Source: Ulota crispa
Taxonomy: Eukaryota; Streptophyta; Bryopsida; Orthotrichales; Orthotrichaceae
Assembly: GCA_963920765.1 (NCBI GenBank)
Contig: OY987249.1
Span: forward strand, 20,618,483 to 20,682,482
Direction: 5' to 3'
Length of the DNA: 64,000 nt
Shown: one piece after another, positions 1-64,000 of the stretch
Layout of the letters: each line of letters starts with the position of its first letter
How positions within the stretch are numbered: position 1 is the first letter of the stretch
Translations under genes and position numbers: made by a program
The notes under the pieces: generated by a model
The model's input: only the letters and a program-made list of their open reading frames with translations
The model's database searches: none
What the model was told of the DNA's origin: nothing

Positions 1-895
1 CCAAATGAATGGTGTTATCAAGGACAAATGTGTGAATCATTGTCTAGAAAACATCATCCATTGGACGCTCAAAGTTTCCTTCATCTAGTTTTTCTTCAAA
101 CATTGATGTCTCTTCATTTGCGTCCCATGGCCTCTTTGTAGTTGGGGTATACCTTGACAAGTATTTGTTGATGAAGCCAATGGACTCCTCCCTCATGTAC
201 CCAAAGGCCATACTGCCTTCGGGTTTTGTCTTATTCTTCACATACCCCTTCAGTGTTTTCATGTACCATTCAAATGGATACATCCACCTAGTACAAACGG
301 GCCCGCATATAAATAACTCCTCCACTAGATGCTCTAGGAGATGCATCATGATTACAAACACAACAGGCGGCAGCTCTTTCTCCAAGGAACAAATTGTCTC
401 TACAACGTCTACCATCATCTACTCTTTTTGATCGACACAAACAGATTTTGCACACAACTTGCAAAATAGTCTAGAGACTCACATAAGAGCACCAACTACC
501 AAGGGATCACTAATACTTGCAAGCATACATGTAGTAATTGCTCCAATAAAACATGGTAATCGTGAGTTCTAAACCTCTTAGTTTTCTGCTCTGCACTATC
601 TGGTTGAATGGTGTCACGTAATTCAAAGGAAACTTAATGGTTTGCAATCTTCAAATAAACTCCTCTTGATGTGGCTTTGTCAATACGTACGGAGCGTCTA
701 GTATGAAGTACGACTGTCTATCAAGGTTGGCTTTCAGATGTAGATGAGGTCTTATTCCACGAACACGCAAATCCTCACGCGATTTGACATTGTCGTTCTC
801 TCCAAACAAAATTCAAATGATGTTATTGCACAAGTTCTTCTCACAACGCATCACGTCAAGTGTGTGACGGATGGGGAGTTCTTGAGGGTCATATA

Positions 896-3507
896 CAAAG
901 AATCAACAAAGACATATTCACTGTTAATAACATTCACTACATGGGTACTATCAGTAAATAATTCATAACACTACACAAAACTCAATGACATTAGTCACCT
1001 TCATATGATATTGTGCAATAATTGAATATCATATTCACTGTTGTCAATGAATTTCATACAACAATTTTTCATACCAATGCCACATTAAGATCATCATGAA
1101 TTTTTGATTCTGTACTTCACATGCACAACTCTGTACAGAACTTGTTCTAGAAAATAGTAAGTTCCAACCCCTTGAATTCATTCCATACCTGAAGTTAAAG
1201 ATTTTACAAACCTCATATCAAGCATTCACTTACTGTATTTATTGTTTGGATATTACCTAAGCCAATCTTTCATGCATTATGCCTATGTAACATGTAATAA
1301 CATTTTTGGAACACCTACCATTAACCATGAGAAATAATGAGAAATCAATAATATTAAACGAAACCGTATAGAAATTACTCCACAAATGAATTAATAATAT
1401 AATTAGTACTTTCAGATTGACACCTGCATGCACTATTGAAGTGCAATGCAGTAGTACTTCTCAGCAACCACTAGTAAGTGACACCTACATTACCTTAAAT
1501 TACTTACAAAGTTTTTTTTTTCCCGTCAATAATTAGTATTGTGCATTTAGTTGCTGTCATGAATACCCTATTACACGTTGTAAACCTTAGACAATGTCAT
1601 TACTTTTCAACTACAAAGTTCATTACATACTTAAAGTATTTGACAGACATTTGATACCACTTTCATATTTCAAATTTTGAAAGTACAATGACGCATGTGA
1701 TCTCAGTACTTGATAACCTTCTTTTAGAATATGTTACAAATGGTAATTCCTTCCGCAATTAGAAATGGCTCCAATCACTGTTGTCATAGTTAACCTATAA
1801 AATGGCAACTTTGTTATGTTCTGCAAAAATACTTATTCAGAGTACATTTGAGTCTAGAATAACGTGTTTGCTTTCTTCTAATATTCAAATTTCTATACTT
1901 TTGACTTTTTCATCTTCAAATTTAAATGGACATTCCTATTTAAATCAAGCCATACTTTATCAATCACATAACCAATCATCATGGTCATCCATGGTATATA
2001 TCCTTATACCTATTCAATACACCATACATTCTTGCAATACTGCTTTTACCATCTTTACAAACTCTACAAGCATCAGTTTCATGAATTAGTAATACAAGGA
2101 CTTCAATATATAACAAGTATCCCTCATGTTTCATAATATTAAAATATTATTTGATTTCTGTGAAACTTTAGTACAGTATATGGTAGACACGCTTGACGGG
2201 TATCTGTAGCACAAGATTTATAAGCTAATACAAATTGAGGAATAGCAAAGGATGATACAAGGAAGACATGACACTAATATTACCTACACAAAGTCATTGT
2301 TAAGCAGGTTTTTTTTCTTTGATTACTGTCAATGAAACAAAAATCATCTGCAACATTCATTGACACATGTTTTATAACAACATAGATTAGGGAAAAACAT
2401 ATGTCCAACAACACATATATGCTTTACAGCTACCAGAATGCACAACGTCAATGTACGGAACTGTCGCTATGTTACGTATTAGATTCTACCTTGTATGGCT
2501 CATTATTACAACCACTCAAATCACCCCATTAAAATGCACCCTTAACCTCCCCATAGAACCTCGAGAAGCCAGAGTGATTCCAAAACCTATTTCAATTTTT
2601 TTACAACAACACCTAATGGAAAAAACCAATGCGGTCTTCTCTAAGTAATCAAAACTTGAGAATATGTGATTTTAAAATTTCCTATGAGATAACACTACTT
2701 TATATAACCATTTTTAAGCACAATGCAATTTGGACATATGAAGCTCTCATTTGTCAGTATTTCAATGAATAAATTGTTACACATCTGAACCAGAAGCTCA
2801 AGAGTTTATCTAGCACCCAATATTCTGAAGTCCACCTTTCATTTCATTATTATGGTCTTCCAGACTTCCCTCTATTCACTCAGACAACAGAATAAGTTCC
2901 ACCCTGTCATGCTTAACAAAATTGACCTCAAACAAATCTTCACATGTACAACAACACTCTGTACTATTTGAATGGTTAATACTACACAGTCCCTTACATT
3001 ATCACCGGAATTGCTCAATATTCCTTGGACTCACTTTATTAATTCATCCGGCCACCAACCGAGGCATGGAAATAATTTTAGCATGTCCATTGTCTAAATC
3101 AAATAAAACTACAAACCACAACATTTGACAGCCACTAATCATATCACGGCTTCTATTAAACAACATCGTTCTAAACTCCAAATGTTCACCACGTACTAGA
3201 CTTAATTAGTATCTTATTTGAGAATACAAAAAAATTAATAATTTGCTATATTCCAGTGACATGACAAAGTTTAATAACTTTGTCGGAAAGACTCATGGTA
3301 ATTCATGTTGGGTGTAAGCACATAGAAGCATTGATAAGCATGAGTCAGATGATCACCACATTATTCAAGTTTCTATGATATGTCTGCCCTAATACTATTT
3401 TAAGTTGGCAAGAACAAAATCAAAATTCATGAACAAGAGTCACTGAATACTATGTATTGGACAAGAAGGAGAATGGAATTCAAAGATCACCATACATGTG
3501 TGACATT
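896..3507 (-). other. Intron or insertion inside the TNP2 remnant
   Basis: The reverse-strand coding signal stops at YWK, followed at once by a good splice donor (GTATGT). It resumes 2.6 kb later at ELPIRHTLDVM, just after an AG. The spacing between the YW and RH residues matches intact TNP2 if the two sides are joined, although the frame is off by one base. The stretch is AT-rich and I see no convincing coding in it. It is either a long intron or an intron enlarged by repeats. Confidence 0.5.
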
Positions 3508-5394
3508 TCATATACATACCTTCCAATATAGGAGTTGGTAGAACAAACTGATACGTTTGACACCGGTTTTTCTTACAGGATCACTTTCGGAATTGGGACA
3601 TCCTCCACCTCTGATGAATGACTCCCTAGAAGCGCCGTGTTCAGCTATTGTCACACCAGACTGACGAGGAGGAGGAAGACCGTGCTCCTCTTCACCATTA
3701 AATGCTGCTCGGGCACATCTCCATCTATGGTCTGGATGTGACCCCCTACGGTGCCCCAAGAACAAAAAATTTTCTGCTTCCTTTGAATGCTCTGCTTAAG
3801 TATTCTCTCTGCATACAGGGCATCTGATGTAACCTTTACCAATTTGACCAAAGATGAGCGTGTACGCAGGGAAATCATTTACTATCCAAAACAACATTCC
3901 TCGCAATTTGAAATTACTAGCTTAGACATATCAACAGCTTCAACACCAACCCAAAGCTTCTTTAGTTCTAAAAGAAGTGGTTGCAAATAGGTGTCTATCG
4001 TATCCTCTAAAGGCAAACTAGAACCTGGGATAAGCATAATTAGTGAGATAAAGAATTTTTTTGTTAGTAGGTATGAAGGTAGATTGTAGAAAAAAGTTAG
4101 AACTAGCCACACTAAATTTCTAGCCGTTTGAAGGCTATAGGGATTAACACCGTCCAACGACAGTCCTATCTTAACATTCCTGAAGTCCCTGCTAAAGCTT
4201 GGATATCAATTGTCAACAAATTTCCATTGTTCGCCGTTGATGATAGACCTCATCTTCCAATCCTGGGAATGATTACTTCCATGCCACATCATAAATTGCG
4301 CAATTTTTGGGCATTTGTATAATCTATGCAATTTTTTAACTATTGAGAAGTATTGCAAGACCTTGTTTGGAATAAAGGATGAACCAAGTATGTATCTTGG
4401 TTTGCTATAGTGGGGACATTCTAACAAGTAGGCACTGTCATTCCAATACAATGTTTTCCCATATTCACAGCAGTGAATGGTATTGTGCGATAAGCCCAAC
4501 TTCATTAAAACAGATTTGAGGTGATAAGAATTATTGGGGCATTTGCTGTTATCCAGTAGAACATCATGCTTAAGGAAAGTTAATAATTCATCCAAGTAGT
4601 GATGGCTAACAGAAAACAACGTACAGAGAGACATAAGTATAATGCTAAACTATAAACAGCTGGTTGACAAATTGGAATAAAGTGGTTGGGTCGACTCACG
4701 AATTATACTTTTGATAGTATCACTTTTGTCTACTTCTTCTTCACTAGATGGTAAATCCTTGAAATCAACAACGGAGTCCTCCTCTTCCGTCATCTGCCCT
4801 CAAAATTTTTTTTTGGTCATGGCTTCGAAGTTGACTGTACTATTGTGATGACCATGTTGCCATTGTTTGTCATCCTTGCCCTCAATGTCTTCATTAGAAT
4901 TGCCTGTCATAGCATCATTGTGGAAGTCATCTTCTTCTCAAGGGTGACTAGTTTCTGTAGTTCCATGCACAACAATCCAGTGTCAATTGGATAATCACAA
5001 AAATTGCGAGAAACGAATAAATTCAAAGCCGAACTAGTAATTTGAATACCTAATGGACAATAGTAAGAGTAGTGCCGTATAGTAGGCAACAGCTACGTTT
5101 GTCATTACTAATTCATACTGCAAGAGGCACGTAATTGCTGAAGATTACAGTAGACGTGATCGACAATAAGGATTAGTTGTTGCCCTTAACGTCCAATACG
5201 TGCTTGTATAATTGTTACCAAAAGTTAGCTTTCCCCTTTTATCATTCCATTGAGTTATAATGAAACAGTTATCACTCATGGAAGAATTCGTGAAATACTG
5301 TGTTCCTCGACAGCAATGTAAAAGTGAAATTTCCAATTGAGTACAATGTCTCATTTTATATTATTGAATTAAAAGTACCTTCATAGAATTTGGG

Positions 5395-5626
5395 TTAACC
5401 CTTAAGCGTCCCTTGGGCTTTGGATAGACGGCACCAAATATGATCGCAACCAATATACATAAATTTGAATAAGCTAGAAATCAAGTGTTGCAACCATACA
5501 TATTGAAGGGTTGTATGATGGTGGATGCATAATTTTTTTTGGAAAGCCCTTAGGCTAGCTCAAATACATCTATACATACAGCCACACGTACGGTTGCAAA
5601 GGTCGTTTGGGACATTGAAGGGTTAC
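5395..5626. mobile_element. Short TTAA-flanked non-autonomous element, copy 1
   Basis: About 232 bp beginning TTAACCCTTAAGCGTCCC and ending in the imperfect inverse (GGGACATTGAAGGGTTAC). A homologous copy lies at 15161-15393, with shared interior phrases such as CCCTTGGGCTTT, AACCATACATATTGAAG and CAAGTGTTGCAACC. The flanks are TTAA on the left and TTAC on the right, so one base of the presumed target duplication has changed. No coding capacity. It lies between the possible N-terminal block and the main block of the CACTA transposase remnant. Confidence 0.6.
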
Positions 5627-6210
5627 ATTACTAGATTTGTTGTATCAATGACTGAGAATTCAATGGTGTAATTGTTTAACATACATCTGCCGGTAGGGAT
5701 TGTGTATGTCATTATCATTTTATAGTAAATTGTTTCAATTCCTACAATGATAGAAATAGTAGCATTTCCTTTTTTCTGTAATATACTTTCATGTCCATGC
5801 AATCCACAAAATATAGCTATATATTATACAGACTTAAACATAGATACTAACGCCCACATAAATTACTATTGGAACACTTTAAAATCTGCAATGTAACACT
5901 CATGTGGCAGTGGATTTTTTTTCAAATGCAGCACAGAGACGTCTACGAAATGAGTAGCCATACAAAGATTAGGTACAAAAGTATTTACCAGGAGTGGATG
6001 TCGCAGGTGGATGTCGCGGCCGTGTTGGCAATGGTGATGCTCTACTATTTCAACGAACTGATCTTTCAATCTGTGACACCTTTGGCATGCGCAAGGGTAA
6101 CGTAACATCCCCGATTGGGCTGCGGCAGATCTCTCCGCGTGGTATGCTTGGGATAATTCATGATCTATCATTTTGTTTTGCACCTGATATTTAAAGACAC
6201 AATAGTCCAT

Positions 6211-9200
6211 ATTGTGTCATTATCGGCATCAATTTCATCATGTACAAAATGGGTTTTGTATGTCTACAATATTTTTATTTGTGACTTGACCTAAGTAGTA
6301 TTCAACAACTTGAATACTGAGTAGTGATACATTACGCAGTTTGTATAGTTTCACAAAAAAACAAATTACAAAAATGATTGAAGCATTTTAGTGTGAATGG
6401 TTTCCAAGCAGCATTATGCTCAGTTTGATAACATTAGTGACGACAACCAAAATTGTAGACTGTGTCACTTACACTTTATGCAGGTCCACATGGTTAATTG
6501 AAGAATGCACTAATCCTCTCCACCCCAACACACCTCCACCTTAGTATGCGTAATTTGTGTGGAACTTTGACAAAGAGGGCAGACGTTAACTTACGCGTAC
6601 CTCAGTTTTCATGAAGTAAACCATCTACAATTAATAAGAGCACAAAGTCATATCCCTAGCATTGCTTAAAATGACAAAATATTATTGTAGTGACAATCCT
6701 CGCACTTGTAAACATTACTGAAAGACAATGTCAACATTTTTGTAAACATTAAAAAAAAAACATGAGAAGCATTATAGTGAACGCATTCTCAAACAGAAAC
6801 ATAGTATTTGTTACGTCAATCTCCAAATTTCTAGAGGTAATGGCATGTCCTGCGTGATAGCTTCATGAAAGAGGCACCTGAAATAAATTTTGAACTGATT
6901 TTTGTTGAGCTTAATTCCACATAGACCGCACCATCGTGACCCCCCTCACAGTATGCCAAGGACAAAAATCATACAACCATATCCTACTTACAATAACAAC
7001 AAAGAGTAAGGCAAAGAAGACTATTGCTCGGCCAAAAACCCTAATGTAGCTTTTTTAGGATTTCAAGCAATCATGACTGGATTGACCTAACTCAACATGA
7101 TGTGACAACAAACAATGATAGTGGCAATCGGGAAAATATTAGCAAAACGTTATTTCCTATTACATCATATCTCATCAATCCTCTTGAATTCATAATTGTA
7201 AGAGCAGTCTATAGAAGTGGACAGGACATGTACGCATACCATCAAGTGCAAAGGTCCAAGAGAGCGATATCTCTGCTCTCTTGTGATGACAGCATAGACC
7301 AACGTTCCAAGAAGATTGCAGCAAAATCCTAGCTCCAGAGAAGAGGACAATAGGGACGACAATCTCTCCCTTGCTGAATGTAGAGCCTGAGGGAAATAAT
7401 TGTGGTAGAAAAGGTGCTGCAGGGACGCATCACCACCTCAGGTATGCCACTTTGATGTTTAGGACTCAACTTGTATGGCGGAATTCACTTCATGAAAGTA
7501 GAGCTCATATGCAGTTGTTAGAAATTGTGCATTCTGAGTTTTTTTAATAATGCGACGGAAGTCGGAGGTACAAGATTTACTAAACTTCAATTGCTATTCC
7601 ATTTTTTCTTGACTGGTGTGAAAACTCTGGATATGTCGTATTACTTTGTAGGAAAAGTTGAACAAGGAAGAAATAAAGGGTCATACGCGTGCGTGGTAGT
7701 TCTAATTTAGGTGGGAGTTACAAGGCAGTAAATTTCTAAGTCTAGAGGTTCAATTGATGACTCATGCATGTCCTACAATGCGGTTGCCAAAATTAAACTA
7801 ACACGACAAATGTCTTTTGTGCTTCTGCAGCTCAAAGCAGAACTATGAATGGAAAGGTAAAATCCTAGTGAACATGTTGCTTACCTATCAATTTCAAGAT
7901 ACATGCGATGTACTTTCTGCGCTGCATTAATCGAAGATATTCTTAGTTATGGAATTTAAAGGTAAGTCACTAAGGAAGATGGTGGGGTATAGCAACCAAT
8001 TGTGTATTTTATGATTGCATTTTCTCGCCATACCTTGTGCCATGTGTAAATTTTTAATATGAGTTTCAAAATGAGGTTCTTGTCTTGGCTATTATGGTGG
8101 TATTGTAGGCACTGAAACTATGGGTATGGCAGTAAATGTGATCGACCATTGCGGGTTGCTTTCACAACTTTACCAGTGAAGTGGCAAGATAGTGAGGATC
8201 ACAGGTACAACGCATTCCCACACGGCAAAAAATTGGCAGATTGTACATGAAGTTTTTGGAGTGTGCATTGAAGTGTATGACTCTCAATAGCAAGAATGTG
8301 AACATTGTTGACTACAGGTATCAAAGAGGTCCTAATGCAACTGCTCTAGAACTAGCATAAGTTAGAAAGTGTTTGATTTGTGCACGTTGACTTGCATCAA
8401 GTATTGGTGCTAGAAGGTAATGAAAATAAAAACATTGATCATAGCCAATGATCTTTTGGCAAAGACTAGCTCTAGCACTGTCAAAGTGGTTGTTATCTTT
8501 TTGTTAGTTTGCTGAGATGGTCGAGACATTCTCACATTGTTTTTGCTGTTGCAGTCTTGGACCCAAATCCTTTGAAGCAAAGTTCTCTCCAAGCACAAGT
8601 GGTAGAACTTGGGAAGTGCAAAACCAAGGTACAAAGACAACAACAAAGTACACTTTTTGTTGTTTGGTGAGGATATCATTCCGGACCTGCAAGAGCTCGA
8701 AGGTATGTCCCACTCGAACAGTATGAAAGGCATAGCCATGGTAAGTGGCATTACAGTAACATGGATTTCCCTCTTAATGCGGCTAATGATGTAAGTATAG
8801 GGTGGTAAGTGCGTGGCACTGCAATTTTATACCATTAAAACTAAATTTATGAGAAAGAGGCCACACGACTGAGTAAGATTGGGAATTTTTAAGATTTTCA
8901 TAACTTTTCCCATAAAAAATTTTTGGCATTTTGTGGAAGGTATACTTGGGAATGACTATAAGAGTATTATAAGCCTTGACATAAATGGATAAAAGCATTA
9001 AAGAGCTTTAATACAAATTAACTACAAGAATTACAAAAATGAACAAGAATTGATTGCACTCTTCCGACAGTGGTAAGGTAGGCGGCTCAAATTTGGAGCA
9101 GCCTCAAATTTGAAGCACCTCCTCAAATGTACTCATTCTGTACATTTTGTTTTTCATAGCCCTTCAATAATGTGCAGTTCAAGTACATTTGAGGAGGTGC

Positions 9201-10542
9201 TCCATTTTAGAGCCTTATGGCCTTTCCACTAAAAATTATCATAACTAATTCCACAAAGCTTCAAAAAACATGAAACAACTTGGGTTAGATGTCAATTCTT
9301 CTTGTCTTTGAAGGAAAGTTTTTGGAAAATTGTTTGAAGGAGTTTCACCTACCTAGAATTCAGTTTCAGCCCTTAGATGCTCCATGTATGAGCCTCCTAC
9401 CTTAGTAGTAGTACTTGAGGTGTTTGTCCTAGAAGAACTAATATTGTTTTTATGTTTATGTGTCAATGAAGAAATTGTTTTTATAATGAGACTTATTTTT
9501 GTGTATGTAGCTTCAGTGAAAGTAAGTATGCGATGTGCGTACATAGATTGCCTGGGGTAATACATGCGAATGAGTAAATACCATTGTATTATAGTTGAGC
9601 ATCGAAAATTAGACCAGTAACTTCCATACCATACTGGTTAAGGAATGAAATGTTAGTTTGTTTTAAAAGTATAGATGGATGACTGACATCCATGTCGGAA
9701 GATCAGGACTTCCGAAAATGACATGTACCAATATAAAAAGATAATGTAGTAAATGAAAAATTGGAAGTACATGCTCAAGTAGATGTTGAATACCATGAGT
9801 TCACATGTTTTTGTCGGAGGTATTACTTTGAGGATTGGATGCAAGCATTTACTAATGAGTTCAGTCAAAGATATTGAATGAAATCTCAAGTTTTTTTACA
9901 TGTTTGTCGCAAACAGTACTAGTGGAACATATTAAATGTTTTCAAATTTAGAAAATTGTTACTTACGTATTCATATTGTAGAAGCAACTAATTGTTATTC
10001 CCCCCACTTTCCAAGGACATTCTATGAATGTTGAGGGTCTTTTCTTTTAGAGAATACTTTGTAGAAAAAGGTTTATATTACACTCTCATACAACGCATTA
10101 TTCAGTGAATTGGGGAAAAGTGATATTCTGTGAAATGTGGAATTTTTGATGTTACAGTGGAAAGCATTGAATACATTTTAAACGAAATGAAATTCGAAAG
10201 TCCATAAGTGTCAGTTTTTCCAATTTAATGATTAACGCTTAGTATGGGAAACATCAGAACAACTTACATCCAAGGATACTCATGTTACTGTATACTATGA
10301 ACTTCATGCCATTGTGGAAGGTATAACATATTTGTAGGCATGTACTGCATGTCAGTAATTGAACAATGTGTGTTTCTATTCTTCAGAAAGACTAATTTAC
10401 TAAGGTAGTAAGCAACGGTCAAGACAATCAACACGTTGGTTACATGCGTAATGAAGAAAATCTTTTTACGGGTTCATTGATAGTTGATTATAATGCTGTG
10501 CATGTTTCTTGACTGTAAGCATTTCTGTAATTGTGGAAGTAG
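6211..10542. other. Gene-free stretch
   Basis: Only short ORFs without recognisable domains occur here. Reading both strands I found no conserved protein motif, rRNA or tRNA. A hairpin-forming dispersed repeat near 9.06-9.29 kb is listed separately. Confidence 0.5.
9060..9290 (+). repeat. Dispersed repeat with internal hairpin, copy 1
   Basis: Arms AGCACCTCCTCAAATGTACT (about 9113-9132) and AGTACATTTGAGGAGGTGCT (about 9181-9200) are exact inverse complements around a spacer of about 48 bp. The downstream part (AGAGCCTTATGG, CATAACTAATTCCACA) recurs in reverse complement at about 48130-48210. Two copies in opposite orientation suggest a mobile, foldback-type element. No coding. Confidence 0.6.
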
Positions 10543-13322
10543 ATGATGGGTGAAGGTCAAAGTAGGGCAAGGGGGCAACAAAAGTTCGTGACTTGGACAG
10601 ATTGTGGTTTGATTGATTGTCAAATTCCTCAGTATGTGCATGCCAGGGTCAATTTGAATGATGGATGGTCCCCATCAAGAGATGTCAACATCAAAGATTC
10701 CCTACAGGGTGGTAGGAATGGAGAACGACAAAGCTTTGCAACTGGTTTCCATGAGCCTAGTACCTCATCTATGCACGTGGGTAGACATGTACATGACCGT
10801 CTTGGACCATCTGTGACCATGAACATGACAGTAGAGAGGGCATGCAACTCAAGACTAGAACCTGCTATTACCAGACCTTCAAATCCACGGACAAGGCCTA
10901 GCACGGACGTTGTTACCATGCCGCGATGTTTAAGCAATGTTGTGCCCAGCTCTTCATCTGGTGGACAAGGTAATGTATGCCTTCATAGAACGATAGTTAT
11001 TGTGTAATTATGTTGTATGAATTGTGTGTTTACATTCCAAACATGGCAATAAGTGCATGTAATATTAGTGCCACAAAGCTGATGCAAGAATGGCAATACC
11101 ATGCTTTGTGCGGTACAGTATTGACCACAGTGCACGTCGTTATATCTAGTAGATTTTTATTCTCTAAGTATTTCCCATGCGACAATGGAAGTACGTATGG
11201 TGATTTATTGTAAGTTGTTAATTGTTCTGGAAATGGGCTGATTTGATGAAAGATTCAAATCAACTGTCCTAACGTAAATTGCGTACTATAACGTAAATGA
11301 AGTAGTTAGGATAAGTTTTTGACGTAATACACTGAAAATAGTGTAGTTCTCAGTTGTCATTGCGATATGGTATTCTAAAAAGCAATGAAGTATTGGATTG
11401 TGTATTGATTAGGTGGTTTGCCATTAAATATTTCTTTGACTGTGATGCAAAATTGAGCATGAATTAAGTACCATGGAATTCCCAATTACATAATTGAATT
11501 CTATTTATTTGCATGTTGTATTGATAGAGTGTATTCATAATGGTAGGGCAGATTCTCCCAATGCATTCAAATTGGCAGATCCCGGGAAACTATGCATTCC
11601 GAGGATTTAATTATCCACAGCCTGGACGTGATTTAAGGACAACAAGGTCGCAAGACACCGACATGGATAGAAATAATGGTTGTCATTGCGGTTTTAACAA
11701 TGACCAACCATTTTGGGAGGTGGGGAATATATAACAACATGTACAAGTTCATCTAGCAACAGAGGACGTCCGACAAGCCTTTGGTGATTTCCGAGTCACA
11801 GGGCAAAGCATGGGAAGTCCCAATGTTTCATTACAACCGAGTGGCAATACTACAAGACCAGTGTAGTCCTCACCGGCCTTGCTTGCAGAGCAAGTACGTC
11901 TCTAAGTAATTGTGAGTAAGCACATATTTTGTAGGTAACTAAAAAATTTGAAAGTATAGTCTTGCGCAATTAATGTTGTATGTGGTCATACTTCAGGACA
12001 ATAAGAAATCAGTAGGAACATTGTGGTTTTTTGTACATTAAAAGTAATAGTCTACGTAACTATCTGTGTCCAAGAACAATAGTGATTTTGTTGACATGTG
12101 TGGGACATGTTGGTCGTAGGAGGTTTGTCAGAGTGTAATTGCAAGACATGCAGAACCTGCAGCAGCACCTGTACTGCAGCAGCCAATGATGTATGTTGAC
12201 AACCTTGATAATGACAACAAATTTGGCCTTGAAGACGAGTGCAACAGCGAGCACCATCTAGAGGAAGAAGACAACGAACAAAACTTTCAACTGCTGGATA
12301 TTGACGTCCCCCTAGAGAATGAGGCAGCAAAAAAAAGAGTTTGTAGAAGAACCCACGCAAAGTTTGTGAGGGAAAGAGACATGCAATTTTGGATAGGATT
12401 GACTCGACATGAGTTGGAGGTGGATGAATACATGCTAAAGCCAAAAGGACCTGGGCTGTTCTACTGGCATAAGGATGTGATGTTACTTTCCAAAACTCTT
12501 GACCCATCCATAAAGTCTATAAAAGATCAACTAGAGAATGAACTTAAAATAATAGGGGACTGGGTCCAACACACTTGGAAGTACAACCATCCTATGCTGT
12601 TTAAGAGCGTAAAGAACGTAATCGCTAGAGGGGTGACTTTGAGACATAAATGCCTTTTTGATAAAATCAAGAGAAATGAAAAGAGACCAAATGATATCAC
12701 TGATGACACGGGGAGGACACTATACTTTTAGCCTCAGAGCCCTGAGAAGAAGAAAAAATCAACAGACTGTAGTGCCGCCAACGCCATGAGAGTAAACTTC
12801 GGCAGGATGGGACCAACCGGAGAATTGGGTGTGCGGGAAAGATTGAGGTCAAAGTTGAGGAGAATGCCAAATCTAGAGGAAGTCCAAGAAGAAATGTCAC
12901 AAGACAAAGGGTACGGTGGGAAGTCAAAGAAAACAGTGAGGTAGGACAGCGTCATGAATGGGGTTATTAAACTAGTCTTACTTACTAATGACATACATCG
13001 CAAAAGTGATGACCGCAGGGTTGATAACAACAGCAAAATTGATGGTGGTATTTTTCCAAGTGTTGACAGCTTGACAGACACTCAAACTTACCTGGCTAAT
13101 GCGAACTGTGCATTGAAGACATCAACCGTGGTGGGAGTGGAAGGACTGCCCTCCAGAGAAGAGGAATTAACAAGTGATTGTATGATTATTCTTCATCTTC
13201 TAAATGAGATTGCTACATCAAAGGCTGCACAAGCGCAAGGTGAGTCATCTACAAGGACAAGAGAGCGTGGAGAGAACCGCACCATGCATTCCGAAATTCC
13301 GCAGCAGCCTCACTCAGGGTAG
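10543..13322 (+). pseudogene. Decayed multi-exon gene of unknown function, probably transposon-derived
   Basis: I recognise no domain. Coding-like segments occur at 10543-about 10968 (Ser/Pro/Arg-rich, followed by a GTAATG donor), about 11528-11888 (preceded by TTGATAG, followed by GTACGT) and 12120-13322 (preceded by TCGTAG). The last two join in phase 0 (LLAEQ to EVCQSV). The joint between the first two is out of phase with the splice sites I can see. The third segment is one frame of about 400 codons: an acidic region, then KFVRERDMQFWIGLTRHELE and a basic stretch. It is broken only by TAG at 12729 and 12942; the second segment has TAA at about 11732 and TAG at 11864. It diverges from the CACTA transposase remnant and could be that element's second gene, which is inference only. 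Confidence 0.5.
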
Positions 13323-15160
13323 GTGAGCTTTCTAATTGACCATCTTGTTAAAGGAATAGAAGAACTTCCACTGCCCGAGTACATTGAAGTGGGCCACATG
13401 TAGTGTAAGCATGTTGAAATCCCAATTTTTTACTCCAAGTGCTGACAGTACAAAATTTAGAGGGGATACATTTTTAAGTTAAAACTCCATGATACAAACT
13501 CCAAATGCATTGATGCCTGCATGCAAAACGAGGAACAAGTATTCATGCATCAGTGATTAGTTCATTTCCGGCTATATGTTTTGGTCTTATAGAATTCCAC
13601 AACGGATTTTTTAAAAGTGGCATGTAGTTAGGGGGGAAGGTTAGGCAGTATGATTTGAGACCTTCAATTCTGAATAAGAAGTTGCTCTAATTCTAGTGTA
13701 TGTTTGAATCCCTGGTACAAGCATTTGATGTTACCGGCATTAATGAAAGCAAACATTGTAAGTGAGGTGAGTATTGTGGAGGTTTAAGAAAAAGTATATC
13801 AACAAGTATAGTATCAATTAATAAGTTTGGAAACTTACTCTGATTGATGAAATTGGACTGCAGTAGTAATTTCTAGGTAGATTTCAGTGATAGTACATGT
13901 TGGTTGGTTCGCTACATGGTTGCAAATTAGAAGCGCATGGCAGGGGGAACAAAGTCTTGCAAATCTGTGTGAGGAGTGAATTAGTTTTGTTTTTCTAAGT
14001 CTTTATTCTAGAATCATAGCATTTGGCTTTTGTGATGTTCAATTTGTGAGCTTATCTTTAGTATTGGCACAAGGAAGAGGTAATAGTATAGAGAGAAGAG
14101 GATTCCTAGGTCATTGAGAACTGATGAAATCCTTTGCAATGTTGCAGAGGTTGACATGCTTGTTGGAGGTTTGAGAAGCAGTTGACCCTCCAAAAGGAAG
14201 GAGGAGCTTTATGGGTTTTTGGAATTTCTGTAGTAATTTGGTGTTGTTCATGCAGAGGCAGTGTAGGGACACCTCCTTGCTAGTATGTAGTAGGTTTGTT
14301 TTGTAATTGTATTTTCAGAGTATGGTAGAATTACATATAGATTGTGCTACCAGTATAAGAATAATTCAGTGTAGTTATTTATGATGATTCATTGGCAATT
14401 TCAAAATATTCAGCTTCATCAGGTTTTCTATTGCCTAGTGTGTAAGTTTGCTTTAAATGCAAAGCCAGTTATAGTATTACGTATTTACTACACGTTTATA
14501 TGATTTTATAGAAAACTAATTATGTATGCGAAAAAGCCCATGTGTAAGAAGATAATGGCAAAGTATTATTGATGGAGGACATCACTAGAGGCATTTCATC
14601 AATTAATTAAGTTGTTTTCATTGCATAGATGGGAATATGTAGATATCAATCAAATTTGGAGCTAAAATGGCAAGTATGTAGTAGTACATTACAAATTGAG
14701 GTCCTTGGAATGGATATCCACCGTACACCAATACCTGCTGAGGACCTCAGCGGGTATCAACCGATATGAAGATTGGTCTTAAACACACGCATGTCAACCA
14801 CGTGTATATGGACTTGTGAATGTAATTCCATTTTCAGAGATGACACAAAGCTGAAGACCGTCATTATAGCCGTCATTTGGATAGATTTCTTATCCACTGA
14901 GAAAGTCTAAACATACAGTACTTTACAATCACCTTCCACCAAGTTACATTGATGTGATAGTCATGAGTTTCCTCTTTCACCTTGACCATTTTGACAGGAT
15001 ATTTGAGAAACTCTTGTCAATTAGATGACCAAAGCAAGGCATCCTAACTGACACCAGAAACGACAAACTTTAGTCAATTAATTGTAGGTTCGGTTGCAGC
15101 TCCCCTCATAGTGCTTACTCATGCTAAGCGTGTGCCTTTATATTAGTGTATAATAAGTCA
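13323..15160. other. Gene-free stretch with a 27-bp quasi-palindrome
   Basis: No coding or RNA gene seen. At 14731-14757 there is a near-perfect palindrome: arms ATACCTGCTGAGG and CCTCAGCGGGTAT around a central A, with one mismatch. Confidence 0.5.
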
Positions 15161-15393
15161 TTAACCCCTGAAGGGCCCTTGGGCTTTAGAGATACGGTAC
15201 CAAATATGGTTGCAACCAATATTCAAAAGTTTGAATCAGCTGGAAATTAAGTGTTACAATCATACATATTGAAGGATTGTATGATAGTGGGTGCATTTTT
15301 TTTTTTTGAAAAGCCCTCATAGCAGCTCAAATAGTTTTGTACATATGGCCATACATACGGCTGCAAAGGGCTTTCATGACGTTCAAAGGTTAA
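15161..15393. mobile_element. Short TTAA-flanked non-autonomous element, copy 2
   Basis: Homologous along its length to the element at 5395-5626, in the same orientation. It begins TTAACCCCTGAAGGGCCC and ends TTCAAAGGTTAA, so TTAA flanks both sides exactly. Its right TTAA (15390-15393) is also the left TTAA of the next element, placing two insertions back to back. No ORF. Confidence 0.65.
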
Positions 15394-16041
15394 CCCCTCA
15401 CCACCCAAGGGGCCTGAATTAGGCCCCTTTGAATTTCATTCAGAGTTGCGCGACCTTTTTCAAGTTTATTTTTAGAAATTATTATTATTTTTAAATTCTT
15501 GTTGAAGTCTAGTTTCAGCATTAGGAGTCTAATTTTGAAAACGAATTAAAGTGATTTGTCTACTGAAGATTTTGTGCAAGGGTGTCTATTGTAAATCTTC
15601 ACTTTCTAGTGTTGAAGGCTCTTGAAAATGAGCCTCAAGCACACTAGAACTTGGAGAAAAAATCACATTAAAATTTCAATTTTAAAAATTGTAGAATAGA
15701 TTTTGAAAAGCCGTAAATTGATTAGGGTTATGCATGTTATACTTTACATAGTTATATTTTTTTGGTACCCTTAGTTTTAGGTTTGAGATGCAAAAAGAGG
15801 ATTGAAAGACTTAAAATCACTTTTGCAGTTTTAACAACCTCATGATCAAACATTATAATCTTTCAATCCACAAGTGATGTTGTTGTGATTTCTTTTCCTA
15901 TGTGATTTGTAACATGTCTACTTTGAATTTGTACGGTTGGGCTTCATAGAAATTTGATAAGATTGATCAAAATGCCGGCATTTTGTTCACTTTCAAGAAA
16001 ATTTTGAGATACTCAAAAATACCATGGGCGGTGAGGGTTAA
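15390..16041. mobile_element. Long TTAA-flanked non-autonomous element, copy A
   Basis: 652 bp including both TTAA sites. The left end TTAACCCCTCACCACCC and the inverse of the right end, TTAACCCTCACCGCCC, form terminal inverted repeats. The interior (CTTGAAAATGAGCCTCAA, TTGGAGAAAAAATC, CATTATAATCTTTCAA) is clearly homologous to 28457-29078. There is no transposase, so it would be mobilised in trans. TTAA target choice is typical of piggyBac and a few other superfamilies; assignment to piggyBac is inference. Confidence 0.7.
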
Positions 16042-17883
16042 TATAAACAATTAGTGATGCAAAACACGTACTGATTTTTAAACACTTCAAAATAGAAAAG
16101 TTTCAACCTATAAATGTATTTTATTGATGATTCATGATTGTACATTTCTTAATACATCATGAGGCTATCCAAAAACGAATTTGGAATCTGATCATTTTTG
16201 GGAATATAGGATTGACACTTCAAATAATTACCTATTTTATGATTTAATATATAATAAAATAAAAACAAAAAACTACAATAATTCTCAGTACGTTCAACAA
16301 AATTCCACTTTTATTTCCAAAGATTTTTTTGTTCAATATTCAATAAATTTATTTCCTCTATTAAATATTCAATTCATTAAAGTGATTAAATTGGATTTTG
16401 GAATTTCATTACAAGCAGAATATTATGGAAATATTTGGTCACAAATTCACAAAGCATGTTTGTTGCCAGTCACGTTTAAGGTCAACCCAATAAACTATTT
16501 CATATAGAGAATTCAAACTAAGTGGACAATAGTGGGAACATGAAACAATGTCACATGGTCACAATCTTGAAAGTTGTAATATCTAAAGGAATGTGGAAAA
16601 CATGCTGCTAATAAATGGTTAAATATCCTTTTGTATATTGAAAACAAAGTGGTTCTACACATATATGTGCATCTATTTGTGATTGAAAGGCTAAAAGTAA
16701 GGATGGTTAGCAACTTATAAACACACAAGGAGACCAATGCTAAAAACATCATAATTATTACAAGAAATTCATGTGCTATTCTCTAGTTAGTATACGTTGT
16801 AACAAACAATGAGTATTATTTACCCAATTAAACAAAATACTTGGTGCATCCTAAACCATTCAAGAAAATAAAGTTATTTAAGTCAAACGTGGTGGTACAA
16901 CTCAAAAATTTAAGAATTACTAGGATTTTAATTTAACCCTAAACGTAATTTGAACTTGGGGCTTCTATCATAGGTAAAAAAACAGTGTCCTATATGACTG
17001 CTACAAATGACTAAGAAATGAGTCATTTCTCACTGAATGACTGTATCATGATTGGTCTCATTTGGTCGCAATTTAGTCATTCTTTAGTTGTTTAGTAGTC
17101 TTTATCATTCAATCATTTAGGACATTACAGTATCTCATCCTTTACGTCTTGTGGGCTTTGTCTTTATCAAGGAGAAAGAAATGTCCTCTATTTCTTAAAT
17201 TTAGCTGCACTGCTCCTCTACCGGTGGATTTTTTGTTGGCTATTCTCCTTATGGCTACATAACCTTGTGCTGCAGACATTCTTGCTAATAGAAGGAAACC
17301 TATGTCAGTGATTACTTCTCTTTTCTCTCCATTATCATACCCTTGGTTTAGGTCTTTTTATGACAATTTGCGTTACAATGAACAATGTTGTTTTTGCATT
17401 GTTCCCCCTGCTGTAGCATGCCTTCTATGAGCAGAAATCTTCTTGAACCGAGACTTCACTGATGAATGGCAGGTATAGGGAGAGGTATTGTATGATCAAT
17501 GGTGTGTAAGTCATGCTTGTTGCGACTTCTTTCCTACGGGCATTCAAATTTTCCCAATTTCCAAGGGTGTCATTACATTTCCATTGACAGAATCAAACTA
17601 TCATGTGCAGCGTATCTTGATCTCAGTAATTGCTTTACAAGATCCACATTTGCTATGAAAGCGTCAATCCACATTCAAGAACAGATAAGTGACCACATAG
17701 TTCTCATTTAGTCATGTATTCGTTGTTTATTAGTTTTGAATCAAGGTGTCACGGTGCTTAGGCGAGCACATACACTCATTTTGTAGTGCTCCGTTAATTG
17801 TTTTCTAGTTGTATTATACAATACTATTTGGGTTTATAAAATAGTAAGTAATGCTAAACTAACATACTCCTTTGCACATTCCA
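16042..17883. other. Gene-free AT-rich stretch
   Basis: An AT-rich ORF at 16181-16507 has no recognisable domain and looks fortuitous. From about 17 kb onward, short phrases such as TAGTCATT and TAGTCGTA become frequent and grade into the minisatellite. Confidence 0.5.
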
Positions 17884-18166
17884 CTTAGTCGTATCTTAGT
17901 TGTATCTTAGTCGTATCTTAGTCGTATCTTAGTCGTATCTTAGTCGTATCTTAGTCATATCTTAGTCATATCTTAGTCGTATCTTAGTCGTATCTTAGTC
18001 GTATCTTAGTCGTATCTTAGTCGTATCTTAGTCGTATCTTAGTCGTATCTTAGTTGTATCTTAGTCATATCTTAGTCGTATCTTAGTCGTATCATAGTCG
18101 TATCTTAGTCGTATCTTAGTCATATCTTAGTCATATCTTAGTCGTATCTTAGTTGTACCTTAGTCG
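17884..18166. repeat. 11-bp minisatellite (CTTAGTCGTAT)n
   Basis: About 25-26 head-to-tail copies of CTTAGTCGTAT. Most variant units change only the central CpG (TCG to TCA about five times, TCG to TTG about three times). It is followed by two TTTAGGG units near 18185-18200. The units have no spacers, so this is not a CRISPR array. Confidence 0.95.
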
Positions 18167-19235
18167 TTTTTAAGTTGATTAAGTTTAGGGTTTAGGGTAA
18201 CTGCATGTCTTGTAGAGATAGTTGGATTTACCTATAATCGTAGCAAATAGTTCTCTAATAGTCACCACATATATAGTCGTCATTTTTAGTTCCAATGTTG
18301 GTGGTTTAGTTATTATAAAGTAATCTTAGTTTGGTCACAATAGAGTGGAGTTGAAGCAAAATTGCAATGACAACACAGTTGTCATATAGTTACAAAAGGT
18401 TGACGACATAGTCGCCATATAGTCAAAAGAGGTTTGAGGTTCACAATGCAGTAACTCCTCAAATAGAATACAATCACCAACCATTCAAAAAAGCATACAA
18501 AATTTAGTTACAAACTAGTCACAAATGCAGGCATCATTTAAACATAACAACGTCACAATGTAATCTACTGTAATCACACAATCAAACTAAGGTCACACTA
18601 TAGTCACGATAAAGCCCTTATGCATTCCCTATGAAGCCTCATTACAGTCATGATACAATCACAATTCAGTTGCAATGGCCATGCAATTACAATCCAATTG
18701 ATTTGCAATTGTTGTTCAATCACAATTCAATGCAGACTCCATATAAAATTTAGATAAGGTAGGAGCATCCATAAGCGTCAATATCCCCATAACCATCACT
18801 TTTGAAATCTTGGGAAATCTGTAGAAGTGAATAGATGTAATGACAAGGATGTGCAATATGTGAACATAAAATCTTAAAAGTGGTTATGGGTACAATAGCA
18901 TTTTGCTCTCTAAAAATTCACAATTTATTCTCAAAGTATCCAAATAATACATTCAAAAGTTCAAACTCATTTTTTTTTGTTTCTAATAGGATCCTATAAT
19001 TTGCTAGTTGTTTATTAATAGCAATGAGGTTCAAAACCCTTAGTTTGACGTTTATGGGTGCGCTTACCTTATGCGGTTCAAGGCTTCAAAACCTCAAAGT
19101 GTATCTACTACTTATTTAGCACTCACAAACTATCACACACCATTTTCTAAACCCAATCAACATCATTTGCACATGCTTGCAATTCCATATAGACAACAAA
19201 AGCACAATCTAAAAATTAATTACAATGTAGTAGCA
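18167..19235. repeat. Diffuse TAGTC/GACTA-rich degenerate repeat zone
   Basis: The pentamer TAGTC and relatives (AGTCACAA, TAGTCATT, TAGTCGCC) recur at irregular short spacing here and again near 20.34-20.39 kb (GTAGTCATTATGTAGTCATT). It looks like an eroded, expanded form of the neighbouring minisatellite. No gene seen. Confidence 0.4.
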
Positions 19236-19525
19236 CGCAGAGCCAATAAACCTTGATAAGTGCGCGGAGCAAGCAAACCTGCAAAGAACATACTAGAGTC
19301 AACAAACCCAAAAAAGTGTAAGGAGCCAAAAAACTTTGACAAGTGCGTGGAGCCAACAAACTTCAACAAGTGCACGGAGCAAGCAAACTTGAGAAAAGGG
19401 CTGAACGAGCAAATTTAAGAAGAGTGAAGAGCAAGCAAATCTAAAAAGAGCGCATAGCCAACAAACTTTGACAAATGCGCAAAGTCAACAAACCTTCTAA
19501 AGAGCACAAGCCAACAAATCAAGTT
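19236..19525. repeat. Degenerate tandem repeat, unit about 29-33 bp
   Basis: Roughly nine loose copies of a unit resembling GAGCCAACAAACTTTGACAA followed by GTGCGC. Copies vary in length (for example GGAGCAAGCAAAC and AGCCAACAAAC). Old minisatellite; not coding. Confidence 0.65.
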
Positions 19526-22500
19526 CGCATAGCTAAACTCTAAACTCAAAGGTGGCAGCCGCATCTACACTCCACAAACTACCAACTCTAATCTCAATGA
19601 AGGGTCCAAACTGACTGTAAAACTATAACTCAATTTCAAGGCTGATTGCTATTAAAACTTAAATAATCATTTTTTTAGCAAATTTAACATCAACAATGTG
19701 TTTAGATCACATTTTTACCTCAAAATGGACTATTTACATGTTAAAATCCAAATTATAAAGCATTAGAAACAAAAAAAATTGCAAATTTTAAAATTTTTAA
19801 TTTCTAATATTTGAATGTATTTTTTTTTTTAAATGATTTATTTTTTATTTTTTGTCTTCTATCTTTAAAATAATCAAAATTGTGAAAAAATAATAATATT
19901 TATGAAATATCATTTTTAAAAATTTCAAAGAGCTTTAATTGTAGCTTTTAAATTTTTGATGATAATAATAATAATAATAACAACAATATTGTATTAAATT
20001 TATGACTCAAATACAAGTAATATACGACTAACACATGCTCAGAGAAGATTATAGGTGACCTAACTATGACTCATATAAAACTAAAATATGACTAAACCTC
20101 TAAACCGATGGTTTAATGATGAGTTAACCAAAATACACCCCTTTCAAATAGTTGATTAGAATTGGAACATGACATTTCTTGTTCTAAAAGCCACAATGCA
20201 AGACCCAAAAAGAACATTGAACATGAAACTGCAAATTAATTTGCTTAAGTTATATTCTAATAATAACAATAGAAGAGAAAAAACCCTTGAACTACTAAAT
20301 CACAACAAATGTATGACTACAATTGAGTTCTTCCATACTAGCCTTATAGCCGCTATGTAGTCATTATGTAGTCATTATGTAGTCAATTAACTGATGTGGT
20401 GACATATCATCTATGACCACTTTTCTTTAACTCCCACTAAATCCCAAACCCTTAAACCCTGAATCATAAACCCTAGAACATTTTTTGTCCCTCACTCATG
20501 ATCAATGAAATAAAAACAAAACCTAATCAAGAAATTAATGCAATAGAAAGAACAATATTAACTCAATAGGAGAGGCAAAACCATGTAGAAGTCATTTACT
20601 AGTCTTTAGGTAGTTGCATACTAAAATCACATGAAAGCCATTTATTAATCATGAGTTAATTGCACAGTAGTAGGTATAGAATTGGTGCCTAGCAATGTCC
20701 AACCCATAGATTGCTTATTTCCCTAACTACTTGAATAGCTTACCTAGTCTAAACCAAATTTAATTACAAAAGTTATACTCTAGTAATAGATTAGTAGTGC
20801 CATAGAATGTGCTAAACAACTAAAAAAAGACTCCTAAAATGCACTGCCTTCACATAGTCTCAAGAAAACAAAAAAGAGCTAAAAATAATGCTATCGAGCA
20901 GTTCCAAAATTTTGAGAGAAAACCGTGAAAGAGGTAATTTTGCATGAAAATGAAGTAGAATGAAAGCAGTAACTCTTTAGTAGTTCATTAGTAACACCTT
21001 AGTAGTACTAGAAACTCATGTTTTGGGCATATGACTAAACCACAACCCCATCTAAAAGATGTCAAACACAACAACAACCTCATTTGCTTATGGATGTGAA
21101 TGTACTTACGAATTTAGGAGAATACAATTTTGTAGAGAGATTTAGATGAATTGTTCAAAAGAATGACTAAAGAACAACTATCTCAATGTCAATCATTTTT
21201 TAGTCACTTCATAGTCATTTTACAGTTGTGTAGAACGCCCAATCATAAAACATGTGGTCATATAGGACGCTATTTTTTACCTGTGTATGAAGACTACAGT
21301 AGTGACTTCCCAATCATATAGCTACATAGAAATTAGTTGTTCTCTAGAATGTTGACCATTATACTACGCATTAGAAAGTACTAAAATTCTTAAGCCTAAA
21401 TTGTTTAGTACATCCAACTATTGTAAATGTCAAATATAATTCACAATACTTTAAGGTTCTTACTAAAAATTTCAATTTTGTAAAATTTCCAAACCACACA
21501 TGCGTCACCATTCAAAAATTGAAATAAGATCATTAGTTCACATTGATTTGGAGAGTGGACAACCAAGATTTAATCCCTAAACGCCAGTCCTATGACAATT
21601 GAGATTCATATACTAATGTTTTTAATTATCTATGCTCCTATTTAACAAGTGCATATAAATGTTTATTTTGATTTTTGTTTTTCAAAGAAGCAATTGCTTT
21701 TGTTATGTAAGTCATAAAAATTCCATAATTTCTTGTGAAGACAAAATTATCACAAGTTTTCAAAAATAAAAGTGAATAAAACTTATATCATATACAAAAT
21801 AAGCTAAAGAATTCTAGAAAGCTTGTTTTTAGGTTTATATTGTGATTCAAAACATCATGGTATAAACCAAATTTTTGTACCACTCTATGATTAGTTTTTG
21901 AAAATTATAGTTGTAAACTCAAACTTCAATAGATGAGAATGTATTTAATTTTGGAAAATTTTCACATTTTTAGATTGGAGTAGAAGCTAGAGCTCATGAC
22001 CTTCATTTTATTAGGTGGTCTAAAACTTTAAAAATATGATTTCTATATCTCAAATTTAGATCAAGAGCAAGGAGCTACAAGTTGCAAGAATACATAAGAA
22101 AGACAATTTCTTGTGACCCTTATTATATTAAGATAAGAAAATTCTTTATATGAAAACTATATTTACCTCAATGAGACAATTCTCAACAACATCCAAGTAA
22201 CACCACTTGAGCAAATCTAAATCAAGGATTGGATGAAATTTTTTGTTTCTCATGAGTGAGCACTAGTTAGAAGTCATTCAAATGCCATGCAATGGTGTAA
22301 AACATCACTAAAATTAAAAGTAAATAAAAAACATTTTGATTTGCAATTGTGTTTGATTGATTACTACAAATGTTTTGCCAATAAGAGTGTTATTAGTGCT
22401 ATCATAAGTCTTTGGAAGAAATGATATAAAAATTGAAAATTAAATATACACAAAAAGAGCAATGAGGTTCCAAATGTAAGTTAATACCAATTTTTGCAAA

Positions 22501-23490
22501 CATTTCTTTTAAATTACTAAGAAAAATTAAAAAATGACAAAAGAATAATTATTAGGCCATTGCAATAAAGATAAAGAGAAGTCCATGTGAAACATTGAGA
22601 CCTCAAACATAAAGATTACAATAAAAATATAATTTGATTACTACCTCTATCTTTGCAAGGTAGATGATATATTTATTACAACTTCACATGCTATACTAGT
22701 AGTATATGTATTAAGTCATGCATTTGTTTTTTAATAGTTTGTAGGTTTTGTTGCTAGGGTACATATCTCCACAATCATTAGTTAAAGGAAGAATTATTCT
22801 TTGTGTTAGCAAAAAGCCTCTATTCAAAGGGCGCATGTTTTGAAATCAACCAAATTTGAACCTTTATAGTAAATGATACCAAAAATTGAAGTATTTTTGT
22901 CATCACAAATCAATAATCAACAAAGAAAGAACATGGGACATGGATATGATGCTATTATCACTTTGGCATGAATGAAGATCATTGTTGTTACAACAAGATT
23001 TGAAGTTTTGAAATTTAAAACAAAACAATAACTAAAATTTAAACAATTAACGTCATATATTGTTTGATGGATTTTATTGAAAATACGTGTATAATTGATG
23101 ATATCCATTATTAAGTTGCAAAGATTTGAATTCATTTATTTCTATTGCAATACAAATAATTAATATTGAATTTAATTACTAAAAAGAGTATGAAACTTTT
23201 TTAATAGTATAAAATTAGACATTTTCTAAGTGATTTAAATGTAACGTTTCATACACAACAAACATGAAGATTTGCAAAGGTAAGGATTAATGTGTCTAGT
23301 CTATGCAATAATTTAGCTTTGTACAACAAAGAATTATTTTGAGAAAATATGTTTTTAACATTTGATAGAATTATAAGCTTTGTGTTTTATAATTAAAACC
23401 CTTGCTTTACAACTACAACATATTTTGCTATGCAATTGCAAAAATGATATTGTATGAGATTGCAAATCCATTATAAACTGTTATTGATTA
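19526..23490. other. Gene-free, very AT-rich stretch
   Basis: Contains a short ATA run near 19.96-19.98 kb and degenerate telomere-like phrases near 20.45 kb (AAACCCTTAAACCCTG). I found no supportable gene on either strand. Confidence 0.5.
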
Positions 23491-24759
23491 TTATATAGAA
23501 TGAGTGACAACATTTACAAAAGGCTCCAATGAAAGTACCAAGTGGTTTTTATTTGGTACTTCTACAATCTCTTTTTGTTTAGTTTGATGAGTTTGCCCTT
23601 CAAATTTAGAAATTGACACAGTTGGAATTTGTGATAAATTTGATGTTGAAGGTGTAAACAAAATACTTGGCTTATGTAGAGTAGGGTTGTGGGCAATGTT
23701 GTCCAATTGGTCCGTGGAAACTAGATTTGCAAGAGTTGTTGTGTCTCCACGTACAATGACATTGATAGGTACAAAAGAATTAGGAATTTGAAATAAAAAA
23801 TCTAGGCAGTGTTCTTTGATTTGTTGCACTTTAGTTTCACGCAAATTTGCAAAACTTATTGGTGGAAAGTTATCTCTAGTGAAAATGTGTGTATTTTCAT
23901 TGGCATCATAGATGCTTTCTTTTTCACATTTTGAGTGTATTACATATGATGTTGAAGGGTTGTTTGTATCATGAACAAAAGAAACTTGAGGTTGTTGATC
24001 AACATAAGGCAATGAATTTGATTGGGCTTGCAATATCTTTGATACCACTTCTGTAGGCCTATCTTTGTGCACATTATGCAAATGCAAATCATCACAATCT
24101 TCCATAATGCTTGGTGTTGTTGCATGACTTAATGGCAAGGGTAATGGGAAAGGAGATAAGATATTGGGGTTGGTTTCAAAAGGTTGTAACATGGATAGAA
24201 TATGTCTTGTTGCATTTCTTGCATCCAACTCATTTTCAAAATTTATTTGAGGTTGCAACAACAATGGGCTTGATGGCGTTGAAGTTGGTGTCAACAAACC
24301 ATTTGTTTGAAAGAACAAGAAAACCCTATCACTATAATTCATGTGCGCAGTGTGATTGGGTACTAATGGTGCCACTTGCGCAAAACACGTTGGTTTACTA
24401 TGTCCTGGATTACAAACAAAAAGTACTGGTGTAGTTTGGTGGGGTGTTTCAGGACTACTCCATTGGGAAAAAGAACTTGTATAATCACTTTCAGAGGGAA
24501 GATTATTTGAAGATGTGTTTTGAGACCTTATTTCAAGTTGTCTTTGGTAATGATTTATATAATGGGAATAACACAACAAAGCAATGGCAATGAAAATGAG
24601 AAACAACATAGAAGCCAAACCAGCAATGACAAAATATTTGGTAGGAGCTTGTTGGGAATATGTTGGTACAAGGTCATTGTCTTCTTGGCTATTGTCTGTT
24701 GTGGAATTATTTGAGAGAGAAAGTGCAACAACATCTTTGGTTGAAAGATGAACATACAT
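23491..24759 (-). CDS. Long GLUTAMINE DUMPER-like single-pass membrane protein, 422 aa
   Basis: An intact uninterrupted ORF in otherwise gene-free AT-rich DNA. Residues 1-40 are polar and acidic with no signal peptide. Residues 42-64 form one membrane span (YFVIAGLASMLFLIFIAIAL) followed by His/Arg/Gln-rich residues, predicting N-out, C-in. The GLASMLFLI core resembles the GGLAAML-type span of plant GDU proteins. About 48 residues later, VLFVCNPGHSKPTCFAQVAP (112-131) aligns with the cytosolic VIMAG motif of GDUs (hydrophobic run, G, K/R-P-T-x-x-A). GDU proteins raise amino-acid export at the plasma membrane, with VIMAG binding the E3 ligase LOG2. Family members are usually about 100-160 aa; here a 290-residue Ser/Thr/Asn/Pro-rich tail of no recognised fold follows. 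Single-exon structure fits GDU genes. Family assignment is by eye, and the gene may be a diverged relative or recently inactive. Confidence 0.6.
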   Translation of the reverse strand: MYVHLSTKDVVALSLSNNSTTDNSQEDNDLVPTYSQQAPTKYFVIAGLASMLFLIFIAIALLCYSHYINHYQRQLEIRSQNTSSNNLPSESDYTSSFSQWSSPETPHQTTPVLFVCNPGHSKPTCFAQVAPLVPNHTAHMNYSDRVFLFFQTNGLLTPTSTPSSPLLLQPQINFENELDARNATRHILSMLQPFETNPNILSPFPLPLPLSHATTPSIMEDCDDLHLHNVHKDRPTEVVSKILQAQSNSLPYVDQQPQVSFVHDTNNPSTSYVIHSKCEKESIYDANENTHIFTRDNFPPISFANLRETKVQQIKEHCLDFLFQIPNSFVPINVIVRGDTTTLANLVSTDQLDNIAHNPTLHKPSILFTPSTSNLSQIPTVSISKFEGQTHQTKQKEIVEVPNKNHLVLSLEPFVNVVTHSI

Positions 24760-27685
24760 TCCTTTTATATTTTCCTTTAATGAATATCCATTTTTTCACA
24801 TGATTTTAAAACAATAATTTCTGAAGGGTTCCTTGTGTTTTTCATTAAAACTTGTGATTCTTAGATTACATGTTTGAAAGATATACATAATCCAAACCAA
24901 GCATGTCATGTGCATAGAAGGAACCTGTACTAGTAGATTTTGTAGGTGTCGATTTAAGTAAATGCAAATAAATATTTTTATCCATCTCTGTATAATTGTT
25001 GAATAATTTGAATCATGATGTTTTAACAATGTTTTCAAAAATATTGATAATGATAGAATAACTCCATAAAAATAGAGAATACAAAAGCCTTTGAGTTGGA
25101 GATTTATCCAATGGACAACTTGCTTCAATAAGTGCATTTTTGTTGCATTAGCAACTTTCTACTAACATTTGCTTTAGTGCTTATATAAACTCTTTAGCAA
25201 GATTTGAGATAGTTTTGAAAATAAAAACGTCTTTAGTTCATGATGATATTGCAATTGTACTACAAATAATTCACAACTTTGATAGAGAATCCACACAATT
25301 CTAAAATTTTGTTACATAAATTTGAAGCCAATTTTTTACACAAATGCCTCCGATCAAAGCATTCACTTTTTTTGTGACATTTTCTTGTAAACAACTTCAG
25401 TCAAGTGAATTAAAGTTCCCTATCAATTGAAGATTTACTTGCTGTTAGAAAACTTCAAATTTATATTTGCAAATGAGAAAAAAATTCATAAATTTCACAT
25501 TTTAATAGTAAAAACTCAAATTTTGTTATCGGCTGCATTTGTTTAAAGTTTGGATTTTTTTTTTCACCTATGATACATATTTGTCACTTTTACTAGGAAA
25601 TATAAATTCAAATACCACAATAAATAAAATTTTCAATCATTCTTTTGAGCTTATTTAAAATCATTCAAAACACTAGAATTCTCAACCCTAAATTTGTAGA
25701 TTAATAAAATTGGGAGTTTGGCAAATAAATCCTAATGCCTTTTTCAGTTGTAAAATAGTAATACGAATTGGATTTGAAAACAGAAATTGTTCATATCTTC
25801 ATGTCAATAAGAAATCTATTCAAATCTCTGAGACAATTTAAATGTTTAATTTTTCAATTTATAATTGTAAAACAATTTCTCAAGTATTTATACAATCTAT
25901 CGATCTAAAAATTATAAAATGCACACTTTTAAAATCTTTTGTGACGGGTAGTTTGATTTCAAGTGCTCAATAGAATCACAATAAACATCCATTTCTTAAT
26001 TTTATTGAATTGGACAAACGCAATGTTTCTTGTAATTAATTGTACCAATATTTTCAAAAAAAATTCATAAAAGTTGGAAGCAAAATATTTGTAGATATGT
26101 CAATTACATTCTAGAGACGCGTGAACTTAAAAAAATTAGATTGATGTTTTTGGAACTACAAAGCTTCATTCAGAAAACAACACATTTTCAAAATATCTCA
26201 AAAAATATCTAACATATTGAACTGTTTTATATTGAAATCATATTTTATCTGCTATTCTTTACATTGTTGCCAAATAAATTCATTAAAATGTTTTATTATA
26301 TTTTGTAAGAAGTAAGAATTTAGTAACTCAACTGCTACATATGCATATAAAATAAAATACATAATACAAAACTTCACTTTGGCACTTCAAACGTTTACAA
26401 ATTGTAAAAATTAGTGCATACTCCAAACAATTCTATTCCTTGATGTCATAGAGGTCTTGGTAATCCTTTCAACAATTGGTCCCTTCTTCCATGCCCTCCA
26501 CAATAACAATTAGGATGTGAGGGAGGTTTGAACTATCCTTGATTATATTCATTCTCATGTCCTCTACAATAAAAACATGTTACTCCTTGAGGTTACTCCT
26601 CAAGCTTTGTACAAACATGCAAAAGCTAAACACAAAAAACATTAATCACATAAGGTACAAACTTGAACCCATTATAAAACAAGCTCCTAAAATGTATTTA
26701 ATCATCTTGGACTTATTTAGCCACTTTCTTTCTTGTATCGTAGAAGACGTAGATCTATTTAACAAACTAAGTTAATATGTGCACTTCCAAGTTCATGTCT
26801 AAACCTCAAATAAGTTGTGTGAAAACTTAAATAAGATGATTTTTTTCTACTTTAAAACCTACAAGTTGTTTCATTTTTTTTGTTTAATCTCCAACTTAAT
26901 TGACTTTGTTTAAATGCTTCAAGGTGGTCTTATCAACAACCTAATCAAAGTTAGAAATATTGAGAAATGTAAGGACTTCTAAACTACATAATAATATATG
27001 CATGTTTAAAATCCATTGTTGACATTTGTGACTTCACTACAAAGAACATGAATGGTTCTTGCACATTAGTTGCATTTACTTTCTTAATATCAACAAGTTT
27101 GTAAAAGGATACAAAAAAATTCCACCCCACCTCACAACATTGAAAGGAGTTTGATGATAGTTTGGTAACTTTGATGCTTGCTAGAAATCACAAATGTTGT
27201 CAAATTGCCTTACAACATAGCATTGGTCCTACTTTGTAAACATGTAGTACATGCTATCAAATGTGCTCTTGACAAACAAAATTGTTTGACTTTAAAAATT
27301 TTAAAGCTTTTTTTGTAAAATATAAGCTTTACAATTTGAAATTATTTTTGTAATTAGAAATTTTCCTTTGAAATGTTTTAATATTGCTAAAACTTTTACA
27401 ATTTATGCTTTTGTTAAACCTGTAGACTTTCTTCCTTCATGCCATGTTTACTTGATTCAAGACAATCAAAAATCTACAAATAAGAACCATGTCATAAGAA
27501 ACTAGAGCTTTGCTAATGTGGTCCATACAAAGTGTGTTGGGAGATTCCTCAATAGTGAATCCAATTCATGACTAGAAATTTCAATTTAATTTAGAAGATG
27601 TAAACAAGATCATAATTTCTTAATTGCCATTCATGTATAGCCCAATTTTGCTTGTATATGCCATAATAAATTATATGTGACCAAC
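24760..27685. other. Gene-free AT-rich stretch upstream of the GDU-like gene
   Basis: The reverse ORF at 25137-24796 has no recognised domain and could overlap the 5' leader of the GDU-like gene. Otherwise AT-rich with no supportable gene except the weak gag-like trace listed next. Confidence 0.45.
26470..26590 (-). pseudogene. Possible retrotransposon gag zinc-knuckle trace
   Basis: The reverse strand reads PQGVTCFYCRGHENEYNQG, a stop, then HPNCYCGGHGRRDQLLKG. The two C-x(1-2)-C-x3-H clusters resemble broken zinc knuckles of a copia/gypsy gag. No reverse transcriptase, integrase or LTR is visible nearby, so it may be chance. Confidence 0.25.
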
Positions 27686-28460
27686 TTAACCTTTTAGGGC
27701 TAGGAGAGCCAATTTTGGTTGATTGAAACACTATTTTTGAAATAGCTTTTTAAGCATGCCGCGTTTACAAGTGACATGTGAACAAAGTTGGAGGGCACAA
27801 GAATTTTGGATCAAACAAGCCCATGTACATTGTTATTGGATTTATAACAAATCCAGAATCTTTGATTGAAGTGAGTCATGCTCAAGAATCATGAGTAAAA
27901 ATTGTACAAAGACCTTCTCACTTTGCAACGCTTGAAACTCTTGTCAAAACTCATATTCATTGGTAATAAATTTCATATGCTTGGTATGAAGGTCACCTAC
28001 TAGATTGCAATTTTACAAATTCACATTTGGGCTCTAAAAAGACACAAATTTGACCTCACAACACCGTATATGATTTTAGAAATAATGACGCCCTCAACCT
28101 AGCATGGATGTGTTATAATCTTTGTGGTTATTTGGGCTAAGCTTGCAAGATTTAACCAAGTAATAGATCCAATAGTATGTATTCCATCTGTACAAATAGA
28201 TCTCAAAAAAATCTAGCCATTTATTGAGAAAAGATAAAAAAAGCTACTAACTAGTGATCTCAAATATGATTTTCAATTTTACCTCAAGTGGGTAAAAACA
28301 CTACTAAAAAGTTAAAATTTTCAAATCTAACATTGTAAAGTTTTAGAATAAATTAACTTCATAATTTTGTTGGTAGCAATCTGCTAAGCTTATGTAGTTT
28401 AAAAATCAAAGTGCTCAAAACTAATCTAAGCCGAGGGCGCCCTCGACCCTAAAGGATTAA
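27686..28460. mobile_element. TTAA-flanked non-autonomous element, third family
   Basis: The left end TTAACCTTTTAGGGCTAGG and the inverse of the right end, TTAATCCTTTAGGGTCGAGG, match at 17 of the first 25 positions. Seven of the eight differences are transitions, as expected of an old inverted repeat. TTAA borders both ends. The right TTAA (28457-28460) is also the left TTAA of the next element. A perfect 12-bp palindrome GAGGGCGCCCTC sits just inside the right end. No transposase. Only one copy seen, so boundaries are provisional. Confidence 0.45.
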
Positions 28461-29078
28461 CCCCTAAATGCCCAAGGCACCCAATTTGGGTGTTTGAAAT
28501 TACTATTTTTGGTATTTTCTTCTAGACAAGAGTTTGTTTTGAAGTTTATTTTTAGTATCAAAAATTTGATTTTGAAAATGAAATTTCATGATTTTTCTAT
28601 TCAAGATTTTATACAAGGGTGTCCACTGCAATCTTGAGTTTTCTAGTGTTGGAAGATCTTGAAAATGAGCCTCAAATACACTAGAGATTGGAGAAAAATC
28701 TTCTTTAGATATCCATTTAAAAAAATTTAGGAATAGATTTTGAAAGCCGTAAACTGTTTGAGGTTAAACATGTTATGACCTTAAACCTCATATTTTTTTG
28801 ATGACCAACTTTTTAGATTTGACATGTGAAATGAGGGTTAGAAAACTTCAAGTCACTTTTGTAGCTTTAACACCCTCATGTTCAAACATTATAATCTTTC
28901 AAACTATAAGTGATAATGTTGTGTTTTCTTTTTCCATGTAATCTCTAATATGTCAAGTTTATATTTATATGGTTATAGATTAAAAAAACTTGATGAGATT
29001 TATGAAAAGGTTGGTTGATTGTTCACTTTCTTGAATATGCCAAGAAGTTCATAAAGGCCTTAAGCATTTAGGGGTTAA
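28457..29078. mobile_element. Long TTAA-flanked non-autonomous element, copy B
   Basis: 622 bp including TTAA at both ends. The termini TTAACCCCTAAATGCCCAAG and the inverse TTAACCCCTAAATGCTTAAG are near-identical. The interior is homologous to copy A at 15390-16041 in the same orientation (GAAAATGAGCCTCAAATACA, TTGGAGAAAAATC, CATTATAATCTTTCAA). No ORF. Two copies with matching ends and TTAA flanks define a family. Confidence 0.75.
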
Positions 29079-29394
29079 AATAATATGCAAAACAGCCATA
29101 TATCTTCCAAAGTCTCAGTAACCTACATAGTCTAAATTACATGAGTAATCTTAAATTAGTTAAATATGACATCTCTTTGATTTTTTTATTTTATTTTTTT
29201 CTAAATCATTGAAACATTTAATAATCAAGCTATATATAGAAATATGATATGTTCTTAGTTTATATACAACATTTCAACATGCCATTTTTGTTTGTTTGTT
29301 TGGCTAGTGCGTGTGATAACATTTAAGTTTGACAAGTGATAATGTTGTTTCAATGATTGTGCAAGTGGCTTGAATACATCAACCCACTTATTAT

Positions 29395-29600
29395 CACTAG
29401 TAGAAACCTGTGTTTTTCTTAACGCATTTTTTTGGACGTCCAATTTTTTTTGTGTTAATAATGACATCAAACATAACATAAAGATGTTAGTTTTGACATC
29501 AAAAATAACATTAAAATGTTAACTTTAACATCAATTATAACATAAAAAAAAGTGGACGTCCAAAAAAATGCGTTAAGAAAAACACGGGTTTCTACTAGTG
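29395..29600. mobile_element. CACTA-type MITE, 206 bp, with TAT target duplication
   Basis: The ends are long inverted repeats starting CACTAGTAGAAACC and continuing TTTTTCTTAACGC and TTTTTTTGGACGTCCA, about 50 bp per arm with very few mismatches. The 3-bp flank TAT is present on both sides, as CACTA elements produce. The short interior contains repeats of an AACATCAATTATAACAT-like phrase. Non-coding. Confidence 0.85.
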
Positions 29601-29689
29601 TATATTTGAAAAACTAGTTTACGTACCCATTGTACCAACGGAGGCAACAAAAATATCCTTGCAATAAAAAATTGTGCAATAGCAATCTT

Positions 29690-29985
29690 ATCCCCATGCC
29701 TTCCTATCCCAATGCGTCCTATCCATGTGCCCCCTATTCCTTGCTTCCCTATCTCCATGTCCCCTATGCTTGTGCCCCTTATCCCTGTGCTCCCCATCCT
29801 CGTGCCCCTATCCTTGAGCCCCTATCCCCGCGCCCCCCTATCTCCATGCCCCTTATCTCCATGAATACCTATTCCCATGCCCCATATCCTCGTGTCCCCC
29901 TATCCTTGCATGTGCTCCCTATTCCTCTGCCTCCTATCCTTATGCCTCTTATCCCCGTCCCTTCTATCCCTGTGCCCCCCTTTGG
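29690..29985. repeat. Minisatellite, unit about 14-16 bp (CCCCTATCCCCATGC-like)
   Basis: About 20 degenerate units built on CCTATCCCCATGCC / CCTTATCCCTGTGCC. The strand asymmetry (C/T-rich on the + strand) opens long fortuitous ORFs on both strands with Pro/Tyr/Ala or Gly/Ile repeats, which I do not regard as genes. Confidence 0.85.
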
Positions 29986-32028
29986 CCAAGAGAAAATTGT
30001 TGTGCAGTTGCTAGTGAACTGTTGTTAACTTATGGTGAAGCAAATAAAAGATAGACTGTGTTGTACGTGAATAAAATAAAGTGTTGTGGTATAACTTATA
30101 GTGAGTGTGTAACTTCCAGTGATTTGTCATACTTTAGTGTTACTTTGCTTTATTTTACTTTTCATCCAAAATAACCCACAAGATTCTTTTATATATATTA
30201 GAAACTTCATTGCCATTTTTGTATGCATGCCAATTATAAATTCTTGTGTTATGGCTATACTCACAAATTAATTTACTACAAGTAATAAAATTTTGACTTC
30301 TAAAAAGGTTAGTATAATTCCAACACTCTAACCATTTCCTTATAGTTTTTGATGTAGGCCCTTTAGCAATCACTTTTTACATATACCATGATTTTATTTT
30401 TTCATTTTATATATGCTGGAAACCTGGAATGTATAATCCAACACAATAACAACAAAATTCCTTGTTAAATCATCATTTAGTTTACTAGATTTAGATAAAA
30501 AGAAGGAGTTTTTTTTATTATTGAAATCAACAAGTGTAAGAAATTTTGAAGATGTGCTTTTTGAAAAGAAAGCCAATAACATGGATTTTAATCAATAAAG
30601 GAAACACACTTTATATATGGAGTGTATTGAGACATTGCAATGATCTAGATACACTCCATATATAAAATATTTTTCCACATTGATTGAACTTTGTGTTTAG
30701 TGAAGTTGGGCAAAATTCATAAAGGTACCAAAGAAAAATAAATGACAAAAACTAACATTGATAGTATTTACTTCTCTTTAGTTTAATCCTTGGTTGTTTG
30801 AGACTTTTCTTGAGAATTAGTAAAAACTAGGATAAGATTTGGCAACATGTTCAAAATTTTACCTAAGAGATTCATAAGTAAATACATTTAAGAACACATG
30901 GAAATTGAAACACAATAATATCACAAATGGATTGAGGGATTATAAAGCTTGTTGAAAAAAAAATGCTTTTTTGGAACATTCTAGCATAGCTAGACACTTA
31001 TTTGAACTTTTAAAAGCTTGCAAATAGTACTTTTCTTATTATTCCATGGATCAAAAATAAGAATCTTGATTAAGTATATTAATCAAGTGATTAAAGTCAA
31101 TGTATATTCCTATAAAGTCTTATACAAAGTTAATTTATAAAGAAATTAACTATTTGATTGTTTTCAAGAAGTCTCAAAACATGAAACTTTGCAAGGCAAA
31201 GACGTTTTCTTATGATATCTTTAAAGTAATAAAGAATACATGCCATGTTTTGAACAAAAGAATCTAGACCAAACTTAATTGGAGAAGATGAAACACATAT
31301 ATTTTGAAAAACATGGGTATATGCCTAATTTATCACACATAAAAAAAGTTTTTTTTCCGAGAAAACTCAAAATATGACATAAAAAATAGTAACTTTCTAG
31401 ATCATATTTCTAGAAAGTAAAAGGAGTAGAGTAGAGAAGTGCTGGAGCTGCCATAGTCTCCAAGACGAATTGGACCTCACCTGTGCCCATCCCAAAAACA
31501 ACCATAAACCAATATGATGTTAGTGAGGTTACAACAGGTGTCTTAAGTCCAATACGCATGTTATAGCTTTCACAAGGAGAGCAAAATAGCAAAGCAATCA
31601 AACTACAAAAAAACTCCTCAAAGAAATAAAAAGAACCTGTGTAGCACTAGTTTGTGAGGTTGCTATTGTGACAGGTATCACCAATTTCAATAAGCCGGAC
31701 TAGAAAATATCAAATCAGAAATGCGCAAAGCTTTGCGGTATATGCAGTATATGGGTAAGCTCCTCAGAGTTTGAGCAGCAGGTACTGCTGCAACTTGCAC
31801 GAGTATGACAGATAGCAAGTTGGAATCACCATGAGCTTGGAGGAGATAAGCACCCCATGTTGCAAGATTTCACACCAAGCTTATGTTGCGTGCTTAATCA
31901 ATAAGCTCATAGCTTATCTTGAGAGCAAGCAAATCCAAGAAACAGTAGTTTCTGGAGGTAGAAAAGTAGGTTGGACTAATAGTTCATAGCACACGGCTAC
32001 ATGCAGCCATAGCTAGGTCTCAAAAAAA
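29986..32028. other. Gene-free stretch with a small hairpin
   Basis: At about 30611-30667, arms TTTATATATGGAGTGTAT and ATACACTCCATATATAAA are inverse complements around a spacer of about 20 bp. The region around 31.4-32.0 kb is slightly less AT-rich, with a 63-codon reverse ORF (31601-31410) lacking a recognised domain. No gene called. Confidence 0.4.
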
Positions 32029-32190
32029 ATGATCCTAATCTTTGGTATGCAAACTCAAGTAGTTATTGGCAGATCTTAATCTGGTAACATGTAAACTCAA
32101 GTTTTACAATTGGATCCCATCCACAAGCGTGCAAACTCATAGTTTTACAAGCTAATCCTAATCTTTGGTAGCATGCAAATTCAGGGTTTT
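32029..32190. repeat. Degenerate tandem repeat around TTTGGTA-GCATGCAAACTCA
   Basis: About four loose copies of a 40-60 bp phrase containing CTAATCTTTGGTA and ATGCAAACTCAAGTTTTACA occur in a row. Unit length varies. Non-coding. Confidence 0.45.
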
Positions 32191-32697
32191 TGCATGCTGA
32201 CCTTTAGCAATCTCAAAAGAGTAGGTAAGTCTGATCTAGTAACGTGATCTTAATGCAAGCTCTAATCTCAAAAGCGCATGCAAAATTAAAGTGCTGATTC
32301 TAGAAGCATCATGAAAGTAAGCCTTGGCATGCAAAAAAATGCTTAATTTAAGTAACTCTTGAACCTTACAATTATAAAAGAGTATAAATATACTATTTGA
32401 TATTCATAGAAATTCAAAAATGGTATAAGAACCATTGCTAGTTTTTTTTAAAAACCACTCTAAATAGAAAATAGGTGTCCGTCTTATTTTTGTAAAGGAA
32501 TATGGTGTCAAGCATAAGAGCTTATCACAAACCATTTCTTTGATTAAAAGAGAAAACTATAAAAGTTTCTAATTAACATAAGATGCTACAAAATATAGCA
32601 TGTATCCTAGTCATGATTATGCAAGAAGTCTAGGGACTTAAACTTGCATAGAAAGCTAGGAAAAAAGAAAAAAAGAAAAAAGAAAAAAGAAAAAATA

Positions 32698-32699
<2 letters not shown>

Positions 32700-32743
<44 letters not shown>
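32700..32743. repeat. (TA)n microsatellite, left tract
   Basis: About 43 bp of alternating TA, preceded by a purine repeat (GAAAAAA units, about 32660-32695). It abuts the left end of the element at 32745-33150. Confidence 0.95.
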
Positions 32744-32744
<1 letters not shown>

Positions 32745-32746
<2 letters not shown>

Positions 32747-33150
32747 AATTACTATAGCAAAACCCTAAATTGCTAACGGGACACCTCCTCTAAGTATGAA
32801 ATTTGATAATTTAGAGTTATTTTTTATTTATTAAGTGGTCCATCATTCATTCAATCACAACATTATCACCTCCTTGAAAGAAACCATGACAAATACCAAA
32901 AAAAAGGAAATATTATTGCACCAATACTATTTTTTGATATGTTTTTGCTTTATGTAACTCAAAAGTATTATATTTTTAGTTTGAAATTTAAGCACACCTA
33001 AATTTTTTTAGTATAGCCTTAGAATGATAAAGGTGAAACAAACCTTTTGATCCAAATAAAAAAATTCAGCAAAATTAGCATTAAAAATCATGTTTTCATG
33101 CGCAAAGGAGATGTCCCATTAGCAATTTAGGGTGTCACTATAGTAATTTC
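32745..33150. mobile_element. Non-autonomous element embedded in a (TA)n microsatellite, Micron-like
   Basis: 406 bp between two TA tracts. The left end GGAATTACTATAGCAAAACC and the inverse of the right end, GAAATTACTATAGTGACACC, continue as an inverted repeat through CCTAAATTGCTAA and GGGACA for about 45 bp. The arrangement (MITE flanked on both sides by TA repeats) resembles the rice Micron elements, which occur in TA microsatellites. Non-coding. Confidence 0.65.
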
Positions 33151-33155
33151 ATATA

Positions 33156-33157
<2 letters not shown>

Positions 33158-33236
<79 letters not shown>
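33158..33236. repeat. (TA)n microsatellite, right tract
   Basis: About 80 bp of alternating TA immediately to the right of the 32745-33150 element, with one interruption (CTAT) near its start. It opens a spurious reverse ORF with a long Ile-Tyr repeat. Confidence 0.95.
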
Positions 33237-33242
<6 letters not shown>

Positions 33243-33512
33243 AAAAAAAATGGCGATTCTTCCACTGCATGGATAAAAAATGCATGGATTAAAAAAAAAG
33301 TTTTACTACATGAATAAATTGGATTGCTTGGGTAAAATGGAATGCATGGGTAAATAGAACTACATGGGCAAAAACAAAAAAACATCCCTTTTAATATTGC
33401 ATGGGTAAAAAAGTGGATTCTTTTATTGCATGGATAAAATCATTTTTTTTTACCATATGGATAAAGAACAAAAAACATTTTGTGTAATTGCGCTTTAAAA
33501 CTGGACTACATA

Positions 33513-33663
33513 TACTACAAGAAATTGTGTCCTAATTGACATGTCCAAATTGACTAAATGTGTCCAAAATGACAAAGAAACTGACAAATTGAACAATTTC
33601 TGTAGATTTAACCATGTTGATTTGGACATATTTTTATCATTTTGGATAGTTTTCCTTGTAGTG
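33513..33663 (+). mobile_element. CACTA-type MITE (CACTACAAGAAA family), copy 1
   Basis: About 151 bp with ends (T)ACTACAAGAAATTGTGTCC and TTTTCCTTGTAGTG. The interior, with repeated TGTCCAAAATGACA and GATTTGGACATA phrases, matches the copies at 34302-34439 (reverse) and 61482-61629 (same orientation). The first base is T where C is expected, and I see no clean 3-bp duplication, so it is somewhat decayed. Confidence 0.7.
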
Positions 33664-33925
33664 CCTAGCTAGGTAAAACAAAAAATATTTTACTGCAAAA
33701 AAATGTTTTAATGAATGGGAAACATTTTGTAGAATTGGCTTGAAATTATTTAACCTCCACTTGAACCAAAAGATACTTATTCAATTTCAAGATTTGTGTT
33801 TGGATTCCTTCATTGACTTATAATGCCACTTTCTCTACCTTCTTTTACATTGTCTTGAAAAGCAACCATCACGTGTGAAATATTAGATTTGTCCTTTCGT
33901 GAGTAATGAAAAACTATTTTATTTA

Positions 33926-34175
33926 GGGTCTTGATATTACCACCCCCCTTTTTGATACTGCCACCCCACATGTCAGGTATTGATACTGCCATCCCACTTG
34001 TCAGGTATCGATACCGTTTCTCCAATTAAATCTACTCACTTTACAATACAACCACCACATTCAAAATTTGCTCAAAATTTGTGATCATAAATTTCTTTCA
34101 TCTCAATTCATTGATATGTTTGCATGGATGAGGATCTAGACAAATCCGTGCAAACACTACATAATATCTATAATG
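33926..34175 (+). repeat. MULE left terminal inverted repeat
   Basis: About 250 bp, inverse of the right repeat. The outer part holds two or three short tandem phrases (GATACTGCCACCCCACATGT and a close variant), a possible transposase-binding array. The inner part runs through TTTCTTTCATCTCAATTCAT and GATGAGGATCTAGACAAATC. Confidence 0.85.
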
Positions 34176-34301
34176 TGGTCAGTAACCAGCATTTCATTGT
34201 GCTTTTGGTTTGCTTTGCTAGCTCAAAGGAGGACCCATGCATCAAGTTGGTTGCGCAAGCGTTCTTCCCAACCCTTCTTCACTGAGAAGTCAACAATCAA
34301 T

Positions 34302-34439
34302 CACTACTAGGAAATGATGTTAGATTGGATAGTTTTTGTAAATTTGGCCATGTTGATTTGGACACATTTCTATCACTTTGGACAATTTTTTTATCATTTC
34401 GAACACATTTAGTCAATTTGGACACAATTTCTTGTAGTG
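34302..34439 (-). mobile_element. CACTA-type MITE, copy 2, nested in the MULE
   Basis: 138 bp, read in reverse as CACTACAAGAAATTGTGTCC through to TTTCCTAGTAGTG. It is homologous to the copies at 33513 and 61482. The flanks are AAT and ATT, an imperfect 3-bp duplication. It abuts the end of the OTU-like reading frame, so the last residues before that frame's stop come from the MITE. Confidence 0.7.
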
Positions 34440-35500
34440 ATTTGTCTCCATAACAGCTCCAGTGGTGGCAATGAGTTTGGTTGTGCAAGCAGAAGTTGCT
34501 GAAAATGATTTGGCCAAGCAAAATAGATGCCAATTGGCGACTTTCCATTTACATCAATTGTATGAAAAGGCATGTAAGTGCAATGTCCCATGGCTTTGTG
34601 GCTATCTAGGACAACAATTGGGCATTCATAAGTAGTAGCAGCCAAAAATGCACACGTTTCAGTGCAGAACAATTTTGTATTGGTGCCATGCTTGCTCCAA
34701 ACCAGTTTAATCGGTGGCGTGGCCCATCTCCAGCATAGGGTTTTTTTTTTCATTTTTTAAAAACATCAAAGTGGCTATTTTAAATGTTATAGTGGTGCTC
34801 CAAATTTCAACAGTCATCCACATATTGGATAGAAAATATCACATTAGCACAAAATACATGTTTATAATTAGGTTTTCATCCACAATTTGACAATTTCATC
34901 CAAGCTTTTTTTAAATTTGAAGCTTTTTGACAATTTCATCTAAATAATCATGTTTTTTTTTCCTATAGGCTTGGTGCCGGTCAAAAAAATTGGTGCTTTT
35001 TTGCTCCAAATTGCCAAAAAAAAAAACAATGCTCCAGCACTACTGGAAGTTGTGTGCCAGAATGAGCAATGTTGGTCAAAGGTGTGGATCAAGTCTTGGC
35101 GCACTTGTTGCCAATATTTTGCAAGAATGAAAGTATCAAGAGCATTTAGTGCAGCAGCAATGGCACGATAGCCACAATTTCCGTCAACTTCCACGTCATG
35201 AATCATTTCTACAAAAGACAGTAATTTGATGGGTATAGAAACGCTTTGCCTTTGACTTTGTGCCGGCACAGGCATCTCCATTGTGGTCTTAGTGCCTTCA
35301 GAAGTACGCTTATCATGTCCAACAGACCTGCATTTGGTGCAATGTCGTTTTGCTTTCAGATCATGCTTGAAGTGGGAGGGGTCTTGCTTGATTGATGAGT
35401 TTGGCTTGTTTTTTGCACTTGAAGGACGCCCTTTTGGATGAAAAGCTATGGGATCAGCCACAGCTGGCAAGTGTCCAAGCGCAAGCTCTGCAATACAAGT
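34440..35500 (-). pseudogene. OTU-like cysteine protease region of the MULE, broken
   Basis: Two reverse ORFs make up one module. The first (from 35470) has a linker KNKPNSSIKQDPSHF, a zinc-knuckle-like CTKCRSVGHDKRTS whose fourth ligand is Ser instead of Cys, and then EVDGNCGYRAIAAAL, the OTU signature with the catalytic Asp and Cys. The second (34753 to about 34440) has CAFLAATTYECPIVVLD and IGIYFAWPNHFQQLL, which supplies the expected catalytic His before an aromatic residue. About 200 bp of AT-rich sequence and a frame break separate them. OTU proteases cleave ubiquitin-type linkages; a role in transposition is not established. It lies directly downstream of the transposase and is probably the C-terminal part of the same ancestral protein. 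Confidence 0.75.
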
Positions 35501-37951
35501 TCAGGCAATGGCTTGCTGACTAGGCGACCAATGGAAGTATCAATCTTGTAAAGTTGTGAGGTCACAAAAAAATTCCAAATAGTCTGCACTATTCTATCCA
35601 AGAACTAAACTAGGTGTATGTTGAGGCTCATGCTTCAAGTGCCACTGCGGATGGATGTCTTGTAAAGTGAGACTAGCACCAGTTGGAAGCTTAGCAATCT
35701 CATGTGCACAAGGTAAATCCATGGTTGCGGATGATTGTAAGAAACACTTGTACTATTTTCTATCTCCTTCATCTCTTGCAGGTGGTTTTTGGCTCCTATC
35801 TTTTGCGTACCAAGTCATTTTGACTTGGAATTTTAGAGTAATGTTCACTTCAAAATTATAGACATTTAGCAATATTTTTGTTTTTTTTTAAAATTGTTTT
35901 GCTATTTTTGAACAATCCCTAAATAGGTGTCTACCTTGGCCATTCTGGGGTTTTTAGTACTATTTTGGGTCCAAAAAAGAGAATCTTGTGCCACAAATTA
36001 GGAAAGTTGTTTACTGTAGAGCATTACATGGATGTATAGAGGGGTTTTACAAAATTCTAAATTCCATGCAATGCACATTGTCTCAAAGTGGGCATCCAGT
36101 CTTCCTGCATTGGTGAAATAAAAAAAAATCCTCCAAAAACCACTTACATCAGGTGAAGCTACTCAAAGAGATAAAATATGATCATTTTTTGTTTTATTTT
36201 TTTGAATTATTTAACTATTTTCTATAAAAAAAAAGGAAATTGTCTTTTTATTAATAATTTTTGTCCCTCTGTTTTTGTGCATAAATTATAGATTTTTTTT
36301 TCTAGGTCTGAATTTTCATGAGTATGCTATTTTAAGTGTTTTACAAATTTTCCATATTTTATTTTATTTAAAAAAAATTATTTCAAAAGCTCATAGTATT
36401 ACCTAGTACTATCAGTTTTAAGGGTGTTTGAGACAAAATCGTGAAGTGTTTCTTACAACTACCCTTGCGCGGAATATCCTTGTGCATGGTGGTAATTTGC
36501 CTCCAATGGCCTTTTGTGCATTCATTTGCTCAATGCATAATGGGTAACATGCCCAAGCAGCTTGGAAAAGAGTTGAGTACGCAATGTATGTGGGACTGAG
36601 ATCAACTCATCTGCATGTGCGGTCTTTAATTCAGTAGCTTGATGGACCAATAGATGTGTGACGTGCTCTTGAAGAGCACGTAAATCACCTGAAGAAACCT
36701 GCACATAATGCTTGAGCATGGAGTGAGCACCTTCAACACAAGAAGTAGTTTTGGGTTGAAGGTGAGGGCATGTATTTGTCCATGCATTGACAAACTTTTG
36801 TTTGTGGGGAAGCCAAATCTGCTCAAGGTAAACCAAAAGCCCTCGAAGATCCTTAGCATTTGAAGAAAGTTTAGCCCACAGCTGATCAAATTTTTCTACC
36901 GTTGATACATGACAAATTTGTGACCACATTCTCATAAATTCTTCATGGCGCTTTCCATTGGAACATATTTCTTGACCTTGCTCAAAACATTTTGATTGTT
37001 GTGCCATAAACAAAAGAGGTGGCGGCAATTTGTAAAAAGAACAGCAATTGCCTTGCCGAGTGCTAAATTTGCATCCGTGACTAGCATTGCAAGAAAAGAG
37101 TGTTCAGTATAGAGTTTCTTCAGTTCTCTCAATGCCCAAAGATAGCCGCTTTGGTCCTCTTCCTGGAAAAAAGCAAATGCAACAAAAAATGTTGTGTTTT
37201 GGCCCGTTTGTCCTATAGTAGCCAATAGTGCTAATTGCAACCAATTTGTTTTGTAGGTGCAATCCATGATGAGCACAACGGCATACCGCAGAGCTAGCTT
37301 GATAGAATCGGGATGGGCAAAAAAGAGCCGCTGGACATTACCAGCCAAGCTACACACAATAGAGAATCAATACTTGCTATTCTTGAGCTCATCAAGCAAT
37401 GCCTGAATGGGTGAGTGTCTAGCTAGTAGTGCTTGTCACTGCTTAGCTTTCTCATTGTAAATTGTTCTAGCAATAACGTCTACTCTTGCGTCCTTAGTGT
37501 GGATGGTTGTTAGTGTTTGTCATGGTGCCACACCTGCAGAGGACTTTTTTGCGACACATTCTACCCCATATTTTGATAATTGTTGAGCCATTGGATGACC
37601 GCCCATGTTTGGTGAGGGCACATGATTATGCTCAATACACTTGGGCACCATTCTCCAAACACTATTGTAAACACGCCACACTTTCAACTTCCAAGAGTAG
37701 CCGATCAGTTGCGTACTAGTGTCACGTATTTGTTCCTCCTCAGGAACAGGTATGCGCTTTCTATATCGTCCACCATGGTCACAACCAAATTGAAGGCGGC
37801 CCCACTTGATGTTAGAACGTGCAATGACAACAACATAACCAGATGCAACACCAACAGCTTGAACATATGCAATTAGTGCCTCGCGACCCTCAAAAGTGCG
37901 CTGAAAATCAAGCTCCATGGTAACAAGGTCAAAGTCTACTGTTTTGATCAA
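35501..37951 (-). pseudogene. MULE transposase with FAR1/MuDR-like N-terminus, broken
   Basis: Reverse order: an N-terminal FAR1-like zinc-binding region (37951-37520: LQFGCDHGGRYRKR, MVPKCIEHNHVPS); a linker with DVIARTIYNEKAKQ, a TGA, then SPIQALLDEL (about 37500-37380); and the RNase-H-like core (37357-36932: LIMDCTYKTN with the first Asp, VTDANLALGKAI with the second, HLFCLWHNNQN). After a frameshift, 37028-36522 contains SCVEGAHSMLKHYV with the catalytic Glu. The C-terminal SWIM-type zinc finger starts KLPPCTRIFRA and finishes MDLPCAHEIAKL, but the two parts lie on either side of the 736-bp insertion at 35729-36464. At least two TGA stops and one frameshift abolish function. Confidence 0.85.
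35729..36464. mobile_element. 736-bp non-autonomous element with 4-bp target duplication, copy A (in the MULE transposase)
   Basis: Terminal inverted repeats: the right end reads inward GGGTAGTTGTAAGAAACACT and the left end GGATGATTGTAAGAAACACT. The 4-bp TTGC flanks both sides (35725-35728 and 36465-36468). Deleting the element and one TTGC joins the SWIM finger in frame. A homologous 734-bp copy lies at 62527-63260 with a different 4-bp duplication. Shared interior phrases include GAACATTACATGGAT-type sequence, CTCAAAGTGGGCATCCA and TTTACAAATTTTCCATATTTTA. No transposase inside. The superfamily is not identified. Confidence 0.85.
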
Positions 37952-37979
37952 TGCTATGTGAGAATTCTATTGCAGGCTC

Positions 37980-38245
37980 ATAATCGAAGAGATTGAGATG
38001 CTATCTGTGAGAATGCTATCAGTAAGAATTCTAGTATGAGTAACAGCCAGTCTCAGAATCATTGAAGAGATTCAGATGCTATGTGTGAGAATGCTCCCGG
38101 TGACTCGGTGTACCAGTATGAGTAACAGTAGTCAGGCTCAAAAGCTAAGAGATTGAGAGAGGGAATGAAGCAAATGAAATAAGCAAATCCTCATACCAAA
38201 TGAAGCAAATAGAATGAGCAGATCCTCATACCAAGTTTTGCCACT
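37980..38245. repeat. Tandem duplications in the MULE 5' region
   Basis: A phrase of about 78 bp (GAAGAGATTGAGATGCTAT, TGTGAGAATGCT, TATGAGTAACAG) occurs twice with a partial third copy. It is followed by a 35-bp unit (ATGAAGCAAATGAAATAAGC, then AAATCCTCATACCA) present twice. This lies upstream of the transposase frame and inside the right inverted repeat, and could be promoter or linker sequence. Confidence 0.65.
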
Positions 38246-38975
38246 ACTAGAGCTTGTATAGAGACATATTATGGACTTGTCGGTGAGAAAGTATTGCTAA
38301 GAATGCTTGCACAACTAACTTGATTCATTAGGGGGTTTCAATATCTCAAAAAAGGTGAACAAATGGTCGTGAACAAGTTTTCATTCATGGTGAATGTGAA
38401 GTCACAAAAGCAAACAAGTCATGAGGACCTCTAGGAGGTTCGCATGGCTCGTTCACGCGTGAACGACGTGAAGTCTCTCCCTCCTTGCCTCTCTCGCTAG
38501 TTCCACTTGTGTTCTCCCGCGCCCGCGCCTATTTGTGTTGTTGCCCATCCGCCTCTTAGATCTCGCTTTGCACCTCTAGACAATTGGATGCAGAGTTGAT
38601 TGCCAAGTTAAGGTCATTCAAGGAATTGCGATGCGCAAGAAGTGACAATGGTGAAGCTGAAGAGATTTTGATTAGAAGCGGACAATTGTGGAGACAAAGG
38701 GTTCTAGATTAGAAGCAACAATGATGGAGTTCAAGGGATCCGTACGGAATTAGTGATTGTGGGCAAAGTTGAAAGAATGTTGAATAGTTCACTACAATTC
38801 AGATATTTGAATGGGTGATTGCTAGGACATGAACGGTGGCTTGACTAACTTGTTCACCAATTTCATTCACGAGCACGAAATTGCCTTTGAACAACACATC
38901 TGAAACCCCCTATTATTCCTCCTTCAAGCTAACAAAGGGAATTAAAAGCACAATGAAATCTTAGATACTAACAAT

Positions 38976-39211
38976 ATTATAGATCTTATGTAGTATTTCC
39001 ACGGATTTATCTAGATCCTCATCCATGCAAACATATCAATGAATTAAGATGAAAGAAATTTATGATCACAGAGTTTGAGCAAATTTCAAATGTGGTGGTT
39101 GTATTGTAAAGTGAGTGGATTTAACTGAAGAGACAGTATTGATACTTGACAAGTGAGGTGGCAGTATCAATACCTGATAGGCTGACATGTGGGGTGGCAG
39201 CATCAAGACCC
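38976..39211 (-). repeat. MULE right terminal inverted repeat
   Basis: Inverse complement of 33926-34175 with about one difference per ten bases. It lacks one of the short outer subrepeats present on the left. The outer end is ATCAAGACCC followed by the target duplication TTTATTTA. Confidence 0.85.
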
Positions 39212-39219
39212 TTTATTTA

Positions 39220-40984
39220 TTATTAAAAAAATGATTCTAATGAAATGTTTAATGATTTGGATAATTTAATGCAAAGATGATATGCTTTGACAACGTGATT
39301 GGTGGATTTACAAAATGGCCCCTTGGTTTTAAAGGCAATTTTATATATAACTCTTTTACACATCACAAGGAGTGTATGAAGTTTTTACCAATAGAGATTA
39401 CATTCCTATAATTCAATAAAACATAATATCTAAGTCACAAATCTTTATGTTTTCTAGTTTACAGTAACATGATGTATTGAAAATGAATGCAACAATTTGA
39501 TGGAGTGATATCTCAAAGTTATGGTGTGTTATTGCAAATGGTGAATCACAAATCCAATACATCATCTTTGTAAAATGTAATGTTCAATTTGTATGCCTAC
39601 CATAGATACAAAAATATACTTGCTAGATGATAAAATAAACTTTCCTTAAGAATATGAAAATGTTTGACAATTTTTTTCCCTTATTAGAATTTTGCAGTTG
39701 GGTTCCATTTTTATAGTAAAGAAATAACATGTAAAATTTTAAAACAATTTATTTTATTCAACTTCTACGCTACGGTTTTGAAGCAAATATGTAGCAAAGA
39801 GTCTTTATTAATATAATCAATATTTTGAGATTCATCGCTTAGAGTTCTTAAGAAAAATAATAATATAAAAAATCAAGACCTGCAAACTTCTTTGTGCAAA
39901 ACTCTAATTAGACAAATAATAAATATTTGTACAAAATTATTTTTTTGTGCAAAATATAGGCTCAATCCCTTAAGAGCCAAATAATATTTTAGATAAATTA
40001 AAATGTGGAAATAAATTAGAAAGCAAAATTTAGATGAATGACTAAATATGATGGTTTCATAAAAATCTTGTAGACTATGACCTTAGATCATATTCATATA
40101 GTTGCATCTACCATCACTCTCACCAATATTCACCGATAAATTTTAAAAACCAATAAATTCAAATTTCTTCTCAAGTCGATTATAGGAACCAAAACTAGTG
40201 ATTTTTACAATGTGTTATTTCCTTTATATTGGTAATGCCAAATTCTACTTGTGGTGATTTTGAAAAATGTTTCTTTATAATTGCTTCTTGAAGTTAGTTT
40301 GACGGATTGTTATTTGAATTGGAAAAATCAAATTCTAAGTTAAAAAAATCTTTACCTGTAAATTGAAGAAAAATTGCAAAGTTTTTTTTGAAAATCTCCA
40401 AAAAATAAATGCTAAAGAACTATGATTAGAATCTATAGTATTATTAAGCTGGAAGAAAAATGTGCAAAAGGTGGTAGTTTACATATGACTATTGTTCAAA
40501 ATTTGCTCTCCTAGTTACTAAGAGCTTAAGCCTTGCTAAATCTTTGCTTAAACAATGGTTTCCATATAATGAGAATGAAGGGAATTAGAACTTTGTACAA
40601 ATTGCATGAATTTCAAAATTTAGTGGATCCAAAATGTAGTGCTTTGGACATTCAAGAGTTGATTTTGACACTGCATCAAAACTTACTTCATTTTTTTGAA
40701 TGACAAATAATATGGTATCTTTTTTAGGGTTGCTCATTGGTTCCACTAAATTCAAGTGCACAAGCTAAGGCATAAATTTGACATCTTCCTAGAAACATTG
40801 GGGTCAATTCTCTAGGGTCAATTATTCCTAATCTTTGAGTGTCAAGCTATCACTTTTTCTTTTGTCAATTTGTCAGTTTCTCAACATTCTAAATGTCCTC
40901 ATTTTTCTTGTTTTAATACTGGTCTTTATGTCCATTAAAAACTTGATTGAGTTCATATTATTTCATTACAAGTAAAAAGAATTA
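39220..40984. other. Gene-free AT-rich stretch
   Basis: No ORF with recognisable content and no clear tandem or inverted repeat seen between the MULE and the next MITE. Confidence 0.5.
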
Positions 40985-41180
40985 TATCTAAAAGAAACTT
41001 GCATTGGAACCCATTAAATTATGTCATGTAGTTTATGTTGAGTTCCATGTTCCCAACGCAAAATTTTGCTGAACAATGCAAAAAAATGTATTGTTCAGCA
41101 AAAAATTTGCATTGGGAACATGAAACTCAACATAAACTACATGACATAATTTAGTGAGTTCCAATGCAATTATATGAACA
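40985..41180. mobile_element. Foldback CACTA-type MITE, copy 1
   Basis: Arms of about 68 bp (41018-41086 and 41087-41153) are nearly perfect inverse complements with almost no loop: CATGTAGTTTATGTTGAGTT against AACTCAACATAAACTACATG, and so on. The outer ends (AAAGAAACTTGCATTGGAAC and GTTCCAATGCAATT) match the copy at 55647-55822, whose termini are CACTAGTAGAAACTTGC. The left terminus here is degraded. Confidence 0.7.
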
Positions 41181-41997
41181 ACATAGTTTACAAAAGTATA
41201 TATAAATACATGTATATTTTCTTTGCTCTTCACATGTAATTAGCAAAAACCATTGAAAACAAGAAGTACTCTATAAGTGGCAGCTATTCATGAGAATTCC
41301 TTTTTACAATCTTTTAAGAGTGAATTACTATTGGAAACTTTGACATTGCAATTATCGCATGTAATTCTGTCACAAGTTCATCCAAGCTTTACACACCACA
41401 TAAATATTGTGTGAGCAAACAAAAGAATTGTATGTTATTGGACAAAGCACGTGCGATGGCCTTTGAGGCTCATACACCATCTTTCTTATGGTTAGACGTT
41501 GTTTTCACCACTAACTACCTCACTAGTTGCTCTCCTACTTGAGCAAATTCTTGACTTAGTCCTTATCAACAAACACAACTAAATCAAGAATTTATAAAAC
41601 AAACTCTTAACTAACTAGAACATTAGGTATTTTAGTCTTGTTCTACATTGTATGAGGAAGGGATACTGGATTGTATATCCAACACTCCCCCTCAATCCAC
41701 TATTCAAAATAAAGGGATACCTTGAAATCTAAAGGTGAAGTTTCGGAGCATGGCTCAACAAGGTCACTAGTAAGCAATAACCTTTTTGAATTTGACAAAT
41801 GTTGTCAATTAGGGATTGTTCCTCATTTCCTAAACGTGAGTTTTGTTCAAGGGTTTCATTTAGGTGTCAGCCACTTAAATTACATTATAGTTTAATAATT
41901 ATTTTGAAAAGAGAAGCATCTTCTACAAGAAGTATTACTAAATATAGTTGTGAAAACAATTTATACACTTTGGTCATGTGAGAATGTTTCCAAAATA

Positions 41998-42588
41998 CTC
42001 CCTATATCCCAATATAAAGCTCCCAATTAGGCATAGTTCTTGTCCCACTAAAAAGCTCTTTTTGCTAATTTCAATTGTTGAGAAAGCGTTTGTCATGTAC
42101 AATGATCTCATGGGGGCAAGTTAAGCAATTAAAGAGCATTCCTCTCCTAATAAGCTTGGCCTTGTGGGCCCTTGCTCATATGAGGTACCATTGTTGCTAC
42201 TAATCTTTAAATCATCAATAATGAGGAGCTAGCAACATGTATAAATATGATACTTTTTGAATGGAATTTGGGTGCCTAAACGGCAACATCAAAGTTAGAG
42301 ATTTTGCACACATTTGGTAGATGGTATATTGATTCTAGAATGCATGTGTCATTAGTACAAAGACTAGAATAATGAGGAACCGGCAGCCTTCACAAACTAT
42401 GCACAAATATGGTACTTTTTGCATGGAATTTGGGTGTCTAAACGGCAACATAAAAACTTGAGATTTTGTAACTATTTGGTAGATGGTATATTGATTCTAG
42501 AATGCATTTGTCACTAGCATGATGACTAAAAGTGTTGTTAATCCCTCATGGAGAATTTTTTTGGAGTTTTATAATGGGACAGAGGGAG
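41998..42588. mobile_element. Non-autonomous mariner/Stowaway-like element
   Basis: 591 bp with inverted ends CTCCCTATATCCCAATATAA on the left and, read inward, CTCCCTCTGTCCCATTATAA on the right. TA flanks both sides, the canonical mariner target. CTCCCTCYGTCCC is the hallmark terminus of plant Stowaway/mariner-like elements. It is longer than usual Stowaway MITEs because the interior holds a 151-bp tandem duplication. No transposase. Confidence 0.8.
42217..42525. repeat. 151-bp tandem duplication inside the mariner-like element
   Basis: Copy 1 (42217-42367) and copy 2 (42368 to about 42525) share AATAATGAGGA, ATGGAATTTGGGTG, CTAAACGGCAACAT and TTTGGTAGATGGTATATTGA plus TTCTAGAATGCAT, at about 80% identity by eye. 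Confidence 0.85.
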
Positions 42589-42589
42589 T

Positions 42590-43605
42590 ATTATACATTG
42601 AGGAAGATAGTGTCCAAGCTTGATGCATTCCTAAGCCACTATGCAATAAGTTTCTTTTTCTTGGTTTTTTGCATGATTTCTCAAAAAATCAAATTGGAAA
42701 CAATACATGAGCAATTATGCTCTAAACAATAAAATCCAAAAAAAAAATCTACTTTGAAACAAAAGCAAACCAAACTAATGCAACAACTAAATAAAACAAG
42801 AAGAATCAAATTTAGTTGCATGCCCATTATTGCAGTTTACATAAGAATTTTGTTTAGAAGCATTAATCCTTCATCATCTTGAATAATAATCCAAACTAAT
42901 GTTGCACTATTCAAGCAAGAATCTATAAAACCTAAACAAATGTCTAATACTTTAATTAATACTCCATTCCTTTGCTTCAAGTTTGGAATTTATTAAGCTT
43001 GCAACCATTTCAACAATCCAACATTTTTGAAACCTACAAACTTAGGGCCTCAATACTCTAGACCTAATCAACAAGTACAATATAATTCCAAAAAGGCCAT
43101 GAAACTTAATTGCCTAAGAGTCCTACCTTCTCAGCCACTTTGACCATTTCACCTGTCAAGTTTAGGTTTACCGAATGTCAATTGTGCAACCGTCATGTCA
43201 CTACATGTATGTACAACTTCATGCAAGGCTCTAGTCATACTTGTGCCTTTGTAGCCTTGCCTACTCTAACCTCAATATACTTGAGAAATGTTCATGCAAC
43301 ACATACTTGGTAAGTGCATGTATAGCCCCACTATCACATGTAGGGAACTTTTACTTGCAATACCAAGTATTCCAACATGCAAGCCAAAAACAATAGCTAA
43401 CGAGGATGAATGACATTGTTTATTTCTCAAATTGTCATAAATAACAATTACTATAATATTTTTAGGCTGTACACATGCAGATTTAATTGGTTTGTGTCAT
43501 GCAACAAAAACAAAATTCAAATCTCTCCAAAATCCGTGTCAAATTTATGCTTTGTCACCCACTCTATGGATTCTCATTACTTTGAAGTGCTGGACTGGTG
43601 GCTAG
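42590..43605. other. Gene-free stretch upstream of the MAPKKK island
   Basis: AT-rich with only short ORFs lacking recognised domains. GC content rises sharply at about 43.6 kb. Confidence 0.45.
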
Positions 43606-43765
43606 GGACGAAGTGGGACGAAGCAGGACAAATCGGGACGAAGCAGGACGAAGCAGGACGAAGCCGGACGAAGCTGGACGAAGAGGGACGAAGCTGGACG
43701 AAGAGGGACGAAGCTGGACGAAGAGGGACGAAGCTGGACGAAGAGGGACGAAGCTGGACGGAGCT
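43606..43765. repeat. 10-bp minisatellite (GGACGAAGNN), 16 units
   Basis: Exact 10-bp periodicity; the later units alternate GGACGAAGCT and GGACGAAGAG, giving a 20-bp higher order. Only unit 3 loses the CpG and only the last unit departs at the next base. It lies about 1.2 kb upstream of the likely MAPKKK start codon, at the edge of the GC-rich island. It opens long fortuitous ORFs on both strands (Asp/Glu/Ala/Gly/Arg or Ser/Phe/Val/Pro/Leu/Arg repeats), which I do not call as genes. Confidence 0.95.
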
Positions 43766-43839
43766 GGGACGACTGGGGACTGGGAGAGGGAGCCGGTGGC
43801 GATGCCTGCTCACAGTGCTGGTGCTGTTGTAGGCTAGAG

Positions 43840-44822
43840 TGGTCCGTGCCGTCCATAGGCCAAAGGCCATACCCTTGGATCGATCAACATGTTGTCCGGC
43901 CTGCACTCACCTCTTGTCGCTCCTGCATTGCCCTCCTGCCTTCCGCAGTTCCGCCTCTCCGTCGCTGCCGCTGCCGCTGCCTTGCCCTTGCTCTTCCTCA
44001 CTCCTTGACTTCTTCTTTGCTCGCCTTCCTGCGGTAAGTTAGAGCTCCTTTCTAGCCGTTTAGTTTCGTTTCGTTGGGGTTTCTTGCATTTCAAATCCAC
44101 TCCTCACCTTTCGCTCCTTTTCCCCCCCTGGCTTCCTCGACTTTCACTCTCTTTCTCCCCGCTTTCCGCTTTCTCCTACGGGTGCGTGTCTCTGTCTTGC
44201 GCCTCTCTCTCCCTTCGCATTTTTCCATCCCCCCCCCCCCCCCCCCCCGGTCATTTTGTTTGCACTCCTCTTGGCTGTGGTTGCCGTTTCCTTCTCTGCG
44301 CGTCCCTAGGTCTACCTTGGGCGGTTCTGAGGCCATAGCTGGACGGGCTTCGAAGTCGGATTGCGGACCCTCGGATCTGGCTTGCATCATGATGCGTGAT
44401 CAGGTGCTGAGCGTTTCTGTCGAGAATGAAATATGAGAATAGGTGCTTGAAAGTCGTGCATTGTGCTGTCGCCATCTGCTTCGAAGTTGTATTCGCTCTG
44501 CTGATGCCTACCGCCGGCTTGGACCACATTTATGGCTGGTACACATTGGACAGGTTTTTAGTAAATTTCGTGGTGGAAGGTTTCGAGGAGCTTGACTATG
44601 ATTGGTAGGAAGTGGATTGTGTATTATAGATAGCTACTGGCTCTGGCGTGGTTGGTCGTATGGTGGTCCAACCGCTTTTCGCTGGTGTTTTGGATATATG
44701 CCGCCGGGCGGTATCGGGAAGCTGTTTGAATTTTGGCCAGTGCGAAAGTGGAGGTTGAACAGGAGGTTGTAAATTTAGTAGTAAGGAGAGATCAGAGAAG
44801 CTCTGGACAAGCAGGCAACAAC
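43840..44822 (+). promoter_or_regulatory. GC-rich promoter / 5' leader of the MAPKKK gene
   Basis: Pyrimidine-rich, CpG-rich DNA without a conserved coding signal. A consensus splice donor GTAAGT at 44034 suggests a 5' UTR exon with a leader intron. A possible acceptor is the CCAG at 44737-44740, but the exact one is uncertain. A run of 20 C lies at 44229-44248, and CT-rich tracts cover 44090-44300. The transcription start cannot be placed from sequence. Confidence 0.4.
44229..44248. repeat. Poly-C tract, 20 bases
   Basis: Uninterrupted C run in the leader region of the MAPKKK. It may be length-variable or an assembly-sensitive site. On the opposite strand it is poly-G and can form quadruplexes. 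Confidence 0.9.
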
Positions 44823-47207
44823 ATGCAGGTTGTTAGCCGCCTTGGCAGTCCGCGGGCAATTCGATGGCGGAAAGGAGAGTTGATTGGGGCAGGTACGCTT
44901 AAGTGTTTTCCCGATTCTGAGCAATTGTGTTTACGTGGGGTCGTCCCTTCAAACATACGATAACAGACAATTATGTAGAAGAGATCTGACTTTGTTAGGG
45001 GCTTCACGACCCCTCAGCTGCCTTCCCTTTCGGCACTTCAATCTCTTATTTTAGCGACATGAACATTCTAGACATTTTATGTAGTGGCTTTACCCCAGAA
45101 TCTGTCAATCGCATCTTGCCAAATTTGTTTTGTGTTATTGGTCCCGCAGGATGGCATCTTCTGACCTAATTTGCAGTTAAAATGCTCTGAAGGATCGACA
45201 TGCTTCTGGTTTACTGATAGCTTGGAACAGATATATCTCGAACTCTCTTTGCTTACATTGTTGCGTACTATGACTTTTGCAGGCGCATATGGCCGAGTGT
45301 ACATGGGCCTGAATCTGGACTCTGGTGAGCTTATCGCAGTTAAGCAGGTGTGCATTGCGCAGAACAACGTCACCAAAGACAGGGCTCGATCGCATATCCG
45401 GGAGCTGGAGGAAGAGGTGAAGCTCCTCCAGAACCTCTCTCATCCCAACATTGTTCGCTACCTGGGCACTGCACGAGAGGAGGAAGCTCTGAACATCTTT
45501 CTGGAATTTGTTCCTGGAGGATCTATTGCCTCTCTCCTTGGCAAGTTTGGCTCGTTTACAGAGACAGTCATTCGAATGTATACCCGCCAACTGCTCCTGG
45601 GGCTGGAATATTTACACAGCAACCACATCATGCACCGGGACATCAAGGGTGCGAACATTCTAGTTGATAACAAGGGATGCATTAAGCTTGCTGATTTTGG
45701 TGCATCTAAGAAAGTCGTCGAGCTCGCTACAATTTCCGAAGCAAAATCCATGAAGGGGACTCCTTACTGGATGGCCCCTGAGGTCATTCGGCAGACTGGA
45801 CACAACTGGCAAGCTGATATGTGGAGTGTTGGATGTACCGTCATAGAGATGGCGACTGGCAAACCCCCGTGGAGTCAGCAGTTCCAAGAGGTTGCGGCTC
45901 TTTTCCACATCGGCACCACCAAGTCGCATCCTCCCATTCCTGAACATCTGTCCGCCGATGGAAAAGACTTTCTATTGAAATTGTTACAGAGAGAGCCCCG
46001 GTTGAGGCCGAGTGCTGCTGAGATGTTGAAGCACCCTTACGTACAGAATTACGAAATATACAATGGAGAAGAAGGTGGTGAAGGTCGTCAAGTACTGGAA
46101 GAGCATTTGCAGCCCACAAAAGATGGATGTAGTGTCAGAACGTCAATGTCTTTGCGAAATTCCTGGAGGGGTTCATTGAGACAGAATGGTGTGGGATCTT
46201 GGAGACCGGGTGGCACGTCTGTCAAAGACCTCTCCTTTTCTTTCAGGGATCCCGGAGCATCCTCCAAGAGATATGTGAGCATGAGCAGACCTGGCAACAC
46301 TTTTAGTGAGGATCTAAATTGTTCAGTGCGGTTGGACTCTCTAAGAATGGATTCTCTGAGGGATTCCGTGAGGCTAGATTCCATGAGGGATTCTGTGAGG
46401 TTGGACTCAGTCCGACAGGACACATGGAGCGAGAGTTTCAACCCTATTTCAGAGCCTTCATACGTAGATGGCAGAAAATTTCGGTTAAATTCGACAACAA
46501 ATGGTGGGTTTTCTGTAAGGCCTCGGACTGGGGATGTTTTGGAAAACCCTGGCATTGGAAGACAAGGTTTGGGTGAGAGAGGTTGGTCCTTACGACAAGA
46601 GGATGAAGACGAAGTCACGGAGAGTATGATTCGTGCATTTTTAGACGAGAAGGCCTTGGAGTTAAAGAAGCTGCAAACACCCCTGTATGAGGACTTTAAT
46701 GATCCGTTGAGGACCTTTGCAATTCAAGGGAACGGAACTACAGCGGGTACAGCAGAGAAGTTTGTTGCGCCTTTAAGTCCTGCTAGGGCTATGCAATCAA
46801 CAGCGAGTACAAGCAAGTCACCCAGCAAAGGAAATGTGAGTGGAAGGTCTGTGGGTATTCGCAGCAGCCAAGAGAGTGAAACCAGCGGGAGCTCTGACAG
46901 CCCAGGTGGATATGCAGCTCCTTCGACAAGTACCAACCACAATCCTGTCCTGGACACACCCTGCCCAAGGTTGAATGGAGTGGAAGGGCTGAATCATGAT
47001 CCTCAGCAGCCATTGCCCAGTCCTGATTTGAGCTCTAGTGAGCGTCAAAGACTGTGGAAAGAAGAACTTCAGCAGGAGCTTCAACTAAAGCGAGAAGAGA
47101 AACGTAAGCACTCTCAAAGGGTCGCCCCATCATCTCCGTCTCCGAACTCAAGAGCGCATCAACGGCCAGGTAGCAGTCGATTAGCATCTGTGTCACAAGT
47201 AGATTAA
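44823..47207 (+). CDS. NPK1/ANP-type MAP kinase kinase kinase, two coding exons, 664 aa
   Basis: Exon 1 is 44823-44892 and exon 2 is 45283-47207. Splicing completes the glycine loop GAGAYGRV (residues 22-29). The kinase domain (about 14-277) has Lys44 (AVK), HRDIKGAN (Asp143), DFG (Asp161) and GTPYWMAPE. The family-specific LNLDSGELIAVKQV and SLLGKFGSF identify the ANP/NPK1 clade. The tail has DEVTESMIRAFLDEKALELK then KLQTPLYEDF (about 464-497), conserved in ANPs, and a C-terminal basic helix LWKEELQQELQLKREEKRK. In angiosperms these kinases act with NACK kinesins in phragmoplast expansion and in oxidative-stress MAPK signalling. The frame is open back to a TGA at 44727; I chose the first in-frame ATG (A at -3), giving a short N-terminus. 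An upstream exon is possible. An Arg/Asp/Ser repeat sits at about residues 372-402. The gene is intact. Confidence 0.9.
44893..45282 (+). other. Intron in the MAPKKK gene, phase 1
   Basis: Starts GTACGC and ends in TATGACTTTTGCAG. It splits the glycine codon of GAGAYG in the ATP-binding loop. Removing it joins RWRKGELIGA to GAYGRVYMG in frame, as in the family. Confidence 0.92.
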
Positions 47208-47830
47208 ATTGGGATGGTATTCTTGCCTTGAGCAGTCGCTTTTCCAGGTCCTTGTAGGTGGGTGTATGAGAGAGATGCTACTTATTATTAACGAGCTGAA
47301 GTTTCACAGCATTGTGTACCTCTTGGCACGGCCTGTCGGCATTTTCCTTGAGCTCTTTTTCTTTGTGAAGTTGTAATCTTGATTCACGAATGATTCTAGG
47401 TGCGTGTTACTGTGCATGTGTGGCTTTTCTAGTGCTGATGTGGTCCCCTCGTGTGAAGTGGGTTCATGCCACCTATCTGCATCACGGTGTGTTAAATTTG
47501 CAAAGCGAGTTCTTTGAAAGTATCTGGTCTGCCGCGCATTCTCTATGAATATCGATTCTCGTTTTGTGTTGTAATCTGCGGTTCTTTTCTGGGTTAGGAT
47601 ATCGAGAGATTTGACAAACGTTTTAGTCTAGCTACGCGTTATCAAGGAAGAAAATGCAATTATTTAGCTTCGTTTGCAAATAATCTGTTGAGAACTATTC
47701 TATTCCCAGAAATTTTATTGTACCTACCAAAACTAGCGAAGACTACTCAAAATATACCAGAATTGGTAGCCCCACTGTAGTTCTTGGAGCCAAGGCCAAA
47801 AAACAAAAATAAATTCCAAGTACGGAGTGT
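47208..47830 (+). other. Likely 3' UTR of the MAPKKK
   Basis: T- and G-rich sequence after the TAA stop. It has several TTGTAA/TTGTGTTG phrases and an AATAAA at about 47807. No coding seen. The cleavage site is a guess. Confidence 0.4.
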
Positions 47831-48119
47831 CATTTTTGACTTGGGCTTCAAACGGCAGTTGTTTCTTACACTAAAAGCTACGAGGTTGAATATCCTACCA
47901 TTGTGGAGCTAAGAAATCAACAAACAGGTTAGAAAGGAAGATGAAATCGTCATTTGTATGTGAATGTAAGGCTCGTAAACCGACCATCTAAGAGCTGAAA
48001 CTGAATTTTGGGGAGGTGGAACTTCCATTTTGGGGAGGTGGAACTTCTTGATGTATTTTTCAGTAAATTATCCAAGAGGAATTAGCGGAATTAGCATCTA
48101 ACTCAAGTTATTTATTTTG

Positions 48120-48300
48120 TATTTTTCAGAGCAATGTGGAATTAGTTATGAAATTTTGAAGTGGGAAGGTCAAAGGGCTCTAAAATAGTGCACCTCCTCA
48201 AATGTACATCCACTGCACATTATGAAAAAGCTATGAATAAGCCATGAGAAGTGAGCGGAATTAGTGCCCTAACACAATTTGAGCCTCTTACCTTAAGATG
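48120..48300 (-). repeat. Dispersed repeat, copy 2 (inverse of 9.06-9.29 kb)
   Basis: In reverse complement it shares AGTACATTTGAGGAGGTGCAC-like, GAGCCCTTTGACC and ATAACTAATTCCACA phrases with about 9180-9290. It has a related GCACCTCCTCAAATGTACAT half but lacks the perfect hairpin arm. Confidence 0.5.
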
Positions 48301-51300
48301 ATTTTCAGGAAAAGACCGCAAACAGGTTGCATAAAATCAGGAGTTGACCTTTTAATAAGGCTCGAAATGTCTTAAAACTAAAAATGGGCATGTATTCAAT
48401 ACTGTTCCTCCTTGAAATGCATTACAAAATATTTCCTTCAATTTTACACTAAGCTTACAATAGCTTTGATTGAACTAATGCTTAGCCGTTTAGGCTTGAG
48501 GGTCACCTCGGGGTTTGTTTTTGAAAATGTGGGCAACAGTCCATGTGATTAAAATTTTCCATTGTTTCCAATAGGTATAAAGCTAAAACAACAATTAATT
48601 TATACCATCAAATACCGTACCTTACTAGCAGCTTTGGCACTTGTGTGCCAAATAATTAATTAAAGTATAAAACTGAGGTTAGGGTTTAGGGAAAAATAAT
48701 ATGAAAAATTTAGTCATTTTCAAGAAAAAGAATGTAGTATTTAGGCATTTGTTCAAGTAAACACTAATTATGGTAATTAGTTATTGTAATTTATTAATAT
48801 GATTAATAACTTGAGATGGTTTTCATTTTTGGTATTCATTAATAAGATGGCATTCATTAAGAAAATGACAATTGACATCTTTCTTATGTTGCCTTAATGC
48901 TTCTTGGATTCGTAATCCAAGATTTTGCTTGTGTTCTTATATGAGAGTTCTTTTTTGTATGTGAGATTGCGTCTTAGTAGAAGAAAAAATAGTGAACAAA
49001 GAACACATATTTACAATAGTTGACAAAAATGATATGAAAGTATGTGTGTTGCTTGAATTTGCAACTTTGAGCACAAAATCTATATTATGATTTTTTTGTA
49101 TGTCAATACAACTCCAAAAATTATTTGATAAAAATTTTACTCTTATTTTAGCACCTTTGGGTTGATTTTTATTTATGAATAATGGCACAATCTAGGTACC
49201 CAAAAAGGACTGCTTAACTTTGATTTGACCATACCCATGATATTGCTTCTATTTATTGCGTCTTACTAGACAGTGCTATGTTCTTCACTTTTTAACAAAA
49301 AGTTGCTTATACTTGTAGATTAGTAAAAAAAAATACACTTTTTCAAATGATGAATGTTATCATGTCCAAATGAGCGATTTTATGAGAAGTTCTGGAACTA
49401 TCTCATTTCATAAAAATGAAGTAAAGGACTCATCTGGACTACAAATTTGGTTAGTAGTATTTAGGTTAATGCATTTATAGTTGTGCGAGCTTCTATGGTC
49501 CATGAATTTAAAGTGTGTTAGTCCACACATTATTAAAATTAGTTGTTATGAATTCTTTAGGGATAGTTTCATACAAGTTTTTCCACGTCCAATAAAGAAC
49601 ATTAAAAATTTGTAATTTTTTTAAAGTGGCAAAAACATGCACATATATTTGTTTCTAGGTGCACATATGGTCAAAATTATTAAAATGTTAATAATTAATT
49701 TTTGAGAGCTATTATAAATTACAAGTCAAAAAAATTCTAGATCATGACATTTGGATTTTAATCATTTTTGTGGTGTGAAAAAAATCAAGAAAGTCCTTTT
49801 GATGAAAATAACACTTTTTAAATGAATGTCTTAACATAAGGAAAGCTTAAGAAAAATGTTTCATCACTTGCAAGTTCAAATTTTTTCCCAAACAAAAATA
49901 ATCTGGACTCACTAGTGCATGTGAGGTAAGAGTCATGTCCAAAGGTTTGGTGTTGTGATGCAAATCATGGCATGTAGTAAATATGCGTGAAATTTGATTA
50001 GATTAAAATTTGTGTGAGTTGTTGTACTCTTTTTCCTTCATCCGCGATTTTGCCCCTGATTAATAAGGTTTTCTTGGATAAGGTTTTGATGAGACAACAA
50101 CCGTATATGAGTGTTAGTTTACTAGAGTCCATTGGAGTTTACTTTGGATTTAGGAATTCCATGAACCAATAATAGAGTGACTTTTACCTTGGAGTTATTT
50201 TTATTTAAAGTAACTCATAAACTAATGGTAGAGAAGGACTTTTACTTTATCTCTTCTCTCTTTAGTATATAGTTGGAAACCTACTTGGGATAGGATGAAA
50301 TGCACCTCATAATACATATTACATACTCCACATTTCTTACTTTTCTTCTTGGATGCTTTGGTTTTTTATCTTCTTGTAAATTTGTTTTAGAGAGCAAGGT
50401 TATATTTTAGGGTGTCATTCCATCTGATATCTAAAATTGGATGCAGCTAAAATCCCATGGATTTCCCAAGGCAAAACCCTATCTACCCGACAATGGCCCA
50501 ATATTTTTGGATTTGTTCTTTTTGAAATTACACATTGCATGTTGCGTCCTAGGGCTTAGATTGAAATCAAATAAAGTAATTCAAAAAGTCCTTACCGCTA
50601 GAGGCGCACATAGAACTCAAAAAGGGATTCAAGTTAAAAAAGAAATTAGGAAAAAAATAAAAGACAAAGGAGAAAAAGACTTTGTAAGATCCAAGGTTTA
50701 AAAAAGCATTAAAATCTCCTTTGCAAACATTCCATACACATCTACAAAACAAGATTATAATTTCTTAAAATTTTACCCTACCCACTAGAAACACAATCCT
50801 TTGTATTCTCTTAGGTAACTAAGCCATCTTCAAAAAGTCCTTGAAAAACTTCCAGACAGCAGAAATGTCACACTCATGTTTTTTCAAAAGTCCTCCACAC
50901 CTCCATAAAATGCCAAAAAAGAAACTAAACAACATTATTGTAGTTACAATGAAGTTAAAGTCTTTGCAACGGATTTTTTTTTGGAATTTTCCAATGTACC
51001 ATTTAAGCATTTGAAATTGGATATGTGCAATTTTTTATAATGTGTCACATTTTTTAGCCACTCAACCATGCATTCACCTTGTGAATGTTTATTCCAAGGT
51101 TTATTCCTATATGAATGTGCTAGGAATTGGTGTGTCTTAACGATGGATCACTAATTTTGAGTTTGATTTTCTACATTGTAGAAATCAAGGGAATAATTTG
51201 GAGATGATTCATTGGTGAGTGCAAGCAAACAAATGAGTCCTAGTTTTTTTCTTGGTTCTTTTTTATAATTAACAAGAATTTCTTTGTCTTGTTGAATTTA

Positions 51301-53161
51301 GTTTCACTTTCATGTGAGTATGAGCTGAGGGTAGAGTATTTTTGTAGATAGTTATCACTAGCTTTTTAGTTTTTTGGTATGTCTGGAGGCATTGTTGAAC
51401 AAATTGGACTATGTCCAAGAAATGTACCATGATTTGCAATTTGCACTCTGTCACATTACTAAGAGAAAATGCAAATAGAATTTGATCAAACCATGTATTC
51501 CATTTATTTAAGTAGTTAAGGTTGGAATTTTTTTAGTGGAATTCTCAGGCAAAGTTTTAATAGTTCTATTATTTGTTTTCTTAGTGTGACTGCTTGCAGC
51601 CTAGTGAAGTGACGATGACCGCTCCAAAGTCTCTTGTTGTTATGTTGGAGGAAGTTGTTGGAAATAAAATATTGGATATAGACAATTATTAATTTAGTTA
51701 CTCTATACATTGAAGCCTCATTGCCCTCTGTGTAGCGAGCACATCCTGGCACTTGGCCTAGATATTCATCTAGAGTTTTTGTCTTTTTGTGGATTCATCA
51801 TTTTGAGTTTTTGCTCTATTTGGCTATTGAGGAAGATGTGCCTTTTTTGCATCTAATTTGGAGTTGTGTAGAGCTTGTGATAGCACAAGAAAGTACTTAT
51901 CCTCTTGTTGGCATTAAAAGTGACTTAAAAAACCAAGAAGAAGACTTGTTTTTGTTCCATAGGGATTTAGTTCATAGATCCTAAAGATGATTGGAATAGG
52001 ATGAAGAAATTTGGTTTGTAATTTGCAAGTACGCACAAAACCACAAACACACACACAGGAAAGTAACAAGAAGTTCTCTAATTGATAGACCGGACTCCCT
52101 AATTATATTCACCTGTTCACACTAGCAATCTAGACTTCCGGAAGAAGTGTCCAAACTATGTACCTATTACGGATCCAGTTACAAAACAGATGACACTTTA
52201 CAAAAGTTTAGCCTCTATAGTAGAGGGTTCCGCAATTCGGAATTGAGGAAGGCTATGTGAAATCCTACCCTTTGATCGTTTATAGTGAATGAAGTATCAC
52301 TAAACTAAACAACAATAAAGAACACAAAGAAAAAAATTTGCAAGTATCCTTCATAGCCAATCCAAAAGTGATTCCAAACCGAAAAGTCATGCATGAAATC
52401 CCTACAACCCCAAATTACTACAACAAGAGACTCTCTCCTATCCAATTCTAGCTACTAAGATGGTAATCGGATAATTAGCGGATCTCTATTCCTTTGCTCA
52501 TGATCACTCTTAATTGTAGTGGAACCTCTCAAACCATCGACTAGCATGCATCAGGATCATTATCCGGATTGCCTTAGTCTAAAGGTGGTTATTCCTCACA
52601 GAAGTATCCGGATCATAAACCCAAACAAAGACTATCCAAACAAAGACTACCCTCTAGTACACACAATTTTCCAATCACCTTGACTTGCTTCCAAAAACCA
52701 GATTAGACATGATCTAGGGCCTGGAGGTTACTTCTCTCTCGCTTCCCTAATACTCATATTCTCATGCACAACACACCAAATGATCAATTCAGGGTTCTAA
52801 GATAAGAAACTTTGCTTGCATTAGGAGAATCGAAAACATAAAATTGCATGAGGCAACCAAAGTTAGTTCTGCCTCTAATAGCTAATCATGAAGAAAACTC
52901 TATAAGATCCTCTTCCAAAAAGCTACCAATTAGGGAATGACAAGTTTCATTCCCTGATCCAAAAAGTGGTGGTTTTCCCTTTCTCTTGCAAAGTTCAGGT
53001 AATCATGGATTTCAGATCCTAAAAATCCGGATTTGCACGTCTAGGTTCATCTCATCAAGAAGCAACTACCTTTTACTATCTAAGGTAAATAAACTTTATT
53101 TTATTTATCCTAATACTGCTGTTGGTACTACTACAACATTACTAAGTTTCTTTCCTTTTCT
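48301..53161. other. Gene-free AT-rich stretch
   Basis: Only short ORFs without family matches. A TTAGGGTTTAGGG phrase occurs near 48680. The part from about 52.0 to 53.1 kb is less AT-rich, with repeated TCCGGAT words and a local CCAAACAAAGACTA duplication near 52.62 kb. It could be untranslated or terminal sequence of the element coding at 53.2-55 kb, but I could not find its partner repeat on the other side. Confidence 0.4.
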
Positions 53162-54953
53162 TCAAAGCAACAACACCTCCTTCTGGGTGAGTCGCTCTTG
53201 GCTAGTTAGAGCGTAAGTTCTCTTTGCAGTCTTCCCGTTCTTCGAGTTGGGTTTCTTCCTCTCCATTTGTGACATGGCCACCACTTTAGGATTGGAATCT
53301 CCGGATTCTTCTTGCAACTCCCAAGAATCACTCTCACTGTTTGTATTGGATATAGATGGCTTGTCATCTAGGTTGATTGGGACCAGTGAGGTTAACTTCC
53401 ATTTGCGCTTATTTGTCGTCTTCCTATTTACCGGGCTCGGCACTTTTGCTGTACCTCCGCTATCAGGTGTCGTTTGGGTTTGACTTCTAGTCCGAGATTC
53501 GGGCGTAACCGCTTCTCCTGACCCAAAGTCAACCTTACAAGGTAGCCAGGTATAACGTGGAGTTCTAACTTCCTCGACTTCCTTTTGCTCAGTTGGGCAA
53601 AGTGACGGAGGTGGAGGAGTCTTCATGGTAGGGGTAGCTTCCCTGGCTTTTCTGGATCCTTCCCCTCCTTTCGGTTTTACTTTGGGGCTGTGCAGGATCT
53701 CCTTCATCTACTGCAGGACTGACTCCATCCTCTTTGCATACTCCTCTAGGACCCCCACCAATTTTGGTACCATCTATGCCCCTTCCTTCATGACTTTGGC
53801 ATGAAACAACTTAGCCTTATTCACCACATCACCCGGAATCACCACAAAACTCCAGAGGCTAGTAATGTTGCGAAAGGCTTTGTCGGCTAATTTGTCCTTC
53901 TCCGCGTCCTGCCTTAATTGAGCCTGAAGGTTGGTCACCTTTCCGAATAACCTTTCAACCTCTAACTTGCCAGCTCTCTTGAGCTGAAGGAGAGTCTTCT
54001 CCTTAGCGTATATCTTGTAGGGGTAAAAGACTTCCGTCAACGCACTTACATTACCGAGTACCTCCCGGTCAAACATGACTCTCTCCTAAAGTCCCTTTAA
54101 TTGACCTTTGATCTTAATGAAAGGTCGGGTTGCTAGTAACTCCTTGGGATCTTTCATTTTTGGTTGGTCTAACGCTCCGATTTCCTCAACCGGTTCCTTG
54201 CCCTTTCCTTTGGCTCCCCTCTTTCTTTCTTGATCTGAGGTCTCCTCCTTCTTCTCCTCCTCAGGCTCTTCTTTCAGTTCCACCTCCGCGGTAAGATCAT
54301 GCTTCAGCATTACTACGGCTGACCTAGAAGCTATCCTCTTGTTCCTCCCCAGCAGATCCAAAGAATTATACAGGTGGTACAAAAAGGGACTAAGCTCGGA
54401 AGCTTTAGTATATCCTAACAATCCGGTCATCTTTAAAATAGATTCCAGATGACTATACCCCAATTTACTTGTCTATCCCCCGACAATGACCCAAAGATGG
54501 TATTGGCAAAGGTGACGGTTAAGTACGCTAGTCTTTCCAAAAGCAAAATCAAGACCAAGAACTCAAGCAACCTCCTCTTGCGGGGATTCATACTATCTGC
54601 AACCAAATAACCATTCTTTGCATGGGGTCCGAAAGTAAATTTACCTATGGCAAACTTGTCGGTTCGAGAGGCCAACCCCTCTTCAGCGGAATTGAAGTGG
54701 TAAACCGCACACCAATCCTCATTTTTCCACGAACCCGGTTGAGCTCTCTTCATGCACTCCCACTGGCTTTGCAGATCCTCCAGCAATTCTCGCACCATGT
54801 CCTTGTCCTTCAAATTCCATGGCACCTCCAACAATCCTTGACAACCCATTCGTGCAAATCCTCCTCCAGCATCTTCCATTTGTTGTAATCCTTGGATACG
54901 CCTGGGATTACAAACCTGAGAGCTACATGTGCTAATTCCTTCTTCTTCCCCAT
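53162..54953 (-). pseudogene. Decayed unknown protein, probably transposon gag-like or host-derived
   Basis: Not recognised as a named family. The reverse frame starts at an ATG at 54953 (MGKKKELAHVALRFVIPG). After a frameshift it continues through KDMVRELLEDLQSQWECMKR, a WKNEDWCAVYHF block, and LTVTFANTIFGSLSGDRQVN. A second frameshift leads to a 434-codon frame (54463-53162) interrupted only by TAG at 54088, 53776 and 53710. This last part has KASELSPFLYHLY, a Glu/Lys-rich acidic linker, a coiled-coil-like region (KRAGKLEVERLFGKVTNLQA) and a Ser/Pro/Lys-rich tail. The W-G-x-V-I-W and SPFLYHLY signatures remind me of gag-like plant mobile proteins, but this is impression only. Total about 597 codons. 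No reverse transcriptase or LTR seen. Confidence 0.5.
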
Positions 54954-55646
54954 TATTCTAGAAGTACTGCAAATTGGAAACTAACGGAAACTTGTACAAA
55001 CCCGCGGCTAAAGCTCTAACAGCATTCGAAACTCGCTCAACGCTATCCCGATGTAGGAAGAAGATGGTGAGGGCAAGAAGGTAAGTGAGGAACTCATTTG
55101 CCATTCCTTCCTAATTTTAGTTCTGGTGGTTGATTAGACCGTTGCGGCCGTTGGCGGGTGATGATTAGGAGTTTAAAAGACCTTTCCTAAACGCATTTTA
55201 GGAATCTGATAGAAACCATTGGAGTGTCGGGTCAATCTTGATATTGAATTCAGTACTGTTACATTCTGAGTTCCTGGACTGCTCTAGTACCATCAACGCT
55301 ATTGGAAGCACTTACTTCCAGATTCAAGGAAGAATTCCGGACTCCTATCCAAACTAAGATAGGAACCAGAACATCCCTTTTTATCTTGTTTATCTAATCT
55401 GGAATTACTATATTATGCCAACCCTTTAATTCAACCATTCTCATGTTTCTAATTAAGAAAACAAAAAGTTTTGATTGAAAGAGATTGGTTTATCCGGATT
55501 TTAATGTAATACCTCTATTTCTTTGAATTGTGAATTGTCACAGTGCTTGATGTTGGAAACCCAAAATTTGACTTTAAGCAAATTAGTGAACTATAAATGA
55601 TAATAGAAAATGTAGGTTGTAGCAAATTTCCATTTGTGGTAAATGA
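54954..55646. other. Gene-free stretch
   Basis: Less AT-rich than average up to about 55.4 kb. It may be the 5' flank of the decayed reverse-strand element. No terminal repeat partner found. Confidence 0.35.
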
Positions 55647-55822
55647 CACTAGTAGAAACTTGCAATGGAACCCACCAACTTATGTAGGGTAGTTCTTGTT
55701 GGATTCGTTATTTCCAACGCATAATTTTGTTGAACAACACAAAATTTTGTATTGAAAAGAAGAAACTCAATAGAAACTATTCTACATAATTTAATGGGTT
55801 CCAACGCAATTTTTGACTAGTG
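55647..55822. mobile_element. CACTA-type MITE (foldback family), copy 2, with TGA target duplication
   Basis: 176 bp starting CACTAGTAGAAACTTGC and ending TTTTTGACTAGTG, with TGA on both flanks (55644-55646 and 55823-55825). The interior (GGAACCCA, TTCCAACGCA, GTTGAACAACAC) is homologous to 40985-41180, but the inverted arms are more diverged here. Confidence 0.8.
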
Positions 55823-55825
55823 TGA

Positions 55826-58379
55826 TGCTCAATCATTGCACTTGTCTATATGGGTATAATGGAAGCATCTTGTTGTTGTGGGCTAGTTTTTGGTAATGTT
55901 TGATGCGTTTGAATGTTTTATTCTTTCCCTCACTACAATAGTTTTTTCAATTCATGTTTTACTGAATAAGGCATCTCATTGGAACCCTCTGTAGCATTGT
56001 TGTTGACAACAAACAAGCTCTCTGAACTTGCTAGTCTATCTCCTAATGTATGAGTAGAAACATGGAATGGATTCATACTTGTACCCATACGTTCAGGAAC
56101 TCAACATGCAAAGAAGACTAGGGCAGCTTGCAATCGAGTTGCTATCCATTGCTCTAGTCTTCAGAAAGGATAAATTGTTATTTTGTAAAAAATATTATAA
56201 AGATTTTGCCAACTTGTGCATATTTTGATTTTTTGAAAATCATTATCCTCTTTAGAAGTATATGTTATGTTTGAGTCAAATACAAAAGTAAGGTAGTTGT
56301 CTTGTTAGTCTTTAATTTAATTCTTTGTATTCAGATTATGTATAAATAACCTCAATTTTTTTTAAATTTGTAGTATGCATTAGTAGTAGAATTAAAGTGC
56401 TTGTTGTGGAAATTTATACTCAATATGATAACAAGAAAATCATCATACATCTTTTGTTTATCTTTCTTGTTCTAAGATTGAAAGATTTCTCTATCCTTGT
56501 GAATTGTATGATAGGTTCTTTTTATTGCTAGAAGTTATTAGATGTATTAAATAGGAATGCAAAGAGCTTGATATAGTGTGCTTTATAGCTAGTTCATTGT
56601 TTCAGTCAAATGCGTTGTTGGGTTGATAGGAGCACGCCTTGGAAACACACAGGATGTCTCGCTACGATTATGCGTTGCTGAGTAAGAATTGTTTTTGATC
56701 TTAATCTTCAGTCTTCAAATCTTCAGTCTTCAATCTTATGTTGGCCTCTCATGTAGTTGGCTCTAAGGGTATAAGAGTCAAAGTAAGAATAAGAGCCCAT
56801 TGGATATAGAAATGGTAGATTAATACAGCAGACATGAACTGCTGTCTGTATGATGGGATCCTTAAATCAAATTCACAATTTGCTGGCTAAAATTCCAAAT
56901 CGTGAAAATAAAGCAAATCTCAACCATGTGGATGATTAATCCTACTTTGTTACCACAACAGTCAATTGGGTTAAGTTTGGTTTAATTCAAATTGTCCGCA
57001 ACAAGGTTTACAAAATAGAATAGAATAAATTGACAAACGAGTTTCAAAAATTGGCTAGAAATAACAAAGCCACATTCCACACATATATAGAAAATAAACT
57101 CAAAACATTCATTTTGAAGTCTTTATATCTTCAGATCTTTAAGTTTTCATGTCTTCAACTCTTCATGTTTTAACAAAAACAATGAGGAAAATCACAAATA
57201 ACAAGTCATAGAATAGCTACGACTTTTAATCTAGTAGCACAGATGCCTCAAAGATTCAAATATTAAGTGTAATAGCATTTTAAAAAGCTCTTCTAATTTT
57301 CTAACATCTTTTCAATTTTCAATTCAATCTAAGCTACTCTCCAAAAGTTATGTGGGTTCAAAGTAGAAGCTCATCTTCTTCCTTGCAAATTAAATACCGC
57401 CTCTTTAAACCTCTATAACTTTTGTTTCACATATTCTCTATACAAACGTGATATCAAATTAGAAAGATGATACCATTGGCTATAACTCCTACAAATTTCA
57501 TTCCAAACTAAAACTCCATCTAAAAGTCCTAGTCAATCAAAGTTTGGGTCTCAATTTTTTAGAAAGCATCAAACCTTCCAATTTCTACACACTATAACTC
57601 CTTTAAAAAAATTTCAAATAAAATGATTGAAGACAATTTGGAAAGCTATAACAAAATTTTACCACTTTCAGAATTTTGAAAAGAAATTGTTTTATTATCC
57701 AAAATTTGTAACTCCTCAAAGTTTTAGCCTCTCCCAAAAAAAAGCAGTCACCTCCAATTCTTCACACCTTCATAATTTTCTCTTCTAAGCTTTAAATCAT
57801 AAATTTAAAGATTTTAAAAAAATATAAGACTAACATAATCACTCTCTCCAAATCTTATGGCAAAATGATATACAAATCATAAATTATGGCTTGTTAAAGT
57901 CTCAGCTTTATTTCATAGTTTGACTTTTTGACTCCAGAATTCAAATCTTCATAACATTTGCATTACAACTCCAAATTAAACTTGCAAACTTATTTTAGAA
58001 AGGTAATTACACAAGGAACAATTCCTTCAAATTTCAATTCAAAATCATATACACACAATAAGTTCTCACACTTTAAAGTTTCAGAAGTTCTCTCCTCTTC
58101 CAATTAACACTAAAAATACTAACTTCTAACATATTAAGGAATCTCTTTTCTTTGATTTTAACCCCAGCTAAGGTAGGGGGTGGGGCACATCAGCCCATGC
58201 TCCTCTCTATCTTTACTTTACTATAGATGTCAAACTCTTTTTCCTTTCACACTTTCCCCTTCACTTCTAAATCCTTAATGTTTTTATTCAAATAAAAATA
58301 AAATTTATGAGCCTTCTAAAACACATGAATAAACATATAAAAGGAATAATCACAAAATAAATTTCATTGTAAAATGGCT
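55826..58379. other. Gene-free stretch with loosely repeated phrases
   Basis: Near 56.70-56.73 kb CTTCAGTCTTCAAATCTTCAG is locally repeated. Between about 57.4 and 58.0 kb the words TATAACTCCT, GTAACTCCT and CATAACATTT recur every 60-180 bp, as if a very old tandem repeat had decayed. No gene. Confidence 0.35.
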
Positions 58380-58429
58380 ACGTGCCCTTGCGAGCACATA
58401 TCAGCGTGAAACACTTATTTTCAGTTGCC

Positions 58430-58640
58430 AAATCGTGAATTTGGTTGGCTGGAGAAGCGGTTGTCTTTGGCCGCCCGCCAATCCAAGTTCAAATCCAATC
58501 GGAATTGTCGAGCGTTAATGCAGCCCACGGCTTGGTAGCTAGTGAGGTAAGAAATTGGATTAGCCAACCCGCTACCTACCTCTCTAAGCTGTACATGTGA
58601 CAAGACGGCGCAAAGCCGTGGAATCTATAGCCATTGCATT
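58430..58640 (+). mobile_element. Possible tRNA-derived SINE or tRNA-like fossil
   Basis: A GC-rich island in AT-rich DNA. TGGCTGGAGAAGCGG (about 58446) resembles a pol III A box. About 40 bp downstream, AGTTCAAATCCAATC resembles a B box, close to the spacing in tRNA genes. No cloverleaf closes well and no target duplication or A-rich tail was confirmed, so this is only a candidate. Confidence 0.3.
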
Positions 58641-60045
58641 GTCATCTGACCGTGGTTCTCACCATAACCACCCATTTTGCCTCAACTGTTGATTTATTCA
58701 AATCAACACAAAACTAGATATATAACACGTATCTATATGATGAAAAAATCTCCATCAAAATAGCACCATCAATATCACAACGTAACACAAGGCCAAACTA
58801 AATATAATAGTTGACTAATGCCTTGAGCAATATCCATTGCTTTGTCACCATCTCAATATTGATAAACCTTATCAAAGTTATGTTTGTAATAGATGTCCTT
58901 GATTTAAGTGGCGTTTGATGATTAAATCTTTGTTAGTTGTGAAATGTGGTAGATTTAAGTATTTTGTATATGCATTCTAATATAATCATGTTCTTGATAA
59001 CACTAACTTTCTATATAGTTTTTTCTAGTCAAGAATTGAATTGCTGTTGGCACTTGCTCTAGGTTCAAATTTTTGTTTCTAAAAGAATACTAGGTATGAT
59101 GATGAGTCTAGTGCTTTTGAGCTCATGTCATTCATATTTGTCTTGACTAAAATATTCCAAATTTTGTGTGTAGATTCTAAAGATGGATCAATGAGTTATA
59201 AAAAAATGCTTAGGCACTGATTTTGAGAAGTTCGATGAAAAAACTTGAGAGTTTCAAGTGAGGGTCTAGTTGAGGTACCCAAAAAAATAGTCTTACCTAC
59301 AGTTTCACTCTGTGCTAATGTGTCAAATACATCTAGTTTTTAATTAAAATAAAATAAGACTTCACCAAATGTGGTTTTAGTTTTCTACACTTATGGCGTA
59401 TCAAAAAAAAAAGTTTGATTACAATCAAAGATTTTTAAGTATTTTTATTTGATTTTTTAGTTGAAAAAGTAAATTATGTCTTATTTACCTAAAGTCCCAA
59501 AATCAAACATTTGGAATATCAAATAGTTTTAATTTAATATCATATTTGAATACGATCTACATTTAATTGTGTAGAGAACAAAATAATTTATTTTGTTAAT
59601 AAAAAAATTAATAAATTGTGCACTCTAATGCTTGTAAATTCCAAAATTCAGCATTTTTTTTTTACACCTATGAATGGATCCAAAAAATTTAAAAAATTTA
59701 ATAGAATTATTTAAACATATACACCTTGATTCCATTGAGGCGCACAATTTATTTTTTCCCATTTTAGGGTGTTTTTACTTGATCAAAATGAACAAATTAG
59801 ACAAGCTTTGGAGGTTTTAAACCAAAAAAACCTAATTAGTGTGTCCAAAAAGTGATACCCCAAGTGGACCTCCTCCATATGGCTTTTTTGATGGAAAATA
59901 AACTTAGGTTTTGACTTGACCATAAGGTTTTTGGCTTGATCCTTCTAGGCCTTGCAAATACTATTTGTTGATGCGAGTCACTTTTGATTGTTGAGAACAA
60001 CATCAATCTAGGTGCTCAACTTTGAGTAATTTCAATCTCTGCATG
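58641..60045. other. Gene-free AT-rich stretch
   Basis: No recognisable ORF, RNA or repeat structure beyond A/T runs. Confidence 0.45.
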
Positions 60046-60500
60046 AATAGGGACATGACACGTTCCATCTAGGCATGTAAAATAGCTACATAGGAAAGAA
60101 TAGTTGTTGCCAGTGAGTGCACAACATTACGTGATTTGCTTAAAAAGCCAATTCAATATCACAGGCATCACAATGTTGCAAAGCTTATGTTCATTCACAC
60201 GTGGGGCTATCCAACCCACTTTGAGCAAATGGAGTGTGTAAAACTCACTACAAAAGGCGACTACCCAAAATACCAGATTGGCTACTTGGAACTTATGGCG
60301 CTATTTGATGAGTGTCAAAAAGCGCTCATGTTGGTCACAAATTCAATCAAAAAAGTTCCAATCCTAATTTATACTAATGGCATATACTAAGTTTTCACGG
60401 TAAACTCTTCATTTGGAACGTTGATAGCGTCTTGCAGATTTTGTAGCACTGCAAAATATTTCTTGTCACTTGGTGCTCATGTAGGTTCAAACACAAATTA
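60046..60500 (+). pseudogene. AP-1 complex gamma-adaptin pseudogene (N-terminal fragment)
   Basis: One frame reads RDMTRSI, a stop, ACKIAT, a stop, ERIVVASECTTLRD, then HHNVAKLMFIHTWGYPTHF, QMECVKLTTKG and YQIGYLELMALFDECQKAL through LMLVTNSIKK. This follows the N-terminal alpha-solenoid of AP-1 gamma in order, including NVAKLMFIH, GYPTHF-QMEC and LMLVTNS. Fainter similarity continues past the TAA at 60388 to about 60.48 kb. TAG stops lie at 60070 and 60091. The alignable stretch runs about 150 codons with no intron, compatible with a processed copy. The functional protein sorts clathrin cargo at the trans-Golgi network; this copy cannot. Confidence 0.85.
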
Positions 60501-61481
60501 GTTTTTGTTAAAGAGGACATCTAAAATGGTCATTACTAGAGACTTCTTCAATGCTTGCATGTGGAAGTTGTGGATGTGCAATGCACTCACGAATGTCTAG
60601 TACACTTGTCTATGATTGTATGGAAACCTAACTTAAGGCAATGACTTGCACCAGGGAGGCGGTATAATTTCATGAGCGTAACTTTGTGAGCCGTGAGCCG
60701 TGAGCCTAGATTTTGTGAGCAATGAAAAAAGTTCTACTGAAAATCATTGAATATTTTAAAAAAGAATCACAATTTTTAAAGAAAGGGGTCACTAAAATTT
60801 TGAAATTTGAATTCTATCATTTGAGTATCCTAAGACCGTGTAAGTACGGGGCCTATGACCATGGGTGGAAGGCCGGATATTCTTCAAAGTGGAAGAAGTT
60901 TGATACATTGTAATACCTACAATTGATGATAAGGGCAATGATTAGGGTGTCTAAAGAGTATTGCATGCAAGGAACAAGGCTATTGTAATTGCAAAACTAA
61001 AAGTCTTATTAGGACTAATGGAATGGTAGTTAATTTGGACAAAATTGAAAGTCTTATTAGGATTAATTAAATGTCAGCCAATTTGGAAAACAAAAATGTA
61101 AATGAGCTTCAAAATGTAGAACTAGTTGTATTGAATGACAATGCAATAATGCATATCCTTAGAATAAAAACCACTATCAAATGCATGAATTGATAGAATC
61201 ATTTGGTCAACAGCTCTACATATTTAGAAAACTAAAATGATCAAACTTGTAGTACTCCACAAAATGAACGTTGTATTGTTGGATGTCATTCAATGTTTAA
61301 ATACATAAATGGTTACAAAATTGACATACATAAGCAAGAGGTATTGAGGTGCATAGAAAAACTTTGAGGTTGCTAAACTTTGAATTGCAATACAACAAAA
61401 GAGTAATGTATTTAAAACCATAGTATCAAATATGGTAGACACACCCACTCCTAACTCCTCCCCAATTCCACACCCTAGATT
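60501..61481. other. Gene-free stretch after the gamma-adaptin fragment
   Basis: Could contain further, unrecognisable adaptin sequence. A forward ORF at 60722-60913 has no family match. Confidence 0.4.
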
Positions 61482-61629
61482 CACTACATGAAATTGTGTC
61501 ATAGACATGTTTGAATTGACTAAATTTGTCCAAAATGACAAAAAGACTATCAAATTGGACAATTTCTAGAGATTTAGCCATGTTGACTTGGACATATTCT
61601 TGTCATTTTGAACAATTTCCCTTGAAGTG
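61482..61629 (+). mobile_element. CACTA-type MITE (CACTACAAGAAA family), copy 3, with ATT target duplication
   Basis: 148 bp, CACTACATGAAATTGTGTC to TTTCCCTTGAAGTG, flanked by ATT on both sides (61479-61481 and 61630-61632). Homologous in the same orientation to 33513-33663 (GTCCAAAATGACA, CCATGTTGACTTGGACATA). Confidence 0.8.
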
Positions 61630-61632
61630 ATT

Positions 61633-62526
61633 TAAGGCTTTCACCACACATTGTTGAACCTATAGTGGAGTAGTGTATGTCACTTGCACAAGCAAATTCT
61701 ACCACTTGTCAATTGCTGAGTTGCCATGAGGCAGTGGAATTGGGACCATCCACTGCCACTAGGGGAACATATCCAAGCAATTTTAAGGTTAGTCTAGAGT
61801 CGCTAATAGGGACCCTATGAACTACAACTTTGTACATTAATATAAAATAATCAACAATACATTTTTTCACAATAATCACGTTACATAATAACTTGTTGAA
61901 AGGCTAACCCTGCGGATTTTTTTCCAAAATTTTCTGAAACCTTGAGGTATCCCAAACCCTTAAACGGTTGGGTATAGGTCTGTCTACTTTACACTGACAA
62001 GCTTAAATTATTAAAATTGCGACATGTTGGCCAAGTTATTCACGATCGCAAAAATTGAATAATAATAAAAAGAAATTCCACACTTCTGGACCTCGAGGCC
62101 CTAGCTTCGGTGTCAAAGGTCTAACCAGGTGCAAATTTGCTTTATTAAAAATCAAAACAGGGATGGCCCTTCAGTCCCGAAGGATCGGCTGGCAGCTTGA
62201 AAACATAAACCGATTTTTTTTGGTGCCAAGGCTTTGGAGCCAATGGCCCATAAATATGCAAAAGAACATGAACTAGAAAAAGATTTCTACCATTTCTCTT
62301 TATAAAAAATATTTGAGCAACTGTAGTAAAGAACAATTGTTTTTTCCTTTTCTTAAAAATTGTCTTTCAACCATTCTTATGCATTCTCTGCACCTTGCTT
62401 CGGTGCCGAAGTGCTGTGCTTTTGGGCATGAAGCAAATCGCATTACTAAATTTTAGCAATACTTAGCAATTAAATGAGATATCTTACCTTTTTCAGGGTT
62501 TGAGGATTTTTTTATACAGCTCATTA
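61633..62526. other. Gene-free stretch
   Basis: A somewhat GC-richer patch at about 62.08-62.23 kb opens a 73-codon ORF without a recognisable domain. The phrase CTTCGGTG(T/C)C recurs near 62.11 and 62.40 kb. No gene called. Confidence 0.4.
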
Positions 62527-63260
62527 GGGTAGTTGCAAGAAACATCTATTCTGCTTTCTGTCCCCTTGTTGCACAATGTGTGGTTTTAGGGGTGTATCTT
62601 TTGCTTACTAACTTCTCTTCACGTGAAAATTTAGAGGAAGATTCACATTGAAATTATTGACCTATTGTGTTTTTTTGGTTTTTTTTTTAAAATCATGCAC
62701 TAATTTTAAATGGATTCTGTTAATATGTCTACTTTGGTTGTTTTGTGGATTTTCAGTACTACATTGAGGCAAAATAAAGGAATTTGATGCCACAAATTTG
62801 GGGAGTTGTTCTTCGTTGAACATTACATGGATTTGCCAAGGGGTTTTAGAAAAATGTAAATTATATGCCCTCCACTTTCCCTCAAAGTGGGCATCCATAG
62901 GACAGGCATTAGGGTTTAGAAACAAACATTCTTGAAAAATTATATGCATCAGTCAATGCTCCTCACAGGGGACCAAATTGGAAATTTTTTAAATTTTTTT
63001 TGAATTATTTTACTATTTTCTAAAAAACAAGAAAGAAATTGGCTTTTTGTTGGTAATTTTGTTTTGTGCATAACTTTTAGAATAAATTTTTTTCAGGTTT
63101 GAACGTCCACAAGTATGTGATTTTAAAGGCTTTACAAATTTTCCATATTTTACTTTATTTATAAAAGAATAAAAAAAATCAAAAACTCATAGGTACTACG
63201 TAGTACTACCAGTTTGAAGGGTTTTGACACAAATCTATGAAGTGTTTTTTGCAACTACCC
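62527..63260. mobile_element. 734-bp non-autonomous element with 4-bp target duplication, copy B
   Basis: Ends GGGTAGTTGCAAGAAACATC and, read inward from the right, GGGTAGTTGCAAAAAACACT. ATTA flanks both sides (62523-62526 and 63261-63264). Homologous end to end with 35729-36464 in the same orientation. The only sizeable ORF (62949-62662, reverse) is unconserved. Confidence 0.85.
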
Positions 63261-63264
63261 ATTA

Positions 63265-63907
63265 TTGTGAGGCGCGGTGATTTCCAAGTATCTAAATTGA
63301 TAATATGTGCATTATTTTACTCGAGTAATACATTTTATGTAGAAACTTGCTGGTTTGATACCAAACCCATGATTTTTCTGACTAATTCAATTGCTCAACA
63401 ATGGCATTATACGAATGCTGAATTTTATCTTCACGTGGGGCCATGCCTTCTTATATTCATGGTTACTGGAATTTTCAAGATCTTTGATAAATAAGTCCAC
63501 ATCCTATTTGACTCTGCATTTTGGAAGTTGTTAATTTTTTGATCAGGTAGTTAGTTGATGTTAGTGAAGATGCACCTTTGGCACCAAATGTCTAATGTCT
63601 ATGATGAAAAGCATTAGTCTCTATATAAATCAAGATTTGGATTCTTTTCAATGTTTACTTATTAATCTTGAGGTAGAGACACCCATAAGAGTGAAACTAA
63701 ATATTTTGGAGTAGGAAAATCAATTAACAAACTTTGAAAAAAATATTGTAAGTTAGCAAGATGAAACTAAAAATATTGACATCAATTTCAAAGTCCCAAT
63801 TGCAAGCATTTGTTCACAAAGATTTTCCGAAGTCCAAAATCACTAAAAATGCATAGTAGAGAGTAGGAGATGCTAAAAACAACGCAATGAGCCACTCAAA
63901 ATCGTCA
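63265..63907. other. Gene-free stretch at the right end
   Basis: An 85-codon forward ORF (63237-63494) begins inside the 734-bp element and has no recognised domain. Nothing else seen. Confidence 0.4.
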
Positions 63908-64000
63908 TGCAAGTCACCTAAAACCATCACTTTGTCACCTATAATCATCACTTAAGTATCCATAACCATCACTTCGTCACCCAAAACCATCATTTAAGCA
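63908..64000. repeat. Tandem repeat of about 23 bp, continuing beyond the window
   Basis: About four units of AAACCATCACTTTGTCACC-like sequence (variants ATAATCATCACTTAAGTATCC and AACCATCACTTCGTCACCC) run to the last base. Confidence 0.7.

Follow-up and report, generated by a model that had tools for sequence, protein, structure and literature searches.

A family of probable miniature inverted-repeat DNA transposons with 4-bp target duplications in the moss Ulota crispa

The target duplication made by a DNA transposon is 8-11 bp long in Mutator (MULE) and 5-8 bp long in hAT elements, and PIF/Harbinger, CACTA and Tc1/mariner elements leave a 3-bp or TA duplication. A fixed 4-bp duplication next to inverted termini is the trace of a DDE/D-type transposase that works with a 4-base stagger. 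Elements of the Sola superfamily leave 4-bp duplications, encode a DDD transposase and have terminal inverted repeats (TIRs) of 11-1124 bp; the section devoted to them in one source places them in the moss Physcomitrella and describes them as apparently infrequent among flowering plants (PMC10741241). The duplications of Sola2 are given as 4 bp and AT-rich in an excerpted account (PMC3627910), and Sola1 is tabulated for Physcomitrella and also for Capsicum in another (PMC9033089). Other described systems with duplications of this length are Ginger, with TG..CA termini and TIRs of 40-270 bp (in the corresponding section of PMC10741241), and Kolobok and piggyBac, for which the relevant part of a further source gives TTAA duplications (PMC9587614). 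A recent survey of plant miniature inverted-repeat elements (MITEs) deals mainly with five superfamilies (PMC12550479); to these, a review of MITEs in angiosperms adds Novosib, P and piggyBac (PMC10004981). Here, an element with a 4-bp duplication from the moss Ulota crispa was analyzed within a stretch of 64,000 nucleotides (the window) and compared to its relatives across the assembly, which has 157 contigs and totals 274.8 Mb.

An insertion in a MULE and its empty sites

The preliminary description of this locus had placed a 736-bp insert, flanked by a 4-bp duplication, in the SWIM finger of a MULE transposase. The insert and both copies of TTGC were borne out (Table 1), as was the location in a MULE transposase. 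The SWIM label holds by position, and Pfam did not recognize a SWIM finger in the MULE stretch at the insertion site. The usual SWIM motif is CxC...CxH; at this position, five of the six MULE paralogs (frames examined) have CTG, CTR or CTE followed by LPC.HE. Of the terminal repeat quoted earlier, the right end proved to be correct and the left end was found instead to be the sequence listed in Table 1. The inverted termini of this copy share a perfect 15-bp core, TTGTAAGAAACACTT.

Table 1. Positions in the window of the insertion, the interrupted MULE and a second copy of the family
Feature	Position	Strand	Details
Non-autonomous TIR element (probable MITE), main subfamily	35729..36464	+	736 bp
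Left target duplication TTGC	35725..35728	.	single TTGC in empty site of L068
Right target duplication TTGC	36465..36468	.	single TTGC in empty site of L068
Left terminal inverted repeat GGATGATTGTAAGAAACACTT	35729..35749	+	family majority: GGGTGATTGCAAGAAACACTT
Right terminal inverted repeat GGGTAGTTGTAAGAAACACTT (inward reading)	36444..36464	-	
MULE coding side of join, TMDLPCAHEI	35697..35726	-	
MULE coding side of join, KLPPCTRIFR	36469..36498	-	
MULE transposase domain of interrupted host element	36989..37276	-	PF10551, E 6.6e-19, neighbouring ORF
Second family copy, older subfamily	62527..63260	+	ATTA at 62523-62526 and 63261-63264

When the element and one TTGC are left out, the reverse strand reads ..GGKLPPCTRIFRATMDLPCAHEIAKLPTG.. 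and the frame across the join is KLPPCTRIFRATMDLPCAHEIAKLPTG; as had been claimed, the MULE frame is then continuous and free of stops at the join. With the insert kept in place, stops are present in all three reverse-strand frames. A genome search with the joined MULE flanks returned eight matches, two of them the halves at the locus and the other six elsewhere. These six other MULE copies (78-91% identity) are all contiguous across the insertion site. The closest paralog, L068, at 91% identity, agrees letter for letter around the site and has one TTGC there (CCATGGTTGCGCGG). The preliminary description had offered as a test of its proposal that related MULEs might carry the segment as an ordinary part of the transposase gene, and this the segment passed, since six contiguous paralogs rule it out as a regular part of a MULE. 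That the segment is an intron or spacer of the MULE gene, as an interruption with no other damage at the join could suggest, is thus scarcely credible, the more so as the segment and its termini are found at hundreds of other places. The interrupted MULE copy has also been damaged independently, with one base missing about 60-65 bp from the insert compared to all six paralogs and further stops beyond it. By these comparisons, and by those with independent copies of the element described below, the earlier claim of mobility and exact boundaries was confirmed: positions 35729-36464 are a real, exactly bounded insertion. A single insertion of the element would have landed in the MULE, which today is decayed.

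Elsewhere in the window, a single-frame open reading frame of 680 amino acids (45165-47207, + strand) is MAPKKK-like by eye and contains a match to the protein kinase domain PF00069 (E 1.6e-69), and a fragment of DUF4218 (PF13960, E 5.5e-26), a CACTA-associated domain, is present at 44-418 on the - strand.

Family size, termini and target duplications

The preliminary description had called for a genome search for other copies, and a large family was found. The 21-bp terminus GGGTRRTTGYAAGAAACACTT has 842 exact occurrences in the genome, compared to none for the reversed pattern. A search with the element itself, in which 40 of 1734 first-look candidates were scored, detected at least 41 further copies that are 76-88% identical to it and mostly full length. 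Among copies picked by whole-length similarity, the terminus pattern is exact at 43 of 81 ends; extrapolation from this fraction and the 842 termini gives a family of about 790 elements. This number would rise with the inclusion of older subfamilies, whose ends are more decayed, and we estimate the family at roughly 800 or more copies. Copies are mostly 718-770 bp long, and 24 pairs of exact termini that face inward enclose lengths of 720-972 bp.

Of the copies used to derive a majority sequence, 39 of 41 are about 88-94% identical to it and two older ones are 81-82% identical; the 736-bp element of the window has 92% identity. The termini of the majority sequence are about 21 bp long (GGGTGATTGCAAGAAACACTT / GGGTAGTTGCAAGAAACACTT), and stops occur in all six of its frames. 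Within the main subfamily, most copies have ends that are unlike at bases 5-6, reading GGGTGATTG.. on the left and GGGTAGTTG.. on the right, and in some copies the GGGTGATTG form is present at both ends. At least three further groups were distinguished besides the main subfamily. The second copy in the window belongs to a separate group; it is 73% identical to the majority sequence of the main subfamily and up to 90% identical to its own kin, with 39 relatives at 84-90% identity among the matches listed for it. A second, older group (L056 and its kin) is mostly about 730 bp long, and a third, subfamily C, measures 824-846 bp in the two copies that were read wholly (L110 and L111).

Target duplications were scored in two overlapping sets of copies. 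The first consisted of the 42 copies found, window copy included, minus the 3'-truncated L045. The second, which contains the first, was enlarged to 66 copies with available flanks and with no more than six mismatches at either end; L045, L059 and L061, each with one end missing, lie outside it. As a control, left and right flanks of different copies were cross-paired. In the first set, an exact 4-bp duplication was detected in 24 of 41 copies and none of 5-12 bp, compared to 1.0% exact 4-bp matches on cross-pairing. In the enlarged set, the 4-bp duplication was exact in 39 of 66 copies and had one mismatch in 16, two in seven, three in two and four in two, compared to 1.2% exact and 11.8% within one mismatch in the control. 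No duplication of 5-10 bp was found among the 66 copies, and exact matches of 3 bp and 2 bp were seen in only three and six of them, respectively. Copies L110 (TTAG) and L111 (CTAT) of subfamily C have exact 4-bp duplications that add to this result. Thus the finding of another duplication length in other copies, which had been named in advance as grounds for rejection, did not occur; no length other than 4 bp stands out. The 39 exact duplications comprise 29 different words with 83% A+T, compared to 61% in the flanking bases beside them and 63% over twenty stretches of 10 kb, and their outer positions are A or T in 36 and 34 cases. TTAA accounts for three of the 39, in agreement with the earlier remark that the duplication shows no preference for this word. 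Flanks that differ at two or more of the four bases were observed in 11 of the 66 copies, four of these entries being from the dimers L035 and L088; in the remainder, the poor match may be due to decay or rearrangement.

Three pairs of copies, each on one target site, were observed (L088 76-1600, L089 88-1605 and L035 285-1785). With E for the element, L089 has the arrangement TTAT-E-TTAT-E-TTAT. By comparison, L088 is TGAA-E-TTCA-E-TGAA, with the outer word in reverse complement as its spacer, and L035 (+ strand) is AGCA-E-AATGCT-E-AGCA, where the end of the spacer, TGCT, is likewise the reverse complement of the outer word. We infer that such dimers would arise by a second insertion at the duplication of the first, and that in L088 and L035 the whole pair would then have been inverted in place, either by transposase or by recombination between the outer termini. 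When the genome was scanned for copies joined exactly end to end across 0-10 bp, only L035 (6 bp, seen on both strands) and C10:4557282 (10 bp) were detected; L088 and L089, which have mismatches in their inner ends, are not among these junctions.

Longer copies and coding capacity

We examined 100 of the 842 exact termini, all on contig C1, of which 48 fall in the 24 inward pairs, four in known copies and 48 were unpaired. From the unpaired termini 34 were sampled, 20 by reading them with 10 kb of sequence and 14 by a 131-bp read at the place expected for the partner. Of the 20, 15 were ordinary copies of 718-738 bp; the others were L056 (770 bp), L061 (one terminus lost), L055 (1039 bp, with a tandem expansion in its interior), L062 (4152 bp) and L059, which keeps only 26 bp of one end. 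Of the 14, 12 had a partner terminus with no more than three mismatches, L085 turned out to be a copy of 1003 bp (L090), and L077 has family DNA with no recognized end at the partner place. Copies L090 and L091 owe their length to inserts at whose borders the family sequence overlaps by 3 and 9 bases. Termini with A or T as the next base were tested by the same short read in 16 of 37 cases; 12 of the 16 have a partner with no more than four mismatches, and L093, L101, L102 and L103 have family DNA in or beside the stretch and no recognized partner.

Open frames were inspected in L059, L062, L110, L111 and the majority sequence, the other copies being too short for a transposase. Among the copies read, which represent a sample of the 842 termini, none codes for a transposase; looking for one in longer copies with the same termini, as had been suggested earlier, yielded none in them. 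Genome searches with an older subfamily, the second window copy and the end of subfamily C (40 candidates scored each) yielded only short copies or parts. L062, considered as a full-length element flanked by TTAA on both sides, was rejected; most of it is a nested repeat, about 3.3 kb long, that has the ends CACTAGTAGAAA..TTTCTACTAGTG and is flanked on each side by TTA. This CACTAGTAGAAA-ended repeat (about 6089-9397 of L062) includes a minisatellite of about 51 bp and is probably young and abundant, since a 1.9-kb part of the repeat recurs in at least 40 other copies with 94-98% identity. The sequence of L059 beyond the terminus had no second copy among 40 candidates scored. Positions 300-900 or so of L059 hold an abundant repeat of about 590 bp with copies 83-87% identical (40 of 3020 first-look candidates scored), perhaps a separate MITE family.

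Subfamily C has a reading frame of about 50-70 codons just inside one terminus, which occurs at some 120 places in the genome, including L062 5868-6017 (+), L110 59-268 (+) and L111 (-). In L110, an ATG lies about 39 bp from the element end and the frame begins MPLSKCNTGITTNIASTIQHLHNGNLKRPSHPKSIGNKARGMSFRKANY... At E<=10, two genome searches with this frame returned 126 and 125 matches, of which a few are weak or split and the longest open frame is 163 amino acids; in the second search, most matches contain a TAA. No gene was found by these searches. The frame (MPLSKCN..KANYK) had no Pfam match at E<=10, a longer version of it matched Pfam only at chance level (E 0.28), and a PDB search likewise gave only chance-level matches. 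The frame may be a remnant of the start of a transposase, or captured DNA.

Nature of the family and source of its transposase

Inverted termini with a duplication of fixed length, an empty site, high copy number at fairly uniform size, and a lack of coding capacity for transposase (subfamily C keeping its 50-70 codons) were each observed directly. Taken together, these features indicate that the family is a miniature non-autonomous DNA transposon (MITE) that moves by cut-and-paste with a 4-bp stagger, a reading to which we assign a probability of about 0.9. It shares with Stowaway, Tourist, hAT- and Mutator-type MITEs a short, non-coding and A+T-rich sequence, TIRs and hundreds of copies, and differs from them in its 4-bp duplication (2, 3, 8 or 9-10 bp in theirs); at 720-850 bp it is also long for a MITE. 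Since the element has no coding capacity, its enzyme must be supplied by another source. A transposase acting in trans would recognize the termini of about 21 bp, the element would go into a 4-bp staggered cut at an A+T-rich site, and repair of the stagger would yield the duplication. Movement at the DNA level and a transposase in trans are what the structure of the copies implies, and the autonomous partner may have been lost from the genome.

The superfamily had been left open among Sola, Ginger and Academ. Of these Sola fits best, because the length and A+T bias of the duplication match and Sola has been reported from moss. Like Sola1 and Sola2, the family has 4-bp A+T-rich duplications and short TIRs. 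Sola elements are mostly 2-9 kb long and encode a DDD transposase, whereas family copies are 0.7-0.85 kb and none of those read yielded a transposase, and the likeness is one of description rather than of terminal sequence. By the rule that Repbase applies to non-autonomous elements, duplication lengths must agree and one mismatch at most is allowed across the first 11 bases (PMC4455052). Membership in Sola, as assigned from the duplication and termini, is likely, and a Sola-type transposase is the most likely source, at about even odds.

It is possible, at considerably longer odds, that the duplications were made by a cut-and-paste superfamily undescribed in plants, or by a deviant lineage, other than Sola. 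The failure to recover a transposase from the copies read and the lack of a Pfam match (E<=10) for the subfamily C remnant are consistent with this; Sola, however, accounts for the length, the base bias and a plausible moss host with fewer assumptions. In its fullest form, an undescribed plant superfamily with GGGTGATTG/GGGTAGTTG termini, a W-rich 4-bp target, about 1000 miniature copies in several subfamilies and its own transposase gene lost from the genome, this proposal is slightly more doubtful still. A relative of piggyBac or Kolobok would share the 4-bp duplication, and the GG..CC ends of the family fit the RR..YY pattern described for Kolobok (PMC9587614), but strict TTAA forms are contradicted by the 29 different words and the rarity of TTAA among them, and this origin is improbable. 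More improbable again is an element of Ginger or GingerRoot type with a Gypsy-like integrase, for which duplications of 4-6 bp would be suitable (section on Ginger in PMC10741241); the family ends GGG..CCC with TIRs of about 15-21 bp, and Ginger is thus disfavoured by termini. A MULE, hAT, CACTA, PIF/Harbinger or Tc1/mariner MITE with an eroded duplication, although these five are the usual classes in plants (as covered in part by PMC12550479), is very hard to reconcile with the distribution of duplication lengths over the 66 copies.

The kind of element is already known: a MITE family of large size whose clear 4-bp duplications would be unusual in flowering plants. Among the papers listed in the literature searches, which do not extend to Repbase, no description of the family was found, and the two terminus strings were absent from the papers listed by the search that included them. 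A scheme that sorts MITEs into five superfamilies, as in the portion seen of PMC12550479, could miss or misfile a large family with 4-bp duplications. If the source is not Sola, the family would have been made by an undescribed transposase. If the Sola assignment is true, Sola-driven MITEs would have become numerous in the genome of a land plant, and the defined termini and empty sites could be used to find the transposase.
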